Position numbers and translations under genes: made by a program
Notes under the pieces: generated by a model
What the model was told of the DNA's origin: nothing
Seen by the model: the letters and a program-made list of their open reading frames with translations, nothing else
The model's database searches: none
Shown: positions 1 through 64,000 of the stretch, piece after piece
Position numbering within the stretch: position 1 is the first letter of the stretch
How the letters are laid out: every line of letters starts with the position of its first letter
DNA from: Lactobacillales bacterium
Lineage (GTDB): Bacteria > Bacillota_I > Bacilli_A > RF39 > UBA660
DNA length: 64,000 nucleotides
NCBI GenBank assembly: GCA_015059545.1
Contig: SVAG01000003.1
Coordinates: forward strand, 1 to 64,000
Reading direction: 5' to 3'

Positions 1-155
1 AAAATTATAAAGATATCTATGAACCTTATGTTGTAATTAAAAATGAAAGAAAAAATAAATAATAAAGGATCGAGTAATTATGAATGGGCATATGTCCAGA
101 TAATTTTAAAGATGTTTTTGGTGTTGCAATAACTAACCCTATGCAAATGGAATAA
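1..155 (+). pseudogene. Degraded 3' end of an unidentified gene
   Basis: One reading frame is open from the window edge to about base 57, is then broken by several stops, and reopens at about 97-155 with the peptide PDNFKDVFGVAITNPMQME before a TAA. The piece between reads better in a second frame (GSSNYEWAYVQ). This looks like the tail of a gene with two compensating frameshifts, followed directly by a terminator. The upstream part lies outside the window, so the family cannot be named. It could also be chance open frame. Confidence 0.25.
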
Positions 156-162
156 AAATAGT

Positions 163-190
163 GTGGATTTATACAAAATCCACCTTTTTT
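163..190 (+). terminator. Rho-independent terminator
   Basis: Perfect 8-bp stem GTGGATTT / AAATCCAC with a 5-base loop, followed by CTTTTTT. It closes whatever transcript enters from the left edge. Confidence 0.8.
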
Positions 191-194
191 ATGG

Positions 195-200
195 TATAAT
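195..200 (+). promoter_or_regulatory. -10 element of the rbgA operon
   Basis: A perfect TATAAT lies 33 bases before the rbgA start, just after the upstream terminator. No strong -35 box is seen. The ribosome binding site AGGAAGTGAT precedes the ATG. Confidence 0.5.
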
Positions 201-232
201 TTAATAGATTGAAATCTTAAGGAAGTGATAAT

Positions 233-1102
233 ATGAATGAAAATAAAACTAATATAAATTGGTATCCAGGTCATATGGCTAAAACAAAAAGATTGATAAC
301 AGAAAATTTAAATTTAATAGATATAGTATATGAAGTAATAGATGCTAGAATGCCATATTCTTCTAAAATAGTTGATATAGAAAATTTTATTAAGAATAAA
401 CCTAGAATTCTTATTATGACAAAATCAGATTTATGTGATATTGAAGAAACTAAAAAATGGATTAAATATTATGAGTCAAAAGGTTATCATGTATTAGCTT
501 GTGATCTAAATGATAAGAAATCTATTCCTAGTATTTTAAAATTAACTGATAAAGTATTAGAAGAAAAAAATCAAAAAAGATTAGAAAAAGGTTTATCAAA
601 TAGAAGAACAAGAATATTAATAACTGGAATACCTAATGTTGGTAAATCAACATTAATAAATAGATTAGTAGGTAAGAGTGCGACTAATGTAGGTAATAAA
701 CCAGGTGTTACTAAAAATTTAAATTGGATTAGAATAAATGAATCATTAGAACTATTAGATACACCAGGTATATTATGGCCTAAATTTGAAAATGATGTAG
801 TAGCTTTAAATTTAGCTAGTTTAACAGCTATTAAAGAAGAAGTATTACCAATTGAAAGAGTAGTTTGTTACATAATAGAAACATTATATAAATATTATCC
901 TAATATATTAAAAGAAAGATATAATATAGAAGAAATAGATCCTGAATTTATAGAAGTATTTGAAACAATTGGTAGAAAAAGAGGATGCTTAATTAAAGGT
1001 GGAGAAGTTGATTATGATAGAGTTTGTAATATTGTAATTAACGATATAAAGGAAGGATATATCAAAGGTATTACTTTTGATAGAATGAGTGATTATGAAT
1101 AG
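233..1102 (+). CDS. rbgA: Ribosome biogenesis GTPase A (RbgA/YlqF)
   Basis: Circularly permuted GTPase needed for late 50S subunit assembly. The G motifs occur in the permuted order of the YlqF family: G4 TKSD at residues 63-66, then the P-loop GIPNVGKST at 132-140, then G3 DTPG at 176-179. The N-terminal WYPGHMAK motif (residues 10-17) is characteristic of RbgA. The length of 289 residues fits the family. The ATG has a good ribosome binding site. The end overlaps the start of mrnC, so the two are probably translationally coupled. Confidence 0.95.
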   Translation: MNENKTNINWYPGHMAKTKRLITENLNLIDIVYEVIDARMPYSSKIVDIENFIKNKPRILIMTKSDLCDIEETKKWIKYYESKGYHVLACDLNDKKSIPSILKLTDKVLEEKNQKRLEKGLSNRRTRILITGIPNVGKSTLINRLVGKSATNVGNKPGVTKNLNWIRINESLELLDTPGILWPKFENDVVALNLASLTAIKEEVLPIERVVCYIIETLYKYYPNILKERYNIEEIDPEFIEVFETIGRKRGCLIKGGEVDYDRVCNIVINDIKEGYIKGITFDRMSDYE

Positions 1103-1466
1103 AGATATAAATGTACTTGCGCTAGCTTATTTAGGAGATTCTATATATGAAGTACATATAAGAAAATATTTAATACAAAAGAGAATATGTAATGTAAATG
1201 AACTTCAAAAAGAAGCCATTACTTATGTAAGTGCTAAAGGACAAGCTAGTTTTCTAAACAAAATGATTAATGATAATTTCTTTACTGAAGAAGAAATTAA
1301 TGTTATTCATAGAGGACGTAATCATAAAAGTCATAAGTCACCTAAAAATACAGATATAAGAACATATAAAGAGGCAACTGGTTTTGAAACATTAATAGGA
1401 TATTTATATATTAATGATAAAAAAGATAGAATTAATGATATAATGAATTATATATTGGAGGGATAA
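1095..1466 (+). CDS. mrnC: Mini-ribonuclease III
   Basis: Small RNase III-like nuclease that lacks the double-stranded RNA binding domain and matures 23S rRNA in Firmicutes. The RNase III signature is visible near the start (ALAYLGDSIYE) with the acidic catalytic residues, followed by the HRGRN segment typical of MrnC. The product is 123 residues from the ATG at 1095; an in-frame GTG at 1089 is an alternative start. It overlaps rbgA and sits two genes upstream of rlmB, close to the Bacillus mrnC-rlmB order. Confidence 0.92.
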   Translation: MNRDINVLALAYLGDSIYEVHIRKYLIQKRICNVNELQKEAITYVSAKGQASFLNKMINDNFFTEEEINVIHRGRNHKSHKSPKNTDIRTYKEATGFETLIGYLYINDKKDRINDIMNYILEG

Positions 1467-1467
1467 T

Positions 1468-1815
1468 ATGAAAAAATTACTTGTAGTAGTTAGTATTTTA
1501 TTATTAGTAGGATGTTCTAGTAAAACAACATATAAAACAATAAGTACAAAACAAACATTTAATGAAATAACAAAAACTAAAATAGTAGATGTTAGAAGTG
1601 AAGCAGAATATGCTAGTGGTCATATAGAAAGTAGTGTTAATATTCCACTTGATCAAATAGAAAAAATTGATTATAAAAAATCAGAAAAAATAATTGTATA
1701 TTGTGCAAGTGGTAATAGAAGTAAACAAGCTGCACAAAAACTAATAGATATGGGATATACAAATGTTTATGATATGGGTGGTATATCTAATTGGAAATAC
1801 GATATAGTAAGGTGA
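1468..1815 (+). CDS. Rhodanese-like domain lipoprotein
   Basis: Residues 1-16 form a lipoprotein signal with the lipobox LLVGC, so the mature protein should be anchored to the outer face of the membrane. A single rhodanese domain follows, with the DVRSEAEYASGHI start and the active-site loop CASGNRS. Such proteins bind sulfur in persulfide form or act as redox or sulfur carriers; the substrate is not visible. It begins one base after mrnC and ends with TGA five bases before rlmB, so it is inserted in the mrnC-rlmB operon. Confidence 0.85.
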   Translation: MKKLLVVVSILLLVGCSSKTTYKTISTKQTFNEITKTKIVDVRSEAEYASGHIESSVNIPLDQIEKIDYKKSEKIIVYCASGNRSKQAAQKLIDMGYTNVYDMGGISNWKYDIVR

Positions 1816-1819
1816 TAAT

Positions 1820-2521
1820 ATGTATGTATATGGTAAAAATGTAGCAATTGAAACATTAAAAAAGAAAAAGAAAATTAATAAAATAATATTATATAAAAAC
1901 TTTAAAGATGAAGAAGTTTTAAATTTACTCACAAGATGTGATGCAAAAGTAAGATACTTAGAAAAATATGAAATGGATAAAATAGTAAATGGTCTTCATC
2001 AAGGAATTATATTAGATGTTGAAGACTATAAATATGCTACTATGAATGAATTATTAAAAATAGAAAATCCATTATTAGTTATATTAGATCATTTAGAAGA
2101 TCCACATAATTTAGGAGCTATTATACGTACATGTGAAGCAGCAGGAGTAGATGGAATAATAATTCCAAAAGATAGAAGTGTAGAAGTAAATGCTACTGTT
2201 ATTAAAACAAGTGCTGGTACAGTAGATGATGTAAAAATAGTAAAAGTAACAAATATAGTAAACGAAATAAATTATTTAAAGAAACAAGGATTCTGGATAG
2301 TAGGTACAGATATGAATGGTACTAACTATAAAGAAATAGATTATAAAGGTAAAATGGCCATAGTAATTGGTAATGAAGGAAATGGAATATCAAAATTAGT
2401 AAAACAAAATTGTGATTTTATGGCAACAATACCAATGAATGGAAAAACAAATAGTTTAAATGCTAGTGTGGCAGCTGGTATTATGATATATGAAGCAGTA
2501 TCACAAAGAGAGTTGGGATAA
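1820..2521 (+). CDS. rlmB: 23S rRNA (guanosine-2'-O)-methyltransferase, SpoU/TrmH family
   Basis: SPOUT methyltransferase of 233 residues. The N-terminal RNA-binding substrate domain starts with YVYGKNVAIE. The three SpoU motifs are present: NLGAIIRTCEAAG (motif 1), VIGNEGNGIS (motif 2) and NSLNASVAAGIMIYE (motif 3), which form the knotted SAM-binding site. The position between mrnC and sigH matches the yacO (rlmB) locus of Bacillus, minus yacP. Related TrmH enzymes modify tRNA, so the exact target base is inferred from context. Confidence 0.9.
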   Translation: MYVYGKNVAIETLKKKKKINKIILYKNFKDEEVLNLLTRCDAKVRYLEKYEMDKIVNGLHQGIILDVEDYKYATMNELLKIENPLLVILDHLEDPHNLGAIIRTCEAAGVDGIIIPKDRSVEVNATVIKTSAGTVDDVKIVKVTNIVNEINYLKKQGFWIVGTDMNGTNYKEIDYKGKMAIVIGNEGNGISKLVKQNCDFMATIPMNGKTNSLNASVAAGIMIYEAVSQRELG

Positions 2522-2522
2522 A

Positions 2523-3143
2523 GTGAATTATAAAGATTATAATGATAATGAAATATTAAGTTATATAAATGAAGCAAATGAAGAAGCAATTGAATTAATA
2601 TATGAAAAATATAAACCTTTAATAAATAAAATTGCTACTAATCTATTTAAAAAGTATTGTAAAAATACGGGTTTAGATATAAGTGATTTAACTCAAGAAG
2701 GAATGCTTGGACTTAATAGTGCAATAAATCATTATAAAGAAAATAAAGAGGTTTTATTCTATACTTATGCTAAAACATGTATAGAAAGAAAAATAATAAG
2801 TTCTGTAATTGCTGCTAATAGACAAAAACATAAAGTATTAAATGATTCAATTTCATTTGAGATAGATTTAGATAATAATATAAATCTAGAAGCTTTTTTT
2901 GGAGATACAGAATATAATCCAGAAAACATAGTTATATCTAAAGAATCAAATGATGAATTGTTAAGTAAAATAGAAAATGTTTTAACAAATGTAGAACTAC
3001 AAGTATTACAACTTAAATTAGATGGTTTTGAATATAAAGAAATAGCGAGTGTAATAGATAAAGATGTAAAAGCAGTAGATAATGCAGTACAAAGAATAAG
3101 ACAAAAAATAAAAAAAATAATAAATGAATCAAATGAAAAATAA
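2523..3143 (+). CDS. sigH: RNA polymerase sigma factor SigH (sporulation/stationary phase)
   Basis: Sigma-70 family protein of about 206 residues. The region-2 stretch DISDLTQEGMLGLNSAI, the RQKH motif and the C-terminal region 4 (LKLDGFEYKEIASVIDKDVKAVDNAVQR) closely follow Bacillus SigH. Its place directly after rlmB is the conserved sigH locus. I chose the GTG at 2523, two bases after rlmB; an in-frame ATG at 2490 would put the start inside rlmB. SigH normally directs early sporulation transcription, which fits the sporulation genes elsewhere in this window. Confidence 0.88.
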   Translation: MNYKDYNDNEILSYINEANEEAIELIYEKYKPLINKIATNLFKKYCKNTGLDISDLTQEGMLGLNSAINHYKENKEVLFYTYAKTCIERKIISSVIAANRQKHKVLNDSISFEIDLDNNINLEAFFGDTEYNPENIVISKESNDELLSKIENVLTNVELQVLQLKLDGFEYKEIASVIDKDVKAVDNAVQRIRQKIKKIINESNEK

Positions 3144-3162
3144 CTAATTTTTCATTTTTTTT
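3131..3162 (+). terminator. Terminator after sigH
   Basis: An 11-bp stem AAATGAAAAAT / ATTTTTCATTT with loop AACTA is followed by a T-run. It overlaps the last sigH codons and ends the rbgA-sigH operon. The stem is almost all A-T, so its strength is uncertain. Confidence 0.6.
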
Positions 3163-3181
3163 AAAAAAAGTGTAAAAAAAG

Positions 3182-3237
3182 TGTCAAATTTTAAAAAAGT
3201 ATGATATACTTAATATGATATAGAGTAGAGCACTCTA
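3182..3237 (+). promoter_or_regulatory. Promoter and downstream inverted repeat of the coiled-coil pair
   Basis: Candidate -35 TGTCAA (3182-3187) and -10 TATACT (3205-3210) with 17-bp spacing. Just after the expected start point lies a perfect inverted repeat TAGAGT-AGAGC-ACTCTA (3221-3237), which could be an operator or an RNA hairpin ahead of the ribosome binding site AAAGGAG. Confidence 0.5.
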
Positions 3238-3265
3238 AATAGAAGAATAAAAAGGAGATGTTTTT

Positions 3266-4519
3266 ATGATGGAAAACACTAATCAAACTAATTACGAAGA
3301 TCTTTTTGTTGATACTGCAGATAATGTTGCAGAAAAAGTAACTGATTCAAATGACTTTTATGATGATGATGATTTTATAGATACTAATGATACAGTTTCA
3401 GAACTTTTTAATACTTCTGTTGTTGAACCACAACAAGAGGTAAATTCTGAAATGTCTATACCAGTAAATAATTTTAGTTTTGAAGATATAGTTGATGAAG
3501 AAGTAGAAGAACAACCAATGACAAAATTAGAATTTAGTGATGATTCTGATATGCCTATTGAAACTGAAATTGTTAATGAAACAGAAGAACCAGAAGAAAC
3601 TGTAGATGAATTAATTGCTTTAGATGATCCAATTGAATTAGAAGAACTTGTTTCATTTGAAGAACCAATTGATGAAGAAATAGAAGAAAAAGTAGAAGAA
3701 CCAGTTATTGAAGAAGAAATATTTGTTGAAGAAGAACCAGTTGTTGAAGAAGAAAGTGTATCAGATGAAACAGTAGAATTTGATCCATTTGAATTAAGTA
3801 ATTTAACAAATGATGATATGGATAAAATGATTGAAGAAGATACTAAAAAAGAAGAATTAGATGATAGTTATGTTTTATCAAATTTCGATGTATTATTTGA
3901 TAGTTTATACAATGATGTAAATGGTGCAAATAACTTTATTTCAAATTTAATTGAACAAAAGAAAAATGTAAATTCAAATGAAGCATCATTAAAAGAAGAA
4001 GAAGAAAAACTATTAAAAGAAAAAGCAGAATTTGCTAAATATATGGAAATTCAAAAAGAAAGTATTGAAGCAGAAAAAGCTCAATGTAAAGAATTTGTTA
4101 GAACACAAAAAAATCGTATTCAAAATGAAGAAGAAAAATTCAACAATGATATGGAAGCTGCAAGAGCTGAAAGAAAATTAGCAGAAAAAGCTTTAAAAAT
4201 AGAAGAACAAAAATTAGATGAAGCTAAAGATCAATTCGAAAAATATAAAGAAGTAGAAGAAGCAAAATTAAAATCAGATAGAGAAAAATTAGAAGCAGAA
4301 AGACAACAATTTGAAAAAGAAAAAGAAATTGAATTAGAAAAAATCAAAAATGATAAAAAAGAATTACAATCACAAAAAGATCAATTTGCTAGAACAAAAG
4401 AATTAGAAGAGAAAAAATTAGAATTAGAAAGTAAAAATTTATCTCAAAGTTGTGCAAGATTCAAAGAATTAGTTTCACAATTTAATTCAGGATTTCAACA
4501 ATTACCAGAGGATAAATAA
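3266..4519 (+). CDS. Acidic coiled-coil protein, paralogue 1
   Basis: I do not recognise a family. The 417-residue product has no signal peptide or membrane segment, so it is probably cytoplasmic. Residues 1 to about 200 are strongly acidic and disordered-looking, rich in EEP and VEE runs. Residues 200-390 are heptad-like and rich in E, K, Q and A, predicting a long coiled coil. A short C-terminal segment (ARFKELVSQFNSGFQ) resembles the end of the next gene's product (LKFNELVSDFTVNIDKF). The two genes overlap by one base (TAATGG) and probably make a heteromeric filament or scaffold. A division, chromosome or spore role is possible but not shown. Confidence 0.75.
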   Translation: MMENTNQTNYEDLFVDTADNVAEKVTDSNDFYDDDDFIDTNDTVSELFNTSVVEPQQEVNSEMSIPVNNFSFEDIVDEEVEEQPMTKLEFSDDSDMPIETEIVNETEEPEETVDELIALDDPIELEELVSFEEPIDEEIEEKVEEPVIEEEIFVEEEPVVEEESVSDETVEFDPFELSNLTNDDMDKMIEEDTKKEELDDSYVLSNFDVLFDSLYNDVNGANNFISNLIEQKKNVNSNEASLKEEEEKLLKEKAEFAKYMEIQKESIEAEKAQCKEFVRTQKNRIQNEEEKFNNDMEAARAERKLAEKALKIEEQKLDEAKDQFEKYKEVEEAKLKSDREKLEAERQQFEKEKEIELEKIKNDKKELQSQKDQFARTKELEEKKLELESKNLSQSCARFKELVSQFNSGFQQLPEDK

Positions 4520-5262
4520 TGGCTAGAAAAAAAAGAAAACATGAATTAGAAATAGTAGAACCAGAATTAAATTTCTTTGATCATGAAGAACCAGAAGTTT
4601 CTAATAATGAAGAGATAAATGAAGAAGTATTTACAGAACCAGAAGTTTCTATAGAAGAACCAGAAGAAACAGATGTGTTTGATGATATGCCAAATATTTC
4701 CAATATTTTTGAAACAGCACATAATAATGTTTTACATGCAAAAAATATATTTAATAAAAATGTGGAAATGAAAAAAGAGTTAGATAGTAAATTTGAAGAA
4801 TTAGATCAAAAAGAAAAAGAACTAGATGATAAACGAAAAGAGTTTGATAGAAAACAACAAGAAGATTATGAAAAAATAAAAAAATATAAAGATGAAGTAT
4901 ACGAAAAAGTTACTCTAAAAAAAGAAGAACTTGATGTAAAAATTGGAGAATTAAAAAGATATCAAGATAAAATTAATGCCGACAAAGAAAGATTTGAAGA
5001 ATATAAAAGAAACGAGTCAGAAAGACTAAAAAAAGAAAAACAAGAAAACCGACAAGAATATGAAAAACAACAACAAGATTTAACAAGCTTAAGAAGAAGA
5101 GTAGAAGCAGCTAAAAAACAATTAGAAGATGAAAAAAGAAAATTAGAAGTAGATAGAATAAAATATAATTCGGATAAAAATGAATTAGCCAATAACCTTC
5201 TAAAATTCAATGAATTAGTTAGTGACTTTACAGTAAACATCGATAAATTTAATAATAAATAA
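4519..5262 (+). CDS. Acidic coiled-coil protein, paralogue 2
   Basis: A 247-residue product with the same plan as the preceding gene but a shorter acidic N-terminus: an E/P-rich head (about residues 1-60), a short segment NISNIFETAHNNVLHAKNIF that aligns by eye with VLFDSLYNDVNGANNFI of paralogue 1, a K/E/Q-rich coiled coil (about 75-220) and a similar C-terminal motif. It starts in the stop codon of paralogue 1, so translation is coupled. No enzymatic motif is seen. Coiled coils make distant similarity unreliable, so the function stays unknown. Confidence 0.75.
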   Translation: MARKKRKHELEIVEPELNFFDHEEPEVSNNEEINEEVFTEPEVSIEEPEETDVFDDMPNISNIFETAHNNVLHAKNIFNKNVEMKKELDSKFEELDQKEKELDDKRKEFDRKQQEDYEKIKKYKDEVYEKVTLKKEELDVKIGELKRYQDKINADKERFEEYKRNESERLKKEKQENRQEYEKQQQDLTSLRRRVEAAKKQLEDEKRKLEVDRIKYNSDKNELANNLLKFNELVSDFTVNIDKFNNK

Positions 5263-5293
5263 AATAAACCTTATTATAGGGTTTATTTTTTTT
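5262..5293. terminator. Bidirectional terminator
   Basis: A 9-bp stem AAATAAACC / GGTTTATTT with T-runs on both strands. It ends the coiled-coil operon on the plus strand and the convergent DUF1540 gene on the minus strand. Confidence 0.75.
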
Positions 5294-5438
5294 CATAACT
5301 ACCACACATTGTTTTTTCCATTTTACCATGACCGTCACAATTACAAACTTTAATATTAGTTAAACTGCACATATCATTATCATAAATACAGTATTTACAA
5401 TCATGTACTGAACAACCAATTGTTTGATTTTTTTCCAT
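5283..5438 (-). CDS. DUF1540-type small cysteine-rich protein
   Basis: A 51-residue protein with eight Cys: C9, C14, C17, C24, C32, C34 and C45 are arranged as C-x4-C-x2-C-x6-C-x7-C-x-C-x10-C, with the opening CSVHDCKYC that is typical of DUF1540 domains (one or two copies, Cys-rich, often found in spore-forming Firmicutes). Such spacing suggests metal binding. The ATG is preceded by GGTGATATT on the minus strand, a good ribosome binding site. The gene fills the gap between the coiled-coil pair and the activase cluster. The role of DUF1540 proteins is not established. Confidence 0.75.
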   Translation of the reverse strand: MEKNQTIGCSVHDCKYCIYDNDMCSLTNIKVCNCDGHGKMEKTMCGSYEKK

Positions 5439-5503
5439 AATATCACCATTAATATTTTTAACATATTAAATAAAATTATGCATATGATTTTTTAGGTGAT
5501 TAG

Positions 5504-6412
5504 ATGAAGATTAAAATAGGAATACCTAGAAGTATATTTTATTATTACTATAAAGATATATGGAAATATTTTTTTGATGAATTTAATATAGAACTTATAG
5601 TAAGTCCAAATACAAATAAAAAGATAATGGAAGATGGAATAAAGTATGCAACTGATGAAATGTGCTTATCTATGAAAAATTATATTGGTCATATAAGTTA
5701 CCTAAAAGATAAATGTGATTATATATTAGTACCAAGAATAGATAATTATGGAGTAGATAATCAAACATGTACTAATTTTTTAGCATTATATGATATTATT
5801 AATAATTTATTTGATGTTAAAATACTTAATTATAATATAAATTTAAGAAATAATGAAACAGAAGAAAAAGGACTTATTAATATTGTAACTAGTTTTGGAT
5901 ATTCTTATGAATATTCAAAAAGAGCATACAAAAAAGCTTTAAAAAAAGCTAATTCTATAAAAGAAAAACTAATAAAAGAAAATATAAAAAAATTAGATAG
6001 TAATAAAACAAAAATATTATTTGTAGGTCATCCTTATAATATACACGATAATATGATAGGAAAAGAAATGATTAAATATTTAGAAAGTAATAATATAGAA
6101 ATAATCTATAGTGATTTATTTCATAGTGATATAACAAATGATTTAAGTAAAAAATTATCATATGGATTATACTTTAAATATAATAAAGAAAATATAGGAT
6201 CAATACCACTTACAGAAGATAAAATAGATGGAATAATCTTTTTATCAACTTTTCCATGTGGACCAGATTCTCTTGTAAATGAACTTATATTTAGAAAAAT
6301 AAAAATACCTTATCTTAATTTAATAGTAGATGATATAGATGGAATGGCAGGAATGGAAACTAGAATAGAAAGTTTTATAGATATATTAGAAAGGAGAAAA
6401 CAATTTGAATAA
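5504..6412 (+). CDS. Acyl-CoA dehydratase activase-related protein (DUF2229-type)
   Basis: The product (302 residues) opens with KIGIPRSIFYYYYKDIWKYF and contains VSPNTNKKIMEDGIKYATDEMC, hallmarks of the DUF2229 module attached to 2-hydroxyacyl-CoA dehydratase activases. Its cysteines (residues near DEMC, NQTC and FPCG) could ligate an iron-sulfur cluster. In many Firmicutes this module is fused with the next two into one large protein; here the three are separate, overlapping genes. The substrate is unknown and no dehydratase alpha/beta pair is present in the window. Confidence 0.78.
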   Translation: MKIKIGIPRSIFYYYYKDIWKYFFDEFNIELIVSPNTNKKIMEDGIKYATDEMCLSMKNYIGHISYLKDKCDYILVPRIDNYGVDNQTCTNFLALYDIINNLFDVKILNYNINLRNNETEEKGLINIVTSFGYSYEYSKRAYKKALKKANSIKEKLIKENIKKLDSNKTKILFVGHPYNIHDNMIGKEMIKYLESNNIEIIYSDLFHSDITNDLSKKLSYGLYFKYNKENIGSIPLTEDKIDGIIFLSTFPCGPDSLVNELIFRKIKIPYLNLIVDDIDGMAGMETRIESFIDILERRKQFE

Positions 6413-7487
6413 AGTATCATTTCCTATGATTGGTAATTATAGTATACCAGCTTGTTATTTACTTAAACATACATTAGACGCTGAAGTTATAATGCCACCT
6501 GCTATTACAAGAAATACGATAGAAATGGGTACAATTAATAGTCCAGAATTTGTGTGTACACCATTTAAATATACATTAGGTACCTATATAGAAGTTTTAA
6601 ATAAAGGTGCTAATATTATATTTCAATTTGGTGGAGGATGTAGATATGGATACTATTTTGAATTACAAGAAAAAATATTAAAAGATTTAGGTTATAAATT
6701 TAAATATGTTAATTTAGTAAGTAAAGGAGTTACAGAACCAAAAAAGATTTATAAAACATTAAAAGAAATAAATCCTAAATTAAAATTAGATAGACTTTTA
6801 TATCATACATTCATAACTTCTAAAATGATTAAATATATGGATAAATGTGATGATTATATAAGACAAAATATAGGCTTTGAAGAAGAATTAGGTAGTATGG
6901 AAAAAATAAATAAAGAAATGTTAAATAAATTTTTAAATATAAAAGGATATTTTAGACTTAGAAAAACGTATAAAAAATATTTAAGAAAATTAAAAAAAGT
7001 AAAAATTAATAAACCATTTAACTCTTTAAAAATAGGAATAATAGGGGAATTATATACAATAATGGAACCCTTTGCTAATTATTATTTAGAGCGTGAATTA
7101 GCTAGTTATAACATAGAAATAAAAAGATTTACTAATGTACATTATTTATTATTTGAAAAAGGTAAAAAAACAAAAAAATATTTAAAATATGCTAAAGAAT
7201 ATATTAAATATAGAATGGGTGCAGATAGTCATGATAATATAGCAAGATGTAAATATCTATGTGAAAATAATTATGATGGAATAATTCATATTAAATCAGC
7301 ATTTTGTACACCAGAGATAAGTGCTATGCCTATAATAAATAAAATATGTAAAGAACATAATGTACCAATAATTTTCTTTTCATTTGATGCTAATACAAGT
7401 GAAGTTGGTATAAAAACACGTTTAGAAGCATTTTATGACATGATAGAAATGAGGAAGAAAAATGAAAAATTGTTATCTGGGGATTGA
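6405..7487 (+). CDS. 2-hydroxyacyl-CoA dehydratase-like (HgdC/D-type) protein
   Basis: A 360-residue product with FPMIGNYSIPACYLLKHTL, SPEFVCTPFKYTLGTYIE and FGGGCRYGYYFELQ, matching the dehydratase D-component fold of the activase-associated proteins. Conserved Cys residues in these segments probably hold a [4Fe-4S] cluster. The start is a TTG at 6405 with ribosome binding site AAGGAG, overlapping the previous gene by 8 bases; the 3' end overlaps the ATPase gene by 26 bases. Tight overlap implies a complex made in fixed proportions. Confidence 0.78.
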   Translation: MNKVSFPMIGNYSIPACYLLKHTLDAEVIMPPAITRNTIEMGTINSPEFVCTPFKYTLGTYIEVLNKGANIIFQFGGGCRYGYYFELQEKILKDLGYKFKYVNLVSKGVTEPKKIYKTLKEINPKLKLDRLLYHTFITSKMIKYMDKCDDYIRQNIGFEEELGSMEKINKEMLNKFLNIKGYFRLRKTYKKYLRKLKKVKINKPFNSLKIGIIGELYTIMEPFANYYLERELASYNIEIKRFTNVHYLLFEKGKKTKKYLKYAKEYIKYRMGADSHDNIARCKYLCENNYDGIIHIKSAFCTPEISAMPIINKICKEHNVPIIFFSFDANTSEVGIKTRLEAFYDMIEMRKKNEKLLSGD

Positions 7488-8406
7488 TATAGGTTCAATA
7501 TCAACTAAAGGAGTAATAATAGATGAAAACAATAAGATAATAAAATCTGATTATATTGAAACAAATGGTAATCCTATTAATGCAGTAAAAAGATTAATAG
7601 AATCATTAAAGAAAAATTTAGATAAAAAAGTAGTAATAAAAGGAATAGGTACAACAGGAAGTGCTAGAAAACTAATTGGTCTTTTATTAGATGCTAATAT
7701 AGTTAAAAATGAAATAACAGCTCATGCAGTTGGAACATTAAATTTTTATCCTGATTGTAAAACAATATTAGAAATAGGAGGTCAAGATTCTAAAATAATT
7801 ATGTTAGATAATGGAATAATAACAGATTATTCAATGAATACATTATGTGCTGCAGGAACAGGAGCTTTTTTATCTAGTCAAGCAAAAAGACTAGGTATAA
7901 AAATAGAAGATTTTGGTGAGTTAGCTTTAAAATCAGAAAGTCCAGTTAAAATAGCAGCTCGATGTACAGTATTTGCAGAATCAGACTTAATTCATAAAGC
8001 ACAAGTAGGATATAAAATAGAAGATATAATTGCAGGTCTTTCTAAAAGTATAGTACTTAATTACTTAAATAATTTAGCTAAAGGTAAAAAGATAAAGAGT
8101 CCTATAGTATTTCAAGGTGGGGTAAGTAAAAATGTAGGAGTAGTAAAATATTTTAAAGAAATATTAAATGAAGATATAATAGTAGATCCTAATAGTCATT
8201 TAATGGGAGCAATTGGAATAGCTATTTTATCAAAACAAAATAGTAATAATAAAACATTTGATTTAAATATAAAAGATATTAAATTTGAAACAAAAGGAAT
8301 GGAATGTAATAGATGTTCAAATAATTGTGAAATATTAAAAATTTATAAAGATTCAAAATTAATTGATGCATGGGGAAGTAAATGTAATAGAGAAATAAAA
8401 AGTTAA
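7462..8406 (+). CDS. BadF/BadG/BcrA/BcrD-type ATPase (dehydratase activator)
   Basis: ASKHA-fold ATPase of 314 residues. It shows phosphate-1 CYLGIDIGSISTKGV, GIGTTGSARKL, EIGGQDSK and the cluster-binding region NTLCAAGTGAFL, where the Cys bridges the [4Fe-4S] cluster between two subunits in the known activators. The C-terminus carries a second Cys group (CNRCSNNC and SKC). Known relatives use ATP to inject an electron into 2-hydroxyacyl-CoA dehydratases. The target here is unknown because no dehydratase is adjacent; relatives of the E. coli YjiL type are also orphans. Confidence 0.85.
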   Translation: MKNCYLGIDIGSISTKGVIIDENNKIIKSDYIETNGNPINAVKRLIESLKKNLDKKVVIKGIGTTGSARKLIGLLLDANIVKNEITAHAVGTLNFYPDCKTILEIGGQDSKIIMLDNGIITDYSMNTLCAAGTGAFLSSQAKRLGIKIEDFGELALKSESPVKIAARCTVFAESDLIHKAQVGYKIEDIIAGLSKSIVLNYLNNLAKGKKIKSPIVFQGGVSKNVGVVKYFKEILNEDIIVDPNSHLMGAIGIAILSKQNSNNKTFDLNIKDIKFETKGMECNRCSNNCEILKIYKDSKLIDAWGSKCNREIKS

Positions 8407-8439
8407 AAGGGTTTTACATGTAAATGTTGTATATTAATA

Positions 8440-8468
8440 TTGACATAAAAAAAATAATAGTGTATAAA
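8440..8468 (+). promoter_or_regulatory. Promoter of topA
   Basis: Perfect -35 TTGACA (8440-8445), 17-bp spacer, -10 TATAAA (8463-8468). The topA start is 27 bases downstream with ribosome binding site AAAGGAAG. Confidence 0.85.
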
Positions 8469-8494
8469 TTTAATTGACACAAAGGAAGTGGATT

Positions 8495-10522
8495 ATGACA
8501 AAAAAATTAGTAATAGTGGAATCACCAGCTAAAACAAAAACAATAGGAAAATATTTAGGTAGTGATTATAAAGTAGTATCTTCAAAAGGGCATATAAGAG
8601 ACTTATCAACAAGTGGTAAATATGGTTTAGGAGTAGATATAGAAGATAATTTTAAACCAAAATATACAACAATTAAAGGTAAAAAGAAAACAATAGATGA
8701 ACTTAAAAAAGATGTAAAATCATGTGATTTTGTTTATCTAGCAACCGACCCTGACCGTGAAGGAGAAGCTATTTCTTGGCATTTATTTGATGCATTAGGA
8801 ATAGAAGAAGAAAAATATGAAAGAGTAGTATTTAATGAAATAACTAAAAATGCTATATTAGAATCATTTAATCATCCTAGAAAAATAGATCAAGATTTAG
8901 TTAATTCACAAGAAACAAGAAGAATACTAGATAGAATAATAGGGTTTAGATTAAGTAAATTAATGCAATATAAAACAAGTGGTACAAGTGCAGGACGTGT
9001 ACAAAGTGTTGCTTTAAAATTAATTGTTGATAAGGAAAGAGAAATTGAATCATTTGTTAGTGAAGAATATTGGAGTATTAAAGCTATATTCCCTGAATTC
9101 GAAGCTGATTTAGTAACATATAATAATAAAAAAATAGAAATTAAAAATGAAATAGAAGCAAATGAAATATTAGATAAACTATCAAATAAATTTAAAATAG
9201 ATAATGTAGAGAAAAAACAAAAAGAAAAAGCAACTAAGTTCCCATTTATTACAAGTACATTACAACAAGAAGCATCGTCTAAATTAAATATGAATGCTAA
9301 AAAAACAATGATGATTGCTCAAAAATTATATGAAGGAATTGAACTTGCTGATGAAACAGTTGGGTTAATTACTTATATGCGTACTGATTCAACAAGATTA
9401 TCAGCAGACTTTATAAATGAAACAAAGAATTTTATTAAAGCAAAATACGGAGAACAATATGTTGGAATAGTTAAAAAAAGTAAAGATAAAGATAATGTTC
9501 AAGATGCACACGAAGCTATTAGACCAACAAGTATAAATAGAACACCAGAAAGTGTAAGACCATTCTTAAATGATGATGAATTTAAATTATATAGAATGAT
9601 TTATTATAGAGCTTTAGCTTATTTAATGGCACCTGCTAAAACAGAAAATACAACAGTTATTTTTGATAACAATAATTATCAATTTAAATTAACAGGTCAA
9701 ATTATAACATTTGATGGATATTTAAAAGTATATAAAGATTATGAAGATACAAAAGAAAATATAATCCCACCTTTTGATACTTATAATTCAAATATAGTTA
9801 TTTCAAATAGTATAGAAAAAGAACAACATTTTACACAACCTCCAGCACGTTATACAGAAGCAAAACTTGTTAAAGCTATGGAAGAGTTAGGAATCGGAAG
9901 ACCTAGTACATATGCTACTATAATGAGTAATATTAAAGATAGAGGATATGTAAATATAGTAGAAAAGAAATTCCATCCAACTGAAATTGGAATAGAAGTA
10001 ACAGATAAATTACAAGAATATTTTGATTCTATTATAAATGTAGAATATACAGCTTCAATGGAAGAAGACTTAGATAAAATAGCAGATGGAGATCTTGTTT
10101 GGTATAATACATTAAGTGATTTTTATAAAAAGTTTGAACCACTTCTAGATGAAGCATTTAAAAATATGGAAAAACAAGCTCCAGAAGAAACAGGAGAAAC
10201 TTGTCCAGAATGTGGTAATCCACTTGTAATTAGAAAAGGTAGATATGGAAAATTTACAGCTTGTAGTAATTATCCAGAATGTAAATATATAAAACAAGAA
10301 AAGGCTGAAACAAAAGAAATATGTGATTGTCCAAATTGTGATGGAAAAATAGTAGAAAAGAAAAGTCGTAAGGGTAAAGTTTTCTATGGATGTAATAATT
10401 ATCCAACATGTAAAACAGCTTATTGGGATACACCAACAGGAGAAAAATGTCCTGAATGTGGTGAAATGTTAGTAGAAAAGAAGAATGTTATAAAATGTAG
10501 TAGTTGTGAATTTAAAAAATAG
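8495..10522 (+). CDS. topA: DNA topoisomerase I (type IA)
   Basis: Relaxes negative supercoils through a 5'-phosphotyrosine intermediate. The TOPRIM domain is at the N-terminus with VIVESPAK and ATDPDREGEAISWH. The active-site tyrosine is Tyr294 in GLITYMRTDSTR. Three C-terminal Cys4 zinc ribbons begin with CPECG, CPNCD and CPECG. The product is 675 residues. I chose the ATG at 8495; the upstream TTG at 8474 lies within the promoter region and has no ribosome binding site. Confidence 0.97.
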   Translation: MTKKLVIVESPAKTKTIGKYLGSDYKVVSSKGHIRDLSTSGKYGLGVDIEDNFKPKYTTIKGKKKTIDELKKDVKSCDFVYLATDPDREGEAISWHLFDALGIEEEKYERVVFNEITKNAILESFNHPRKIDQDLVNSQETRRILDRIIGFRLSKLMQYKTSGTSAGRVQSVALKLIVDKEREIESFVSEEYWSIKAIFPEFEADLVTYNNKKIEIKNEIEANEILDKLSNKFKIDNVEKKQKEKATKFPFITSTLQQEASSKLNMNAKKTMMIAQKLYEGIELADETVGLITYMRTDSTRLSADFINETKNFIKAKYGEQYVGIVKKSKDKDNVQDAHEAIRPTSINRTPESVRPFLNDDEFKLYRMIYYRALAYLMAPAKTENTTVIFDNNNYQFKLTGQIITFDGYLKVYKDYEDTKENIIPPFDTYNSNIVISNSIEKEQHFTQPPARYTEAKLVKAMEELGIGRPSTYATIMSNIKDRGYVNIVEKKFHPTEIGIEVTDKLQEYFDSIINVEYTASMEEDLDKIADGDLVWYNTLSDFYKKFEPLLDEAFKNMEKQAPEETGETCPECGNPLVIRKGRYGKFTACSNYPECKYIKQEKAETKEICDCPNCDGKIVEKKSRKGKVFYGCNNYPTCKTAYWDTPTGEKCPECGEMLVEKKNVIKCSSCEFKK

Positions 10523-10545
10523 TTCATAACTACTTTTCTTTTTGT
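10516..10545 (+). terminator. Terminator after topA
   Basis: Stem AAAATAGTT / AACTACTTT with a 3-base loop overlapping the topA stop, followed by CTTTTTG. The weak stem makes this a moderate call. Confidence 0.5.
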
Positions 10546-10580
10546 AAAAAATATTATATAATGAATAATAGGTGAATAAT

Positions 10581-11477
10581 ATGAATTCGGGATTATATAG
10601 TTTAATAGTGAGAGATTTAGATACAAATGAGTTTGTTGTTATACCAATACAAGACCAAAGAAATAATGATATACGAAGAAAAGTTAATGTATCTTCAATT
10701 GATAATCTTACTACTGGTTTTGAAAATGAACAGGCTTTGATTGAATGTTTATGTGAAAAAGGTTATATAAAAAATAAAAACGTTGATATTTTTATAACTT
10801 ATAAAAATGATGGAAAACAAAAATTTTTACAACCATTATATAAAGAGTATGAATATTTTAGAGGATTTATACAAGAAAGTGAAACAAAAATAGATCCAAA
10901 AAATGAATATTTTATATATTATCAAGATATTATATTTACTGAATTAAATAAAATAGAAGTTAGAAACTATATATTAAATGAATGCCCTAATTTATATGAA
11001 AAAACATTAGAACATATAAATTTAGCATATTATTCAAAATCTTTAGAAGAAGTAAATTATTTTAAAAAGAAAATTATATCAGATTTAACAAATTATCGAA
11101 CACTTAGAGATATAGTTCTTAATATTAATGAATTCTATAATCCAAATTTAAAAATGGATAGATTATTAAAAACAGAAAATAGAAGAAGAGCTTTAGCAAA
11201 ACAAGTAACAAAAGAAGAAGAATTGTTAGCTCAAACAATTAATATATCAATTCCAACAGATTTTGAAAATGAAGAAACTTTAGAACATAATAATTTACCA
11301 GAAGAAAATAATAGTCAATTATTTGAAGATGCTAAGGCATTTAAAAATGAAGGTCAAGAAATAATGGAAATGGTAGATTTAGATGATATTATTTATAGTT
11401 TAACAGATGATGAAGCATTAGCGCTTGGTATAGATAAAAGTAAAATGGATGAATATGTTGGAAGGGCTAGAAAATAG
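10581..11477 (+). CDS. Uncharacterised protein
   Basis: I do not recognise this 298-residue protein. It has no signal peptide or clear membrane span. The first 75 residues look like a beta-rich domain (GLYSLIVRDLDTNEFVVIPIQ), the middle is helical and charged, and the last 60 are acidic, ending with a segment DDIIYSLTDDEALALGIDKSKMDEYVGRARK. The ATG at 10581 follows AGGTGA; an in-frame GTG sits inside that ribosome binding site. It stands alone between topA and the recombinase, with its own weak promoter (TATAAT at about 10556) and terminator. Confidence 0.7.
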   Translation: MNSGLYSLIVRDLDTNEFVVIPIQDQRNNDIRRKVNVSSIDNLTTGFENEQALIECLCEKGYIKNKNVDIFITYKNDGKQKFLQPLYKEYEYFRGFIQESETKIDPKNEYFIYYQDIIFTELNKIEVRNYILNECPNLYEKTLEHINLAYYSKSLEEVNYFKKKIISDLTNYRTLRDIVLNINEFYNPNLKMDRLLKTENRRRALAKQVTKEEELLAQTINISIPTDFENEETLEHNNLPEENNSQLFEDAKAFKNEGQEIMEMVDLDDIIYSLTDDEALALGIDKSKMDEYVGRARK

Positions 11478-11486
11478 CCTTTTTTA
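11462..11486 (+). terminator. Terminator after the unknown gene
   Basis: Stem AAGGGCT / AGCCTT with one bulged G, overlapping the stop codon and followed by TTTTTT. Confidence 0.7.
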
Positions 11487-11487
11487 T

Positions 11488-11516
11488 TTGACAAAAAAAT
11501 GTTCGTGTAATATAAT
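11488..11516 (+). promoter_or_regulatory. Promoter of the tyrosine recombinase gene
   Basis: Consensus promoter: TTGACA (11488-11493), 17-bp spacer, TATAAT (11511-11516). The start codon at 11536 lies only 20 bases downstream, so the leader is very short. Confidence 0.85.
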
Positions 11517-11535
11517 TTAGTTGGATAGTGATAGT

Positions 11536-12417
11536 ATGGAAAAATATATATATGGATTTTTAGATTATCTAAAATTAGAAAAAAATTATTCAGATAATAC
11601 AATACAAGGTTATTATAAGGATTTATTGGATTATAAAGAATATTTAAAAAATAAAAATATAAAAGATACAGATTACAAATTTATAAGAAGTTATTTATCT
11701 TATATGTTTGAAAAAAAATATGAGAAAAAAACAATTTCTAGACATATTAGTACTTTAAGAAGTTTTTATAAATATTTAGTAAATGAAAATATTATAAAGA
11801 AAAATCCTATGATATTGATATCTAATCCAAAATTAGATAAAAAATTACCTAACTTTTTATATTATGATGAGATTGAAATATTACTTAATATTCCAGATAA
11901 AGAAACTATTTTAGGATTAAGAGATGCTTTAATATTAGAACTTTTATATTCGACAGGTATTAGGGTTAGTGAACTAACTAATATAAAAGTAAAAGATATA
12001 AATTTTAGTGATAAAAAAATTTTGATACTTGGTAAAGGTAGTAAAGAAAGATATGTATTATATGGAAATACATTAAAAGAATTACTTAATTTATATTTAA
12101 AAGAAAGTAGACCAAAATTAAATAAAAATAGCGAATATTTAATTTTAAATAAAAATGGTAATCAAATTACTGATAGAGGAATTAGACTTATAATATCTAA
12201 TATATTAAAAAAGGGAACATTAGATTATCATGTAAGTCCTCATACATTAAGACATACATTTGCTACACATATGTTAGATAATGGAGCTGATTTAAAAAGT
12301 GTACAAGAGTTACTTGGACATTCTAATTTATCAACTACACAAGTTTATACTCATGTAACAAATGAAAGACTAAGAAGTGTATATTTAAAAACTCATCCAA
12401 GAGCAAAAGATAAATAA
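11536..12417 (+). CDS. Site-specific tyrosine recombinase, XerC/XerD type
   Basis: A 293-residue integrase-fold protein. The N-terminal SAM-like core-binding domain covers about residues 1-85. The catalytic domain has the first Arg in TGIRVSEL, the HTLRHTFATHML box with His and Arg, GHSNLSTTQVYTHV with the last His and the nucleophilic Tyr. The length and compact form fit chromosomal dimer resolution rather than a phage integrase. XerC and XerD cannot be told apart by eye. The ATG at 11536 is preferred over a TTG at 11521. It is monocistronic. Confidence 0.9.
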   Translation: MEKYIYGFLDYLKLEKNYSDNTIQGYYKDLLDYKEYLKNKNIKDTDYKFIRSYLSYMFEKKYEKKTISRHISTLRSFYKYLVNENIIKKNPMILISNPKLDKKLPNFLYYDEIEILLNIPDKETILGLRDALILELLYSTGIRVSELTNIKVKDINFSDKKILILGKGSKERYVLYGNTLKELLNLYLKESRPKLNKNSEYLILNKNGNQITDRGIRLIISNILKKGTLDYHVSPHTLRHTFATHMLDNGADLKSVQELLGHSNLSTTQVYTHVTNERLRSVYLKTHPRAKDK

Positions 12418-12430
12418 AATTATCTTTTTT
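12406..12430 (+). terminator. Terminator after the recombinase gene
   Basis: Perfect 8-bp stem AAAGATAA / TTATCTTT with a T-run. Confidence 0.75.
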
Positions 12431-12432
12431 TA

Positions 12433-12461
12433 TTGCGTAACGAACAATTGTATGGTATAAT
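12433..12461 (+). promoter_or_regulatory. Promoter of tdk
   Basis: -35 TTGCGT (12433-12438), 17-bp spacer, perfect -10 TATAAT (12456-12461). Transcription should start near 12468, giving a leader of about 120 bases. Confidence 0.7.
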
Positions 12462-12467
12462 TAATAT

Positions 12468-12560
12468 AGTGATGATAGAAGTATGTATACATTATAAATC
12501 TTTAAAGATAATCACTGTTAAAATATATTTAAAGGTATCGAATATGTTACTTTTAAACGT
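12468..12560 (+). promoter_or_regulatory. Structured 5' leader of tdk
   Basis: The leader can fold into two units. AGTGAT (12468-12473) pairs with ATCACT (12511-12516) around a 12-base palindrome ATCTTTAAAGAT (12498-12509). A second hairpin pairs TTTAAAGGTA (12528-12537) with TACTTTTAAA (12548-12557), ten pairs including one G-U, with a 10-base loop. It matches no riboswitch class that I recognise. A regulatory RNA is inferred only from the folding and position. Confidence 0.4.
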
Positions 12561-12591
12561 TAATTATAAATAATTAGAAGGAGTATGATTT

Positions 12592-13182
12592 ATGGCAAAA
12601 TTACATTTTAAGTATGGAACAATGAATAGTGGAAAGAGTATTGATTTGATGAAAACAGCTCATAACTATGAAAAAATAGGATACAGTGTTTTAGTATTAA
12701 AACCGTTAATTGATACAAAAGGAGAAGATAAGATAGAATCTAGAGTAGGAATTCAAAGAAAAGTTGATATATTAATAGATCAAGATAATTCATTATTAAA
12801 GTTAATAAAAAATAAAGTTACTGAATCATTAGCTTGTATATTTATAGACGAGGCACAATTTTTAAATGAAAAACAAATAGATGAATTATTTTTCTTAACA
12901 AAAGAATTAGATATACCGGTTATTTGTTATGGACTTAGAAATAATTTTATGATGAATGGTTTTGAAGGTTCAACTAGATTACTTTTAATAGCTGATGAAT
13001 TAGAAGAACTTCCTGCTTTATGTCAATGTAGAGAAGTAGCAAGATATGTTGGTAGAAAAGTAAATGGAGAATTTGTAATAAGTGGTAATGAAATAGAAAT
13101 AGATGGTGCAGATGATAATATTAAATATGAACCTATGTGTGGTAAATGTTATTTAAAGAAAGTTAAAAAAATCAAATTTTAA
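12592..13182 (+). CDS. tdk: Thymidine kinase (type II)
   Basis: Phosphorylates thymidine and deoxyuridine with ATP in nucleoside salvage. The 196-residue protein has the P-loop GTMNSGKS (residues 9-16), the Walker-B/lid motif FIDEAQF, and the zinc-binding cysteines in CQCR and CGKCY, all typical of the TK1-like type II family. It has its own promoter and an unusual structured leader. The ribosome binding site AGAAGGAG is strong. Confidence 0.95.
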   Translation: MAKLHFKYGTMNSGKSIDLMKTAHNYEKIGYSVLVLKPLIDTKGEDKIESRVGIQRKVDILIDQDNSLLKLIKNKVTESLACIFIDEAQFLNEKQIDELFFLTKELDIPVICYGLRNNFMMNGFEGSTRLLLIADELEELPALCQCREVARYVGRKVNGEFVISGNEIEIDGADDNIKYEPMCGKCYLKKVKKIKF

Positions 13183-13193
13183 CTTTTTTTGTC
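13158..13193 (+). terminator. Terminator after tdk
   Basis: Stem AAAGTTAAAA / TTTTAACTTT overlapping the tdk stop codon, followed by TTTT. Confidence 0.7.
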
Positions 13194-13210
13194 AAGTAAA
13201 TGTTTATTTA

Positions 13211-13239
13211 TTGAATTAAAAAGTTCAGTTTGTTATAAT
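13211..13239 (+). promoter_or_regulatory. Promoter of ppdK
   Basis: -35 TTGAAT (13211-13216), 17-bp spacer, perfect -10 TATAAT (13234-13239). A strong ribosome binding site TTAGGAGGA precedes the start. Confidence 0.75.
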
Positions 13240-13265
13240 GAATATGTCAGGTTAGGAGGAATTTT

Positions 13266-15899
13266 ATGACAAAATATGTTTACTTATTTAGTGAAGGTGA
13301 CAAAGACATGCGTAACTTACTAGGTGGTAAAGGTGCAAACTTAGCAGAAATGACTAAATTAGGATTACCAATTCCACAAGGTTTTACAGTTACAACAGAA
13401 GCATGTACAGAATATTATAATAATGGTGAAAATATTAGTGAAGAAATTGAAAAAGAAATTTTTGAATCATTAAAGAAAATTGAAGAAATACAAGGTAAAA
13501 AATTTGGAGACACTTCTGATCCACTATTAGTATCAGTAAGAAGTGGAGCAAGAGCTTCAATGCCAGGTATGATGGATACTATCTTAAATTTAGGTTTAAA
13601 TGATATTGCAGTTGAAGGATTTGCAGAAAAAACAGGAAATCCAAGATTCGCATATGATTCATATCGTAGATTTATTCAAATGTATTCAGATGTAGTTATG
13701 GAAGTGCCAAAATCTTATTTTGAAAAGATTATTGATGAATTAAAAGAAGAAAAAGGAATAAAGTATGATACAGAATTAACTGTAGATGATTTAAAAGAAT
13801 TAGTTAATAGATTTAAAGCTGTATATAAAGAAGCTATGAATGGAGAAGAATTCCCACAAGATCCTAGTGTTCAATTAATGGGAGCTGTTAAAGCAGTATT
13901 CCGTTCATGGGATAATCCAAGAGCAATCGTTTATAGAAGAATGAATGATATTCCAGGTAGTTGGGGAACAGCTGTAAATGTTCAATCAATGGTATTTGGA
14001 AACATGGGAGATACTTCAGGAACAGGTGTTGCATTTACAAGAAATCCATCAACTGGAGAAAAAGGTATTTATGGTGAATACTTAATAAATGCACAAGGAG
14101 AAGACGTTGTTGCAGGTGTTAGAACACCACAACCAATTACAAAATTAGCTGAAGATTTACCAGAATGTTATGCTGAATTTATGAAATTAGCAGAAACTCT
14201 AGAAAATCATTATAAAGATATGCAAGATATGGAATTTACTATTCAAGAAGGAAAATTATATTTCTTACAAACTAGAAATGGTAAAAGAACTGCAGATGCA
14301 GCTATTAAAATTGCATGCGATTTAGTTGATGAAGGTATGATTGATGAAAAAGAAGCAGTAATGCGTATTGAAGCAAAATCATTAGATCAATTATTACATC
14401 CAACATTTAACAAAGATGCTTTAGCTAAAGGTGAAGTAGTAGGTGAAGCATTACCAGCTAGTCCAGGAGCTGCTACAGGTAAAATAGTATTTACTGCTGA
14501 AGAAGCAAAAGAACTTGGAATGGGTGGAAAAGAAGAAAAAGTTATCTTAGTTCGTTTAGAAACTACACCAGAAGATATTGAAGGTATGGTTGCTGCACAA
14601 GGTATATTAACAGTTAGAGGTGGAATGACATCTCATGCTGCAGTAGTTGCTCGTGGTATGGGTACTTGTTGTGTATCAGGATGCGGTAGCATTAAATTAA
14701 ATGAAGAAAAAGAAGAATTTGAATTAGGTGGAGTAGTATTCAAAAAAGGAGACTATATTTCATTAGATGGTTCAACAGGAAAAATATACAAAGGTGAAAT
14801 AGCAACAGAAGAAGCTACAGTATCTGGAAACTTTGGACGTATTATGGCATGGGCAGATAAATATAGAACACTTAAAGTACGTACAAATGCAGATAATCCA
14901 AGAGATACTAAAAATGCTATTAAATTAGGAGCAGAAGGTATTGGATTATGTCGTACAGAACACATGTTCTTCGATGCAGATAGAATTCCAAAAATCAGAA
15001 AAATGATCTTATCAGAAACAGTAGAAGCAAGAGAAAGTGCTTTAAATGAATTAATACCTTTCCAAAAAAGTGATTTTAAAGCAATGTATAAAGAATTACA
15101 AGGACTTCCAATGACAGTGCGTTATCTAGACCCACCATTACATGAATTCCTTCCAACATTAGAAGAAGATATTAAAGCATTAGCAAGTGAAATGGGTGTA
15201 ACAGTAGAACATTTAAAACAAAAATGTGCTGATTTACATGAATTTAACCCAATGATGGGACACAGAGGATGTAGACTTGCTGTAACATATCCAGAAATAG
15301 CTAAAATGCAAACAAGAGCTTTAATGGAAGCTGCTATTGAAGTAAAAGAAGAAGATGGGTATGATATAGTACCAGAAATAATGATTCCACTTGTTGGTGA
15401 AAAGAAAGAATTAGATTTCGTTAAAGAAGTAGTTGTAGAAACTGCAGAAACTGTTAAAAAAGAAAAAAATTCAGATATTGAATATCATATTGGAACAATG
15501 ATTGAAATTCCAAGAGCTGCATTACTTGCAGATGAAATAGCTGAATCTGCTGAATTCTTCTCATTTGGAACAAATGACTTAACACAAATGACATTTGGAT
15601 TCTCAAGAGATGATGCAGGTAAATTCTTAGATGCTTATTATCAAAATAAAATATATGAATCTGATCCATTTGCTAAATTAGATCAAAATGGAGTAGGAAA
15701 ATTAGTAGAAACAGCTGCTAAATTAGGACGTACTACAAGACCAGATATTAAACTTGGTATTTGTGGTGAACACGGAGGAGATCCAGCATCAGTTGAATTC
15801 TGTCATAATGTAGGACTTTCTTATGTATCATGTTCTCCATTTAGAGTACCAATAGCTCGTTTAGCTGCTGCACAAGCTGCATTAAAAGATAATAAATAA
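13266..15899 (+). CDS. ppdK: Pyruvate, phosphate dikinase
   Basis: Interconverts pyruvate, ATP and phosphate with phosphoenolpyruvate, AMP and diphosphate; in anaerobes it often works in glycolysis. The 877-residue protein has the full domain order: ATP-grasp nucleotide-binding domain (GGKGANLAEM at residues 22-31), the phosphohistidine domain (GGMTSHAAVVARGMGTCCVSG) and the PEP/pyruvate TIM barrel (GLCRTEHMFF, GTNDLTQMTFG, and CGEHGGDPASVEFCH with the catalytic Cys). Codon use is more biased (more GAA, CCA, TTC, CGT) than in most neighbours, suggesting high expression. It is monocistronic. Confidence 0.97.
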   Translation: MTKYVYLFSEGDKDMRNLLGGKGANLAEMTKLGLPIPQGFTVTTEACTEYYNNGENISEEIEKEIFESLKKIEEIQGKKFGDTSDPLLVSVRSGARASMPGMMDTILNLGLNDIAVEGFAEKTGNPRFAYDSYRRFIQMYSDVVMEVPKSYFEKIIDELKEEKGIKYDTELTVDDLKELVNRFKAVYKEAMNGEEFPQDPSVQLMGAVKAVFRSWDNPRAIVYRRMNDIPGSWGTAVNVQSMVFGNMGDTSGTGVAFTRNPSTGEKGIYGEYLINAQGEDVVAGVRTPQPITKLAEDLPECYAEFMKLAETLENHYKDMQDMEFTIQEGKLYFLQTRNGKRTADAAIKIACDLVDEGMIDEKEAVMRIEAKSLDQLLHPTFNKDALAKGEVVGEALPASPGAATGKIVFTAEEAKELGMGGKEEKVILVRLETTPEDIEGMVAAQGILTVRGGMTSHAAVVARGMGTCCVSGCGSIKLNEEKEEFELGGVVFKKGDYISLDGSTGKIYKGEIATEEATVSGNFGRIMAWADKYRTLKVRTNADNPRDTKNAIKLGAEGIGLCRTEHMFFDADRIPKIRKMILSETVEARESALNELIPFQKSDFKAMYKELQGLPMTVRYLDPPLHEFLPTLEEDIKALASEMGVTVEHLKQKCADLHEFNPMMGHRGCRLAVTYPEIAKMQTRALMEAAIEVKEEDGYDIVPEIMIPLVGEKKELDFVKEVVVETAETVKKEKNSDIEYHIGTMIEIPRAALLADEIAESAEFFSFGTNDLTQMTFGFSRDDAGKFLDAYYQNKIYESDPFAKLDQNGVGKLVETAAKLGRTTRPDIKLGICGEHGGDPASVEFCHNVGLSYVSCSPFRVPIARLAAAQAALKDNK

Positions 15900-15913
15900 T
15901 TACATATGAATTT

Positions 15914-15940
15914 AAAGACTAGAAAATCTAGTCTTTATTT
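15914..15940 (+). terminator. Terminator after ppdK
   Basis: Perfect 10-bp stem AAAGACTAGA / TCTAGTCTTT with a 3-base loop and ATTTTTTT tail. Confidence 0.9.
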
Positions 15941-16015
15941 TTTTATATAAATTTAGATTTCATTAAAATAAATTATATGATATAATATTTTTTAGAATAG
16001 AGGTGCTTAATATAT

Positions 16016-17947
16016 ATGAAAAATAAATCTAAGTTTTTATTATTTTTAAGTTTATTATGGTTACCAGTATTGGTTTCTGCAGGTGATGGAAACAGTGGTC
16101 TTGATATTGTTTCTGCATTAGCAATGGAAGTTTTTGTATCTATACATATGTCTGTTTTTGTTTTAAAACCATTAGCTGATATGTTTTCAAAAGAAAATAG
16201 TAAAAAAACATTTTGGATATTATTTGCAATAAGAGCTGGAATTTTATTATTTTTTGATTTTTTTGTAACCACATTTATTGCAATTATTGATTTTATAGGT
16301 GTTTTTATTGGTGCTGCTTTAATTGTTCCAATTTGTGCTAAGATTACTAAAACAAAAATAAATAGTAGAAGTAATCAAGTTATAAAAACAACTCCTATTA
16401 CTGCTATTGCACAATCACAAGATCAAATTAAAGGTATAGAATTAAAATGTGCTAAATGTAGTGCTGTATTAAATGTTACAGATAAGTTTTGTTCACATTG
16501 TGGTGAAGCATTTGATGGAAGTAATGTAGTGGTTTCTGAAAATGCAAATGAAACAATTAAAATTCCTAATAAGGTTGCAGTATTACCATCACATTTTGAT
16601 AAAATGTATAGTTTATCAGAAGAACAAATGTTAGAAGAATTTATTAATAAAGAATTGACTAAGGCAGGTGTAGATAAATCATCAGGATTAATTCCAAGTG
16701 ATGTTTTAAAAAGAAAAAAAATATTAAATATTATTTTTTCATTTCTTGTTTTTGTATTTATAACATTAATATTTTTCCATTTTCCAATATATACATATAT
16801 AGTAGGAATAGTAATATTATTTATTTTCTTTAAAGTTACAAGAAAATATAATTTAATTAAATATTTGAAAAAGGAAATAAAAGCTAGACCTAGTGAAAAA
16901 ATTTCTAATATTGTGATGAATGTAAAAAATACTTTTGTTGCTGATACTTCAAAAGGTGTTTTTAGAATAAGTTTAATAGCTGCTATTATTTTACCATTGA
17001 TTATTTTTTCATCACCTAGAATTTTATATGAAAAAGTTGATGGAGGTTATGCAGTAAGATATTATGCTTTTGGTTTAACTAATTTTAAAACAGCTACTAT
17101 ACCAGCAACTTATAAAGGTGAAGATGTTATTTCTTTACGTGGTAATACATTCTCTAATATGCCTTTTTTACAAGAAGTAAATTTACCAGATACTATTGTA
17201 GAAATTAGAGGACAAGCATTTAAAAATAATATTAGTTTAACTAAAGTAAATATTCCAAATAAATTAGAATATTTAGGTGGAGGAGCTTTTTATAATTGTA
17301 ATTCCATAACAGATATTGAATTACCAGATACATTAACTTATTTAGGTGGGGAAGCTTTCTATGGTGCATCATCTTTAAAAAACGTTAAATTGTCAAATAA
17401 TTTAATAGAAATTAGAGGAAATACATTTGAAAATTGTTCATCATTAGAGTCTATTAAAATACCAGATTCAGTATTAAGAATTGGTGGTCATGCATTTTAT
17501 GGTAATTCAAATTTAAGTGAAGTTATATTTACAGAAAATAGTCAATTATTTAAAATTGGTTCATCAGCATTTAGAAGATGTGATAGTTTATATGAAATTA
17601 CATTACCTAATGATGTATATATAAATGAGAGAGCATTTAAAGAAAGCCCAACAAATGTTAATTATTTTGAATCAAAAAAACCAACTAAAAATATTATAAC
17701 TATACCTAATGATGGAAGTTATAAAAGTATTAGTACTAGTAAATATGGAAATATAAATTTGAGAATCACTGATGCTAAATTTGAAAATGGTTATTTAAAT
17801 ATGACTTTACATTTAAGTGGAGGAATAAATAAAACACTTGATATTACATGTAATGGTTCACCATATTATATTTATAATGATTTTTATATTATAACTAATA
17901 AATATACATATAAACCATCAACAACAACATTTAATTTTTATTATTAA
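16016..17947 (+). CDS. Zinc-ribbon membrane protein with BspA-type leucine-rich repeats
   Basis: A 643-residue membrane protein. It begins with a signal-like segment (residues 1-22, ending VSAGDG) and two further hydrophobic spans by about residue 110. A zinc ribbon C-x2-C...C-x2-C (CAKCSAVL and CSHCGEAF) lies near residues 140-160. Two more membrane spans follow near 240-280 and one near 325. The extracytoplasmic part has about six LRR_5 (BspA-like) repeats of the type LPDTIVEIRGQAFKNN. The C-terminal 120 residues are beta-rich. It is 12 bases from the radical SAM gene, so they form one operon. Function unknown. Confidence 0.75.
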   Translation: MKNKSKFLLFLSLLWLPVLVSAGDGNSGLDIVSALAMEVFVSIHMSVFVLKPLADMFSKENSKKTFWILFAIRAGILLFFDFFVTTFIAIIDFIGVFIGAALIVPICAKITKTKINSRSNQVIKTTPITAIAQSQDQIKGIELKCAKCSAVLNVTDKFCSHCGEAFDGSNVVVSENANETIKIPNKVAVLPSHFDKMYSLSEEQMLEEFINKELTKAGVDKSSGLIPSDVLKRKKILNIIFSFLVFVFITLIFFHFPIYTYIVGIVILFIFFKVTRKYNLIKYLKKEIKARPSEKISNIVMNVKNTFVADTSKGVFRISLIAAIILPLIIFSSPRILYEKVDGGYAVRYYAFGLTNFKTATIPATYKGEDVISLRGNTFSNMPFLQEVNLPDTIVEIRGQAFKNNISLTKVNIPNKLEYLGGGAFYNCNSITDIELPDTLTYLGGEAFYGASSLKNVKLSNNLIEIRGNTFENCSSLESIKIPDSVLRIGGHAFYGNSNLSEVIFTENSQLFKIGSSAFRRCDSLYEITLPNDVYINERAFKESPTNVNYFESKKPTKNIITIPNDGSYKSISTSKYGNINLRITDAKFENGYLNMTLHLSGGINKTLDITCNGSPYYIYNDFYIITNKYTYKPSTTTFNFYY

Positions 17948-17959
17948 TAGGGGGATTTT

Positions 17960-19699
17960 ATGGAAAAGAAGTATATACATTTATTATATGTGCCAACTAT
18001 GGCTTGTAATATGGGGTGTAAGTATTGTTATTTAGAAGATAATACAAAAGATGAAAAAACTTGTCATAATGCATTAGATACTTTAAAATATGCAATTGAT
18101 AAATTTAAAAGTAGTGATGTGATTCCATTTAATATTTCATTACATGGTGGTGAAGTAACTACTTTAAGTAAAAATGATTTTCATGATATTGTAAAATTTA
18201 TAAGTGATTATTATAATGATAATAAAAAGATAATTACAGAAGCAGGTTTTAGATTAGGAACTCCACATATTAAAACTAATTTATATGATTTAAATAAACA
18301 CATTGATACTATAAAAGAATTTAATGTATCTATATCAGGAAGTTTAGATTTACCATTATTTTTACATGATGAATATCGTGTTACTAAAGGTAATAAAAAA
18401 ACATTAGATAGAATTTTAGAAAATATAAAATTGTTAGAAGAAATTCCTAATAAGAAAAAAGTATCATCAACTATATTTAAAGAACATTATATTCATTTAG
18501 ATGAAATTATAAAAGATATCAAATATTTACACCAAAACACTTGTCTTGATATGAATGATTTTAATTTTATGATTGGTTTTGATTATAATTCAAATGGAAT
18601 ACTTCATCATATTACAGAAGAAGAACAAGTAAATTTATATAAGAGAATGCATCAAGAATTTGATGGTACTGATTTAGATAGAGGAGTTAATGGACCTTGG
18701 TTTGATGAATTTGGTCCAGATTATTGTCCTAATTGTGATAATTGTGGAGAAAAGTTTTTTCTTCTTGAGAAAAATGGTGATATATATTCTTGTGTTAGAG
18801 GACAAAAAAATCCTGAATATTATTATGGGAATATTTATAAAAATACTGTTGAAGAAATTTTAAATACTGCAAAAAATAAGATATTTCTTAATCATAATAA
18901 ACAAGAACTTAGTGAAGAATGTACAAAATGTGGATATTTATATTTATGTAAAACAGGATGTCCTTTTGTAAAAAATACTTATAATTCAAGTAAAAGTTAT
19001 ACTTGTAAATTACAACAGGAAATGTATAAAGATAGAAATTTATTAAAAGATGAATTTAATGAAGAATTTGTTTATGAGTATGTAAAAAAAATGCGTTTAG
19101 AAGATAAGGAAAAATATCTTCCTAATAAAAAACAAAATGATTATTTAACATTAGAGGAACTTATTGATCAAGATCAAAATCTTAAATATATTTATGATAA
19201 TAATAGTTTTATTTTAAAAATTGATGATAAAGAATATGTTTTATCTTCTCAAATTATCAAAAAAACTAGAGATATAATATATATAACACCTAATAGTAAA
19301 ATAGAAATATGGATGAGAAAACATTTGATTGAAGAAATGTGTGATTATCCTGAAAATAATTCACTTTATATAATGTTATTAACTGGAAATTTAGTAACAT
19401 ATGGTGATGAAAATAGAACTAAACAAAGACATGTTGCAACACATCAAATTTATAAAGGAGTATTAGATAACTGTGAATGCGATGATGAATTTTATATTTA
19501 TGATATTAGTAATATGATTAAACAATATAAAAATGAATATTCTTTAGATAAACCTAATAATATCTTTTTTACTACATCTTCACTTAGAGATTATCATTAC
19601 ATAAAGCAAAAAAATAATGCATATTATCATATTCAAGCAATAAATTTACCATTTCAAAATATAGAATTTTATTATTTAGATAAGGAGTTGAAAAAATGA
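17960..19699 (+). CDS. Radical SAM/SPASM peptide-maturase-like enzyme
   Basis: A 579-residue radical SAM enzyme. The SAM-binding [4Fe-4S] cluster motif is C-x3-C-x2-C at Cys16, Cys20 and Cys23 (ACNMGCKYCYLED). A Cys-rich SPASM-type region at about residues 250-355 (CPNCDNCGEKF, DIYSCVRG, CTKCGYLYLCKTGCPF, YTCKL) should hold auxiliary clusters, as in anaerobic sulfatase maturases and RiPP maturases. About 180 further residues at the C-terminus match nothing I know and could bind the substrate. The gene overlaps the next small gene (ATGA), a typical arrangement of a maturase and its peptide. The substrate is inferred, not shown. Confidence 0.82.
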   Translation: MEKKYIHLLYVPTMACNMGCKYCYLEDNTKDEKTCHNALDTLKYAIDKFKSSDVIPFNISLHGGEVTTLSKNDFHDIVKFISDYYNDNKKIITEAGFRLGTPHIKTNLYDLNKHIDTIKEFNVSISGSLDLPLFLHDEYRVTKGNKKTLDRILENIKLLEEIPNKKKVSSTIFKEHYIHLDEIIKDIKYLHQNTCLDMNDFNFMIGFDYNSNGILHHITEEEQVNLYKRMHQEFDGTDLDRGVNGPWFDEFGPDYCPNCDNCGEKFFLLEKNGDIYSCVRGQKNPEYYYGNIYKNTVEEILNTAKNKIFLNHNKQELSEECTKCGYLYLCKTGCPFVKNTYNSSKSYTCKLQQEMYKDRNLLKDEFNEEFVYEYVKKMRLEDKEKYLPNKKQNDYLTLEELIDQDQNLKYIYDNNSFILKIDDKEYVLSSQIIKKTRDIIYITPNSKIEIWMRKHLIEEMCDYPENNSLYIMLLTGNLVTYGDENRTKQRHVATHQIYKGVLDNCECDDEFYIYDISNMIKQYKNEYSLDKPNNIFFTTSSLRDYHYIKQKNNAYYHIQAINLPFQNIEFYYLDKELKK

Positions 19700-20067
19700 A
19701 TAAGGAACCAGAAACTTATGAAGAATTAATAAGATATAAGCGATGTGTTGATTTAACAGCATGCTATGATTTAACAGAAGAAGAATTAAATAAAATATAT
19801 AGTTATTTATCAGAACATCCTAGAGCTGTTATCGTTGGTAATGAAAATAGTTTAACACTTAAGGTAAATTATAAACCTGAAATACAACCACAAATTATAA
19901 ATGCAAAATGTATAAATAGTGGTATTGATGGTATAAAACTAACTAACGAGTCATTTACAATAATTCCTCATTATGTTCCATCTAGTGGTGGTGGATATAG
20001 TGGTGGCTCATCTTCTAATAATAACAATAATAATAACAATAATAATAATAACAATAATAATAGATAG
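19696..20067 (+). CDS. Small protein with Gly/Ser and poly-Asn tail, candidate substrate of the radical SAM enzyme
   Basis: A 123-residue product that I do not recognise. Residues 1-95 look folded, with three Cys (CVDLTACYD and NAKC). Then comes a short Gly/Ser/Tyr segment (PSSGGGYSGGSSS), 15 consecutive Asn and a final Arg. The Asn run is coded by 45 bases of AAT/AAC (20017-20061), a repeat prone to length change. No signal peptide is present. Its start overlaps the radical SAM stop, so the two are co-translated. The tail could be a modified core, a flexible linker or simply a slippage product. Confidence 0.7.
   Translation: MNKEPETYEELIRYKRCVDLTACYDLTEEELNKIYSYLSEHPRAVIVGNENSLTLKVNYKPEIQPQIINAKCINSGIDGIKLTNESFTIIPHYVPSSGGGYSGGSSSNNNNNNNNNNNNNNNR
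20017..20061 (+). repeat. (AAT/AAC)15 trinucleotide tract
   Basis: Fifteen Asn codons in a row, mostly AAT with AAC at positions 3, 7 and 12. The interruptions make it less slippage-prone than a pure repeat, and suggest that the Asn run itself may be kept by selection. Confidence 0.9.
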
Positions 20068-20075
20068 GAGAAAAT

Positions 20076-21092
20076 ATGTCTTTAATATCAGATAAATTTC
20101 ATGAGAAAAAATTAGAAGAATTAGGAATAAATATAAAAACAAAGTATTTTGTTGGAAATAAGATATATGAGAGAAATACTGATGATTCAGTAAATGATGA
20201 TGTAGTATCTGGTATAATGTGTGAAAAAGATTACTACATGGGTAAAAAATTAGTACATAAGGAAAATCAATTTGATTCTAGAATCGAATATACATTTATA
20301 TCAAAAGATATGGAAGATACAATGCATAAATGTATTAATTGTGGTATGGAATCTAAATTAGAAGATTTTGTTGATGGGTGTCCTTATTGTAAAACAAAAT
20401 ATAATATTGATTATACAGATAAGGATTTAGGCAGTAAATATCATTATGATAGAGTATTAAAAAATAATTCGTATAGAATAATAACAGGTATTGTTGATTT
20501 AATTATAAGTATTATATTAAGTTTTATCTTTATTAAAATTACTTCTAGAACATTTAATATAGTTGATATATATAAAGTATTTATATATGGTTTAATTTTA
20601 TCGATGATATTATATTATTTTTTCTATATATTAGATGCTTATATAATATTAGGACCTATAAAAAAATATAAAGATAAACAAAATCAAAAACAAATTGCTT
20701 TTTGGGATAGAACTAAAATAGATAAAAAAACATTTTTTAATAATTTAATCTATGAGATAAGAAAAAACTATTATTTAAAAAAAGAAATTATTGATTTTGA
20801 TGTACTTGATTATATAGAATTTAATGATTTTATAAAAGATAATATACAATATATTAAGGTAATAGCAGAAGTAAGAATAGTTTATTATAATAGAGGAAAA
20901 ATAAAATCAAAGATTAAAAAAGAAGAATATTTATTAAGAAAGAATACCGATGAAAAATTAATTTTAGATGAAGGAACAAATGTTATTAAATGTTATAGTT
21001 GTGGTTCTTCTATTGATGTAACTGAAGAGGCTTGTTCATATTGTCATAGAAAAATTAATTATTTTCAAGAATGGATTTTAGAAGAAGAATAA
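20076..21092 (+). CDS. Zinc-ribbon membrane protein, Tim44-like C-terminal region
   Basis: A 338-residue protein with an N-terminal cytoplasmic domain containing a zinc ribbon (CINCG...CPYC, near residues 88-110), two membrane spans at about 140-195, a soluble domain that resembles Tim44-like folds by eye (DVLDYIEFNDFIKDNIQYIKVIAEVRIVYYN), and a second zinc ribbon at the C-terminus (CYSCG...CSYC). It follows the poly-Asn gene by 8 bases with AGGAG. Two different zinc-ribbon membrane proteins bracket the radical SAM pair. A role in handling the modified peptide is an inference. Confidence 0.65.
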   Translation: MSLISDKFHEKKLEELGINIKTKYFVGNKIYERNTDDSVNDDVVSGIMCEKDYYMGKKLVHKENQFDSRIEYTFISKDMEDTMHKCINCGMESKLEDFVDGCPYCKTKYNIDYTDKDLGSKYHYDRVLKNNSYRIITGIVDLIISIILSFIFIKITSRTFNIVDIYKVFIYGLILSMILYYFFYILDAYIILGPIKKYKDKQNQKQIAFWDRTKIDKKTFFNNLIYEIRKNYYLKKEIIDFDVLDYIEFNDFIKDNIQYIKVIAEVRIVYYNRGKIKSKIKKEEYLLRKNTDEKLILDEGTNVIKCYSCGSSIDVTEEACSYCHRKINYFQEWILEEE

Positions 21093-21141
21093 ATAATTTA
21101 CTATCTAAAAATAAAATTAGTATATATTACATAAAAAAAGA

Positions 21142-21168
21142 GATATTAGTTGTTTAATATCCTTTTTT
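21142..21168 (+). terminator. Terminator of the radical SAM operon
   Basis: Perfect 7-bp stem GATATTA / TAATATC with a 6-base loop, followed by CTTTTTT. Confidence 0.7.
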
Positions 21169-21212
21169 GTTTTATAATTGTATTTAGTTCATATAATTAA
21201 GGGGAAATGTTT

Positions 21213-21479
21213 ATGGAATTAGGAAGCACAATGTTTATATCACATTTACCAAAATTAGATTTACATGGTTATGATAGAGATTCTGCAAGATTAGCAATCA
21301 ATGATTTTGTAAATGAGAATATTAAATTAAAAAAAAGAGAATTTATAATTGTTCATGGAATAGGTAGTGGAATTTTAAAAAAGACTACCCATGAAACACT
21401 GAAACGAAATAAAAACGTTACTGAATATGCTATATGTTATAATAATATTGGTAGTACGATTGTTCGTGTCTCAATTTGA
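21213..21479 (+). CDS. Stand-alone Smr domain protein
   Basis: An 88-residue protein consisting of one Smr (small MutS-related) domain, with LDLHG and HGIGSGILKK motifs and the terminal GSTIVRV strand. In MutS2 this domain is a DNA or RNA endonuclease. The length equals a single domain, so it is not a MutS2 fragment by truncation of a visible gene. I chose the second ATG at 21213 because the GGGG ribosome binding site is too close to the first at 21207. It ends with TGA. Confidence 0.82.
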   Translation: MELGSTMFISHLPKLDLHGYDRDSARLAINDFVNENIKLKKREFIIVHGIGSGILKKTTHETLKRNKNVTEYAICYNNIGSTIVRVSI

Positions 21480-21619
21480 CAAAATGTTAATTTTGTGGTA
21501 GAATTTAGTTACATCAAAGAAGAAAAAGCCTTTGAATTTCAACGAAAAATTGGAATTTCAAAAGTTTTTTATCAAAATGTTCAAAAATTGTTGACAGAAC
21601 AAAGTTTCTGTGGTAGGAT
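21476..21619 (+). promoter_or_regulatory. Two tandem promoters with an intervening hairpin
   Basis: Promoter 1: TTGACA (21476-21481), 17 bp, TAGAAT (21499-21504). Promoter 2: TTGACA (21591-21596), 17 bp, TAGGAT (21614-21619). Both share the extended sequence TGTGGTAGRAT. An imperfect hairpin with a following T-run (about 21529-21568) lies between them and could terminate transcripts from promoter 1 in part. They drive the surface-protein pair at 21652 and 23221. Confidence 0.6.
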
Positions 21620-21651
21620 ATGACACATAAATTTTTAAAGGGGGAGTATTT

Positions 21652-23202
21652 ATGTATACCGAAACAAGAAATAATTTTTCAATAAGAAGTGTGATTTTAC
21701 AATTCTTATTCGTAGCTTTATTTATATTTATCTTAATTTGGTTATTTCCAATGAAAAGTGATATGAAAAAAGCTATAGCATCAATTGAATCAACAGATAA
21801 TAATGGTTTATCCATTCTATATGATCGTATATTTAATGAAAATTTATATACGATGAAAGAAGCAGCTAAAGATTATTTTACATTAGAAAGATTACCACAA
21901 AAAGTTGGTGATTCAACTAAAATAACTTTAAGACAAATGCTTGATAAAAAAATCATTTTACCATTTGTAGATAAAAATGGTAAACAATGTGATTTAGATG
22001 CTTCATATGTATTAGTTACAAAATATGAAACTGAGTATCTAATGAAAGTTAACTTAAAATGTGGTAAAGAAGAAAACTATTTATTAGTTAATATGGGATG
22101 TTATGATTATTGTTCACAAACAATTTGTGAAAAGAAAACAACATCTACTAAAAAAGTTGTAACAACAACTAAAAAGAAAACAACAACTGTAGCTGCAAAA
22201 AAATATTATTGTAAAGTAGTAAATGGAAAATATTATGATAATAAAGGTAAAGTAGTTACAAAAACAGCTTATCAAAAAGCTTGTGTTAAAAAGACTGAAA
22301 CTAAAAAATATTATTGTAAAATTGTAAATGGAAAATATTATGATAATAAAGGTAATATAGTTTCAAAAGAAGCTTATATTAAAGCTTGTACTAAACCAGA
22401 AGTAGTAGAAAAAACATATTATTGTGAAATCGTAAATGGAAAATATTACGATGCAACAGGTAAAATAGTTAGTAAAGAAGCTTATGAAGATTCATGTATA
22501 GAAAAAGAACCAGAATATCAATATTTATATGAATATAAAAAAGTTACTGAAGGAACTGTTAAATATTCAGATTGGTCAGAATGGTCAACAACTGCTGTAA
22601 AACCAACAAGTACAAAAGAAGTTCAAACAAAACAAGTTCAAGTTAAAAAATTAATTGGATATAATATTAAAAAAGTAAACGATTTAACTAAACCTATTTT
22701 CTCAACTGAAAAAGTATTAGTTGGATCAAAAACAGTAACAGCTTGTGAAAAATATAAAGTAACAACAGAAATTACTGGATATGAAGAAAAATATATTGGA
22801 ACAGTAAAACTTACATCAGCTCCAACATCTACAACAACATTAAGATATGAAGCTGTTGGTACATATAATTGGTATTGTGATAATGATTGTACATCAGGAA
22901 CAGTATACTTATATAAAGTATATCAAAGAACTCCAATTACAACTAAATCTTATAGTTGTGCAAGTTATAAATCATTTACAACTTCTTATGAAGCAACTAG
23001 AACAATTTTAACAGGATATGAAAAGAAAGAAGAAAAAACACCAGTTTATGATTATTTTACAAGAACATATTATAGATATAGAACAAAAACAAAAACACCT
23101 GGAACTACAGATTTAAAATGGAGTACATATAATGATACTAAATTATTAAATGCTGGATATCATTATACTGGAAACGTTAAAATTGAAATGATTACTAAAT
23201 AG
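21652..23202 (+). CDS. Membrane-anchored surface protein with YYC repeats
   Basis: A 516-residue protein with an uncleaved N-terminal signal anchor (about residues 12-35, RSVILQFLFVALFIFILIWLF). After a 130-residue domain with paired Cys and a Thr/Lys linker come three 33-36 residue repeats that start (K/T)YYC and contain VNGKYYD and a final Cys. A later WSEWS motif resembles thrombospondin type-1 modules, and the remaining part is Thr/Tyr-rich beta sequence with scattered Cys. It is probably a cell-surface protein. It shares an operon with 23221. The family is not recognised. Confidence 0.7.
   Translation: MYTETRNNFSIRSVILQFLFVALFIFILIWLFPMKSDMKKAIASIESTDNNGLSILYDRIFNENLYTMKEAAKDYFTLERLPQKVGDSTKITLRQMLDKKIILPFVDKNGKQCDLDASYVLVTKYETEYLMKVNLKCGKEENYLLVNMGCYDYCSQTICEKKTTSTKKVVTTTKKKTTTVAAKKYYCKVVNGKYYDNKGKVVTKTAYQKACVKKTETKKYYCKIVNGKYYDNKGNIVSKEAYIKACTKPEVVEKTYYCEIVNGKYYDATGKIVSKEAYEDSCIEKEPEYQYLYEYKKVTEGTVKYSDWSEWSTTAVKPTSTKEVQTKQVQVKKLIGYNIKKVNDLTKPIFSTEKVLVGSKTVTACEKYKVTTEITGYEEKYIGTVKLTSAPTSTTTLRYEAVGTYNWYCDNDCTSGTVYLYKVYQRTPITTKSYSCASYKSFTTSYEATRTILTGYEKKEEKTPVYDYFTRTYYRYRTKTKTPGTTDLKWSTYNDTKLLNAGYHYTGNVKIEMITK
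22201..22509 (+). repeat. Three in-frame tandem repeats of 105-108 bases
   Basis: Copies start at 22201, 22306 and 22414. Each encodes YYC, VNGKYYD and a closing Cys about 27 residues after the first, so each repeat may form one disulfide-closed module. Confidence 0.85.
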
Positions 23203-23220
23203 TGAAAAGGGGCGATAAAT

Positions 23221-24960
23221 ATGAAAATTAAATTTACAGATTTAACCGCAAAAGGTAAAAAAGAATTAATACTTGGAACACTTGCTATTGTAGGAACTGT
23301 TTCAACAGTTGTAGGTATTAAAATAACTAAAGAAATGAAAGAAGCAAAAGCAATTGAAACAACAGTAGATAATAATGAAGTTACTCAAACAACTGAAGCA
23401 ACTGTAACTAATGTTACAGAAGCTTCAGAACTTCAAAAATATTATGATGAAATAGATCTAGTAGAAGATGAAGTTGTTGCTGCTATTAATGATGGTTTAG
23501 CAAAAGGTATGTATAACTATGATTTAACAGAAGAAATGAAAGAAAAAATGGCTGAAACATACTTAGACTATTATTTAGTAATGAATAAAGATGAATTATC
23601 AGGAATGACTTATGATATCTTAAATCAAGATAAAGATATGAGTGCTATGGAAATGATGAATAATGCAATGGTTCAAGAACAATTAATTCAAGAACAAACA
23701 ATCATTTCTGAAGAAGGAATTGAATTAGATTATAGTAATATAATTGCTAATGAAACTGATAAAGAATTTATTTCAGATTTAGCTCATACTGTTGCTTCTA
23801 TGCATACAGCTGCTAATAATAATGATAAAGAAGAATTAGATAGATTAGCTGCACATGTTATTGAAATAAAAGAAGGAATTATGCAAGATAATGCAGAATA
23901 TTCAATGCTTTATAATCCAATGACTATCGATTTAGCTATTATGTTAATTGATGCAGCAGATATGTTATATAATGGTGAAATAATAAAAGATGATGAAGAT
24001 TTAGCTCAAATATTTAATACTTCATATGTAAGATGTATTGATGGAAGTTATGTATCAGCTATGACAGATGAAAGAATTATCGCTTTAGCTGCAGAATTTG
24101 AAGTTGAAGGATATCAAACAATGTCTAGAGAAGAAATTTTAGAAGCAATTAGTGCATTAAATGCTAAAGGTGTTTCTGAAGTTAGTATAAGAAGTAACTT
24201 AAGAGCTATTGCTAAAGCTTCAATAGCTGAAGTTATTGCAAGTACAGAAAGATTAGAATGTAGTGATGCATATTCTTATGATAGTTTAGTTGAATCAATC
24301 AAAGAACAAATAGATTTATCATTACAAGTAAAACCTGAAAAAGATCATTTAGATGTTTTAAATGAAAATCCATTTGAACCAAATTATTATAAAGAAGATC
24401 CAGCTGCAGATGAACCAACTACTGAATATGTAGATGAAGATGAAGTACCAGAAGATGAAAAAGAACCAACAACTGAAGAAGTAAAAGATGAAGATACTGG
24501 AAAAGATACTAATGAAATATATTTAAATGCAAAAGCAGCTGCTATTACAGCAGGTTCAGCTGATGCTGCAGCAGCATATGCAAGTACATATGTAGGAAAT
24601 GCAGAAGCTATGCCAACAAAACCAGTTGGGCAAGCACCTTCATTAGACTGCCAAGATTACAATAAGGTTTACACATATTTCTATAATTTAGAATGGAATA
24701 ATTCTAGATCTTCATTTATAGCTATGGAAAGAGAAGCAAGACAAGAAAATGAAGAAGCTTCTACTGAATATGAAGAAGTAGATGGAAATGAAGAAGTAAT
24801 AGATGAAACAGAACCAGAAGATGTAATTTATGAAGAAGAAGAAGAATTTGTTCCAGTAGTATCAATATCTCAACTTAATAATATGAAAAAGATTATACTA
24901 GAATTATATGGTGAATCATATGATTTAGCGTATAATACAGAAGGATCAAAAAAAATGTAA
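23221..24960 (+). CDS. Large acidic membrane-anchored protein of unknown function
   Basis: A 579-residue protein with one N-terminal membrane segment (about residues 15-33, ELILGTLAIVGTVSTVVGI), then a mainly helical, strongly acidic exterior. Residues 395-430 and 505-550 are low-complexity stretches rich in E, D, T and P. A pair Cys is rare. The gene follows 21652 by 18 bases with GGGGCGAT, so the two proteins probably act together at the surface. No known domain is recognised. Confidence 0.7.
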   Translation: MKIKFTDLTAKGKKELILGTLAIVGTVSTVVGIKITKEMKEAKAIETTVDNNEVTQTTEATVTNVTEASELQKYYDEIDLVEDEVVAAINDGLAKGMYNYDLTEEMKEKMAETYLDYYLVMNKDELSGMTYDILNQDKDMSAMEMMNNAMVQEQLIQEQTIISEEGIELDYSNIIANETDKEFISDLAHTVASMHTAANNNDKEELDRLAAHVIEIKEGIMQDNAEYSMLYNPMTIDLAIMLIDAADMLYNGEIIKDDEDLAQIFNTSYVRCIDGSYVSAMTDERIIALAAEFEVEGYQTMSREEILEAISALNAKGVSEVSIRSNLRAIAKASIAEVIASTERLECSDAYSYDSLVESIKEQIDLSLQVKPEKDHLDVLNENPFEPNYYKEDPAADEPTTEYVDEDEVPEDEKEPTTEEVKDEDTGKDTNEIYLNAKAAAITAGSADAAAAYASTYVGNAEAMPTKPVGQAPSLDCQDYNKVYTYFYNLEWNNSRSSFIAMEREARQENEEASTEYEEVDGNEEVIDETEPEDVIYEEEEEFVPVVSISQLNNMKKIILELYGESYDLAYNTEGSKKM

Positions 24961-24982
24961 TTTAATATTACATTTTTTTTTT
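24953..24982 (+). terminator. Terminator after 23221
   Basis: Perfect 9-bp stem AAATGTAAT / ATTACATTT overlapping the stop codon, with a nine-T tail. Confidence 0.85.
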
Positions 24983-24987
24983 GACAA

Positions 24988-25016
24988 TTGACTTTAAATA
25001 TTAATTATGATATTAT
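24988..25016 (+). promoter_or_regulatory. Promoter of the gene at 25062
   Basis: TTGACT (24988-24993), 17-bp spacer, TATTAT (25011-25016). A TTGACA seven bases upstream overlaps and may substitute. Confidence 0.55.
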
Positions 25017-25061
25017 TTATATATAATAGAGAGCATGACTTGGATACAAGGGGGCACGAAA

Positions 25062-25484
25062 ATGAAAGGTACATATTTATTTGATTATGTTAATGAAAAT
25101 GAATTTCATAAACTTGAAAGATCATTAAAAAAATACAATATGTTAGCATATAAAAAGTTACATTTTGATTATTATCCAAAATTAAAAGATGGTAATTTCT
25201 TAGGTGAAATAGTTAAAACTAATAACGAAAATAATACTAAAACATATGAACTTAAATTACCAACAGATACTTTATTTGCAAAAGTACATGGTGAAATTAA
25301 ATTACATTATGTTGTATATGAAAATGAAAAAATAGTTATGTTAGATAAATTAACACCTGAAGATATATTAAGTGAGGGTCATCAATCAGAATTAGTTACT
25401 TATAAAGGAGTAATGGTATCAAAACAACATTCTGATAAAGATATGTTTAAAATAAATTTATTAAATATGATAAATCATGATTAG
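25062..25484 (+). CDS. Uncharacterised 140-residue protein
   Basis: Not recognised. It is a soluble-looking protein with alternating strands and charges, without signal or membrane segments (starts MKGTYLFDYVNENEFHKLERSL). The ATG at 25062 follows the GGGGG ribosome binding site; an ATG at 25035 would lie upstream of it. It has its own promoter and a strong terminator, so it is a single-gene unit inside the accessory region. Confidence 0.6.
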   Translation: MKGTYLFDYVNENEFHKLERSLKKYNMLAYKKLHFDYYPKLKDGNFLGEIVKTNNENNTKTYELKLPTDTLFAKVHGEIKLHYVVYENEKIVMLDKLTPEDILSEGHQSELVTYKGVMVSKQHSDKDMFKINLLNMINHD

Positions 25485-25505
25485 AAGAAATTCTAATCTT
25501 TTTTT
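25479..25505 (+). terminator. Terminator after the 140-residue gene
   Basis: Perfect 8-bp stem GATTAGAA / TTCTAATC with a 4-base loop and T-run. Confidence 0.85.
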
Positions 25506-25518
25506 TACGAACAAAAAT

Positions 25519-25547
25519 TTGACTTTTCCATAAGGGTATGCTAGAAT
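25519..25547 (+). promoter_or_regulatory. Promoter of the gene at 25576
   Basis: TTGACT (25519-25524), 17-bp spacer, TAGAAT (25542-25547). A GAGGGGG ribosome binding site follows. Confidence 0.6.
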
Positions 25548-25575
25548 ATAAAACCATAAAAAGAGGGGGATAATT

Positions 25576-26751
25576 ATGGAATATTTTGATTCAAGTAAAT
25601 ATAATGCCATTGTTGAAAAAATGGAAAAATGTGTATCATATTATGAAAAAATAGAGTTTTATAATAATAAATTTTCATTATATTTAGCAAATGGTGAAAT
25701 ATTAAATATTAGATTTTTTCGTGAAAATATTGCTCATTTATTAGGTTTAAGGATTGATGTATTAAAAAAATATAATTTAGTTAGAAGTACAATGAATAGT
25801 TATGAATGTTTAAAATATTTTATAGAAAATAATTATTCAATACTTCAAAAATTAAAAAAAGCAAATATTCCTTATGAAACATTATTTTCTAGTTATATAA
25901 ATGAAAAATTAGATTCATTTAATGATAATATAAATATAAGAACTGATGATTTAGAATTTATTATTAAATATGATAGTGAAAAAACTTTTAAAATAGAAGA
26001 ACATTCAGAAATATCAGATTATTATATTATAAGAAAAATAAAAGGTGAATATCACGTTTTAGGATTAATAAAGGATTCAGTAAATAATAAGTATTATAAA
26101 CCTGTTACATCTAGAAAATATGAAAATTTTGATGAGTTTAATGAATATATTACTAGAATAGCAATAAAACAGGATTTAACATACTGTTATTTAATAAAAA
26201 TTAGTAACTTAATACATGACTATGAAAATTCATTTAATTTAAAAATAGAAGATAAAATGAGTTTACTAAAGAAAGTAATGCGTTTTTCAAAACAATTTAA
26301 TTGTACATGTTCAGTCGCAAATGATTATCTTTTTTCAATAAATAAAACTAAAACTGATAAAACTAATATTTCATTAAATGTTGAAATATTAAAAATGCTT
26401 TCTGAATGTATAAAAAGTGGTAATGTATTAGATAGTAATGTTTTAAATGAAGTATGTGGAGATGTAGAAGTAGGAGAAGAATTGATTGATTTAATTAATG
26501 TATGTAATGATTTAGTTTGTTCAAGCGAATCTGTTAATGAACTAGCTCAATCAAATTATTCAGAATTAAATCAAGAAAATATAACTTTAAAACAAGAATT
26601 AGCAGAATTAAGAAAACAATTAAAAGAATCTGAAAATAAAAATGAACAATTAGTAAGTGAAAATAATACTTTATCAGAACAAAATAATCAATATGAACAA
26701 GATATGAATGTATTAAATGAAACTTTTCAAAAAGTATTTGGAAAAAGGTGA
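25576..26751 (+). CDS. Protein with possible PBECR-type nuclease domain and C-terminal coiled coil
   Basis: A 391-residue protein. The first 210 residues contain KFSLYLANGEILNI, RFFRENIAHLLGL and YYIIRKIKGEYHVLGLIKD, a pattern I associate loosely with phage-derived barnase/EndoU/colicin/RelE-like (PBECR) nuclease domains. The last 55 residues are a leucine/glutamate/asparagine coiled coil (ITLKQELAELRKQLKESENK). It has no signal. The stop is four bases before the next ORF. The nuclease assignment is a guess from local similarity and could be wrong; otherwise the function is unknown. Confidence 0.5.
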   Translation: MEYFDSSKYNAIVEKMEKCVSYYEKIEFYNNKFSLYLANGEILNIRFFRENIAHLLGLRIDVLKKYNLVRSTMNSYECLKYFIENNYSILQKLKKANIPYETLFSSYINEKLDSFNDNINIRTDDLEFIIKYDSEKTFKIEEHSEISDYYIIRKIKGEYHVLGLIKDSVNNKYYKPVTSRKYENFDEFNEYITRIAIKQDLTYCYLIKISNLIHDYENSFNLKIEDKMSLLKKVMRFSKQFNCTCSVANDYLFSINKTKTDKTNISLNVEILKMLSECIKSGNVLDSNVLNEVCGDVEVGEELIDLINVCNDLVCSSESVNELAQSNYSELNQENITLKQELAELRKQLKESENKNEQLVSENNTLSEQNNQYEQDMNVLNETFQKVFGKR

Positions 26752-26755
26752 TAAA

Positions 26756-27040
26756 ATGAGAGAATTTATAAACAAAAATGAATGTATTTATGATGAAAAT
26801 ATAGAAAAATATTATAAAGAAGAAGAAAAATATGTTAATTCATCTGAAGTTTTAAACGAAAGTGATTACTTAGATTTTAATAAATTAAAATTTCTTACTA
26901 CATATAAAATAATACCAGAAGAAAACAGTGAAGATTTAGAAGAATGTGGTAGATTATTAAATGAAGAACAATTAATAGAAGAATTTGCTAATAATTTTCT
27001 TCAAACATTTCCTAATATATATACCAAAATTACTGGCTAA
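26756..27040 (+). CDS. N-terminal fragment of a frameshifted HExxH protein
   Basis: A 94-residue acidic product that begins at the ATG 26756 after AAGGTGAT. It ends prematurely right after a (TA)4 tract at about 27020. If one extra TA (or a single-base skip) were present, the frame would run on into the HExxH ORF (NIYIPKLLAKL). So this is most likely the 5' part of one gene split by a slippage event or a sequencing error, not a separate gene. Confidence 0.6.
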   Translation: MREFINKNECIYDENIEKYYKEEEKYVNSSEVLNESDYLDFNKLKFLTTYKIIPEENSEDLEECGRLLNEEQLIEEFANNFLQTFPNIYTKITG

Positions 27041-27869
27041 ATTAGAACAAAATGTTGAAAATGTTTTAGAACTTACTAAAGAAGATATGGATGAATATAT
27101 AGTTGGTAGGTATGATGAAAATAGAAAAATGATTACTTTAGTAGAAAAAGCATCTGATCGTACTTGTTTTCATGAATTTGTTCATTCTTTAAGAAATGGA
27201 GATGTAAATTGTGAAGATTTACAAGGAATAATAGAGGGGTTTACTGAATATGCAGCTTTAAGATATCTTATTTCTAAAAAACATGGTTTTGAAGTACAAT
27301 ATAGTAATAAAGATAGATTTGTTTATTCAGAAGATAAAAAGTTTTGGACTAATTCATCATATGTATATGCACCATTAGTTTTAATAATGCAAGAATTAGA
27401 AGTTTTATATGATGTTGTTAACCCTGATGAAACATTATTAACATCATTTTTAAAAGGGGAAAATGTTTTTGCTGAAATCAATAAAATATATGAAAAGTAT
27501 TATCAAACTTTAGCAAAAAAAGAAAAAGTAAAATTTGATGCAAAAGAATATGAATTTGATATTATGAGAACATCTTTTTCATTGATGCAAAAAATTGATT
27601 CACTTAGATTATATATGTTATCAAGAATTAAAGAAGAAAGAGTAATTCTTTCTAAAATAAATGAAATAGAAGAAGAAATCAAAGAAGTATTATTAGTTAT
27701 CAATAATGATCATAACTTAGATTATAAGTTATCTAGTTTGCTTCTTACTACAGATTATCCAACTGCAGAACAAAGATTAATTGCTTGTATATTTGGTGAA
27801 CCTGTTGGATTAGAAAAAACATATACATTAAAAGAAAGAATTAATCAAGCAAAACAAATAAATATATAA
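26985..27869 (+). CDS. Putative zinc metallopeptidase, 5' end frameshifted
   Basis: The 294-residue reading frame contains an HExxH zinc site (CFHEFVHSLRNG, with His-Glu-Phe-Val-His) and about 25 residues on GFTEYAALRYL, where the second Glu could be the third zinc ligand, as in gluzincin-type peptidases. The first 20 residues of the open frame overlap the preceding fragment in another frame, and the ATG at 26985 has no ribosome binding site. The real start is probably at 26756 in the other frame. There is no signal peptide. The target is unknown; the preceding gene is in the same operon. Confidence 0.65.
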   Translation: MLIIFFKHFLIYIPKLLAKLEQNVENVLELTKEDMDEYIVGRYDENRKMITLVEKASDRTCFHEFVHSLRNGDVNCEDLQGIIEGFTEYAALRYLISKKHGFEVQYSNKDRFVYSEDKKFWTNSSYVYAPLVLIMQELEVLYDVVNPDETLLTSFLKGENVFAEINKIYEKYYQTLAKKEKVKFDAKEYEFDIMRTSFSLMQKIDSLRLYMLSRIKEERVILSKINEIEEEIKEVLLVINNDHNLDYKLSSLLLTTDYPTAEQRLIACIFGEPVGLEKTYTLKERINQAKQINI

Positions 27870-27896
27870 AATAGAGTAAAAAAATACTCTATTTTT
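27867..27896 (+). terminator. Terminator after the HExxH gene
   Basis: Stem AAATAGAGTA / TACTCTATTT with A-rich loop, followed by TT. A TTGACA at 27895-27900 lies next to it. Confidence 0.75.
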
Positions 27897-27968
27897 GACA
27901 TTCAATTTACTATTTTAATTTACTTTATTTCTATATTTGATATACTAAATATAGAAAATAGGTGAAGT

Positions 27969-28592
27969 ATGAAAGAAAAAATTAAATTATTATATCGTAT
28001 ATTATTAGTTATAGTTGCCGCAATAGCTTTATATCTTAATTTCAATTTATTTGGTGTTAAAGGATTACTATATTTTACTAATTTAAGTAATTTGTTATGT
28101 TTAATATATTTTACTGTATTAATAATTCTAACATTACTTAAAAAAATTAATAGAAATGATAATTATTATATTATAAAAGGTATGATAACAATGGCTATTA
28201 CAATAACAATGTTTATGTATAATTTAGTTCTATCGGGTGATGATGGAATGGGAGCTTTTACAGGACATCAATTGGAATGTAATTTAGTCCATTTAGTAGT
28301 ACCTTTAATGGTAATACTTGATTATATTATTTTTGGAGAAAAAGGTAATCTAAAGAAAGAATATCCTATAATATGGAGCTTAATATTAATTATATATCAA
28401 TTTTTTGTAATTATTTATGTAGCACTAGGTGGAACATTTATGGATAACTTAACATACCCATATTTCTATATGGATATAAATGAATATGGAACATTAGGTA
28501 TAATGTTTAATTTACTTATTATTTATATATTCTTTGTAGGATATGGAACAATAGTGCAAAAAATAGATAATTGGTTAGGAAAAAGAAAGTAA
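27969..28592 (+). CDS. Pr6Pr-family (FAR-17a/AIG1-like) membrane protein
   Basis: A 207-residue protein with six hydrophobic spans and short loops. The motifs LLYFTNLSNLLCLIYF, LVHLVVPLMVILDYIIFG and PYFYMDINEYG are those of bacterial Pr6Pr membrane proteins, related to eukaryotic AIG1/ADTRP. Eukaryotic members hydrolyse hydroxy fatty acid esters through a Thr and His; whether bacterial ones do is not known to me. It is monocistronic and lies next to an acyl-CoA ligase, which would fit lipid metabolism. Confidence 0.65.
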   Translation: MKEKIKLLYRILLVIVAAIALYLNFNLFGVKGLLYFTNLSNLLCLIYFTVLIILTLLKKINRNDNYYIIKGMITMAITITMFMYNLVLSGDDGMGAFTGHQLECNLVHLVVPLMVILDYIIFGEKGNLKKEYPIIWSLILIIYQFFVIIYVALGGTFMDNLTYPYFYMDINEYGTLGIMFNLLIIYIFFVGYGTIVQKIDNWLGKRK

Positions 28593-28606
28593 TTTCTTTT
28601 TTTTTT
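28582..28606 (+). terminator. Terminator after the Pr6Pr gene
   Basis: A 7-bp AT-rich stem AAAGAAA / TTTCTTT with 4-base loop followed by a long T-run. The stem is weak. Confidence 0.5.
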
Positions 28607-28682
28607 AAAACTTAATAAAAAGTTGACAAAAAGACGAACTTATGTTAGTATATAGTACAATTAAAAAGAGGGGGAAATTTTA

Positions 28683-30440
28683 ATGGAAAATATTAAATTA
28701 ACTATAACAGAAAACTTAATGGAAAGAAATCAAGAAAATTTAAATCAGGTTGCTTTTGAAAATTTTGGAAGTAAACTTACTTATAATCAATTTTTTAATT
28801 TAGTAAATAAATTAACAAGAGGTTATATTGAGTTGGGTATAAAAAATGGTGATATTGTTACAATGTGTATGGCTGGAACAGTAGATAGTATGGCTCATTT
28901 TTATGCTTTAAATAGAATTGGAGCAATAACTCAATTAGTAAATCCTAATTATTTTAAAGTTAATAGTAAAAAATACATTAATGAAACAAATTCTAAATTA
29001 CTTATTGTTTTAGATAGATTTTATCCTATGTTAAAAGAAGCGATAGAAGAAACTAATGTTGAAAAAATTATGTTATCATCAATAACAGAAGAATCATCAA
29101 TGTTATATAAAATTTTAGTTAAACGACAAAAATTAACAAAAGACCAAATTATCGAGGATAAAGATTACATTTCTTATTCTGAATTTTTAAAAATGGGTGA
29201 AATTTCTAAAAAAGATATTATTTCTCCTAAATATGAAGAACAAAAAAGTGCAGCTGTAGTTTATACTAGTGGTTCAACAGGTAATCCTAAAGGTGTAGTA
29301 TTAACAAATGATTCATTTAATAATATGGTTCAGATATATGATGCTTCTAATGGTTTTGGTTCAAAAGTTGGTGATAGAAACTTAGTTTTAATACCACCAA
29401 TGTATGGTACTAGTATTTGTCATTGTGTTAATACTCCGTTAGCATTTGGTTGTACCAATGTTATGCAACCAGTATATAATCCACAAACATTTTTAAAAGA
29501 TTTACAAAAATATGAGCCAAATATTGTTGTTGGATCTTTAGGACATTACATAAGTTTATTAGATAAAAATATAAAAAAAGATAGTTTATCTTTCTTAAAA
29601 ATGCCATTTACAGGTGGGGAACCGCTTTCTGTCAAATTAGCTAATGATATTAATTACAAATTAAGAGAGTCAGGTGTAAATCGTGATCTTATAATTGGAT
29701 ATGGTATGAGTGAATTTGGAACAATGACAATGTTCAATATGGGTATAGAAAATAGAACAAATGAATCTGGTTTATTGATGCCTTTTGTAAAAGCAAAAAT
29801 AGTGGATCCAATAACAAATAAACCTGTAGGTGTAAATGAAAAAGGAATTATTAAAATTAATACACCTGCTATTATGAAAGAATATCTTAATAATGAAGAA
29901 GCTACTTCAAAATTCTTAGAAACAGATGAAAATGGTGTGTTATGGGGGAATACTGGAGATATAGCTACTGTTGATGAAAATGGAGTTTATAGAGTTTTAG
30001 GTAGAGGAACTGATTCATTTATAGATTCTAGTGGTAATATTGTATATTTATTCGAAATTGAAAATTTGATTGCAAATAATAAATATGTAAAAGAATGTGA
30101 AATGGTACCATTAACTGTTGAAGGAAAAAAGGTAGCTGTAGCACATATTGTTTTAGAAGAAAATGCGAAAAATATGTCTTCGGAAATTTTACAATTAATT
30201 AATCAAGAATGTATTAATAATTTTGAAAATGAAGCTGCTGTGCCATATGCATATAAATTAAGAGAAAAATTTCCTACTAGCCCTATAAGTGGTAAAAGAG
30301 ATTATGAGACTTTAAAATATGAAACTACTGACTATATTCAAATTACTGAAAAAGGATTAGAATTACTTTCAATTGAAAGTGAAGAAAGTCAAAAAGAAAA
30401 TGAAATAGAACAAGTGAAAAAATTAAAAATTAATGTTTAG
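28683..30440 (+). CDS. AMP-dependent acyl-CoA synthetase/ligase
   Basis: An ANL-superfamily enzyme of 585 residues that activates a carboxylic acid as acyl-AMP. It has the A3 motif YTSGSTGNPKGVVLT (near residue 198), the A5 motif GYGMSEFG, the A7 motif WGNTGDIATVDENG and the A8 segment RVLGRGTDSFIDSSG. The A8 region is altered compared with usual GRxDDxIK, and A10 ends SPISGKRDYETL where PxxxxGKxxR is typical. A long-chain acid is plausible but unproven. A good RBS AGAGGGGG precedes it. It is transcribed alone. Confidence 0.85.
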   Translation: MENIKLTITENLMERNQENLNQVAFENFGSKLTYNQFFNLVNKLTRGYIELGIKNGDIVTMCMAGTVDSMAHFYALNRIGAITQLVNPNYFKVNSKKYINETNSKLLIVLDRFYPMLKEAIEETNVEKIMLSSITEESSMLYKILVKRQKLTKDQIIEDKDYISYSEFLKMGEISKKDIISPKYEEQKSAAVVYTSGSTGNPKGVVLTNDSFNNMVQIYDASNGFGSKVGDRNLVLIPPMYGTSICHCVNTPLAFGCTNVMQPVYNPQTFLKDLQKYEPNIVVGSLGHYISLLDKNIKKDSLSFLKMPFTGGEPLSVKLANDINYKLRESGVNRDLIIGYGMSEFGTMTMFNMGIENRTNESGLLMPFVKAKIVDPITNKPVGVNEKGIIKINTPAIMKEYLNNEEATSKFLETDENGVLWGNTGDIATVDENGVYRVLGRGTDSFIDSSGNIVYLFEIENLIANNKYVKECEMVPLTVEGKKVAVAHIVLEENAKNMSSEILQLINQECINNFENEAAVPYAYKLREKFPTSPISGKRDYETLKYETTDYIQITEKGLELLSIESEESQKENEIEQVKKLKINV

Positions 30441-30468
30441 ACAATATAATAATATTGTCTTTTTTTGT
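30439..30468 (+). terminator. Terminator after the acyl-CoA ligase gene
   Basis: Perfect 9-bp stem AGACAATAT / ATATTGTCT with 4-base loop, T-run after it. Confidence 0.85.
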
Positions 30469-30483
30469 AAAAAAATGTATAAT
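30455..30483 (+). promoter_or_regulatory. Promoter of the hybrid kinase gene
   Basis: TTGTCT (30455-30460), 17-bp spacer, perfect TATAAT (30478-30483). The -35 box lies in the right arm of the preceding terminator. Confidence 0.6.
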
Positions 30484-30511
30484 ATTTTTAGTAAGATAGA
30501 GGAGGATTAAA

Positions 30512-32356
30512 ATGACATTTATAGGATTTCCGTTATCGGCTTTAATTTATATAATTACATTTTTGATAGTACATTTTTCTAAAAAAAGAGCTAATATATT
30601 TGAAAATAAAATATTAGTAGGGATGATGTTTTTAAATTTAGTTGGTCTTTTGTTAGAATTAGGCTGTTATTATGCAATAATTATAGGAGTTGAGTCTGAA
30701 TTTTTATCATATTTTATTTTAAAATCATATGTTGTTTATATTGTCCTTTTTAATTTTGGATTAAACTTGTATTTAATGTTATTAACAAATAAAAATTATG
30801 GTCTTCCTGATTTTGATGTTGTAAAAAAATTTAAGAAAATTTTGAAGTATTCAATATTACCATGTTTCATAATTATATTGTTAACTTATGTATTACCTAT
30901 ATATATATATAACAAAGGTGGCTATTATTATACTTATGGACCTTCTGTTGATTTATTGTTTTTTATATCAGCTATTCAAATTGGAATATGGTTATTAAGA
31001 AGTATAATTTCTATTTTTAGAAATCAAAAAACAAGTAAGCAACAATTTGCAATTTTAATTGCAGTATTAATGTTTGGAATAGTAGGAAGTTTAACTCAAT
31101 TTGTAGATAAAAGAATTTTAATTTTGACATCTATGCATACTGTAATTCTTATAATAATGTATTTTTTTATTGAAAACCCAGATTTAAAATTAATTGCAGA
31201 ACTAAATCTAGCACGTGAGCAAGCAGATAAAGCTAATAATGCTAAATCAGAATTTTTATCTAGTATGTCTCATGAAATAAGAACACCATTAAATGCTATT
31301 GTAGGATTTAGTGAAGCATTACAAGATGAAGATTTACCTGATAGTGCTAAAGAAGAAGTAAAAGACATAATAAGTGCTTCTCAAAGTTTACTTGATATAG
31401 TAAACGGAATACTTGATATTAGTAAAATAGAAGCTAATAAGATAGAAATAGTAAATGTAGAATATGATTTTAATAAAGTATTAAAAGATTTAGTTGCTTT
31501 AACAAAGGCTCGTATGGGTGATAAACAACTTGATTTTAGAACAAATTTTGATCCAACAATACCATCGGTATTATATGGTGATCAAACAAGAGTAAAACAA
31601 ATAATATTAAATTTACTTACAAATGCTATTAAATATACAAAGGAAGGATATGTAGAATTTAAAGTATCTTGTGTTATTAAAGATGATATATGTAGATTAA
31701 TTATTTCTGTAGAAGATTCAGGAATAGGTATTAAACAAGAAAATGTAGATAAATTATTCTCTAAATTTGAAAGATTTGATTTAGAAAAAAATATTACTAT
31801 TGAAGGAACTGGAATTGGTATGGCTATCACTAAGAGACTACTTGATTTAATGGGTGGTAAAATAGTGGTTCAAAGTATATATGGAGAAGGTTCTAGATTT
31901 ACAGTAGCAATAGATCAAAGAATAATTGCTATGGATCCTATTAAAGTAGAAGAAGAAAAAGAAGAAACTTCTTTAATAGATGTAAGCGGTAAAAAAGTAT
32001 TAATAGTCGATGATAATGCTTTAAATATTAAAGTTGCAACTCGTTTACTTAAAGTTTATAATTTAGATATAGATTCAGTTCAAAGAGGAAAAGATTGTAT
32101 TGATAAGATAATTATAGGTGAAAAATTTGATTTAATTTTAATGGATGATATGATGCCAGGTAAAAGTGGTGTAGAAACATATAAAGAATTAAAACAAATA
32201 GAAAACTTTAATATACCAACAATTATATTAACTGCGAATGCAATTGCAGGTATGAAAGAAAAATATTTAGATGAAGATGGATTTGATGATTATTTATCAA
32301 AACCAATTGATAGACAAGAACTTGACAGAGTTATTAGAAAGTTTTTGGTAAAATAA
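30512..32356 (+). CDS. Hybrid sensor histidine kinase with receiver domain
   Basis: A 614-residue membrane kinase. The N-terminal 220 residues have about seven hydrophobic spans (7TM-type sensor). After a short linker come the HisKA domain with the phosphorylated His in [17 protein letters not shown] (about residue 253), the ATPase domain with N box [14 protein letters not shown]1 EDSGIGI and G2 EGTGIGMAI, and a C-terminal receiver (about 495-614) with the phospho-acceptor in [10 protein letters not shown]. No output domain is present. Phosphate should pass to the HPt protein encoded next. Confidence 0.93.
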
Positions 32357-32373
32357 GAAGAATATGTTATAAT
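32345..32373 (+). promoter_or_regulatory. Possible internal promoter before the HPt-receiver gene
   Basis: TTGGTA (32345-32350), 17-bp spacer, perfect TATAAT (32368-32373). It would allow separate expression of the phosphorelay protein. Confidence 0.45.
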
Positions 32374-32390
32374 TAATTTAGGGTGATAAT

Positions 32391-33170
32391 ATGAAAGATG
32401 TAAATTTATTAACAAGTAATGGAGTAGATGTAGAAAAAAGTTTAGAATTATTCGGAGATATGGAAGTATATGATGAAACATTAGAAGAATTTTTATCTGG
32501 TGTTAATCAAAAAATATCTGATATTAGAAGATATAAAGAAGCATCAGATATGGCTAATTATGCAATACTTGTTCATTCATTAAAAAGTGATGCTAGATAC
32601 TTAGGTTTTACTAATCTTGCAGAACTTTCTTATAATCATGAAATGGCAAGTAAATCAAATAATATAAATTATGTATATGATTATTATGACGCTTTAATGC
32701 AAGAAGCTGATAGAATTATTAATTTAGTTAGTAGTTATTTAGGAAAAGGTACAGTAATTAGTGTAGTAGAAGAACCTAAAGTTGTAGTTAAAGATAAAGC
32801 TATTTTAGTTGTTGATGATTCTGACATGATTAGAAATTTTATATCTAAAATATTTGATGATACTTTTGAAGTAATAATGGCTCATGATGGAAAAGAAGCT
32901 ATAGATATTATTATGGGAGCAACAGATAATAAAATAAAAGGTATATTATTAGATTTAAATATGCCTAATGTAGATGGTTTTGAAGTATTAGATTATTTTA
33001 AAGCTAATGGTTTATTTAGTAAATTCCCAGTATCTATAATAACTGGTGCAGATGATAGAGATTCAATTAATAGAGCATTTACTTATCCAATTATAGATAT
33101 GTTACAAAAACCATTTAATGAAAGAGATGTAAAAAGAGTAGTAGAAAAAACGGTTATGTTTAGTAAATAA
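32391..33170 (+). CDS. HPt domain-receiver domain phosphorelay protein
   Basis: A 259-residue protein. Residues 1-120 form a histidine phosphotransfer (HPt) bundle with the phospho-His in ILVHSLKSDARYLGF (about residue 64). Residues 135-259 form a receiver with LVVDDSDMI, the acceptor Asp in LLDLNMPNVDGFEVL and the Lys of LQKPF. There is no DNA-binding or enzymatic output. With the hybrid kinase 35 bases upstream it forms a His-Asp-His-Asp chain whose output must lie elsewhere; a second-messenger enzyme or partner binding is possible. Confidence 0.9.
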   Translation: MKDVNLLTSNGVDVEKSLELFGDMEVYDETLEEFLSGVNQKISDIRRYKEASDMANYAILVHSLKSDARYLGFTNLAELSYNHEMASKSNNINYVYDYYDALMQEADRIINLVSSYLGKGTVISVVEEPKVVVKDKAILVVDDSDMIRNFISKIFDDTFEVIMAHDGKEAIDIIMGATDNKIKGILLDLNMPNVDGFEVLDYFKANGLFSKFPVSIITGADDRDSINRAFTYPIIDMLQKPFNERDVKRVVEKTVMFSK

Positions 33171-33192
33171 AAGGCTTTATGTCTTTTTTTTA
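33170..33192 (+). terminator. Terminator after the phosphorelay genes
   Basis: Stem AAAGGC / GTCTTT including one G-U pair, loop TTTAT, followed by a T-run. Confidence 0.55.
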
Positions 33193-33196
33193 TAAT

Positions 33197-33225
33197 TTGA
33201 CAATAAATTAAATTTATAATATAAT
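33197..33225 (+). promoter_or_regulatory. Promoter of the Nudix regulator gene at 33260
   Basis: TTGACA (33197-33202), 17-bp spacer, perfect TATAAT (33220-33225). The shared operator-like motif sits just downstream. Confidence 0.8.
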
Positions 33226-33230
33226 CATTA

Positions 33231-33245
33231 TTGTCTAAAAAACAC
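33231..33245 (+). promoter_or_regulatory. Candidate Nudix-regulator operator, copy A
   Basis: TTGTCTAAAAAACAC, located right after the -10 box. It shares the pattern (T/G)TGTC(A/T)(A/T)AA(A/T)AACAC-like core with copies at 55688 and 56431. A repressor here would block transcription of 33260 and the pilin-like gene. Confidence 0.45.
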
Positions 33246-33259
33246 AAAGGAGTGTAATT

Positions 33260-33907
33260 ATGTTTAATAATAAAATAGAAGTTTTGATTAATTTATTCAC
33301 TTTTGATAAAGGGGAAATAAAAGTACTTTTATTTAAAAAGCAAGATGAACCATTTAAAGGTTATTGGATGTTACCAAGTAACTTAATGTTAAATAAGGAA
33401 ACATTAGAAGAATGTGCTACAGAAACATTAAATGAAAAAATAGGTGTAACTGATATATATATGGAAACATGTGATATTTTTTCTGATATAGATAGAATTC
33501 CAGACACTAGAATTGTTGGTATATCTGTTTTAGGAATTGTTGATACTGTAAAAGCAAATGTTTCTTTAGATATAAAAGAAGAAGCAGAATGGTTTAATAT
33601 TAATAACATACCAAAAACAATATATGATAATGGTATTATTGTTCAAAATTCTGTAGAAAAATTAAAAAAAGAACTTTTAAATACTAAGTTACTTAAAGTA
33701 TTTTTCCCAAGTGATTTTACATTACCAGAACTTCAAAAACTATTTGAACAAATTTTAAATAAAAAATTAGATCGTAGAAATTTTAGAAAAAAAATATTAA
33801 AATTAGATATTATTGAAGATACAATGGAAAAAAATATAAGTATGACAGGGAGACCTGCTAAATTATATAGATTTAAAGATATAGAAGAAGATAGGAATTT
33901 ATTTTAA
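33260..33907 (+). CDS. Nudix-winged-helix regulator (NrtR-like), degenerate Nudix box
   Basis: A 215-residue protein with an N-terminal Nudix-fold domain (about 1-140) and a C-terminal winged-helix domain (about 145-215; FTLPELQKLFEQIL, DRRNFRKKI, GRPAKLYRF). The plan is that of NrtR transcription factors, which bind ADP-ribose-type ligands. The Nudix box is broken: the REUxEExGU signature reads ETLNEKIGV and the leading Gly is replaced, so hydrolysis is unlikely and the domain probably only senses a ligand. A paralogue with an intact box lies at 55732. The next gene starts in its stop codon. Confidence 0.8.
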   Translation: MFNNKIEVLINLFTFDKGEIKVLLFKKQDEPFKGYWMLPSNLMLNKETLEECATETLNEKIGVTDIYMETCDIFSDIDRIPDTRIVGISVLGIVDTVKANVSLDIKEEAEWFNINNIPKTIYDNGIIVQNSVEKLKKELLNTKLLKVFFPSDFTLPELQKLFEQILNKKLDRRNFRKKILKLDIIEDTMEKNISMTGRPAKLYRFKDIEEDRNLF

Positions 33908-34344
33908 TGAATAATAAAGGTTTTGGACTTCCTGAAGTATTATTGTTTGTTGGAATTTCAATGTTTGTATTAATTATTATTGCTATATATATAAATAACA
34001 ATATAATTAATAATTCTGATATATTTCCAAAAAAAATTGAAGTTAAAAGTACAAATTATACTTTAGTTCCAAACAATTTTAATATTCCAAAAGAATATCA
34101 AACATTAGAAAATAAGTTAAAAAAAGCATCTAAGAAATATAAATTTAATAAAAAAGAAAATGTAATTATATCTTTAAATAAATTAAAAAAAGCTGGTTTA
34201 ATATCTAAGTTAACAGATCCAAATGACAAAAATATATTATGTAATGGTTATGTAATATATAATAGCGAATTAAAAGAATATAAACCATATATTAATTGCA
34301 ATGGAATGTATTCAACAAATAATTATAATAATGAATTTGAATAA
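33907..34344 (+). CDS. Type IV pilin-like (pseudopilin) protein
   Basis: A 145-residue protein with a short leader MNNKG, then FGLPE and a 23-residue hydrophobic helix. The pattern G5/F6 with Glu at +5 of the mature chain is the class III signal cut by prepilin peptidase. The rest is small, polar and ends with NCNGMY containing two Cys in the last 60 residues. No pilus assembly genes are in the window. The start overlaps the stop of the Nudix regulator gene, which would put it under that regulator's control. Confidence 0.65.
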   Translation: MNNKGFGLPEVLLFVGISMFVLIIIAIYINNNIINNSDIFPKKIEVKSTNYTLVPNNFNIPKEYQTLENKLKKASKKYKFNKKENVIISLNKLKKAGLISKLTDPNDKNILCNGYVIYNSELKEYKPYINCNGMYSTNNYNNEFE

Positions 34345-34380
34345 TTAGGGTAATTTATAATATAAGATATATATAAATAG

Positions 34381-34411
34381 ATAAACAGATATAAATAATC
34401 TGTTTATTTTT
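34381..34411 (+). terminator. Terminator after the pilin-like gene
   Basis: 10-bp stem ATAAACAGAT / ATCTGTTTAT with an A/T loop, then TTT. Confidence 0.8.
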
Positions 34412-34486
34412 ATATTCAAATTTAATAAAATATTTATTTGCTTTCTTAAAAGAAATAATATATTATCTTTTTTGAAGGAGGAAAAA

Positions 34487-36151
34487 ATGAAAAATATTTT
34501 CAAAATAATTATTTTTTTATTAGTATTTAGTATAGGGAAAGTAAATGCAGAAAATTTTTATGAAGATAATTATGTGACTGGAGTATTTGCTACATATCAA
34601 AAGAATGATTTTATAAAAGCACAACAAATGAGATTCATAAGAAGATATGGAGATAATATTGCAGCTTATTGTTTGACTCCTGAAGAAACAATATATGAAG
34701 ATGAAAAATATACAGCACGTTTTTCAAATCAATCTATTTATTTAAATATAAGTAAAGAAAAATATAAAAGAATATCTGAAATAGCATATTTCGGATATAA
34801 TTATAAAAATCATACTGATATAAAATGGTATGCTATAACACAAGTAATGTTATGGAAAGAAATGGAACCTAATTCAGATGTTTTTTATACTGATAAGATA
34901 AAAGGTAATAAAATAGAAAGATTTACATTAGAAGAACAAGAAATAGAAAATTTAATTAAAAATTATAATTTATTACCAAATATAAGTGATTTGGATTTAA
35001 CAGTTAATAAAGAATATCAAATAAATGATTCAAATAATATCTTAAATGAATATGAAATAGAAAAGAATAACTTATTAGATATAAAAATAAACAATAATAA
35101 ATTAGTAATTAATCCTAAAGAAAAAGGTACATTTAAAATTAAATTAATAAGAAAAGATGGAACTCATTCACATACAACAATACCTTATACAGCAAGTAAA
35201 GGACAAGATATTTTAGTAAGAGGATCAATAGATAGACCTTATAAAGAAATAACTATTAATGTTACAGGTGGAGATTTAGAAATAAAAAAAATAGATAGTG
35301 AAACTTTAAGTACTGAGTCAAGAGGAGAAGCTAGTATAGTAGGAGCTAATTACAAATTATATGATGATGATAATAACTTAGTAGACACTTTAGTTATTAA
35401 TAATGAAGGTATTGCTACTATAAATGATTTAGAATATGGAAATTATACATTAAAAGAATCATTAGCACCTACAGGTTATAAAATAGATCCAACAACATAT
35501 CAAATAAATATAGATAGTAATAATGAATCATTAGAATTAAAAGAAGAAATAATAAAAGGAAAATTAATTATAAATAAATATTTAAAAGATAAAAAATTAT
35601 CACCTGAAGCAAATATATCATTTAAAATATTTGATAGTAATAATAATTTAGTAGATGAAATAACAACAAATAATTTAGGACAAGTTAGTATAGAACTTAT
35701 ATATGGTAAATATAAAGTTGTTCAACAAAATACAACAAAAGGTTATAAAAAAGTAGAAGATTTTTATATAACAATAGATAGTACTGAAGATAAAATTATT
35801 GATTTAGAAGATGAAATTATAATTAAAAACATAAAAGAAGAAAATAAAATAGATGATAATAAACCAAATAATACAGATAGTAATGAAATTGTAGATAAAA
35901 ATAGTAAAGATAATTTAAATAATAATAAAAAAGAAAATAATAATATTCAAAATATAATAAAAGAAAATATAACTACTATATATCCTAAAACTAGTAATAC
36001 AGATATTTATATAAATTCAATCATATGTTATTTATCTTTATTTGGTGTAATTTTAATAATATCAGGGTTTAAAAGTGAAAAAATTAGGAATTTTTTTAAT
36101 AATAGTAAGCATATTATTATTTCTAATAAAAAGAGAAATAGAAAATTATGA
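34487..36151 (+). CDS. Thioester-domain adhesin with Cna-B repeats and YPKTS sorting signal
   Basis: A 554-residue surface protein. Residues 1-20 are a signal peptide. A thioester domain (about 25-160) has the Cys in AAYCLTPEE and the Gln in WYAITQVMLW that form the internal bond used to bind host surfaces. Two Cna-B/SpaA-type domains follow, starting GDLEIKKIDSE and KGKLIINKYLK, which usually carry isopeptide bonds. A linker rich in Asn/Lys leads to the sorting motif YPKTS at about residue 499 (nt 35981-35995), a membrane helix and a basic tail. The ATG at 34487 follows GAAGGAGG. The sortase gene overlaps its 3' end. Confidence 0.85.
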   Translation: MKNIFKIIIFLLVFSIGKVNAENFYEDNYVTGVFATYQKNDFIKAQQMRFIRRYGDNIAAYCLTPEETIYEDEKYTARFSNQSIYLNISKEKYKRISEIAYFGYNYKNHTDIKWYAITQVMLWKEMEPNSDVFYTDKIKGNKIERFTLEEQEIENLIKNYNLLPNISDLDLTVNKEYQINDSNNILNEYEIEKNNLLDIKINNNKLVINPKEKGTFKIKLIRKDGTHSHTTIPYTASKGQDILVRGSIDRPYKEITINVTGGDLEIKKIDSETLSTESRGEASIVGANYKLYDDDNNLVDTLVINNEGIATINDLEYGNYTLKESLAPTGYKIDPTTYQINIDSNNESLELKEEIIKGKLIINKYLKDKKLSPEANISFKIFDSNNNLVDEITTNNLGQVSIELIYGKYKVVQQNTTKGYKKVEDFYITIDSTEDKIIDLEDEIIIKNIKEENKIDDNKPNNTDSNEIVDKNSKDNLNNNKKENNNIQNIIKENITTIYPKTSNTDIYINSIICYLSLFGVILIISGFKSEKIRNFFNNSKHIIISNKKRNRKL

Positions 36152-36578
36152 TATTAATTATCACAATAAAGTAATATCTAAAATATATGATAATTATAAT
36201 ATAAATAAAGAATACTTAGGTTATATAGAAATACCGAAATATAATATAAAAAGACTTATTAAAAAAGGTGTTAGTAGTGAGGTGTTAGATAAAAATTATG
36301 TTGGAATGATGGATACAAAAGATAATTTAATATTACTTGCAGGGCATAATATTAAATTAGTATTTAGAAATATTCATTATATGAAAAAGGATGATTTAAT
36401 TAATTTATATTTAGAAAATAAAACTGCTTATAAAGTAATAGAAACTAAAAAAATAATGATAAATGATTATAGTATTTTAAATAATGAATATAAAGAAGAA
36501 ACATTAATACTTATGACATGTACACATGATAGTAATAAGAGATTTGTAGTTATAGCTAAACGTATAAAAAATGGATAA
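36075..36578 (+). CDS. Sortase
   Basis: A 167-residue transpeptidase with an N-terminal membrane anchor (about residues 3-18). The catalytic triad is visible: His91 in LLAGHN, Cys149 in LMTCTHD and Arg156 in NKRFVVIAKR. The GTG start at 36075 lies 77 bases inside the adhesin gene, so the two form a dedicated substrate-enzyme pair. The short length and TCTHD motif suggest a class B/D-like small sortase; the class is not settled. It would attach the YPKTS adhesin to peptidoglycan. Confidence 0.9.
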   Translation: MKKLGIFLIIVSILLFLIKREIENYDINYHNKVISKIYDNYNINKEYLGYIEIPKYNIKRLIKKGVSSEVLDKNYVGMMDTKDNLILLAGHNIKLVFRNIHYMKKDDLINLYLENKTAYKVIETKKIMINDYSILNNEYKEETLILMTCTHDSNKRFVVIAKRIKNG

Positions 36579-36690
36579 AAATACCAGGTGTAAAATAGTG
36601 TAAAATTATTGAAATAAAAGGATAGTTCATATACAATAAAATTGATATTTGATATAATAATTATACAAGTATAGATAAGGAAGTGATAAT

Positions 36691-38526
36691 ATGAAAATAA
36701 ATAAAATTACTAAATTTTTAATGATTTTTGTATTATCATTTTTATTTGTAAATAAAGTAGATGCATTAAGCGCTGATAGTTATAACTATGAAACTGAGTT
36801 AGCTAAGTTTCCAGCACATTATCAAACTAAAATAAAAGAATTACATAAAATATATCCAAATGCTATATTTGTGGCAGATTATCCAGATAGTATTGGTTCT
36901 AAATATAAATGTAGTAGTAAAACTTATAATACAACTTTAAGTTTTGATACAATGGTTAATTTAGAATATTATGATACATATAGAAATATTAAAGCAAGAA
37001 GTTTATTGCAAGGTAGCGATGGATATAAATCAACTGATTCATGGTCATATAATTATTATACTAATAAATTTACAGGGTTTAGTGGAGGATCATGGTATGC
37101 AGCCAATAGACAAACAATTATATATTATTTAAATTCACTTAATTTTATAAATGAAAAAAATATATTTATGTTTGAATCTTTAAATTATAATTCAGCTTAT
37201 CATACAAAAGATGGAGTAGAAAAAATATTAAACGGGACATTTATGTATAATAAAGAATGTCCAGGTGCAGAAAAAACAGATGCAAATGGAAATGTTCCAA
37301 GATTAAAATATTCAGATGTATTAATAGAAGCAGCACAAAAATATGATATTAGTCCATATTTCTTAGCATCTAGAATAAGACAAGAACAAGGTGTTAATAA
37401 AGGTTCTATGGTATCTGGTAAATATTCTGGATATGAAGGTTATTATAATTATTTCAATGTTCAAGCAAATGGTAGTACAACAGCAGAAGTAATTAAAGCA
37501 GGACTTTCATATGCTAAAAGTAAAAATTGGAATACAGAATATAAAGCTATTATAGAAGGAGCATCATTTGTAGATAAAGAATATGTAGATGGTGGACAAA
37601 ACACTTTATATTTACAAAAATTTGATGCTACTGGTACATGTTGGGCAAATCATCAATATATGCAAAATATTAGTGCTCCTTATACAGAATCATTAACTAC
37701 ATATAATTCATATAAAGTTAATAATAATTATAAAAATGAAAAATATGTATTCTTTATAACTGTATGGGATCAACAAAAAACAACAACAACATTACCTAAT
37801 CCAGGTAATCCAAATAATTATTTAAAAAATATAACAGTAGAAGGAGAAAGTATAAAAGGATTTGATGGAAAAAATGAATCATATTCTTATAATACTTCAA
37901 CTAGTACTTCTAAATTAAGAATAAGTGCTGAATTAGTAGCAAATAAAACAGCTAAATTTTATATAAATGAAAAAGAAGGTACACAAGAAATTGCTTTAAC
38001 TGGTACTAAACAAGATGTAGTAATTAAAGTAGTAGCAGGAAATGGAGCAATTAAAAATTATAAATTAACAATTAATAGAAGTGATTCAGCTCCGTTAACA
38101 TCAGGACAAATTATAGGAAATGCATCTTATAAAACAGATGGTAAATATATAAGTGGTCTAGCAATTGGTATGAATGCTAATGATTTAAAAAATAATTTAC
38201 AAAAACAATCAACAATTTCAACAGTTAAAATAACTGATTCAAATAATAAGGAAAAAACAACAACTATTGTAACTGGTGATAAAGTAGTTATAACAAGTGG
38301 TGGAAAAACTGATACATATGAAATAGTGTTATATGGAGATCCAAATGGTGATGGAAAAATATCCGCACTTGATTATGTAAGAATTAAAAATTATATAATG
38401 GGTTCTAAATCAATGAGTGGAGCTAATAAAGAAGCAGCTGATGCTAATAAAGATGGAGTTATAGATGCGAGAGATTATATTAGAGTAAAAAATAATATTA
38501 TGGGTGCATCAAAAATAACTCAATAA
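36691..38526 (+). CDS. Secreted N-acetylglucosaminidase with cadherin-like and dockerin-like modules
   Basis: A 611-residue secreted protein. A signal peptide covers residues 1-25. A glucosaminidase (Bacillus LytD-like) region follows, with FPAHYQTKIKELHKIYPN and the catalytic segment SPYFLASRIRQEQG containing the Glu. Then come a cadherin-like beta-sandwich domain (LKNITVEGESIKGF) and a C-terminal pair of dockerin-type calcium-binding loops (DPNGDGKISALDYVRIKNYIMG and DANKDGVIDARDYIRVKNNIMG). It cleaves cell-wall glycan in separation or turnover. The dockerin suggests non-covalent attachment to a cohesin, which is not encoded in this window. Confidence 0.88.
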   Translation: MKINKITKFLMIFVLSFLFVNKVDALSADSYNYETELAKFPAHYQTKIKELHKIYPNAIFVADYPDSIGSKYKCSSKTYNTTLSFDTMVNLEYYDTYRNIKARSLLQGSDGYKSTDSWSYNYYTNKFTGFSGGSWYAANRQTIIYYLNSLNFINEKNIFMFESLNYNSAYHTKDGVEKILNGTFMYNKECPGAEKTDANGNVPRLKYSDVLIEAAQKYDISPYFLASRIRQEQGVNKGSMVSGKYSGYEGYYNYFNVQANGSTTAEVIKAGLSYAKSKNWNTEYKAIIEGASFVDKEYVDGGQNTLYLQKFDATGTCWANHQYMQNISAPYTESLTTYNSYKVNNNYKNEKYVFFITVWDQQKTTTTLPNPGNPNNYLKNITVEGESIKGFDGKNESYSYNTSTSTSKLRISAELVANKTAKFYINEKEGTQEIALTGTKQDVVIKVVAGNGAIKNYKLTINRSDSAPLTSGQIIGNASYKTDGKYISGLAIGMNANDLKNNLQKQSTISTVKITDSNNKEKTTTIVTGDKVVITSGGKTDTYEIVLYGDPNGDGKISALDYVRIKNYIMGSKSMSGANKEAADANKDGVIDARDYIRVKNNIMGASKITQ

Positions 38527-38541
38527 GAATAGAGGGATAAT

Positions 38542-39924
38542 ATGAAGAAAAAAATAAGTTTATTATTAACATTAATTATATCATTATGTACTTTAACTAA
38601 AGTTGAAGCTGCATCAATGAATATGTATGCGAATAAAACAACTGTTACTGTTGGTTCAACTGTAACTATAACAGTAAAAGCAAGTGATATTGCTGGAAGT
38701 TTTAAAACATATTCATCTAATAATAATATTTTATCAGGTGGAGGAACTAAATTTATTGATAATGGGAGTGCTACATTTACTTTTACTGCAAAAAGTTTAG
38801 GTACAACAAATATAACTGCAGTAGCAGTAGATGCTGCTGATTATAATGAAAAAACTTTTAATGGTAGTAGAGCTATATCAATAAAAGTGGTATCAAAATC
38901 AACAAATACACCAACTACTAAACCTTCAAATAATACAAAACCAACTGAAAAAAAATCATCTAATAATTTACTTAAAAGTTTAAAAGTAGGTGACTATAAA
39001 TTATCACCAGAATTTAATAAAGATAAAACAAGTTATGATATAACAGTTCCAAAAGAAACAGAAAAAATAAAAATAGAAGCAGAAAAAGATGATTCAAAAG
39101 CTAAAGTAACTGGTGATGGAGCAAAAACAGTAAGTGAAGGAATGAATAAATTTGAAATAGTTGTAACTGCTGAAAATGGTTATAAAAAGACATATACATT
39201 AAATGTAGAAGTAGAAGAAAATCCAATTACTGTAAAAGTTGATGGTAATGATTTAAATGTAATAAAAAAAGAAAATGCTATGCCAGAAAAACCTGCTTAC
39301 TATGATTCAACAAATGTTAAAATAGATGATAAAGAAGTACCAGCTTATAAAGGTACAATATTAGATTATGTATTAGTTGGATTAAAAGATAAAGATGGTA
39401 AAACTAATTTATATATCTATGATGAAGATAAAAAAACATATAAATTATATGATGAAATAAAATTTAATCAAATAGTTTTATATAATATAGCTTTTCCAAA
39501 ATCTAAAATACCAGAAAATTATAAAAAATATACAGAAAAAATAGATGAAAAAGAAGTAACTGTATATAAATTAAGTAAAAATTCTAAGTATAGTTTAATA
39601 TATGGTATAAATGTAGAAACAGGAAAAGAAAATGTTTATAAATATGATAAAAATGAAAACACTTTACAAATATTTGAAAGAGAAGAACAAAAATTATTAG
39701 AAGAAGAAATTGAACAATATCAAAAATTAATTATGATATTAGGTGGAGCAATATTAGTATTAATTTTATTAGTAACAATCGGTTTTACAAGAAAACCAAA
39801 ACAAAAAGAATTTGTTAAAGCAGAAAATATTGATACTGAATTTCTTACTAAAAAAGAATTAAAAAAAATAGAAAAAGAAAATAAAAAAATGAATAAAAAA
39901 CATAAAAATAAAGAAGAAGCTTAG
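38542..39924 (+). CDS. Surface protein with Ig-like and cadherin-like domains and C-terminal membrane anchor
   Basis: A 460-residue protein with a signal peptide (1-23), an Ig-like domain (about 25-115, MYANKTTVTVGSTVTITV), a Thr/Ser linker, a cadherin-like sandwich (LKSLKVGDYKLSPEFNKD, about 145-230), an unassigned domain, and a C-terminal membrane helix (about 395-415) with a K-rich cytoplasmic tail. It lies 15 bases after the glucosaminidase gene with which it shares the cadherin-like module; together they probably handle the wall. Function is inferred from architecture. Confidence 0.78.
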   Translation: MKKKISLLLTLIISLCTLTKVEAASMNMYANKTTVTVGSTVTITVKASDIAGSFKTYSSNNNILSGGGTKFIDNGSATFTFTAKSLGTTNITAVAVDAADYNEKTFNGSRAISIKVVSKSTNTPTTKPSNNTKPTEKKSSNNLLKSLKVGDYKLSPEFNKDKTSYDITVPKETEKIKIEAEKDDSKAKVTGDGAKTVSEGMNKFEIVVTAENGYKKTYTLNVEVEENPITVKVDGNDLNVIKKENAMPEKPAYYDSTNVKIDDKEVPAYKGTILDYVLVGLKDKDGKTNLYIYDEDKKTYKLYDEIKFNQIVLYNIAFPKSKIPENYKKYTEKIDEKEVTVYKLSKNSKYSLIYGINVETGKENVYKYDKNENTLQIFEREEQKLLEEEIEQYQKLIMILGGAILVLILLVTIGFTRKPKQKEFVKAENIDTEFLTKKELKKIEKENKKMNKKHKNKEEA

Positions 39925-39943
39925 TGTAAAGCTTCTTTTTCTT
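39914..39943 (+). terminator. Terminator after the glucosaminidase operon
   Basis: Perfect 9-bp stem AAGAAGCTT / AAGCTTCTT overlapping the stop codon, then TTT. Confidence 0.85.
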
Positions 39944-39946
39944 TAA

Positions 39947-39976
39947 TTGACTATGTACTATAAATTATGTTATAAT
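39947..39976 (+). promoter_or_regulatory. Promoter of the M23 peptidase gene
   Basis: TTGACT (39947-39952), 18-bp spacer, perfect TATAAT (39971-39976). Confidence 0.65.
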
Positions 39977-40001
39977 TTTATTATTAAAAATGGTGATAAT
40001 T

Positions 40002-41510
40002 ATGAAAAAGGAAACAATTATATATATATTATCAGTAATATCTATAATATTGATTTCTATTTTTTTAACATCAGGATATAGAAAAAGTTCTGAACCTGGA
40101 ACTTATTATGAAGTATATCTAGATGGTAAAGTAATAGGAACAATTAATTCTAAAGAAGAATTAGAAGATTATATTGATAAACAAAATGATAAATATAAAA
40201 ATGAATTTAAAGTTAAAAGAGTTTATTCTCCGGAAGGTTTATCTATTGAAAAAGTTTTAACTTATAATAAAAATATAAGTTCAGTAGCAAGTGTATATGC
40301 TAAAATACAAAATGAAAAACCTTTTACTATTAAAGGGTATCAATTTACTATAGATAATACAGAGAAAAAAGAACAAGATAAAGAAACTGAAGAAGTAGAA
40401 AATAAAAATTTTAAAGTATATGTAACTGATAAAAAGATATTTGATGAAGCTGTAGAAAGTTTATTTAAAACTTATGCGGGTACAGAAGAATATGAAGCGT
40501 ATAAAAATGGAACACAACAACAAATAACTACAACTGGTACATATATAGAAAATATATATCTTAAAGATAATATTACAATTAAAGAAACAAATATACCGGT
40601 TACAGAAAAAATATATAACGATTCTAATGATTTATCACAATTCTTATTGTTTGGTAAAAATATTAAAAAAACTAATTATACAGTAAGAAGTGGAGATACA
40701 ATTGAAGCAGTAGCATTCGCTAATAAAATAAGTACAGAAGAATTTTTAATATCAAATCCAACATTTAGTAGTGAAAATAGTTTACTTTTCCCTGGACAAA
40801 AGGTATTAATTGGTATTACTGATCCACAACTTCAAGTTGTAATAGAAAAATCAGTTGTTAAAGATGTAGTAAATAAATATAAAACTATTGAAAGATATGA
40901 TCCTAATAGACAAGTTGGAGACGACGCTGTTATTCAAAAAGGTTCTAACGGTCTAGAAAGAGTTAGTCAAAAAGTAGAAGAAACAAATGGAAACATTACA
41001 TATGTTAAACCATTAAGTAAAGTAGAATTAAAACCAACAACTTCTAAGATTGTTGTATATGGTAAAAAACAAGTATATGGAGTTGGATCTACGAAGAGCT
41101 GGGGATGGCCAACGAAGAGTGGTTACACAATATCATCTAATTATGGATATCGTATTAATCCATTTACGAGAAGACGTGAATTCCATACAGGTCTTGATAT
41201 TGCCGGTACAGGATATGGAAGCCCAATTTATGCATCAAATAATGGTACAATAATAACTGCTGAATATCATTATTCATATGGATATTATATAGTAATTAAT
41301 CACAATAATGGATACTATACTTTATATGCACATATGAGTAGATTTAATAAAGTAGGTAAAGTAGGTAATAATGTTTCAAGAGGTCAAGTAATTGGTTATG
41401 TAGGTCAAACAGGTAGTGCTACAGGACCTCACTTACATTATGAAGCATGGTCTGGAGGAGCTCCTTATAGAGGAGGAACAAGAATTAATCCTTGGTCATT
41501 CTATAATTAA
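40002..41510 (+). CDS. Membrane-anchored LysM and M23 metallopeptidase
   Basis: A 502-residue peptidoglycan endopeptidase. An N-terminal membrane anchor (about residues 5-25) is followed by an unassigned domain, a LysM module (YTVRSGDTIEAVAFANKIST, about 225-270) and a C-terminal M23 peptidase with the zinc ligands in HTGLDIAG, the catalytic YTLYAHMS and HLHYEAW. It cuts stem-peptide cross bridges during growth or sporulation. The region before M23 contains a segment resembling a G5 domain (IEKSVVKDVVNKYKTIERYD). The ATG at 40002 follows GGTGAT; the earlier ATG at 39990 would be upstream of that. Confidence 0.92.
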   Translation: MKKETIIYILSVISIILISIFLTSGYRKSSEPGTYYEVYLDGKVIGTINSKEELEDYIDKQNDKYKNEFKVKRVYSPEGLSIEKVLTYNKNISSVASVYAKIQNEKPFTIKGYQFTIDNTEKKEQDKETEEVENKNFKVYVTDKKIFDEAVESLFKTYAGTEEYEAYKNGTQQQITTTGTYIENIYLKDNITIKETNIPVTEKIYNDSNDLSQFLLFGKNIKKTNYTVRSGDTIEAVAFANKISTEEFLISNPTFSSENSLLFPGQKVLIGITDPQLQVVIEKSVVKDVVNKYKTIERYDPNRQVGDDAVIQKGSNGLERVSQKVEETNGNITYVKPLSKVELKPTTSKIVVYGKKQVYGVGSTKSWGWPTKSGYTISSNYGYRINPFTRRREFHTGLDIAGTGYGSPIYASNNGTIITAEYHYSYGYYIVINHNNGYYTLYAHMSRFNKVGKVGNNVSRGQVIGYVGQTGSATGPHLHYEAWSGGAPYRGGTRINPWSFYN

Positions 41511-41540
41511 AAAACATACTATTTAAAATAGTATGTTTTC
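41509..41540. terminator. Bidirectional terminator
   Basis: A perfect 13-bp stem AAAACATACTATT / AATAGTATGTTTT with a TTAA loop. It serves the M23 gene and, on the other strand, the convergent yigZ-like gene, whose last codons lie within it. Confidence 0.9.
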
Positions 41541-42089
41541 TTTTTCTTTAATATTTAAATTGTTAAATTTTGCTTCTTCTTTTTCTTCTATTAAAAATGT
41601 ATAAATTATTTTATCATTAAATTCTTTATTTAAAATAGTATTATTTTTAAGTAAATTATCTATATATTTTACTTGTTCATAATCAAATTCAATAGTTATT
41701 TTATATCCTTTTTTTATTTCTATAATTTCTGTATTTAAAAGTGCTTCTGTAACTGATTTAGTATAAGCTCTAACAAGTCCACCAGCACCTAATTTAATAC
41801 CACCAAAATATCTGATAACAACACATAATATATTTGTTAAATCATTATTTTCTAAAACGTTTAAAATAGGCATTCCTGCAGTACCACCAGGTTCACCATC
41901 ATCATTAAATCTTTTAATATTACCAGTTATATATGAATAGCAATGATGAGTTGCATCTTTATACTTTTCTTTTAATAATTTTAAATTATTTAATGCTTCT
42001 TCTTCGTTATTTATTTTAATTATATATGTAATAAATTTAGATTTATTTATAATAATAGTATTTTCTATATTTTCTTTTATAGTATACAT
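41523..42089 (-). CDS. YigZ/IMPACT family protein
   Basis: A 188-residue protein with the UPF0029 N-terminal domain: SKFITYIIKI, DATHHCYSYI, FNDDGEPGGTAGMPIL and IRYFGGIKLGAGGLVRAY are signatures. E. coli YigZ and yeast Yih1/IMPACT share this fold; bacterial role is unclear (RNA or ribosome-linked). I chose the ATG at 42089 with GGTGAT before it instead of 13 codons upstream. It is the only multidomain gene on the minus strand in the window. Confidence 0.9.
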   Translation of the reverse strand: MYTIKENIENTIIINKSKFITYIIKINNEEEALNNLKLLKEKYKDATHHCYSYITGNIKRFNDDGEPGGTAGMPILNVLENNDLTNILCVVIRYFGGIKLGAGGLVRAYTKSVTEALLNTEIIEIKKGYKITIEFDYEQVKYIDNLLKNNTILNKEFNDKIIYTFLIEEKEEAKFNNLNIKEKENILF

Positions 42090-42121
42090 AAAATCACCAA
42101 TTTCATTATACCACTTAAAAT

Positions 42122-42172
42122 TTGACATTTAAAGATTAAAATGTTATTATAACACCACTATTTAGGGGTGTT
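42122..42172 (+). promoter_or_regulatory. Promoter and SD-covering hairpin of the LRR gene
   Basis: TTGACA (42122-42127), 17-bp spacer, TATTAT (42145-42150). An inverted repeat AACACC (42151-42156) / GGTGTT (42167-42172) overlaps the AGGGG ribosome binding site (42164-42168), so the mRNA 5' end could hide its own translation start. Confidence 0.5.
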
Positions 42173-42176
42173 TGTG

Positions 42177-44678
42177 ATGAAAAATTATGAATTAAAAGAA
42201 AATAAATTAATTGTATATGGAATTGAACCAACTATAGAAAAAAGTGCTTTTGCATTTAAACAAAAAGAAGAAGTAGAATTAAAAGACGGAATAGAAGTAA
42301 TAGGAGATAGTGCTTTTTATTATAATGGGTTAAAACAAGTTATATTTCCAAATACTTTAAAAATAATAGAAGATAAAGCATTTTATTATAATAAATTAAA
42401 AGAATTAAATATACCAGGAAGTGTTGAATATTTAGGTAATTGTTGTTTTTTACAAAATAATATATCTGGTATTAATTTTTCAAACGGATTAAAAATAATA
42501 GCTGAAATGGTATTTGATAGCAATATGTTAGAAGAAGTTATATTACCTAATTCATTAATTAAAATTGGTAAAAAAGCTTTTAACAATAATAATATAAAAA
42601 AATTAATATTAAATGATAATCTTATAGAAATAGGTGAATTAGCATTTGCAAAAAATAAAATTACTGAACTTAAATTACCAGATTCTTTAGAAATATTAGA
42701 AAGTGAATCATTTGCTGAAAATGAAATAGTTGAATTAAAACTTACAAATAAATTAACTGTTATTGGTGATGGAGCATTTAAAAATAATAAAATAGAAAAA
42801 ATAGAATTTAATGAAAATTTACAAATTATTGGAGATGATTCATTTAGTATTAATAAATTAGTTAAATTAAATATCCCAGAAAAAGTAACAAAAATAGGAA
42901 CAAGTGCATTTTCATTTAATATGTTAGAAGAAGTTATATTTAATGATAAATTACAATATATTGGAGCAAGAGCATTCGCAAATAACAATATTAAAAACTT
43001 AAATTTAAAAGAAAATATAACTTATATAGCTGAATCTGCTTTTACATTTAATGAAATAAAAAATTTAGTATTACCAGATAGTTTAAAAGAAATAAAATTT
43101 AATACATTTTCTAATAATAAAATAGAAAATCTTGTGTTACCAAACAATCTTGAAAAAATAGAAAGAAATGCATTTAATAATAATAATATTAGTAATATAG
43201 TATTACCTAATACATTAAAATATATTGGAGAAAATGCTTTTACTGATAATAATATAACTAATATAACTATACCATCTAATATAGAGAATATAGAAAGAAA
43301 TGCATTTGATAAAGATGTTATTATAACAATTGATAATATAACTTTACCAAATGATTTTATAGAAAAATTTGGTACTGAAAGTATTGTAAAAGTTGCTAAA
43401 ATTTTAAAAATATGTCCTTCATTTAAATTAGAATATATTAATAAGAAATTACTTGATGTCTTAAGTATTTCTGAAGATAGTATAAAAGGTTTTATGAATA
43501 ATTCAAAAGTATTTGATAAATTAATAGAAGAATCAAATATTCCTGAACTTGAAAATAGAGATATGGAAGAATATACTGACTTTTATAAAATGTGTCATAT
43601 ATTTGGATTATTTAATACTGGAGGAGAAAAACAACAAGAAATAATTAATAAAATAAAAGAATTTTTAAGTGTCTATGATATAAATCAAGTACATCAATTA
43701 TTTACTGATATTGAGCTTAAACCATATAATGAAAAGTTAAGTAGTATTATTTTAAATGAATATGATCATCCAAAATTAAAAGAAATAATTGCAAAGTTTT
43801 ATAATAATTATAGTGTTATATATAAATCAATATTAGAAAACAGAAAAGAAATAATTGGTATATTAAATTCTTCAGTTAATAAAGAAGAAGATTTAAGTAA
43901 AAAAGAAGAATTAAAAAAACAATTAGAACAATTAAAATGCTTAAGAAAATTAATAACAATAGATGATATTATTAAATATATTAGTGAACATACATTTATA
44001 GTAAGAGAAGAAAATGATAAATTAAATAATATTATTAACATATTAAGTTCATATTTAAATCAAGAAGAATTTGATGAAATTCAAAATATATATGAAAAAG
44101 GAAAAAAAGTTAATGATAAGTATTTTTCAAATATTGTAGATAGAAATCAAGATGGTATTCACTATTATTGGCCAAGCAAGGATAATCCAATAAATATAAT
44201 ATTAGGATACTTATGTGATTGTTGTGCTAAATATGGTGGAGCTGGTGAAGATATTATGATTCAAAGTATTGTAAATCCTAATATTAAAAATTTAGTTATT
44301 TATGATTCAATGAGAAATGTTATTGCTAAATCAACAGCTTTCTATAATGATGAAAAAAGATATTTATTATTTAATAATGTAGAAATAAGTCATAGATTTA
44401 TGAATAATAAAAATACTAAAACAAAAGATTTTGAAGAATTATACGAAGCTTTAATTAGAGGTATTGAAGATCAAATAGAATGTATGAAAGAAAAAGGATA
44501 TGTTGTAGAAAACGTGAGAATAGGTATGGCTAGAAATGATTTAAGTGATACTATTATTAGAAGAAGAAATGAAGTAAAACATAGTGATTTCTTAATGAAT
44601 TATGCTTACGCTAATTACGGTGGAGATGCTAATATACCAGAATTTGGTCAAGCAATATTGAAAGTAAAAAAAAGATAG
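42177..44678 (+). CDS. Large BspA-type leucine-rich repeat protein with unknown C-terminal domain
   Basis: An 833-residue protein. Residues 10-380 consist of about 15 LRR_5 repeats of about 23 residues (for example LKQVIFPNTLKIIEDKAFYYNK). No signal peptide is present, unusual for BspA-type proteins, so it may be cytoplasmic. Residues 400-640 are helical; the last 200 contain NPINIILGYLCDCCAKYGGAGEDIM and NLVIYDSMRNVIAKSTAFYN, a conserved-looking domain I cannot place. The ATG at 42177 follows AGGGGTG. It is preceded by a promoter on one hairpin and transcribed alone. Confidence 0.8.
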   Translation: MKNYELKENKLIVYGIEPTIEKSAFAFKQKEEVELKDGIEVIGDSAFYYNGLKQVIFPNTLKIIEDKAFYYNKLKELNIPGSVEYLGNCCFLQNNISGINFSNGLKIIAEMVFDSNMLEEVILPNSLIKIGKKAFNNNNIKKLILNDNLIEIGELAFAKNKITELKLPDSLEILESESFAENEIVELKLTNKLTVIGDGAFKNNKIEKIEFNENLQIIGDDSFSINKLVKLNIPEKVTKIGTSAFSFNMLEEVIFNDKLQYIGARAFANNNIKNLNLKENITYIAESAFTFNEIKNLVLPDSLKEIKFNTFSNNKIENLVLPNNLEKIERNAFNNNNISNIVLPNTLKYIGENAFTDNNITNITIPSNIENIERNAFDKDVIITIDNITLPNDFIEKFGTESIVKVAKILKICPSFKLEYINKKLLDVLSISEDSIKGFMNNSKVFDKLIEESNIPELENRDMEEYTDFYKMCHIFGLFNTGGEKQQEIINKIKEFLSVYDINQVHQLFTDIELKPYNEKLSSIILNEYDHPKLKEIIAKFYNNYSVIYKSILENRKEIIGILNSSVNKEEDLSKKEELKKQLEQLKCLRKLITIDDIIKYISEHTFIVREENDKLNNIINILSSYLNQEEFDEIQNIYEKGKKVNDKYFSNIVDRNQDGIHYYWPSKDNPINIILGYLCDCCAKYGGAGEDIMIQSIVNPNIKNLVIYDSMRNVIAKSTAFYNDEKRYLLFNNVEISHRFMNNKNTKTKDFEELYEALIRGIEDQIECMKEKGYVVENVRIGMARNDLSDTIIRRRNEVKHSDFLMNYAYANYGGDANIPEFGQAILKVKKR

Positions 44679-44702
44679 AACTATATATTTAGTTCTATTT
44701 TT
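44675..44702 (+). terminator. Terminator after the LRR gene
   Basis: Perfect 9-bp stem ATAGAACTA / TAGTTCTAT with 6-base loop, followed by TTTT. Confidence 0.8.
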
Positions 44703-44726
44703 GGTATAATAAAAGTGGTGATGTAT

Positions 44727-46496
44727 ATGGATTTAATTAAGAAAAAATTAGAAATACTTCCTGATAAGCCAGGATGTTATTTAATGAAAAACAAAGATAA
44801 TGTAATTATATATGTAGGAAAAGCAAAAAATTTAAAAAGAAGAGTATCGTCTTATTTTAATAGAACACATACTGGTAAAACTAAAAAACTAGTAAGTGAA
44901 ATAGTAGATTTTGAATACATAGTTGTAGAATCAGAAACAGAATCATTAATACTTGAAATAAATTTAATTAAAAAACATGATCCAAAATATAATATATTAC
45001 TTAGAGATGATAAAAGTTATCCATATATAGAACTTACTAATGAAGAGACACCAAGACTTAGAGTAGTAAGACAATTAGGTAGAAAAAAATATAGAGATAG
45101 ATTATATGGACCTTATCCTAATGTTACAGCTGCTAGAAGTACAGTTAATTTACTAAATAGAATATATCCTTTAAGAAAATGTAATACATATTCTAGTAAA
45201 CCATGTCTTTATTATCACATAAAACAATGTTTAGGATATTGTAATTATAAAATAGAAAAAGATAAAATAAAACAAATGGAAAAAGAAATAATGGAATTTT
45301 TAAAGGGTAATCATGAAGTTGTTACAAATAAACTTACAAATGATATGAATAAATATTCAGAAAATCTAGAATTTGAAAAAGCACAAGAATTAAAAGAAAT
45401 GATTGATTATATTAAAATAACTTTAACAAAACAAAAAGTAGAAGTTAATGATAATATAGATAGAGATGTTATAGGATACTATGTATTTAAAGGATATTTA
45501 AGTATTCAAATATTCTTTATAAGAAGTGGTAGAATACAAGAGAGAATTTCTAAAACAATAGAATTAATAGATGATGTAGGTGAAGAATTAACAAGGTTTA
45601 TAGCAACTTTCTATAAAAAGAATGTGCTTATACCTAAAGAAATATTAGTGCCAGATATAGTTGATAATAAACTATTAGAAGAATACTTAGAAACAAGTGT
45701 TAAAACACCTATTAAAGGAGTTAAAAATAAATTAGTAGAAATGGCTAATGATAACGCTAAAATAAAAATAGAAGATGATTATGAAATAATAAAAAAAGAT
45801 GAAGAAAAAACATATGAAGCAAATGAAGAATTAAAGAAAATATTAAAACTAGATAAATTAGATAGAATAGAATTATTTGATAATTCAAATTTATTTGGAA
45901 CATTTAATGTATCAGGAATGGTTGTATTTAAAGGTGGATTACCAGCAAAAAATGAATATAGAAAATATAAAATAACAAATGATAAAAATGATGATTATGG
46001 TACTATGAGAGAAGTAATTTATAGAAGATACTTTAGAGTACTTAAAGATGATTTAGAAAGACCAGATTTAATAATAGTAGATGGTGGAATAGGACAAATA
46101 AATATAGCAAGAGAAGTAATAAATAGTTTAAATTTAAATATAAAAGTAGTAGGACTTAAAAAAGATAATAAACACACTACTGATAGCTTACTTGCTAATG
46201 ATCCAATTGAAGAAATAAAAATAGATAAGAAAACAAATTTATTTTATTACTTAGAAAGAATGCAAGATGAAGTACATAATTTTACAATAAGTTATCATAG
46301 AAAAATAAGAAGTAAAGGTTCAATTTCAAGTATATTAGATAATGTAGAAGGTATAGGTGAAATTAGAAAAAAAGAATTACTTAAAAAATATAAAACAATT
46401 ACTAAATTAAAAGAAGCAACTATAGAAGAATTAGATAATATACTACCACATAATATATCAGTTAATTTAAAAGAATTTTTAGATAATTATGAATAA
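44727..46496 (+). CDS. uvrC: Excinuclease ABC subunit C
   Basis: Makes both incisions in nucleotide excision repair with UvrA and UvrB. The 589-residue protein has the N-terminal GIY-YIG nuclease (KPGCYLMKNKDNVIIYVGKAKNLKRRV, residues 13-39), the UVR motif for UvrB binding (LEFEKAQELKEMIDYI), the RNase H-like nuclease domain (FDNSNLFGTFNVSGMVVF) and C-terminal helix-hairpin-helix motifs (VEGIGEIRKKELLKKYKTI). The ATG at 44727 is preferred because the GGTGAT ribosome binding site covers the earlier ATG at 44721. A TATAAT lies at 44705. Confidence 0.96.
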   Translation: MDLIKKKLEILPDKPGCYLMKNKDNVIIYVGKAKNLKRRVSSYFNRTHTGKTKKLVSEIVDFEYIVVESETESLILEINLIKKHDPKYNILLRDDKSYPYIELTNEETPRLRVVRQLGRKKYRDRLYGPYPNVTAARSTVNLLNRIYPLRKCNTYSSKPCLYYHIKQCLGYCNYKIEKDKIKQMEKEIMEFLKGNHEVVTNKLTNDMNKYSENLEFEKAQELKEMIDYIKITLTKQKVEVNDNIDRDVIGYYVFKGYLSIQIFFIRSGRIQERISKTIELIDDVGEELTRFIATFYKKNVLIPKEILVPDIVDNKLLEEYLETSVKTPIKGVKNKLVEMANDNAKIKIEDDYEIIKKDEEKTYEANEELKKILKLDKLDRIELFDNSNLFGTFNVSGMVVFKGGLPAKNEYRKYKITNDKNDDYGTMREVIYRRYFRVLKDDLERPDLIIVDGGIGQINIAREVINSLNLNIKVVGLKKDNKHTTDSLLANDPIEEIKIDKKTNLFYYLERMQDEVHNFTISYHRKIRSKGSISSILDNVEGIGEIRKKELLKKYKTITKLKEATIEELDNILPHNISVNLKEFLDNYE

Positions 46497-46501
46497 ATAG
46501 T

Positions 46502-46540
46502 AAAAAGTAGAAATATGTGGAAATTTCTGCTTTTTTTTGT
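46502..46540 (+). terminator. Terminator after uvrC
   Basis: Stem AAAAAGTAGAAAT / ATTTCTGCTTTTT with one mismatch, then a T-run. Confidence 0.7.
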
Positions 46541-46564
46541 TAAAATATAAGGTGAGGTGATTCT

Positions 46565-47419
46565 ATGTCAAAAATAATTGTAATGCCTTCTAGTAAAGAA
46601 GAAATATTAGATTTATTAGATAATGTAGATGGATTTATAATTGGGCTTAAAGATATGAGTATAAATATGCCTACATACTTTAGTTTATTTGAAATAAAAG
46701 AAATAAATGAAATATTAAAAGAAAAGAATAAAAAAGTTTTTGTATCATTAAATAGAAATATGCATAATAAAGATTTAGAATATTTAAAAGAAGTATTAAT
46801 AGAATTTGAAAATATGAAAATAGATGGAATTTTCTATTATGATGTATCTTTAATTAATTTAAAACAAGAAATGAATTTAAGATTAAATTTAGTATTTAGT
46901 GAAGAACACTCAGTAACAAATTATGCGACTATAAATTATTGGAATATGATGGGTGCAGAAGCAGCATATCTTTCAAATGAAATAACACTTGATGAAATAA
47001 TAGATATTAAAAGAAATTCTAATTCAAGTTTATTTGTACAAGTATTTGGATATGTTCCTATATTCGCTAGTGAAAGAAAATTAATAACAAACTATTTAAA
47101 ACAATTTGATTTAGAAAGCACTGGAAATAAATATTATATAGAAAAAGAAAATAAAAAATATAGAATATTAGAAAATAAATATAATACAGAAGTATATTCA
47201 AATTATATATTAAATGCTATAGATGAAATAAAAAAATTAAATGAAGAAGAAATAGAATATTTAGTATTTAATAGTTTTGACATAGATAAGGATATCTTTA
47301 AACATATAATAAAAAATTTAAATGACATAGATAGTAAAGAAGTAGATGAAATGTTAGAAAATACAGATAAAGGATTTTTATATAAAGAAACAATATATAA
47401 GGTGAAGAATTATGAGTAA
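46565..47419 (+). CDS. U32 family peptidase-like protein, first of pair
   Basis: A 284-residue protein resembling the small partner of the U32 pair in Bacillus (YrrN, also called TrhP1), which works with YrrO in tRNA U34 hydroxylation. The N-terminal MSKIIVMPSSKEEILDLLDNVDGFIIGLKDMS and GYVPIFASERKLITNYLK fit the family. The characteristic Cys-rich loop of large U32 proteins is absent, as in YrrN. It overlaps the next gene by 8 bases, and both lie upstream of greA as in Bacillus. Whether it has peptidase activity is doubtful. Confidence 0.75.
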   Translation: MSKIIVMPSSKEEILDLLDNVDGFIIGLKDMSINMPTYFSLFEIKEINEILKEKNKKVFVSLNRNMHNKDLEYLKEVLIEFENMKIDGIFYYDVSLINLKQEMNLRLNLVFSEEHSVTNYATINYWNMMGAEAAYLSNEITLDEIIDIKRNSNSSLFVQVFGYVPIFASERKLITNYLKQFDLESTGNKYYIEKENKKYRILENKYNTEVYSNYILNAIDEIKKLNEEEIEYLVFNSFDIDKDIFKHIIKNLNDIDSKEVDEMLENTDKGFLYKETIYKVKNYE

Positions 47420-48617
47420 TATTAAAAGACCAGAATTACTTGCACCTGCAGGTGATTTAGAAAGACTTAAAATAGCTATTTTATATGGTGCAGATGCTGT
47501 ATATATAGGTGGACCAATGTTAGGATTACGTGCAAATGCTAAAAACTTTACATTTGAAGAAATGAAAGAAGGAGTAGAATTTGCTCACAATCATAATGCT
47601 AAAGTATTTGTAACTGTAAATATAGTACTTCATAATAAAGAAATAAAAGAAGTAATTAGTTACTTAAGAGAAATAGAAAAATGTAATGTTGATGCTATTA
47701 TAGTTAGTGATCCAACTGTTATAGAATTAGCTAAAAAATATACAAATTTAGAAATTCATTTATCTACACAAAAATCTACTTTAAATATAGAAGCATGTAA
47801 ATTCTTTAAAAAAGAAGGAGTAAAAAGAATAGTACTTGCTCGTGAAGCCACAAAAAGCGATATAAAAGAAATATTAGATAATGTTGATATTGATATAGAA
47901 TGTTTTATACATGGAGCTATGTGCTCTGGTATAAGTGGTAGATGTGTTTTATCAAATGTATTTACAGGAAGAGATGCTAATCGTGGAGGTTGTGCTCAAA
48001 TATGTAGATGGGATTTTGATTTAGAAAATGAAAAAAATGAAGATTTAAAAGGAGATAAACCATTTACATTCTGTGCTAAAGATTTATCGATGTTAAAATA
48101 TATTCCAGATATGATAGATTTAGGTATAACTTCGTTTAAAATAGAAGGAAGAATGAGATCAGTTTATTATATTGCTACTATAGTAAGCACATATAGAAAA
48201 GTAATAGATAGTTATTTAAATGATAAAGAAAATTATCATTATGATAAAGAAGCCGAAAAAATACTTAGAAATTGTGCTAATAGAGATGCAGTACCACAAT
48301 TCTTTAATGGAATAAATGATTTAACATGTAATTATTATAATGGAAGAGAAGAAATATCCAATCAAGATTTTTTAGGAATAATATTAGATTATGATAAAGA
48401 AACAAAAATGGCTACAATTGAACAAAGAAATTATTTTAAAATTGGTGATGAAGTAGAAATATTTGGACCAAATAATAATATAATAAATATAACTATAGAT
48501 AATATAGTAGACGAAGAAAATAATAATATTGAAATAGTAAGACATCCAAAACAAATAGTTAAAATTAAAATAGAAGAAGAAGTATCAAAATATGATATGA
48601 TACGTAAGAAAAACTAA
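47412..48617 (+). CDS. U32 family protein (YrrO/TrhP2-like), prephenate-dependent tRNA hydroxylation
   Basis: A 401-residue protein. It has RPELLAPAGDLERLKIAILYGADAVYIGG, the U32 signature EIECFIHGAMCSGISGRC (with conserved Cys), RGGCAQICRW and FKIEGRMRSVYYIA. The Cys set (Cys-x6-Cys, Cys-x3-Cys) may bind an iron-sulfur cluster, as in other U32 tRNA-modifying enzymes. In Bacillus the orthologue acts with YrrN to make 5-hydroxyuridine at the wobble position. Coupled to the preceding gene by overlap. Confidence 0.88.
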   Translation: MSNIKRPELLAPAGDLERLKIAILYGADAVYIGGPMLGLRANAKNFTFEEMKEGVEFAHNHNAKVFVTVNIVLHNKEIKEVISYLREIEKCNVDAIIVSDPTVIELAKKYTNLEIHLSTQKSTLNIEACKFFKKEGVKRIVLAREATKSDIKEILDNVDIDIECFIHGAMCSGISGRCVLSNVFTGRDANRGGCAQICRWDFDLENEKNEDLKGDKPFTFCAKDLSMLKYIPDMIDLGITSFKIEGRMRSVYYIATIVSTYRKVIDSYLNDKENYHYDKEAEKILRNCANRDAVPQFFNGINDLTCNYYNGREEISNQDFLGIILDYDKETKMATIEQRNYFKIGDEVEIFGPNNNIINITIDNIVDEENNNIEIVRHPKQIVKIKIEEEVSKYDMIRKKN

Positions 48618-48620
48618 AAC

Positions 48621-48649
48621 TTGACAAAATAATAAAATAGTAGTATTAT
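48621..48649 (+). promoter_or_regulatory. Promoter of greA
   Basis: Perfect TTGACA (48621-48626), 17-bp spacer, TATTAT (48644-48649). Ribosome binding site AGAGGCGAT. Confidence 0.75.
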
Positions 48650-48680
48650 TTTGGGGTAATTAGATTAGAGAGGCGATAAT

Positions 48681-49151
48681 ATGTCAGATAAAAAAGAAGT
48701 ATATTTAACTACTGCTGGGTTAGAAGAAATGAAAAAAGAATTAGAATATTTAAAAATGGAAAAAAGACCTGAAGTAATACAAGCTTTAAAAGAAGCAAGA
48801 GCTTTAGGAGATTTATCTGAAAATGCTGAATATGATGCAGCACGTTCAGCTCAAGCAGAAGTGGAAAATAAAATAAAAGAATTAGAAGTAATGATAGAAA
48901 ATGCTGTTGTTATAACTGAAATAAATACAGATACAGTATCAATAGGAAACACTGTAACTATTAAATATGTTGATGATAACGAAACAGAAGAATATACAAT
49001 AGTAGGTAGTAAAGAAGCGGATCCATTTAATAATAAAATATCAAATGAATCTCCAATTGCTAAAGCTATTTTAAATAAAAAAGTAAAAGATGTTGTAGCA
49101 GTTGATAGTCCAAATGGAAAATATGATATTGAAATAGTAAAAATAAGCTAA
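48681..49151 (+). CDS. greA: Transcription elongation factor GreA
   Basis: Rescues stalled RNA polymerase by stimulating transcript cleavage. The 156-residue protein has the N-terminal coiled coil with the tip motif RALGDLSENAEYDAA, where the acidic residues reach the polymerase active site, and the C-terminal FKBP-like domain (AIAKAILNKKVKDVVAVDSPNGKYDIEIVKI). Length and order are standard. It lies downstream of the U32 pair, as in Bacillus. Confidence 0.97.
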   Translation: MSDKKEVYLTTAGLEEMKKELEYLKMEKRPEVIQALKEARALGDLSENAEYDAARSAQAEVENKIKELEVMIENAVVITEINTDTVSIGNTVTIKYVDDNETEEYTIVGSKEADPFNNKISNESPIAKAILNKKVKDVVAVDSPNGKYDIEIVKIS

Positions 49152-49167
49152 TTTTAGCTTTTTTTTC
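49145..49167 (+). terminator. Terminator after greA
   Basis: Stem AAGCTA / TAGCTT with a 4-base loop, overlapping the stop codon, followed by TTTTTT. Confidence 0.8.
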
Positions 49168-49220
49168 TTGTAATAAATTAAAAATTATTATATACTATAG
49201 TAGTATTGAAGGAGGAAAAT

Positions 49221-50477
49221 ATGGCAACTAAAAATGTACATGAAATAACAATTAAAGTAGATGGAAAAGTTTGGACAGATGCAATTAACAATGCATTTGA
49301 AAAAGCAAATAAAGAAGCAAAAATCGATGGATTTAGAAAAGGTAAAGCTCCAAAAGATGTATTTATCAAAAAATATGGAGAAACTAATTTATGGTTAGAT
49401 GCAGCTGATATGGTTATAGAAGATGCATACAAAAAAATGTTAGATGAAAATAAAGAATTAGAAATAGTAGTTCAACCAGAAATAAGTTTAAAATCATTAA
49501 CTGGTGAATATGTTGAATTTTTATTTACTATAACTACAAGACCAGAAGTAAAATTAGGAAAATATAAAAAATTAGGTGTTAAAAAAGAAAGCACAGAAGT
49601 AACAAAAGAAGAAGTAGAAAAAGCATTAGAAGAAATGAAAGAAAGATATGCTGAAGTTGTTACTAAAGAAGGAAAAGTAGAAAATAAAGATACAGCTATT
49701 ATAGATTTTGAAGGATTTAAAGATGGAGTAGCTTTTGAAGGTGGAAAAGGAGAAAACTATTCATTAGTAATAGGATCAAATACTTTTATACCAGGATTTG
49801 AAGAACAATTAATTGGAATGAAAAAAGGAGAAGAAAGAGATATTAATGTAACTTTCCCTCTAGAATACCATTCTGAAGAATTAAAAGGACAACCAGTAGT
49901 ATTCAAAGTAAAAGTTAATGAAATTAAAACTACTAAACTTCCAGAATTAGATAAAGATTTCTTTGAAGATTTAGCTATGGAAGGTGTAGATAGTGAAGAA
50001 ACTTTAAAAGTTGAATTAGAAAAAAATATAAAAGCACATAAAGAACATCATGCTGAAGAACATTACCTAGATAATATAATTGAAAAAGCAATTGAAAATA
50101 TGACTGTAGAAATTCCAGAAGCAATGACAAACGAAGAAGTTGATCGTATGTTAAGACAATATGAAGAAAACTTAAAAATGCAAGGAATTACATTAGAACA
50201 ATTCTATCAATTTACAAATGCTGATGAACAAGCTTTAAGAGAACAAATGACAGAAGAAGCTAATAAAAGAGTTTCATCTAGATTATTATTAGAAGAAATT
50301 AAAAAAGCAGAAAAAATAGAAATAACAGATGAAGATGCAGAAAAAGAAGCAGAAGAATTAGCTAAAAAATATCAAATGGAAAAAGATGAATTTGTTAAAT
50401 TATTTGGTGGAATTGAAATGGTTAAATATGACCTTGAAATGAGAAAAGCTATAGAAGTATTAAAAGAAAATAACTAA
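49221..50477 (+). CDS. tig: Trigger factor (ribosome-bound chaperone/prolyl isomerase)
   Basis: A 418-residue protein. The N-terminal ribosome-binding domain has the L23 contact GFRKGKAPKDVFIKKYG (about residues 34-50). The FKBP-type isomerase domain at about 150-235 has DTAIIDFEGFKDGVAFEGG and LVIGSNTFIPGFEEQLIGM. The C-terminal helical arms complete the molecule. The ATG at 49221 follows GAAGGAGG; a TTG at 49206 lies in that ribosome binding site and is not used. Confidence 0.96.
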   Translation: MATKNVHEITIKVDGKVWTDAINNAFEKANKEAKIDGFRKGKAPKDVFIKKYGETNLWLDAADMVIEDAYKKMLDENKELEIVVQPEISLKSLTGEYVEFLFTITTRPEVKLGKYKKLGVKKESTEVTKEEVEKALEEMKERYAEVVTKEGKVENKDTAIIDFEGFKDGVAFEGGKGENYSLVIGSNTFIPGFEEQLIGMKKGEERDINVTFPLEYHSEELKGQPVVFKVKVNEIKTTKLPELDKDFFEDLAMEGVDSEETLKVELEKNIKAHKEHHAEEHYLDNIIEKAIENMTVEIPEAMTNEEVDRMLRQYEENLKMQGITLEQFYQFTNADEQALREQMTEEANKRVSSRLLLEEIKKAEKIEITDEDAEKEAEELAKKYQMEKDEFVKLFGGIEMVKYDLEMRKAIEVLKENN

Positions 50478-50500
50478 AATCAGTTTTAACTGATTTTTTT
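50476..50500 (+). terminator. Terminator after tig
   Basis: Perfect stem AAAATCAGTT / AACTGATTTT with a 2-base loop and T-run. Confidence 0.85.
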
Positions 50501-50535
50501 TATTAATTTTATTCATTATAATAATAGGTGATTTT

Positions 50536-50943
50536 ATGTATAAATACTATCTATTTATTATAAATAATAACGCATATAAAATATATAAAAACAATTCTTA
50601 TTATTTATATAATATATTAAATACACTTTATCATATGAAAAAGACAGATTTAATATATGGAATAAATTTATATAAAAATATTTGTGATATATTTAGTGTT
50701 AAATTGCTTAATAATTATATAAATGATAGATTTTATACTGAAATAAAAAATAAAAAGATTTTATTAAAAAATAAAGAAGAAAAAACTAGTTTAAAAATAA
50801 GATATTCAACAACTATAATAGAATCAAATATATATTTACCTCAGATATTTAGAATATTTAATATTTATAATAAAAAAATATTTGTAATAGATTTTAATAA
50901 TAAAAATTTCTTTTGGTTAAATGATGAAATAAAAAAAATATAA
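50536..50943 (+). CDS. SirA-like protein (sporulation inhibitor of replication)
   Basis: A 135-residue, Asn/Lys/Tyr/Ile-rich protein. The start MYKYYLFIINNNAYKIY and the end FVIDFNNKNFFWLNDEIK line up by eye with Bacillus SirA (YneE), whose ends are RHYYTYLI... and LAMDFNSERYGWLNPVKE. SirA binds DnaA and blocks new rounds of replication when sporulation starts. The middle is poorly conserved, so the call rests on the two ends and on the presence of other sporulation genes nearby. It is an isolated gene just before the ylbD-like gene. Confidence 0.55.
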   Translation: MYKYYLFIINNNAYKIYKNNSYYLYNILNTLYHMKKTDLIYGINLYKNICDIFSVKLLNNYINDRFYTEIKNKKILLKNKEEKTSLKIRYSTTIIESNIYLPQIFRIFNIYNKKIFVIDFNNKNFFWLNDEIKKI

Positions 50944-50969
50944 ATCATATAATAATATAGGTGATTGTA

Positions 50970-51326
50970 ATGGATAAAAAAACTAGTTTTAAAGAATTTG
51001 TAAAAAAGAATCCTTCACTTTTAACTTTTGTAAAAGAAGAAAAAATGACATGGCAAAAATTTTATGAAATGTATGATTTATATGGTGAGTCAGATGATAT
51101 ATGGAATGAATATATAAAAAAAGAAGAAGTAATTACTACTACTTCTTCAATAGGTATGTTAGATGTTTTAAATTGGTTAAAAACTATTGATTTAGATAAA
51201 ATGCAAGAATCTATAAGTAGTGTTCAAAGAGTATTAGGTGTATTAGAAGATTTAGGAACAAATAATAATCAGAATACAAAACCAGAATATAAACCTAGGC
51301 CAATCTATAAACATTTTGAAGATTAA
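50970..51326 (+). CDS. YlbD-like putative spore coat protein
   Basis: A 118-residue protein whose start (FKEFVKKNPSLLTFVKEEKMTWQKFYEMYDLYGESDDIWNEY) follows the YlbD family pattern (FKxFVxxHPxLI...WQExYExW.LyGExdxxW). YlbD is a putative coat protein in Bacillus, where ylbD-ylbE lie near ylbH (rsmD), the same order as here. It overlaps the ylbE-like gene (TAATGA). The ATG at 50970 was preferred over a GTG at 50961 that lies in the ribosome binding site GGTGAT. No catalytic residues are visible. Confidence 0.75.
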   Translation: MDKKTSFKEFVKKNPSLLTFVKEEKMTWQKFYEMYDLYGESDDIWNEYIKKEEVITTTSSIGMLDVLNWLKTIDLDKMQESISSVQRVLGVLEDLGTNNNQNTKPEYKPRPIYKHFED

Positions 51327-51547
51327 TGATATTAGATATACAATTTAAAATAAAAAATAATTTGAATTATCAAAGATATATAAGAGAAAATTCTTATTGG
51401 TATAAAATATTAAATAGAAATCCCTTAATGTTTAAACAATTTGAAGAGGAAGTAAAAACAGCATATCATTTAAGAACATCTGATAAAATAAGTAGAACAT
51501 TAGATACAATAGAATTGATACAAAATGTTGTATCAACTTTAAAATAA
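51326..51547 (+). CDS. YlbE-like protein
   Basis: A 73-residue protein with the YlbE-like pattern IRENSYWYKILNRNPLMFKQFEEEVKTAYHLRT, matching the WYRKLTRNPQxLxEFE core of Bacillus YlbE. Start overlaps the stop of the ylbD-like gene. Its function is unknown; co-occurrence with YlbD suggests a sporulation role. Nothing unusual in length. Confidence 0.75.
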   Translation: MILDIQFKIKNNLNYQRYIRENSYWYKILNRNPLMFKQFEEEVKTAYHLRTSDKISRTLDTIELIQNVVSTLK

Positions 51548-51595
51548 TGATAAAATAAAAAAAGAAAAAAATCCAAAAAGGATTTTAAGAAGGGG

Positions 51596-51638
51596 AGTTA
51601 ATATATGTTGTGAATTAATCACATTACTATTATTAACT
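51596..51638 (+). promoter_or_regulatory. Nested inverted repeats in the rsmD leader
   Basis: An 8-bp outer stem AGTTAATA (51596-51603) / TATTAACT (51631-51638) encloses an inner stem GTGA (51610-51613) / TCAC (51619-51622). It also contains a ribosome binding site AGGGGAG followed by ATG TTG TGA, a two-codon open frame. A hairpin ATCC-N5-GGAT lies just before (51571-51583). No known riboswitch recognised. Confidence 0.35.
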
Positions 51639-51672
51639 AAAAATAATTTTTTATACAATAAGGAGTAAGAAA

Positions 51673-52194
51673 ATGAGAATTATTAGTGGAAAATATAAAG
51701 GAAGAAAATTGTTAGGAGATAATATAGATGGTACTAGACCAACAATGGATAGAGTAAAAGAATCATTGTTTGGTATAATTCAAAATAACATTAAAAATAG
51801 TGTTTGTTTAGATTTGTTCGCAGGATCAGGTTCACTGGGTATAGAAGCTTTAAGTAATGGAGCTAATACTTGTTATTTTGTTGATAGTAATAAAATAGTC
51901 ATTGATACTTTAAATAAAAATACATTAAATATAGAAGGTTCTATTATTATTAAAGATGATTATTTAAATGCTTTAAATAATTTTAAAAATATTAAATTTG
52001 ATGTTATATTTTTAGATCCACCATATAAATTTAATTTGATACAATCATCACTAGATAAAATTAAAGAATATGATTTATTAAATGAAAATGGAATAATTGT
52101 ATGTGAATATGAAACAGAAGTATTTAATATAGATTATGATGTCATAAAAGAAAAAAAATATGGAAGTAAATTTATTAGAATATATAGAAAATAG
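51673..52194 (+). CDS. rsmD: 16S rRNA (guanine-966-N2)-methyltransferase
   Basis: A 173-residue Rossmann-fold methyltransferase. SAM-binding LDLFAGSGSLGIEALSNGA and the catalytic motif IFLDPPYKF (DPPY) are present, and it begins RIISGKYKGRKLLGDNIDGTRPTMDRVKESLF as RsmD does. It modifies G966 of 16S rRNA during 30S assembly. In Bacillus it is ylbH, downstream of ylbD-E, and that order is kept here with a 125-base gap. Confidence 0.93.
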   Translation: MRIISGKYKGRKLLGDNIDGTRPTMDRVKESLFGIIQNNIKNSVCLDLFAGSGSLGIEALSNGANTCYFVDSNKIVIDTLNKNTLNIEGSIIIKDDYLNALNNFKNIKFDVIFLDPPYKFNLIQSSLDKIKEYDLLNENGIIVCEYETEVFNIDYDVIKEKKYGSKFIRIYRK

Positions 52195-52212
52195 CAAGAA
52201 CGCTATTTTTTT
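52189..52212 (+). terminator. Terminator after rsmD
   Basis: Stem AAATAGC / GCTATTT with loop AAGAAC, then a T-run. Confidence 0.75.
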
Positions 52213-52239
52213 TATTTTTTTTCAAAATTAAAAGGGTTT

Positions 52240-52266
52240 TTGACATTCTTTATAGAATGATATAAG
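52240..52266 (+). promoter_or_regulatory. Promoter of the bacteriocin locus
   Basis: Perfect TTGACA (52240-52245) with TATAAG (52261-52266) at a short 15-bp spacing. The spacing is suboptimal, so an activator may be needed. A strong RBS GAGGAGGTG follows. Confidence 0.5.
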
Positions 52267-52281
52267 TGAGGAGGTGAAATT

Positions 52282-54309
52282 GTGGTTAAATATCCATTTG
52301 TAAAACAAAAAGATTTAAAGGACTGTGGCGTATGTTCGTTACTTATGATTTTAAAATATTATGATGCATACATTCCAATTGAAAAATTAAGAGATATGAC
52401 TTTTACAAGTAAAAATGGAGTAACTGCTTTTCATTTAATTGAAGCAGCTAAACAAATAGGTTTTATATCTCAAGGTTTAAAAGTAACTAATTTAGAAAAT
52501 ATTCCATTACCTTGTATCGCACATGTAACTATTGATAACTCTTTTAATCATTATGTTGTAATATATGAAATTGATTATGAAAAACAAGAATTATTAATCG
52601 CTGATCCAGCAAGTAGGATTAAAAAAATTAGTTTTAAAGATTTTAATTTAATATTTAATAAAGTAATAATTACTTTTAAAAAATATAAAAAATTATTAAA
52701 CATACCAAACAACAAAAAGCTTCTTTATTCTATTTCTAATTTATTAATAAAAAATAAAACTAATTTTATAAAAATAGTAGTATTATCTTTCTTTATAATT
52801 TTATTTTCAATAATTACATCATTTTATATAGAAATAGTATTAAATAAAATAAATACATCAAACAGTCTTCTTTTTATAATTTTCACTATATTTTGTTTAA
52901 TACATATTTTAAAAAACTTATTTGATTATATAAGAGGAAAAATATTAATTAAAGTACAAAATGATATAGAACTTTCTTTATCGAATGAGATATTTAAAAA
53001 TATAATTTCACTTCCTTATAAATATTTCAAAAATAGAACAACAGGAGAGATACTTACTAGAGTAAATGATTTAAGCATTATAACAGATATAATAATAAAA
53101 ATAATAGTTACAATATTACTTGATTTATTACTTTCTATATTTGCTTGTATATTTCTATTTAATATTAATAGATCATTATTTATGATTTCATCAATTGTTA
53201 TTATATTTTATATATTAATTGTCTTAAAGTTTCAAAATGAATTAAAAATAAAATTAGAAAAAATTAAAGAAGAAAAAGCAAGTTTAAATTCTTATATTGT
53301 AGAAAATATAAGTGGTTTTGAAACATTAAAAGGATTATCGATAGAAGATAATATAATTAATAATTATAAAATAAGAAATAATAAATATATAAAATTAAGT
53401 AAAGATTATGAGAATATTTATAATAAAGAAAATTTACTTAAAAATTTATTAGAAGAAATAGGAATATGTATTTTAGTATTAGTAGGATCATTATTAGTAA
53501 TGAAAAAACAAATAACTATAGGAAATTTAATAACATTTATTTCTTTGTTTTCATATTATATAAGTCCTCTTAAAAATATAGTTGAATTAAATAAAGATAT
53601 AAAAGATGCGAAAATATCTTTTAATAGATTAAATGAAATTATTTATGATTTAAAATCAAATAATACTTTTTTAAAATTACCTTTTAATAATATAAATATA
53701 AAAAATTTAACTTATAGTTATAATAAATATAATAATGTATTTGAAAATATCAATTTAAATATAAATCAAAATGAAAAAATAATGCTTATAGGTTCTAGTG
53801 GAATGGGTAAATCAACTATTCTAAAATTACTAAAAAAATATTATCAGGTAGATAACAATAAAATATTTATTGATGATGTTGATATTAATTCTATATCAGA
53901 AGACGAAATAAATAAAAATATTACTTATGTATCACAACAAGAAATATTGTTTACAGATACACTTTATAATAATTTAGTATTAAATAGAAAAATTAAAAAT
54001 AATAAAATATTAAGTGTTGTAAAAGATACTAAGTTAAATTTTATTGATAAAAATTTAAAACTAAATATGTTTATAGAAGAAAATGGATTTAATTTATCAG
54101 GTGGTCAAAGACAAAGAATAGTACTTGCTAGATCACTACTTAATGATTTTAAAATTTTATTACTTGATGAAGCATTAAGTGAAGTAGATCAAAAAACAGA
54201 AAGAAAAATACTTAAGAATATTTTTAAAAGATATAAAAATAAAACTATTATATTAGTATCACATAGACTTGATAATAAAGATTTATTTGATAGAGTTATA
54301 TCTTTTTAG
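52282..54309 (+). CDS. ABC transporter with C39 peptidase domain (bacteriocin exporter)
   Basis: A 675-residue export protein that trims double-glycine leaders and exports peptides. The N-terminal C39 domain (about 1-140) has the catalytic Cys15 in LKDCGVC, the oxyanion Gln9, and the His of NHYVVIYEID plus Asp of IADPAS. A six-helix transmembrane domain follows (about 160-450) with the ABC coupling loops. The nucleotide-binding domain has Walker A GSSGMGKST, signature LSGGQRQR, Walker B ILLLDEAL and the H-loop SHRL. The start is a GTG at 52282 with ribosome binding site GAGGAGGTG. Four small peptides follow downstream, and no accessory HlyD-like protein is seen. Confidence 0.93.
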   Translation: MVKYPFVKQKDLKDCGVCSLLMILKYYDAYIPIEKLRDMTFTSKNGVTAFHLIEAAKQIGFISQGLKVTNLENIPLPCIAHVTIDNSFNHYVVIYEIDYEKQELLIADPASRIKKISFKDFNLIFNKVIITFKKYKKLLNIPNNKKLLYSISNLLIKNKTNFIKIVVLSFFIILFSIITSFYIEIVLNKINTSNSLLFIIFTIFCLIHILKNLFDYIRGKILIKVQNDIELSLSNEIFKNIISLPYKYFKNRTTGEILTRVNDLSIITDIIIKIIVTILLDLLLSIFACIFLFNINRSLFMISSIVIIFYILIVLKFQNELKIKLEKIKEEKASLNSYIVENISGFETLKGLSIEDNIINNYKIRNNKYIKLSKDYENIYNKENLLKNLLEEIGICILVLVGSLLVMKKQITIGNLITFISLFSYYISPLKNIVELNKDIKDAKISFNRLNEIIYDLKSNNTFLKLPFNNINIKNLTYSYNKYNNVFENINLNINQNEKIMLIGSSGMGKSTILKLLKKYYQVDNNKIFIDDVDINSISEDEINKNITYVSQQEILFTDTLYNNLVLNRKIKNNKILSVVKDTKLNFIDKNLKLNMFIEENGFNLSGGQRQRIVLARSLLNDFKILLLDEALSEVDQKTERKILKNIFKRYKNKTIILVSHRLDNKDLFDRVISF

Positions 54310-54322
54310 AAAGGATGATAAT

Positions 54323-54379
54323 ATGTGGAAAGCTTTTTTTAAATTATTAAGAAAATTTATAAGGTATGTTAAATTTTAA
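54323..54379 (+). CDS. Leaderless cationic amphipathic peptide (18 residues)
   Basis: Product MWKAFFKLLRKFIRYVKF, starting at ATG 54323 with ribosome binding site AAAGGATG, 13 bases after the exporter gene. It has six positive charges (K3, K7, R10, K11, R14, K17), no negative one, and hydrophobic residues between them in the pattern of an amphipathic helix. There is no leader, so it would act in the form translated, as leaderless bacteriocins do. It could alternatively be a pheromone or noise; the strong ribosome binding site and composition argue for a real peptide. Confidence 0.6.
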   Translation: MWKAFFKLLRKFIRYVKF

Positions 54380-54419
54380 TATGAGTTGTTCTATTTTGAA
54401 ATAAAAGAAAGGAGAAAAT

Positions 54420-54563
54420 ATGCAAGAATTAAAAAAAGAAGAATTATTAAATATAAATGGTGGAGGTTTTCACTTTGGAATAGGTATTGGAATTGTTGCT
54501 GGAATAACATTTTTAATAGGATTAATAGATGGTTATGTAAGACCTCTAGCTTGTAGAAAATAA
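54420..54563 (+). CDS. GG-leader bacteriocin precursor 1
   Basis: A 47-residue peptide. The leader MQELKKEELLNINGG (15 residues) ends in the Gly-Gly cleaved by C39 exporters. The core is hydrophobic and glycine-rich, with FHFGIGIGIVAGITFLIG giving several GxxxG-type spacings, which in class IIb two-peptide bacteriocins mediate helix pairing. It ends YVRPLACRK with one Cys. Ribosome binding site AAGGAG. It overlaps the start of precursor 2, so the two are made together. Confidence 0.82.
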   Translation: MQELKKEELLNINGGGFHFGIGIGIVAGITFLIGLIDGYVRPLACRK

Positions 54564-54724
54564 TGAAAAAATTAGATAATAAAGAATTATATAATATAGT
54601 AGGTGGAGTTAAATTTTCTGCTTCATTATTAAGTTCAATTATTAAGGGTGCTAACTTTGTACTTGAACTAGGTAGATATGTAGGAACAGCAATTCGTAGA
54701 ATGAGAACAGGAAGACTATGCTAA
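54563..54724 (+). CDS. GG-leader bacteriocin precursor 2
   Basis: A 53-residue peptide. The leader MKKLDNKELYNIVGG is cut after Gly-Gly; the core has about seven positive charges and one Glu, and ends in GRLC. The segment LGRYVGTAIRR shares LG-R-x-x-GT-x-x-R with the next product. The start codon uses the last base of the stop codon of precursor 1 (TAATG), without its own ribosome binding site, so it depends on translational coupling. With precursor 1 it could form a two-peptide bacteriocin; this pairing is inferred. Confidence 0.8.
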   Translation: MKKLDNKELYNIVGGVKFSASLLSSIIKGANFVLELGRYVGTAIRRMRTGRLC

Positions 54725-54885
54725 AAAAGATAAATAAAAAAGAAATAATTATAATAGTAATATTTATTTTATTACTACCATTTATCCAACCAATTATTGA
54801 AATTATATTTAATTGTATATTAAATTTAGGTAGAGTAATTGGAACAAATTTAAGATATGTAGAAGAAGGAATATGTTTAAAATAA
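54718..54885 (+). CDS. Membrane mini-protein of the bacteriocin locus (candidate immunity)
   Basis: A 55-residue protein with no GG-leader. Residues 9-35 are a hydrophobic helix (IIIIVIFILLLPFIQPII). Residues 36-47 read LGRVIGTNLRY, matching LGRYVGTAIRR of precursor 2, and the chain ends GICLK with a Cys near the end, as in both precursors. It starts inside precursor 2 (ATGCTAA). Immunity proteins of class II bacteriocins are often such small membrane proteins, and similarity to the toxin is striking. It could instead be a third toxin peptide. Confidence 0.65.
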   Translation: MLKKINKKEIIIIVIFILLLPFIQPIIEIIFNCILNLGRVIGTNLRYVEEGICLK

Positions 54886-54908
54886 AGGACTTTATGTCCT
54901 TTTTTAAG
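54886..54908 (+). terminator. Terminator of the bacteriocin locus
   Basis: Perfect 6-bp stem AAGGAC / GTCCTT with loop TTTAT, followed by TTTT, right after the last peptide gene. Confidence 0.75.
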
Positions 54909-54928
54909 TCTTTAAATTTAAAAAAATG

Positions 54929-54957
54929 TTGTATATTGTCAAAAATAGTGTTATAAT
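54929..54957 (+). promoter_or_regulatory. Promoter of rpsU
   Basis: TTGTAT (54929-54934), 17-bp spacer, perfect TATAAT (54952-54957). Strong ribosome binding site GAAGGAGGG. Confidence 0.7.
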
Positions 54958-54988
54958 TACGTTAGTACTTAGGGAAGGAGGGATTAAA

Positions 54989-55183
54989 TTGACAAAAGTA
55001 GTAGTAAAAAATGGTAATGTAGATAGTGCCCTTAGAATGCTAAAACAAAAGAACGTTAAAGACGGTCTCTCAAAAAAAGTACGTGAAAGACAAGAAGGTT
55101 ATTTAAAACCAGGAGTTAAAAGAAGACTAGAAAAGAAAGAAAATATTAAAAATAGTCGTAGACGTAATAAAGAAAGATACTAA
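54989..55183 (+). CDS. rpsU: 30S ribosomal protein S21
   Basis: A 64-residue basic protein with the S21 pattern: TKVVVKNGNVDSALRMLKQKN and the end KPGVKRRLEKKEN, rich in Lys and Arg. It starts at the TTG at 54989, nine bases after GGAGGG; the ATG 21 codons upstream lies before this ribosome binding site and is in the promoter region. It precedes yqeY, the usual arrangement in Firmicutes. The C-terminal tail is slightly longer than the common 57-60 residues. Confidence 0.93.
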   Translation: MTKVVVKNGNVDSALRMLKQKNVKDGLSKKVRERQEGYLKPGVKRRLEKKENIKNSRRRNKERY

Positions 55184-55206
55184 AAGCCAATTAGGCTTTT
55201 TTTGAA
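55182..55206 (+). terminator. Terminator after rpsU
   Basis: Perfect 7-bp stem AAAAGCC / GGCTTTT with 5-base loop and T-run. It lies just before yqeY, so yqeY may be expressed by partial read-through. Confidence 0.8.
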
Positions 55207-55217
55207 AGGAAAAGAAT

Positions 55218-55661
55218 ATGAGAGAAAGAATATTAGAGGATTTAAAAAATGCAATGAAAGCACAAGATAAAAAAACTTTATCAGTTATAAGAATGGTAAA
55301 AGGTGCTATGCAAATGGAAGAATTAAATAAAAAAGCAGAACTTACAGATGATGAAGTAATAGCAGTAATCGCAAAACAAATTAAAACTAGAAAAGAATCA
55401 ATAGTTGAATATGAAAAAGGTAATAGAGCAGATTTAATAGAAGCAACACAAGAAGAAATAGAAATATTAAATAAATATATGCCTGAACAATTAAGTGAAG
55501 AAGAAATTAATAAAGTTATAGATGAAATATTTGAAGAAGTAAAACCATCTAGTATAAAAGATATGGGTAAAGTAATGGGATTAGCAAACTCTAAACTAAA
55601 AGGTAAAGCAGATATGGGTATGGTTAGTTCAACTATTAAAGAAAAATTAAATAATTTATAA
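55218..55661 (+). CDS. yqeY: GatB/YqeY domain protein
   Basis: A 147-residue protein with the YqeY architecture, an N-terminal helical part (RMVKGAMQMEELNKK, ARKESIVEYEKGNRADL-like) and the GatB/YqeY tail (LNKYMPEQLSEEEINKVIDEIFEE, KGKADMGMVSSTIKEKL). The tail resembles the tRNA-binding helical domain of GatB. The physiological role is not defined. Situated after rpsU, as in Bacillus. Confidence 0.92.
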   Translation: MRERILEDLKNAMKAQDKKTLSVIRMVKGAMQMEELNKKAELTDDEVIAVIAKQIKTRKESIVEYEKGNRADLIEATQEEIEILNKYMPEQLSEEEINKVIDEIFEEVKPSSIKDMGKVMGLANSKLKGKADMGMVSSTIKEKLNNL

Positions 55662-55680
55662 AATTTTTCTTTTTTTTATA

Positions 55681-55709
55681 TTGACAAGTGTCATAATAAC
55701 ACGTATAAT
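55681..55709 (+). promoter_or_regulatory. Promoter of the second Nudix regulator gene
   Basis: Perfect TTGACA (55681-55686), 17-bp spacer, perfect TATAAT (55704-55709). The spacer contains operator copy B. Confidence 0.85.
55688..55702 (+). promoter_or_regulatory. Candidate Nudix-regulator operator, copy B
   Basis: GTGTCATAATAACAC, located between the -35 and -10 boxes, so a bound protein would block the promoter. It has the arms GTGT and ACAC and is preceded by GACAA, as is copy C. Confidence 0.55.
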
Positions 55710-55731
55710 TAAATTGTGAGATGGTGATGAT

Positions 55732-56406
55732 ATGGAAATAAAAAATCCCTTATATAAAAATCAAGGTATTCATGTTATAGCTTCAATATTTACAGTTGAA
55801 AAAGGAATAACTAAAGTATTACTTATCAAAAGAAAAAACGAACCATTTAAAGATATGTGGGCTTTAGTAGGTGGAGCATTATATAATAATGAAGAATTAG
55901 AAAATGGATTAAATAGAGAAATAGAAGAAAAAACAGGAATTAGAAATATTAATTTATCATTATCAAATGTATTTGGTGATATCAAAAGATCACCAGTTAT
56001 GAGAATGGTTGCTATATCATATATCGGATTAATTGATAATGAAAAAGTAAAAATATTAAAAGAAACAAATAAAACATCAAATTGTGATTGGGTTCCAATC
56101 GATAAAATACCTGAGTTAGCTTATGATCATAATAAAATATTAGAAAAATCAATAGATAGTTTAAGAGAGAAAATAATAAATACAGATATATTAAAATCAT
56201 TATTTCCAAATGGATTTACAATTCCAGAAATTCAAAAAACATATGAGTTAATATTAAATCAAAAATTTGACAGAAGAAATTTTAGAAGAAAGTTACTTAG
56301 TTTAAATTTAATAGAAGATACTAATAAAGAAATTAAGTTTGAAGGTAAGAAACCTGCTAAGTTATATAAATTTAAAGATAACATTCAAATTAAAAATGTA
56401 TTGTAA
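55732..56406 (+). CDS. Nudix-winged-helix regulator (NrtR-like), intact Nudix box
   Basis: A 224-residue paralogue of the gene at 33260. The Nudix box is complete: G-x5-E-x7-REIEEKTGI at about residues 47-69. The C-terminal winged helix begins FTIPEIQKTYELIL and includes DRRNFRRKLLSL and KPAKLYKF. NrtR proteins repress NAD or sugar nucleotide genes and respond to ADP-ribose-like ligands. The operator-like motif within its own promoter suggests autoregulation; the same motif precedes the phosphatase gene 50 bases downstream. No ligand can be read from the sequence. Confidence 0.82.
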   Translation: MEIKNPLYKNQGIHVIASIFTVEKGITKVLLIKRKNEPFKDMWALVGGALYNNEELENGLNREIEEKTGIRNINLSLSNVFGDIKRSPVMRMVAISYIGLIDNEKVKILKETNKTSNCDWVPIDKIPELAYDHNKILEKSIDSLREKIINTDILKSLFPNGFTIPEIQKTYELILNQKFDRRNFRRKLLSLNLIEDTNKEIKFEGKKPAKLYKFKDNIQIKNVL

Positions 56407-56415
56407 TACATTTTT
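56393..56415 (+). terminator. Terminator after the second Nudix regulator gene
   Basis: 8-bp stem AAATGTAT / ATACATTT with 4-base loop, over the end of the gene, followed by TT. Confidence 0.65.
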
Positions 56416-56430
56416 ATAAACAGATGACAA

Positions 56431-56445
56431 GTGTCAAAATAACAC
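56431..56445 (+). promoter_or_regulatory. Candidate Nudix-regulator operator, copy C
   Basis: GTGTCAAAATAACAC, ending three bases before the AAGGAGG ribosome binding site of the phosphatase gene. It differs from copy B at one position. No clear -10 box follows it, so it may act by blocking read-through from upstream. Confidence 0.5.
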
Positions 56446-56458
56446 ATAAGGAGGATGT

Positions 56459-57028
56459 ATGATTTATTTAGTAAGACATGGACTTGATGATGAAAGATAT
56501 ATTGGAGGGTGGAGTGATGTAGATTTAATAGAAGAAGGAAAAATAGAGGTAGAAGAAATTGCTAAATTTATAAAACAAAGTAATTTAAATATTGATAAAA
56601 TTTATTCTAGTGATATAAAAAGAGCACGTACAACAACAGAAATAATAAATAAATATTTAAATTTAGAAATAGAAACATCATCTATTTATAGAGAACTTGA
56701 TAAAGGTGATCTAACTGGTAAATTAAAAGATAATTATGATTTAACAAAATATAATAATAATTTATATTTAAAATATCCAAATGGAGAATCATATAAAGAA
56801 TTTTATGAAAGAATAAAAAAGTTGTATTATGAAGAAATAATTAATTTAGATAATGTATTAATAGTCACGCATAGAGGTGTTATTAATATGATATATACCA
56901 TTATAAATGATGATCCATTATCACTTGATAAAGAAAAATATGATGTAACTCATGCATCACTTCATGAGTTAGATAAAGTAAAGAAAAAAATTAAAAAGAT
57001 AGGAGATTGTTATGAAAATAGTAAGTAA
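56459..57028 (+). CDS. Histidine phosphatase family protein (phosphoglycerate mutase-like)
   Basis: A 189-residue enzyme with the RHG catalytic motif at residues 6-8 (YLVRHG), the second catalytic His in VLIVTHRGVI and the conserved SSDIKRARTTTEII segment. It could be a cobalamin or nucleotide phosphatase or a mutase; the substrate cannot be read. It overlaps the AAA-CYTH gene by 17 bases, implying a joint function, and sits under operator C. Confidence 0.85.
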   Translation: MIYLVRHGLDDERYIGGWSDVDLIEEGKIEVEEIAKFIKQSNLNIDKIYSSDIKRARTTTEIINKYLNLEIETSSIYRELDKGDLTGKLKDNYDLTKYNNNLYLKYPNGESYKEFYERIKKLYYEEIINLDNVLIVTHRGVINMIYTIINDDPLSLDKEKYDVTHASLHELDKVKKKIKKIGDCYENSK

Positions 57029-58094
57029 AATAGTTTTAACTGGAGGACCATGTGCTGGAAAAACAACAATTATAGATAAGATAAGAGATTATTTAATTGA
57101 TAAAGGTTATAATGTATTTATAGTAAGTGAAACTGCTACTGAAGTTATTAATAGTGGAATAAAACCATTTGGTGATAATCCACTTGATACATTAAGTTTT
57201 CAAAGAATAATATTTAGTCAACAATTAAATAAAGAAAATTCAGTGATAGAAGCAATCAAATCATATAAAGAAGGTAATGCTATTATAATATTTGATAGAG
57301 GAATATTAGATAATAAAGCATATATGTCAGATGAACAATTTAGTACATTATTAGAAGAATTTAATTTAACAGAACTTGATATATGTAATAGATATGATTC
57401 TATAATTCACTTAAATACAGCTGCTTTGTTAGAAGAAGGCTATACACTTGAAAATAATAAAGCTAGAAGTGAATCTAAAGAAGAAGCAATTAACTTAGAT
57501 AAAAAAACATATAATGCATGGAATTTACATTCAAAATTATATTCAGTAAAACCAGAAGAAGAATTAAATATAAAAGTTAAAAATGTATTTGATATAATTG
57601 ATTTAGAAATATGTAAAAAAGTTAAACAATCTAAATATATAGTAGATATAAATGATTTATCATTCTTAAGTGAAACTAATATAGAAAAACAATTAATAGA
57701 ACAATTTTATCTTGTAACAGATGATTTAAAAGAAATAAGAATTAGAAAAATAAAACATAAAGATTCTATAAAATATGAATTGTCAGAAAAATATGAAACA
57801 ACTTCTACAAATATAAGAAAACAAACTATAAAAGAAATAGATGAACAAACATATGAAAAATTTAAAAGTGAAGCGGATAATATAATATATAAAACAAGAT
57901 ATAATTTTACATTTAATTATCAACATTTATCATTAGATATATTTGATAAAAATAATTTAGTAATTTTAGAATCAAATAATGATTCTGTAGATTTACCAAA
58001 TAATATAGGAATATTAAAAGATGTTTCAAATGATATTAATTATAGAAATGCTAATTTAAAATTTGGTAATGATAAAATATTATGTTATTCATAA
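57012..58094 (+). CDS. AAA_28 ATPase fused to a CYTH-like domain
   Basis: A 360-residue protein. Residues 1-190 are a P-loop NTPase with Walker A GGPCAGKTT (11-19), a Walker-B-like IIIFDRGILD and substrate residues reminiscent of nicotinamide riboside kinase (NadR) and TTD14-type proteins. Residues 225-340 (EQFYLVTDDLKEIRIRKIKHKDSIKYELSEK) look like a CYTH domain (tunnel fold that binds triphosphates). Together these suggest a nucleotide or polyphosphate enzyme. The gene is co-transcribed with a histidine phosphatase and lies near a Nudix regulator. Confidence 0.75.
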   Translation: MKIVSKIVLTGGPCAGKTTIIDKIRDYLIDKGYNVFIVSETATEVINSGIKPFGDNPLDTLSFQRIIFSQQLNKENSVIEAIKSYKEGNAIIIFDRGILDNKAYMSDEQFSTLLEEFNLTELDICNRYDSIIHLNTAALLEEGYTLENNKARSESKEEAINLDKKTYNAWNLHSKLYSVKPEEELNIKVKNVFDIIDLEICKKVKQSKYIVDINDLSFLSETNIEKQLIEQFYLVTDDLKEIRIRKIKHKDSIKYELSEKYETTSTNIRKQTIKEIDEQTYEKFKSEADNIIYKTRYNFTFNYQHLSLDIFDKNNLVILESNNDSVDLPNNIGILKDVSNDINYRNANLKFGNDKILCYS

Positions 58095-58124
58095 AACGAC
58101 AGTTTTTAACTATCGTTTTTTTTA
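58093..58124 (+). terminator. Terminator after the AAA-CYTH gene
   Basis: 12-bp stem AAAACGACAGTT / AACTATCGTTTT with one mismatch, loop TTT, and a T-run. Confidence 0.85.
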
Positions 58125-58143
58125 TACTTATTATGGTGATATT

Positions 58144-58929
58144 ATGAAATTATATTTAGACCTTATATTTTTACTAAATTTTTCTTTTGATTTTATCTTA
58201 CTATTAACTGTTTCTATTATATTAAGACGTAATATAAAAATAATAAGATTAATACTAGGAAGTATAATTGGTGGATTAAGTACATTTTTATTATTTTTAA
58301 ATTTAAATAATATAGAATTATTTTTATATAAATTATTTATAAGTATAGTTATGTTACTTATAACATTTAAATATAAAAATATAAAATATACACTTAAAAA
58401 TATGGAATATTTATATATAACAAGTATTATATTAGGAGGTTTTCTATATTTACTTAATTTAGAATTTTCATATAAAAATGAAGGTATCATATTTTATCAT
58501 AATGGTTTAAGTATTAATTTTATATTTTTAATTATACTTTCACCTATAATACTTTATTTATATATAAAACAAGTAAAAGAACTTAAAAATAATTATTCTT
58601 ATTATCATAAATTAAACATATATTATAAAGAAAAAATAATAAAAATTAATTCTTATTTAGATACAGGTAATAAGTTAAAAGATCCTTATTTAAATAGACC
58701 TATTATCATAATAAATAATAAATTAATAGAAGATAAATATTTAGATGATTATATATTAGTACCTATGGATACAATAAATAGTCATTCAATGCTTAAGTGT
58801 ATAAAAGTAGATAAAATAGAAATAGATGGTAAAGAATTAAAAAAGAATGTATTAATAGGATTATCACCAAAAAAAATAAAAATGGAAGGAATAGATTCTA
58901 TTATTGGAAAATCTATATTGGAGGGATAA
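58144..58929 (+). CDS. spoIIGA: SpoIIGA, sigma-E processing peptidase
   Basis: Membrane aspartic protease that cleaves the pro-sequence of SigE at the septum. A 261-residue protein with five hydrophobic spans in residues 1-140 and a soluble C-terminal half. The catalytic Asp is Asp173 in SYLDTGNKLKDP, matching the DTGN motif of Bacillus SpoIIGA. It lies directly upstream of sigE, with 1 base between them, as in Bacillus. The ATG at 58144 follows GGTGAT; an upstream start would run through the terminator. No Spo0A box is obvious. Confidence 0.9.
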   Translation: MKLYLDLIFLLNFSFDFILLLTVSIILRRNIKIIRLILGSIIGGLSTFLLFLNLNNIELFLYKLFISIVMLLITFKYKNIKYTLKNMEYLYITSIILGGFLYLLNLEFSYKNEGIIFYHNGLSINFIFLIILSPIILYLYIKQVKELKNNYSYYHKLNIYYKEKIIKINSYLDTGNKLKDPYLNRPIIIINNKLIEDKYLDDYILVPMDTINSHSMLKCIKVDKIEIDGKELKKNVLIGLSPKKIKMEGIDSIIGKSILEG

Positions 58930-58930
58930 T

Positions 58931-59620
58931 ATGTTAAAAAAAATAATAGCTATAATAAAAAAAGTATTAAGTAATAATAATATGTTTTTTGTAGGCAGTG
59001 CGGATAAATTACCAGAACCGCTTTCAAAAGAAGATGAAATTAAATATGTAGAACTTTCTATGCAAGGTGATACTTATGCAAGAGAAAAATTAATAGAACA
59101 TAATTTAAGATTAGTTGTTTATCTAGCAAAAAGATATGAAAATACTAAAGTAGATTTAGAAGATTTAGTAAGTATTGGAACAATTGGTCTTATTAAAGGA
59201 GTAAATACTTATAAATTAGATAAAAATATAAAACTTGCTACTTATGCATCAAGATGTATAGATAATGAAATATTAATGTATTTAAGAAAGAATAAAAAAA
59301 GAAGAACAGAAGTTTCATTTGAAGATAGTTTAAGTTATGATTCAGAAGGAAATGAGTTACACTTAGAAGATATAATGGGAACAGAACCTGATATTGTAAC
59401 AAAAGGAATAGAAGAAGAAAATGATAAAAAATTATTAGAACAAGAAATAAATAAATTAAATAAAAGAGATAAGCAAATAATGGTTTTAAGATATGGACTT
59501 TTTGATCATGAAGAAACAACTCAAAAAGATGTAGCTAAAATGTTAGGAATAAGTCAGTCATATATATCAAGAATAGAAAAGAAAGTTATTAAAAAATTAA
59601 AAAATATAGTAGGGAGTTAA
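58931..59620 (+). CDS. sigE: RNA polymerase sigma-E factor (pro-form)
   Basis: A 229-residue sporulation sigma factor for the mother cell. Its N-terminal pro-sequence (about residues 1-22, MLKKIIAIIKKVLSNNN) is basic and hydrophobic, and processing would occur near FFVGSADKLPEPLSKEDE, which lines up with Bacillus YYIGGSEALPPPLSKDEE. Region 2 (RLVVYLAKRYENTKVDLEDLVSIGTIGLIKGV, ATYASRCIDNEILMYLRKNKKRRTEVSFED) and region 4 (TQKDVAKMLGISQSYISRIEKK) are almost identical to SigE. Translation is coupled to spoIIGA. No sigG follows, unlike in Bacillus. Confidence 0.94.
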   Translation: MLKKIIAIIKKVLSNNNMFFVGSADKLPEPLSKEDEIKYVELSMQGDTYAREKLIEHNLRLVVYLAKRYENTKVDLEDLVSIGTIGLIKGVNTYKLDKNIKLATYASRCIDNEILMYLRKNKKRRTEVSFEDSLSYDSEGNELHLEDIMGTEPDIVTKGIEEENDKKLLEQEINKLNKRDKQIMVLRYGLFDHEETTQKDVAKMLGISQSYISRIEKKVIKKLKNIVGS

Positions 59621-59634
59621 TAAACTCTTTTTTT
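59613..59634 (+). terminator. Terminator after sigE
   Basis: Perfect 5-bp stem GAGTT / AACTC with loop AATA, then a T-run. Short but well placed. Confidence 0.55.
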
Positions 59635-59635
59635 A

Positions 59636-59663
59636 TTGACATTTTAATGAAAAATGATAGAAT
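59636..59663 (+). promoter_or_regulatory. Promoter of the third sigma factor gene
   Basis: Perfect TTGACA (59636-59641), 16-bp spacer, TAGAAT (59658-59663). This vegetative-type promoter separates the gene from the spoIIGA-sigE transcript. Confidence 0.65.
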
Positions 59664-59685
59664 ATATAAAAAATGAGGTATGCCT

Positions 59686-60918
59686 ATGATAGATGATAAA
59701 TTAAAAGAATTAGAAGAAATAGAAAGAGAATATCAAGTAGAAGATAATTATTTAGATGATTATATTGATACAACTGATATTACAAAACTTTATTTAAAAG
59801 AAATTTGTAATTATCCTTTGTTAACTATAGAAGAAGAACAAGAAATTGGAAATAATCTAAAATTAGCAAACAATTTAAAAATTGCAATTTTTAGTTCTAA
59901 TAAAAGTACATTTGAGTTAAATTTACCATTGGTATTTAAATCATTATTTAATAATAATTCATATAATGAAATAATAGAAAATTTATTATCATATTATAAA
60001 ACTAAATCATCTGATAAATTAATTTATGAAAAAATTAAAAGTTATTCTGAACTATCAAAAAAATTAAATAGACCATTAAATGATACAGAAATAAAAGAAT
60101 TTTTTTATATGAATACTAATAATTTAGAAATATTATCTGAAGAAGAATTATTAGAAGAAATAAATAATTATTTAATTTATAAAAAATCATTTGATAAAAT
60201 GTTTAATTCTAATTTAAGATTAGTTGTTAGTGTAGCAAGAAGATATTATAGAGATGATTTAGAAATACTAGATTTAATAAGTGAAGGTAATTTAGGGTTA
60301 GCTAAAGCTATAGGAAATTTTGATGTATCATTAGGATTTAAATTTTCAACATATGCTATATGGTATATAAGAAAATTTATTCGATCATTTGTATCAAGTG
60401 AAGCAAATAAATTAAGAATACCAAATAATTTAAATAATTATATTATAAAATTAAAAAAAGATATTTCTATATTAGAACAGGAATATCAAAAAAAACTATC
60501 ATTAGAAGAAATATCAAAATTACTTAATATAGAAATAGATAAATTAGTTAAATATTTAAGTTATGAAATTGAAGTAAAATCATTAAATCAAACTTTCGGA
60601 GAAGATGATGATTCTACTTTAGAAGAATTTATACCAAATAAAGAAAATATAGAAAAAACTGTATTAAATGTTTTATTAAAAGAAGATATCAAAGAATTAT
60701 ATACATATTTATCTAAAAAAGAATTAGATGTTATAAAAATGAGATATGGATTAGATGAATATGCTGGTATGAATTATTCATTAAATGAGATTGGAAAAAA
60801 GTATAACGTTACGCGTCAATATATAAAAAAGATAGAAGATAAAGCACTAAGAAAAATGAAAGTAATGGTTAAACGAGAATATAAGTGTTCATCTTTGAAA
60901 GATTATTTAGAAAAATAA
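59686..60918 (+). CDS. RpoD-like (group 1/2) sigma-70 factor, unusual
   Basis: A 410-residue sigma-70 protein. Region 1.2 is present (TKLYLKEICNYPLLTIEEEQEIG, near residue 35), followed by a non-conserved helical insert of about 100 residues, region 2 (NLRLVVSVARRYYRDDLEILDLISEGNLGLAKAI and FSTYAIWYIRKFIRSFV), region 3 and region 4 (MNYSLNEIGKKYNVTRQYIKKIEDKALRKMK). The region-2.4 sequence departs from housekeeping SigA (ATWWIRQAITRAI), so it is probably an alternative or divergent factor. The gene occupies the position of sigG but is not SigG. Start: ATG at 59686, six bases after GAGGT. Confidence 0.82.
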   Translation: MIDDKLKELEEIEREYQVEDNYLDDYIDTTDITKLYLKEICNYPLLTIEEEQEIGNNLKLANNLKIAIFSSNKSTFELNLPLVFKSLFNNNSYNEIIENLLSYYKTKSSDKLIYEKIKSYSELSKKLNRPLNDTEIKEFFYMNTNNLEILSEEELLEEINNYLIYKKSFDKMFNSNLRLVVSVARRYYRDDLEILDLISEGNLGLAKAIGNFDVSLGFKFSTYAIWYIRKFIRSFVSSEANKLRIPNNLNNYIIKLKKDISILEQEYQKKLSLEEISKLLNIEIDKLVKYLSYEIEVKSLNQTFGEDDDSTLEEFIPNKENIEKTVLNVLLKEDIKELYTYLSKKELDVIKMRYGLDEYAGMNYSLNEIGKKYNVTRQYIKKIEDKALRKMKVMVKREYKCSSLKDYLEK

Positions 60919-60928
60919 TCTTTTTTTT
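60900..60928 (+). terminator. Terminator after the third sigma factor gene
   Basis: Stem AGATTATT / AATAATCT with loop TAGAAA, overlapping the stop codon, then a T-run. Confidence 0.8.
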
Positions 60929-60982
60929 GTATAATTAGTAAATTTGTAAACATAACATAATAAATGTGTAAAAAAAATGAAA

Positions 60983-61025
60983 TTAGCACTCATATATTGA
61001 CAATGCTAACATATAATAGTATAAT
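60983..61025 (+). promoter_or_regulatory. CIRCE-type operator and promoter of the hrcA operon
   Basis: TTAGCACTC (60983-60991), 9-bp gap, CAATGCTAA (61001-61009): the right arm deviates at two positions from the consensus GAGTGCTAA. The promoter TTGACA (60997-61002), 17-bp spacer, TATAAT (61020-61025) overlaps the operator, so HrcA binding would exclude polymerase. Confidence 0.85.
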
Positions 61026-61047
61026 GAAATAGGCAGTCGAGGTAAGA

Positions 61048-61056
61048 GAGTGCTAA
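61048..61056 (+). promoter_or_regulatory. Separate perfect CIRCE half-site
   Basis: GAGTGCTAA, the exact right arm of CIRCE, lies just before the GGAGGTG ribosome binding site and 56 bases from the left arm at 60983. It could act as a second half-site, a hairpin partner for TTAGCACTC in the DNA, or be accidental. Confidence 0.5.
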
Positions 61057-61068
61057 AGGAGGTGTTTT

Positions 61069-62058
61069 GTGAATAGTAGACAAATAGAATTATTAAAATT
61101 AATTGTTGAAGAGTATATCAAAACAGCTAAACCAATTGGTTCTAAATCATTAGAACAAACTCTTAATTGTTCAAGTGCTACAATAAGAAATGAAATGAGT
61201 CATTTAGAAGAATTAGGATATTTAGAAAAAACACATACATCATCTGGTAGAGTTCCAAGTGAATTAGGTTATAGATATTATGTAGATAATATAATGGTAC
61301 CTAAAGAATTAACTGGAGATGATATGTTAAAATTACAAACTATTTTTAGAAATCAATCATTAGTATTAAGTGATGCTATTGAAAAAAGTTTAGAAATAGT
61401 TTCAGAACTTACAAGTTGTACCTTAATAGCTTTAGGTTCATCATCAAAAGAAAATAAATTAAGTAAAGTAGAAGTAATACCAATTACAGATACTAATTTA
61501 GTGGCAATCATAGTAACTGATAAAGGACATGTAGAAAATAGAAACTTTACTATAGAAGGTGGAATATCACCACTTGAAATTAAACAAACAGTTGATTTAA
61601 TTAATAAACATGTTATAGGAACACCACTTGATGAAGTAAATGCTAAATTAGAATTTGAAGTAAAACCAATTATTGGAGATAACGTTAATTATCAAAGAAA
61701 ATTATTTGATGCATTCTGTAATTTTATAAATGATGTTACAAATGAATCAAATGTTAAAATGAAAGGTAGAGCAAATATATTAAAACAACCAGAATTTAGT
61801 GATGCTGATAAAATAAAAAGTATCATATCTAAATTTGAAGATAAAGAATTTATTAGTAATATCAAAGAAGAAGATAATGGTGTTAAAGTTTATATTGGTA
61901 GTGAAACAGAATTTGATGATGATGTTACAATTATAAAAACAAAATATAATGTAAATGGTGAAGAAGGAACACTTGCAATAGTAGGACCAAAAAGAATGGA
62001 ATATAATAGAGCAATGATGTTACTTGAATATTTAAAAAATAATATAGAGAACTTATAA
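61069..62058 (+). CDS. hrcA: Heat-inducible transcription repressor HrcA
   Basis: A 329-residue repressor of the class I heat-shock genes. Winged-helix N-terminus (RQIELLKLIVEEYIKTAKPIGSKSLE, CSSATIRNEMSHLEELGYLEKTHTSSGRVPSELGYRYYVD) is almost invariant in HrcA; a GAF-like domain follows (about 100-300). It binds the CIRCE operator at 60983. The start is GTG at 61069, with ribosome binding site GGAGGTG. First gene of hrcA-grpE-dnaK. Confidence 0.97.
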   Translation: MNSRQIELLKLIVEEYIKTAKPIGSKSLEQTLNCSSATIRNEMSHLEELGYLEKTHTSSGRVPSELGYRYYVDNIMVPKELTGDDMLKLQTIFRNQSLVLSDAIEKSLEIVSELTSCTLIALGSSSKENKLSKVEVIPITDTNLVAIIVTDKGHVENRNFTIEGGISPLEIKQTVDLINKHVIGTPLDEVNAKLEFEVKPIIGDNVNYQRKLFDAFCNFINDVTNESNVKMKGRANILKQPEFSDADKIKSIISKFEDKEFISNIKEEDNGVKVYIGSETEFDDDVTIIKTKYNVNGEEGTLAIVGPKRMEYNRAMMLLEYLKNNIENL

Positions 62059-62067
62059 GGAGAATTT

Positions 62068-64000
<1,933 letters not shown>

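Follow-up and report, generated by a model that had tools for sequence, protein, structure and literature searches.

The window, a 64,000-nucleotide stretch of DNA, encodes a radical SAM enzyme that is probably the dedicated maturase of the protein encoded directly behind it, acting by radical chemistry on the C-terminal Ser/Gly-Asn tail of this carrier and most likely on its successive asparagines. The conserved gene pair, the universal tail, the co-divergence of the two partners and the link between the presence or absence of the enzyme and the tips of phage tail fibres are evident from the sequences, and from them we infer that the tail is modified, at which residue and for what purpose. 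It is an even call whether these enzymes form a family that puts an undescribed modification on the C-terminal (Ser/Gly)-oligo-Asn tips of display proteins, namely receptor-binding phage fibres and a gut-bacterial carrier whose partner is an extracellular LRR protein.

A radical SAM/SPASM enzyme outside the curated maturase families

The enzyme (579 aa; 17960-19699, on the forward strand like every window feature with coordinates given for the cassette) had been recognized as a radical SAM/SPASM protein in the sequence-only reading, and profile searches bear this out, with a TIGR04085 (SPASM) score of 48.5 bits against a cut-off of 27 and Pfam scores of 29.5 against 21.5 for SPASM and 32.5 against 29.5 for Radical_SAM. 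Its CX3CX2C motif (C16-x3-C20-x2-C23; 18005-18028), which binds the SAM-coordinating [4Fe-4S] cluster, is conserved without exception in 68 homologues as well as in those from phages. The SPASM region (18725-19006) contributes eight further cysteines (C256, C262, C278 and C334; C321, C324, C330 and C349) that are all invariant across cell and phage homologues and match the arrangement of the two auxiliary clusters of anSME; their assignment as cluster ligands is taken over from anSMEcpe and is presumed to hold here. C259 is dispensable, being substituted in two homologues (L114 and L087). An AlphaFold2 model built from the 68 homologues (mean pLDDT 91) has anSME as its best PDB match (Z 26.6, rmsd 3.8 over 329 residues), and the epimerase EpeE is a weaker match (Z 14.5, rmsd 5.6 over 268 residues). 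Against the curated maturase models PapB, DynA, DarE, GrrM, FxsB and XyeB the enzyme scores below every cut-off, and by these profile comparisons it belongs to the radical SAM/SPASM superfamily without falling into any curated maturase family tested.

Searches of Pfam and NCBIfam for an RRE gave zero matches; the N-terminus of the enzyme begins at the radical SAM core, and its C-terminal domain is a predicted beta-sandwich. The phrog_1802 profile spans the window enzyme almost fully, and most genomes match it in the radical SAM/SPASM part alone, which makes it too broad for counts. A role in a defence system was considered and set aside: only a weak, partial match to a viperin model was seen, and it covers residues 13-84 of the radical SAM core.

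The C-terminal domain (residues 393-579; 19136-19696), which the earlier reading had left unassigned and put forward as a possible binder of the precursor, stays unassigned after domain and fold searches. Neither Pfam nor NCBIfam places a domain over the C-terminal ~187 residues, and comparison of the domain model (AlphaFold2 on the domain alone, pLDDT 95) with the PDB by Foldseek and VIA-align gave only weak beta-sandwich matches, none of them confident. The best was 6oe6 (Z 6.1, rmsd 3.4, 102 residues), followed by RhoGDI-like folds (Z up to 6.0) and pro-TGF-beta (E 0.018, low probability), and at this level of similarity no fold is claimed. About 30 residues of the domain are invariant, including polar residues in the patterns YGDE..R.K..H and NN...TT...R..HY.K...NA.YH....NLPF. 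The domain is also present in the phage enzymes, and in a sample of 344 genomes it occurs in no protein other than this enzyme.

A small protein with a maintained asparagine tail

The enzyme ORF shares 4 nt (ATGA) with the ORF of the putative carrier or precursor (123 aa; 19696-20067), and both the overlap and the PSSGGGYSGGSSS-N15-R ending reported beforehand are confirmed. Its leader-like N-terminal part (19696-19974), for which a helix followed by strands is expected, carries the motif ExxTYEELIRxKRC... and, in an alignment of 70 homologues, conserves T7 (94%), Y8 (87%), Y35 (90%), H92 (71%) and Y93 (87%). A Gly/Ser/Tyr linker, PSSGGGYSGGSSS (19978-20016), leads into the proposed modification site, a C-terminal tail (20017-20064) of exactly 15 Asn in mixed AAT and AAC codons (20017-20061) and a final Arg. 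Across the 70 small proteins the leader has a mean pairwise identity of 30% against 63% for the enzyme, with a TYxE-type motif kept, and the most conserved columns are S106 (99%), G104 (93%) and the Asn positions. The earlier view took Gly, Ser and Asn as a single core; the data pick out the C-terminal Asn run together with the Ser/Gly that directly precedes it.

Homologue tails take the form Ser/Gly-Asn(n), usually with 10-17 Asn; uninterrupted runs of at least 9 average 13.7, and the last residue is R, H, G, A, S or none. Their asparagines are encoded by AAT and AAC in a ratio of 508 to 368, the longest single-codon run has a median of 3 in about 14, and the AAC share climbs with genome GC (r 0.66), which indicates that the protein sequence, not a DNA repeat, is maintained. 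Such a run exceeds chance: seven consecutive AAY codons were expected 0.00 times from 100 dinucleotide shuffles of the window, a run of eight occurs at a single site in the 1.19-Mb genome, namely the small-protein gene, and the sole such Asn run in the complete GAM79 genome is that of this cassette. One Bacteroidales genome has additional poly-Asn sites, in ORFs with lipoprotein-like N-termini and with no enzyme nearby. Weak matches to the small protein in two related genomes (G011 and G017, E ~0.005) proved to be unrelated ORFs. In two contigs of one bin with identical enzymes, the Asn run is out of frame after SSS in one (L046, 6776-7093) and in frame to the contig end in the other (L047, 9730-10068), reflecting either a faulty assembly or a frame switch within the repeat.

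Enzyme and leader diverge together, with a Mantel r of 0.79 between their distances compared with a maximum of 0.21 in 999 permutations.

Distribution of the gene pair and its neighbours

Besides the window's own genome, 3 of 147 related genomes carry the enzyme. A scan of the genomes of 84,980 species turned up 94 stretches with genes for relatives; 80 loci were retained, and across these roughly 80 homologous loci enzyme identity ranges from 51 to 84%. The hosts include Bacilli, Clostridia, Lachnospiraceae (among them the complete GAM79 genome), Oscillospiraceae, Bacteroidales and an actinobacterial Slackia bin, most records being metagenome bins, so that an isolated placement such as that in Slackia should be taken as provisional. 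Enzyme homologues lacking the neighbour had been named beforehand as what would refute the pairing; a small protein with an Asn tail in fact lies directly 3' of the enzyme in every locus where the contig continues. Clustering of neighbours in 81 loci recovered the enzyme in 78, the small protein in 76, an upstream LRR membrane protein in 69 and a downstream zinc-ribbon membrane protein in 47, the next most frequent neighbour being present in 7. Where the small protein went uncounted, the contig ends there, is read with code 25, or carries a divergent member that direct translation revealed. No recurrent peptidase, exporter or immunity gene was found among the neighbours in the 81 loci. Taken together, the sequence evidence supports a pair that behaves as maturase and substrate: the maturase-precursor part of the original RiPP reading is upheld by near-universal co-occurrence, genes that overlap or nearly do so, and co-divergence, while a cassette in which no peptidase or transporter recurs does not support a cleaved leader and an exported peptide.

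The LRR membrane protein encoded 5' of the enzyme (643 aa; 16016-17947; LRR_5 E=3e-56) starts with hydrophobic segments, followed by a zinc ribbon (CxxC..CxxC), two more transmembrane segments predicted from hydropathy, and BspA-type LRR_5 repeats that are predicted to be extracellular. The downstream protein (338 aa; 20076-21092), a frequent fourth member of the cassette, has Cys4 motifs flanking two transmembrane segments; double zinc-ribbon matches occur in 36 of 36 homologues, and a TIM44-like identity considered for it was discarded, with Pfam support in none of the 36. In four Bacteroidales loci (L070, L071, L074 and L080) a nucleotidyltransferase gene (PF00483) replaces the LRR gene upstream. 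Further downstream, the window encodes a stand-alone Smr domain protein (90 aa; 21207-21479; PF01713 E=2.7e-14) and a 516-aa protein (21652-23202) with an N-terminal hydrophobic segment, repeated KYYCKxVNGKYYDxxGxxVxKxAY units and a weak KOW match.

Two loci, L031 (CAMVNA010000010) and L032 (CAMOEC010000020), use TGA for Gly at all 14 TGA codons in conserved enzyme columns, and the ORFs around the enzyme require translation table 25, which assigns these contigs to the SR1/Gracilibacteria type. Read with this code, the LRR homologue lies 5' of the pair, and LRR protein, enzyme and poly-Asn protein are all present. The enzyme of both loci nests inside the Bacilli clade, and the cassette has apparently crossed a genetic-code boundary by transfer.

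Oligo-asparagine tips on Campylobacter phage fibres

By tblastn, Campylobacter phage CAM-P21 and a plasmid record of C. coli were each seen to encode a full-length enzyme homologue (33% identity, 98% cover); the gene lies among the tail genes of CJIE1/Mu-like phages, two genes 3' of the tail-fibre gene. The fibre beside it ends APSGSTNNNNY, and those on other viral contigs end KSGATNNNNY, RLGSSNNNNY, YSTGNNF, TSMGNNF, TSMGNNS, PSSGNNF and YSCNNNNN. Beside the enzyme, Asn tips persist where the fibre bodies are unrelated and differ in length and sequence, and a Ser shortly precedes the Asn in every tip. The leader motifs of the small proteins are not common to the phage fibres.

Related phages were then gathered by their baseplate/tail and fibre proteins, regardless of enzyme presence. 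An oligo-Asn tip was found in 10 of 10 loci with the enzyme and in 0 of 18 without it (complete fibre), a contrast that is inflated by the shared descent of these kindred loci and overstates their independence; counted as distinct tip types, Asn is present in 8 of 8 enzyme-bearing and 0 of 6 enzyme-less types (Fisher p = 3e-4). All 10 enzyme loci also carry a 210/211-aa neighbour, and the 18 enzyme-less loci carry a 164-170-aa fibre-assembly gene instead, DUF4376 where tested. Judged from these sequences, the phage association is independent of the cellular one and implicates the same kind of tail.

In other strains the CJIE1 fibre is the receptor-binding protein, contacting MOMP in the outer membrane through a knob at its C-terminus, with DUF4376 as its chaperone (PMC11464564, PMC7882524). 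Since the C-terminal knob makes this contact, the Asn tip of enzyme-bearing fibres would by analogy sit at or near the receptor-binding end.

Several features of the phage loci merit separate mention. Two phage enzyme genes appear frame-shifted (L126, 7965-9757; L115, 7968-9725), and their fibres still end GNNF or GNNS. On a 97-kb phage contig (L117), a possible 34-aa peptide, MTTVAVAENLSYVVNTTTTYGTCITTNCTNNSNH, is encoded 5' of the enzyme homologue (7284-7388), with an Asn-rich end and a final His as in some cell tails. For the virulent Campylobacter phages CP220 and CPt10, 11-12 radical SAM proteins are reported, encoded in modules that can be exchanged (PMC2853527).

Proposed tail chemistry and alternative explanations

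Two very different carriers share a C-terminal Ser/Gly stretch followed by at least two Asn, which is most simply explained as the target of the enzyme. In the proposed mechanism, the enzyme would recognize a carrier ending in a short Ser/Gly stretch and an Asn run, and SAM-derived radical chemistry would act on the tail, most likely on the asparagines one by one, which are favoured as the target by the length and continuity of the run in cells. The carrier would be the 123-aa protein in the window and the receptor-binding tail fibre in the Campylobacter phages, whose fibre tips would thereby receive the same chemical finish. In cells, the likely role of the LRR and zinc-ribbon membrane proteins is to place, present or exploit the finished tail at the surface.

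The Ser just before the Asn run is equally universal, which makes oxidation of Ser the main rival. Anaerobic sulfatase maturases turn Ser into formylglycine, and the enzyme could likewise oxidize a Ser, or link Tyr, Phe or Trp within the Gly/Ser stretch, with the Asn run serving as a docking handle or spacer. The close relation to anSME in fold and sequence, the near-invariance of Ser106 and the Ser in all phage tips speak for this reading; nevertheless, the anSME Asp277 is replaced in window and phage enzymes alike, the (C/S)-x-(P/A)-x-R motif is absent, the linker aromatics vary or are missing, and a handle would have no need for 10-17 Asn. We consider it unlikely.

Epimerization of the tail to D-Asn, giving a beta-helix-like tip by polytheonamide-type chemistry, has a precedent in the proteusin epimerases, which modify Asn-rich cores iteratively, and a homopolymer would suit an iterative enzyme. 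A full set of ligands at both anSME-type auxiliary clusters nevertheless points to oxidation, and EpeE matches the structural model less well than anSME, leaving this chemistry decidedly unlikely. By analogy with anSME, the maturase favoured here would more probably catalyse a two-electron oxidation, either a cross-link or a dehydrogenation, with a mass change of about -2 Da per event.

A classical secreted RiPP, in which a host protease removes the leader and the free modified poly-Asn peptide acts as an antimicrobial or signal, would be consistent with the overlap of maturase and precursor genes, with the leader-like conservation and with the RiPP products of other SPASM maturases (PMC8326336). 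It is rendered very improbable by the missing peptidase, exporter and immunity genes, by an enzyme constraint well above that usual for antagonistic peptides, and by the phage tail, which remains on a structural fibre. Finally, although triplet repeats can slip, several contigs stop inside the tract and one copy is frame-shifted, a functionless slippage or assembly artefact is rejected as scarcely credible, given a tail of mixed codons that persists in all phyla from 23 to 65% GC, occupies one site per genome in the window's genome (G000) and GAM79, and is tied to enzyme presence in phages.

If the tail-maturation reading is true, peptide maturation would gain a further class of substrate and probably a new reaction as well, and host recognition by phages would acquire a post-translational layer that had not been expected. 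The same reading would also account for the spread of the cassette over distant gut bacteria, one lineage of which uses another genetic code, as a widespread tip-finishing chemistry common to phages, Firmicutes, Bacteroidota and reduced-genome Patescibacteria. The open-licence papers searched yielded neither a homopolymeric Asn substrate of a radical SAM enzyme nor a phage tail fibre modified by one. The system is directly testable, being present in a complete genome (GAM79) and in a described phage (CAM-P21).

Comparison with known systems

The closest known enzyme is anSME (TIGR03942; PDB 4k36-4k39), with which residues 4-361 share the radical SAM and SPASM fold and the same eight auxiliary cysteines. 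The differences are nonetheless pronounced: the enzyme scores 96.2 bits against a TIGR03942 cut-off of 349.45; the catalytic Asp277 (D277 of anSMEcpe, after the third cysteine of auxiliary cluster I) corresponds to Val279 in this enzyme and to His in its phage homologues; there is an extra 187-residue C-terminal domain; and the constant partner is a poly-Asn protein, in which no (C/S)-x-(P/A)-x-R motif was found, rather than a sulfatase with C/S-x-P/A-x-R. The cut-off and the absent Asp277 rule out membership of the anSME family.

As in RiPP systems generally, the putative maturase adjoins a small ribosomal product, its presumed substrate, made up of a leader and a core at the C-terminus; the two are encoded by overlapping or close genes at about 80 loci. 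A leader peptidase or exporter recurs nowhere among the cassette neighbours, although in single genomes a protease encoded elsewhere may serve. The PapB/freyrasin-type ranthipeptide system and DynA/DarE are likewise SPASM peptide maturases adjoining a small-substrate gene, and PapB works repeatedly along its core; by contrast, the substrate tail in the window lacks Cys and Trp, and the precursor family matches none of theirs. Repeated action of a radical SAM enzyme on a residue run would be shared with a poly-cyclopropylglycine RiPP (PMC9062424), which differs in residue, precursor and gene context.

The phage loci are best compared with the CJIE1-type pair of H-fibre and DUF4376, from the same phage group and with the same N-terminal half of the fibre, described in two papers that mention no radical SAM gene (PMC11464564, PMC7882524). 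The enzyme-bearing phages differ in having swapped the DUF4376 gene for a 210/211-aa protein together with a radical SAM enzyme, and in a fibre that ends in oligo-Asn.

What the first reader, a model, noticed from the sequence alone, without database searches (positions are those of the whole stretch)
52282..54885. Compact bacteriocin locus with four mini-peptides
An ABC exporter with a complete C39 leader peptidase (Cys15, His, Asp visible) is followed within 600 bases by four tightly packed tiny genes: one leaderless cationic peptide, two Gly-Gly leader peptides and one membrane mini-protein. The last three overlap by start/stop sharing. The pairing of a Gly-rich core with a cationic core suggests a two-peptide class IIb toxin. 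No immunity or regulator gene of known type is seen, which leaves the last mini-protein as the only candidate.
Basis: partly seen in the sequence, partly recalled or inferred. Interest (0 to 1): 0.8.

Follow-up and report, generated by a model that had tools for sequence, protein, structure and literature searches.

The report
Order-wide conserved two-peptide secretion locus
These small-genome Bacilli (two named relatives are gut MAGs) nearly all carry one peptide exporter followed by two strongly conserved secreted mini-peptides and often a small membrane protein that imitates one of them; it looks like a two-part bacteriocin, but it is inherited and conserved like a core gene, so its real job is an open question.

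Summary
Window 52282-54885 encodes a PCAT exporter (C39 peptidase + ABC; catalytic C15/H/D aligned to PCAT1), an 18-aa cationic amphipathic peptide, two GG-leader peptides (A 47 aa, B 53 aa) and a 55-aa membrane mini-protein (C), the last three overlapping. A scores above the NCBIfam cut-off for class IIb bacteriocins (TIGR03949); B and C fit no family.

The same exporter-A-B order occurs, single-copy, in nearly all genomes of the family (B profile 51 of 54 genomes; none of about 341 other Bacilli by its core; none on plasmids by tblastn). It often sits before rpsU-yqeY, is missing as a unit in the few absentees, and shows purifying selection (dN/dS mostly 0.02-0.15 in close pairs). All A and B cores have GxxxG, and 60 of 63 of each have exactly one Cys, near the C-terminus. 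C is a leaderless, membrane-anchored look-alike of B (profile E 7e-10). The 18-mer is real, but in most relatives that slot holds a ~145-aa membrane-fusion-like protein.

Best reading: a two-peptide, GxxxG-paired membrane-active system with a B-mimic immunity protein. Rival: a conserved non-toxic core function.

The parts
52240..52266 (+). promoter-like TTGACA-15 nt-TATAAG directly before the exporter ribosome site (weak, unproven)
   Evidence: read from the sequence; not listed by the consensus scan because the spacer is 15 nt
52282..54309 (+). PCAT-type exporter: C39 leader peptidase (aa 3-135), ABC membrane domain (163-430), ATPase (488-632)
   Evidence: only C39 protein in the genome
54323..54379 (+). 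18-aa cationic amphipathic micro-peptide MWKAFFKLLRKFIRYVKF; slot held by a ~145-aa TM + beta-barrel protein in most relatives
54420..54563 (+). peptide A precursor, 47 aa; GG at residues 14-15, core GFHFGIGIGIVAGITFLIGLIDGYVRPLACRK
   Evidence: TIGR03949 29.3 bits against cut-off 21.5; family alignment A2
54563..54724 (+). peptide B precursor, 53 aa; GG at residues 14-15, core VKFSASLLSSIIKGANFVLELGRYVGTAIRRMRTGRLC
   Evidence: family alignment A1: invariant G37, G41, C53, nearly invariant R45, R46
54718..54885 (+). mini membrane protein C, 55 aa; no GG leader; transmembrane stretch then LGRVIGTNLRYVEEGIC, a look-alike of the B tail
   Evidence: alignment A3; hhalign B against C 96.5%, E 7.3e-10, A against C none
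54884..54905 (+). short inverted repeat AAAGGAC-TTTAT-GTCCTTT followed by T, possible end of the operon (weak)
   Evidence: read from the sequence; not listed by the scan
54989..55183 (+). rpsU (ribosomal protein S21), then yqeY 55218-55661: downstream neighbours shared with many relatives
51326..52194 (+). ylbE and rsmD: upstream neighbours shared with several distant relatives

Best explanation
A vertically inherited, class IIb-like two-peptide system. The exporter cleaves A and B after their Gly-Gly leaders and exports them. Mature A (a Gly-rich hydrophobic helix ending DGYVRPLxC) and mature B (a cationic helix with LGRxxGTAIRRxxxxxxC) pair through GxxxG faces, possibly also through their single C-terminal cysteines, into a membrane-inserting heterodimer that acts on other cells. 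C has B's pairing helix on a membrane anchor without an export leader; it stays in the producer's membrane and is proposed to capture A there, acting as immunity by imitation of B. The 18-mer (or the ~145-aa protein in relatives) is an accessory of export or surface release. Shown here: gene order, family-wide conservation, purifying selection, GxxxG and Cys invariance, B-C resemblance, identity of the exporter. Inferred: cleavage, pairing, membrane activity, immunity, role of the 18-mer.
For: PCAT exporter with an intact triad. A above the cut-off for a class IIb family; 25 of 30 relatives' A match it. Both cores have GxxxG in 63 of 63 loci and exactly one Cys in 60 of 63, near the C-terminus. 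A and B are adjacent and in the same order. B and C are related by profile while A and C are not. Known class IIb immunity proteins can be this small and membrane-bound, CbnZ 42 aa (PMC6957408); in Caulobacter Cdz, two GxxxG peptides are countered by a small membrane immunity protein (PMC5380434).
Against: Near-universal, single-copy, slow-evolving presence across about 150 genera is unusual for a toxin. C is absent from 18 of 62 scored loci with A and B, including same-genus G263. B matches class IIb models in only 5 of 30 relatives. No killing or export data exist. The B-C resemblance lies mainly in a short hydrophobic helix and could be convergent.
Confidence: 0.5

Rival explanations
1. A conserved core function that is not a weapon: A and B are secreted as a surface-bound or envelope peptide pair, or as a self-recognition factor, kept as a core trait of this order. 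C tunes the pair in the producer membrane rather than protecting against a toxin.
For: Present in 51 of 54 family genomes by B profile, absent elsewhere in Bacilli and in the phylum sample. dN/dS mostly 0.02-0.15. Cores are as conserved as the exporter and their divergence tracks housekeeping genes. Shared neighbourhood rsmD-locus-rpsU-yqeY. C is dispensable. Exporter and peptides are lost together.
Against: Peptide form (GG leader, GxxxG pair, class IIb model hit) is exactly that of two-peptide bacteriocins; no known housekeeping role for such peptides; a universal weapon could also be conserved.
Confidence: 0.33
2. A cell-cell signal: A or B is a GG-type pheromone sensed by a two-component receptor, as ComC by ComD.
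For: GG leaders and PCAT exporters also serve pheromones; ComA structures are close relatives of the exporter.
Against: No receptor or regulator next to the locus. The only HPK10-type kinase and the only LytTR regulator in the genome lie together beside their own agrB/agrD-like genes. Two invariant transmembrane-like cores are unlike short pheromones.
Confidence: 0.1
3. An ordinary horizontally acquired class IIb bacteriocin island, as first proposed, with a leaderless third toxin (the 18-mer).
For: TIGR03949 hit; compact operon; the 18-mer is cationic and amphipathic.
Against: Vertical, order-wide distribution, no hit on plasmids or phages (peptide A only), single copy; the 18-mer alternates with a ~145-aa accessory gene and resembles its C-terminal helix weakly.
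Confidence: 0.07

Closest known systems
Class IIb two-peptide bacteriocins, lactobin A/cerein 7B family (NCBIfam TIGR03949)
   Same: Peptide A scores above the curated cut-off; GG leader, GxxxG core, PCAT exporter, adjacent partner peptide.
   Different: B does not belong by core; order-wide, single-copy, vertically inherited and strongly conserved; C mimics B.
PCAT1 / ComA-type peptidase-containing ABC transporters (4RY2, 8HF4)
   Same: Same domain order and catalytic residues; full-length alignment.
   Different: Below the TIGR01193 subfamily cut-off (413.8 against 523.85 bits); own substrates.
Mbov_0121 exporter (NF045998) and MAG1140 (NF045999) families, named after mycoplasma genes
   Same: Exporter matches NF045998 at 327 bits; 6 of 18 accessory proteins match NF045999 weakly.
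   Different: Both below their cut-offs; no A/B core peptides found in the sampled Mollicutes-like genomes.
Caulobacter CdzC/CdzD/CdzI contact-dependent killing (PMC5380434)
   Same: Two glycine-zipper secreted proteins, type I export, small membrane immunity protein.
   Different: No sequence relation tested; Gram-negative, aggregates on the outer membrane; not a core order-wide trait.
CbnZ and other short immunity proteins of two-peptide bacteriocins (PMC6957408)
   Same: Small hydrophobic membrane protein next to the peptide genes.
   Different: The passages read describe little similarity among such immunity proteins and no imitation of the bacteriocin partner.

Membership tests
Class IIb two-peptide bacteriocin | Two different GG-leader peptides encoded side by side | tested here: met
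   A and B in nearly every relative with enough flank
[quoted passage not shown]
   63 of 63 A and 63 of 63 B cores have strict GxxxG
Class IIb two-peptide bacteriocin | Match to a curated class IIb model above its cut-off | tested here: inconclusive
   A: TIGR03949 29.3 > 21.5 bits. B of the window: sub-threshold, leader only; 5 of 30 relatives' B match at E<0.01
Class IIb two-peptide bacteriocin | Dedicated membrane immunity protein next to the peptides | tested here: inconclusive
   C fits by position, size and B-mimicry but is absent from 18 of 62 scored loci
Class IIb two-peptide bacteriocin | Synergistic antimicrobial activity of the two peptides | not testable with these tools
   needs synthesis and assay
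PCAT exporter | C39 peptidase domain with Cys-His-Asp plus ABC membrane and ATPase domains | tested here: met
PCAT exporter | GG-leader substrates encoded nearby | tested here: met
   A and B; only C39 protein in the genome
GG pheromone quorum-sensing system | Cognate receptor kinase or regulator linked to the peptide | tested here: not met
   none in the locus; the only HPK10/LytTR hits lie beside their own agrB/agrD-like genes
Leaderless bacteriocin (18-mer) | Stand-alone leaderless cationic peptide with activity | tested here: inconclusive
   real micro-ORF, cationic and amphipathic, but alternates with a 145-aa accessory gene; activity not testable here
Horizontally mobile bacteriocin island | Patchy distribution and presence on mobile elements | tested here: not met
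   B: 51 of 54 family genomes, none in about 341 other Bacilli by core; no plasmid hit for A or B, no phage hit for A; Mantel correlations with yqeY, rpsU, rsmD

The most novel reading that the evidence does not exclude
A bacteriocin-like two-peptide system that has become a core trait of a whole bacterial order, inherited vertically since the order's ancestor, with a membrane-anchored partner-mimic (C) controlling it. Its function is then not ordinary killing of rivals but a conserved envelope, self-recognition or niche function based on a GxxxG-paired, perhaps disulfide-linked, secreted heterodimer.
Probability: 0.35. Interest if true: 0.8.

Novelty: new variant of a known kind. Interest (0 to 1): 0.62.

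Why it matters
Bacteriocins are usually treated as patchy, fast-changing weapons. Here a class IIb-like pair is nearly universal and slow-changing in a large group of bacteria with genomes of about 0.5-1.8 Mb that have discarded much else. Either a weapon has become indispensable, or annotation pipelines call a core function 'bacteriocin'. The B-like membrane protein also gives a directly testable idea for how small immunity proteins of two-peptide bacteriocins, whose mechanism is described as unsolved (PMC6957408), could work: by imitating one partner.

Tried and rejected
Iterated HMMs of A, B and C merged into one another, so peptides were assigned by order and tail motif instead. Quorum sensing was examined through HPK10, LytTR and HATPase_c and found unlinked, beside an agr-like locus. 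A mollicute-type genome (G408) matched the profiles only by its GG leader, so it was not counted as a relative. A link between absence of C and absence of the accessory gene was looked for but has too few independent events. PDB sequence searches with the A, B and accessory profiles gave nothing reliable. Foldseek of the accessory protein gives membrane fusion proteins near the top (Spr0693 prob 0.99, BesA 0.97) but only at E 0.06-0.4, so it is a lead. The first translation of the 18-mer used a start one base off; the correct start is 54323.

Full report
OBSERVATION. 52282-54309 encodes a 675-aa protein with Peptidase_C39, ABC_membrane and ABC_tran domains, all well above Pfam cut-offs. It aligns end to end with PCAT1 (4RY2, E 2.3e-96), with Cys15 and the His and Asp at matching places and intact ATPase motifs. 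It is the only C39 protein in the 1.19-Mb genome. Downstream come an 18-aa ORF (54323-54379), A (54420-54563), B (54563-54724) and C (54718-54885). A and B share one base, B and C overlap by 7 nt.

KNOWN MODELS. A scores 29.3 bits on TIGR03949 (class IIb bacteriocin, lactobin A/cerein 7B; cut-off 21.5). B matches only leader-type stretches below cut-offs and C matches nothing. Of 30 diverse relatives, 25 A peptides but only 5 B peptides match TIGR03949 at E<0.01.

RELATIVES. The exporter was found in 236 of 291 genomes of the family (135 of 150 genera) at E<=1e-80, and B by single-sequence search in 255 of 288 genomes drawn from the order (all listed are the same family code). Some genomes missed by the exporter cut-off have a more diverged exporter beside the peptides. 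With a 30-row profile B was found in 51 of 54 family genomes and, by its core, in none of about 341 other Bacilli; the single outside match is leader-only. The A profile matched 19 family genomes in a phylum sample and one outside genome by leader only. tblastn of plasmids (A and B) and phages (A) found nothing. Six family genomes in which B was not found also lack A; four of them have no C39 protein at all, one has only a weak C39 hit in a 1073-aa frame, and one has a C39 hit near a contig end. So exporter and peptides tend to come and go together.

GENE ORDER. In 98 loci with enough flank, A and/or B hits follow the exporter; a few show only one of the two because of contig ends or loose ORF calls, and the three without hits end at contig ends. 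Some genomes appear twice among these loci. rpsU lies within 1.2 kb downstream in 23 of 42 loci with flank, and rsmD upstream in 16 of 65, in distant members too. Divergence of exporter, A, B and C correlates with that of yqeY, rpsU or rsmD. These facts point to an old locus inherited mainly vertically.

SELECTION. In the set of 25 loci with all genes, mean pairwise identity is 52% for the A core, 45% for the B core, 43% for the exporter, 59% for yqeY and 29% for C. In close pairs the peptides change mostly at silent sites: L007/L010 A dN 0 / dS 0.41, B 0.02 / 0.84, C 0.08 / 0.48. Sites are few, so single ratios are rough.

PEPTIDE ANATOMY. A tails read G(V/I)(I/V)DG(Y/F)xRPLxC, B tails (D/E)xGRSxG(T/S)AIRRxxxxxxC. 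All 63 scored A and B cores have GxxxG; 60 of 63 of each have exactly one Cys, near the C-terminus. One Cys in each partner makes a disulfide-linked A-B dimer possible; this is inference.

C LOOKS LIKE B. C lacks a GG leader, starts with a basic stretch and a hydrophobic segment, and ends in GRxxGTxxR (alignment A3). Profile comparison of B with C gives 96.5% and E 7.3e-10, while A against C gives nothing, a control for mere hydrophobicity. The simplest functional reading is a membrane-anchored imitation of B that binds A. But C is absent from 18 of 62 scored loci on the tree, including same-genus G263, and its presence changes at least 12 times. An indispensable immunity protein should not be lost that often, unless immunity has another source or the pair is not self-toxic.

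THE 18-MER. In most relatives (50 of 67 on the tree) the slot between exporter and A holds a ~145-aa protein. Its AlphaFold model (pLDDT 84) shows one transmembrane helix, a beta-barrel-like domain and a C-terminal amphipathic helix. Foldseek places membrane fusion proteins near the top, weakly, and 6 of 18 members match the MAG1140 family NF045999 below its cut-off. In 12 genomes lacking this gene but with a gap, 8 have a 15-20 aa ORF with a ribosome site under strict rules (0.15 expected); looser rules find it in 10. These micro-peptides have 37 Lys/Arg and no Asp/Glu in 177 residues, and 9 of 10 are amphipathic at p<=0.05. They resemble the C-terminal helix of the long accessory protein slightly (combined z 2.75; N-terminal part -0.3). 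I read the 18-mer as a reduced stand-in for the accessory protein, not as a third bacteriocin; this is the weakest inference here.

FUNCTION. The architecture is that of a class IIb two-peptide bacteriocin, the distribution that of a core gene. I favour a membrane-active pair with C as a B-mimic antidote (0.5) over a non-toxic conserved function (0.33). A pheromone is less likely: the only HPK10 kinase and LytTR regulator in the genome sit beside their own agrB/agrD-like genes (the agrB/agrD naming is by eye from the sequence).

LITERATURE AND LIMITS. Full-text searches found no paper linking this group to such a locus; only open-licence papers are held. That the group is GTDB order RF39 is my inference from genome size, AT content and the NCBI names of relatives (Bacilli bacterium, deer and 'Lapin' MAGs), not tested. 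Nearly all genomes appear to be draft MAGs. The exporter tree was a quick one. No expression or activity data were available.

Noticed in passing
L164 (G000 contig C10) 4452-7266: A complete-looking agr-type locus (LytTR regulator, HPK10 kinase, AgrB-like protein, short AgrD-like ORF) in the same 1.2-Mb genome.
   Followed up: partly
L165 (G408) 4039-4431, - strand: A code-4 (mollicute-type) genome has a 130-aa protein with a clear GG leader (MQKLKDNELKDIKGGAAS) near ribosomal protein genes; PMC6609329 reports that mycoplasma C39 exporters lack known GG substrates.
   Followed up: no
window 50536-51547: SirA-like (below cut-off), YlbD and YlbE genes, the first two from families named for sporulation, in a reduced genome.
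   Followed up: no
L103 (G045), about 4951-5524 in exporter orientation: Four GG-leader peptides in a row instead of A, B and C, an expanded variant of the locus.
   Followed up: no
L013 (G263, same genus), after position 3933: A and B are followed directly by rpsU; C is missing although the exporter and peptides are intact.
   Followed up: yes
window 52282-54309: The exporter matches the Mbov_0121 family NF045998 at 327 bits and the relatives' accessory protein matches MAG1140 family NF045999 weakly, hinting at a shared ancestry with an exporter system of mycoplasmas.
   Followed up: partly
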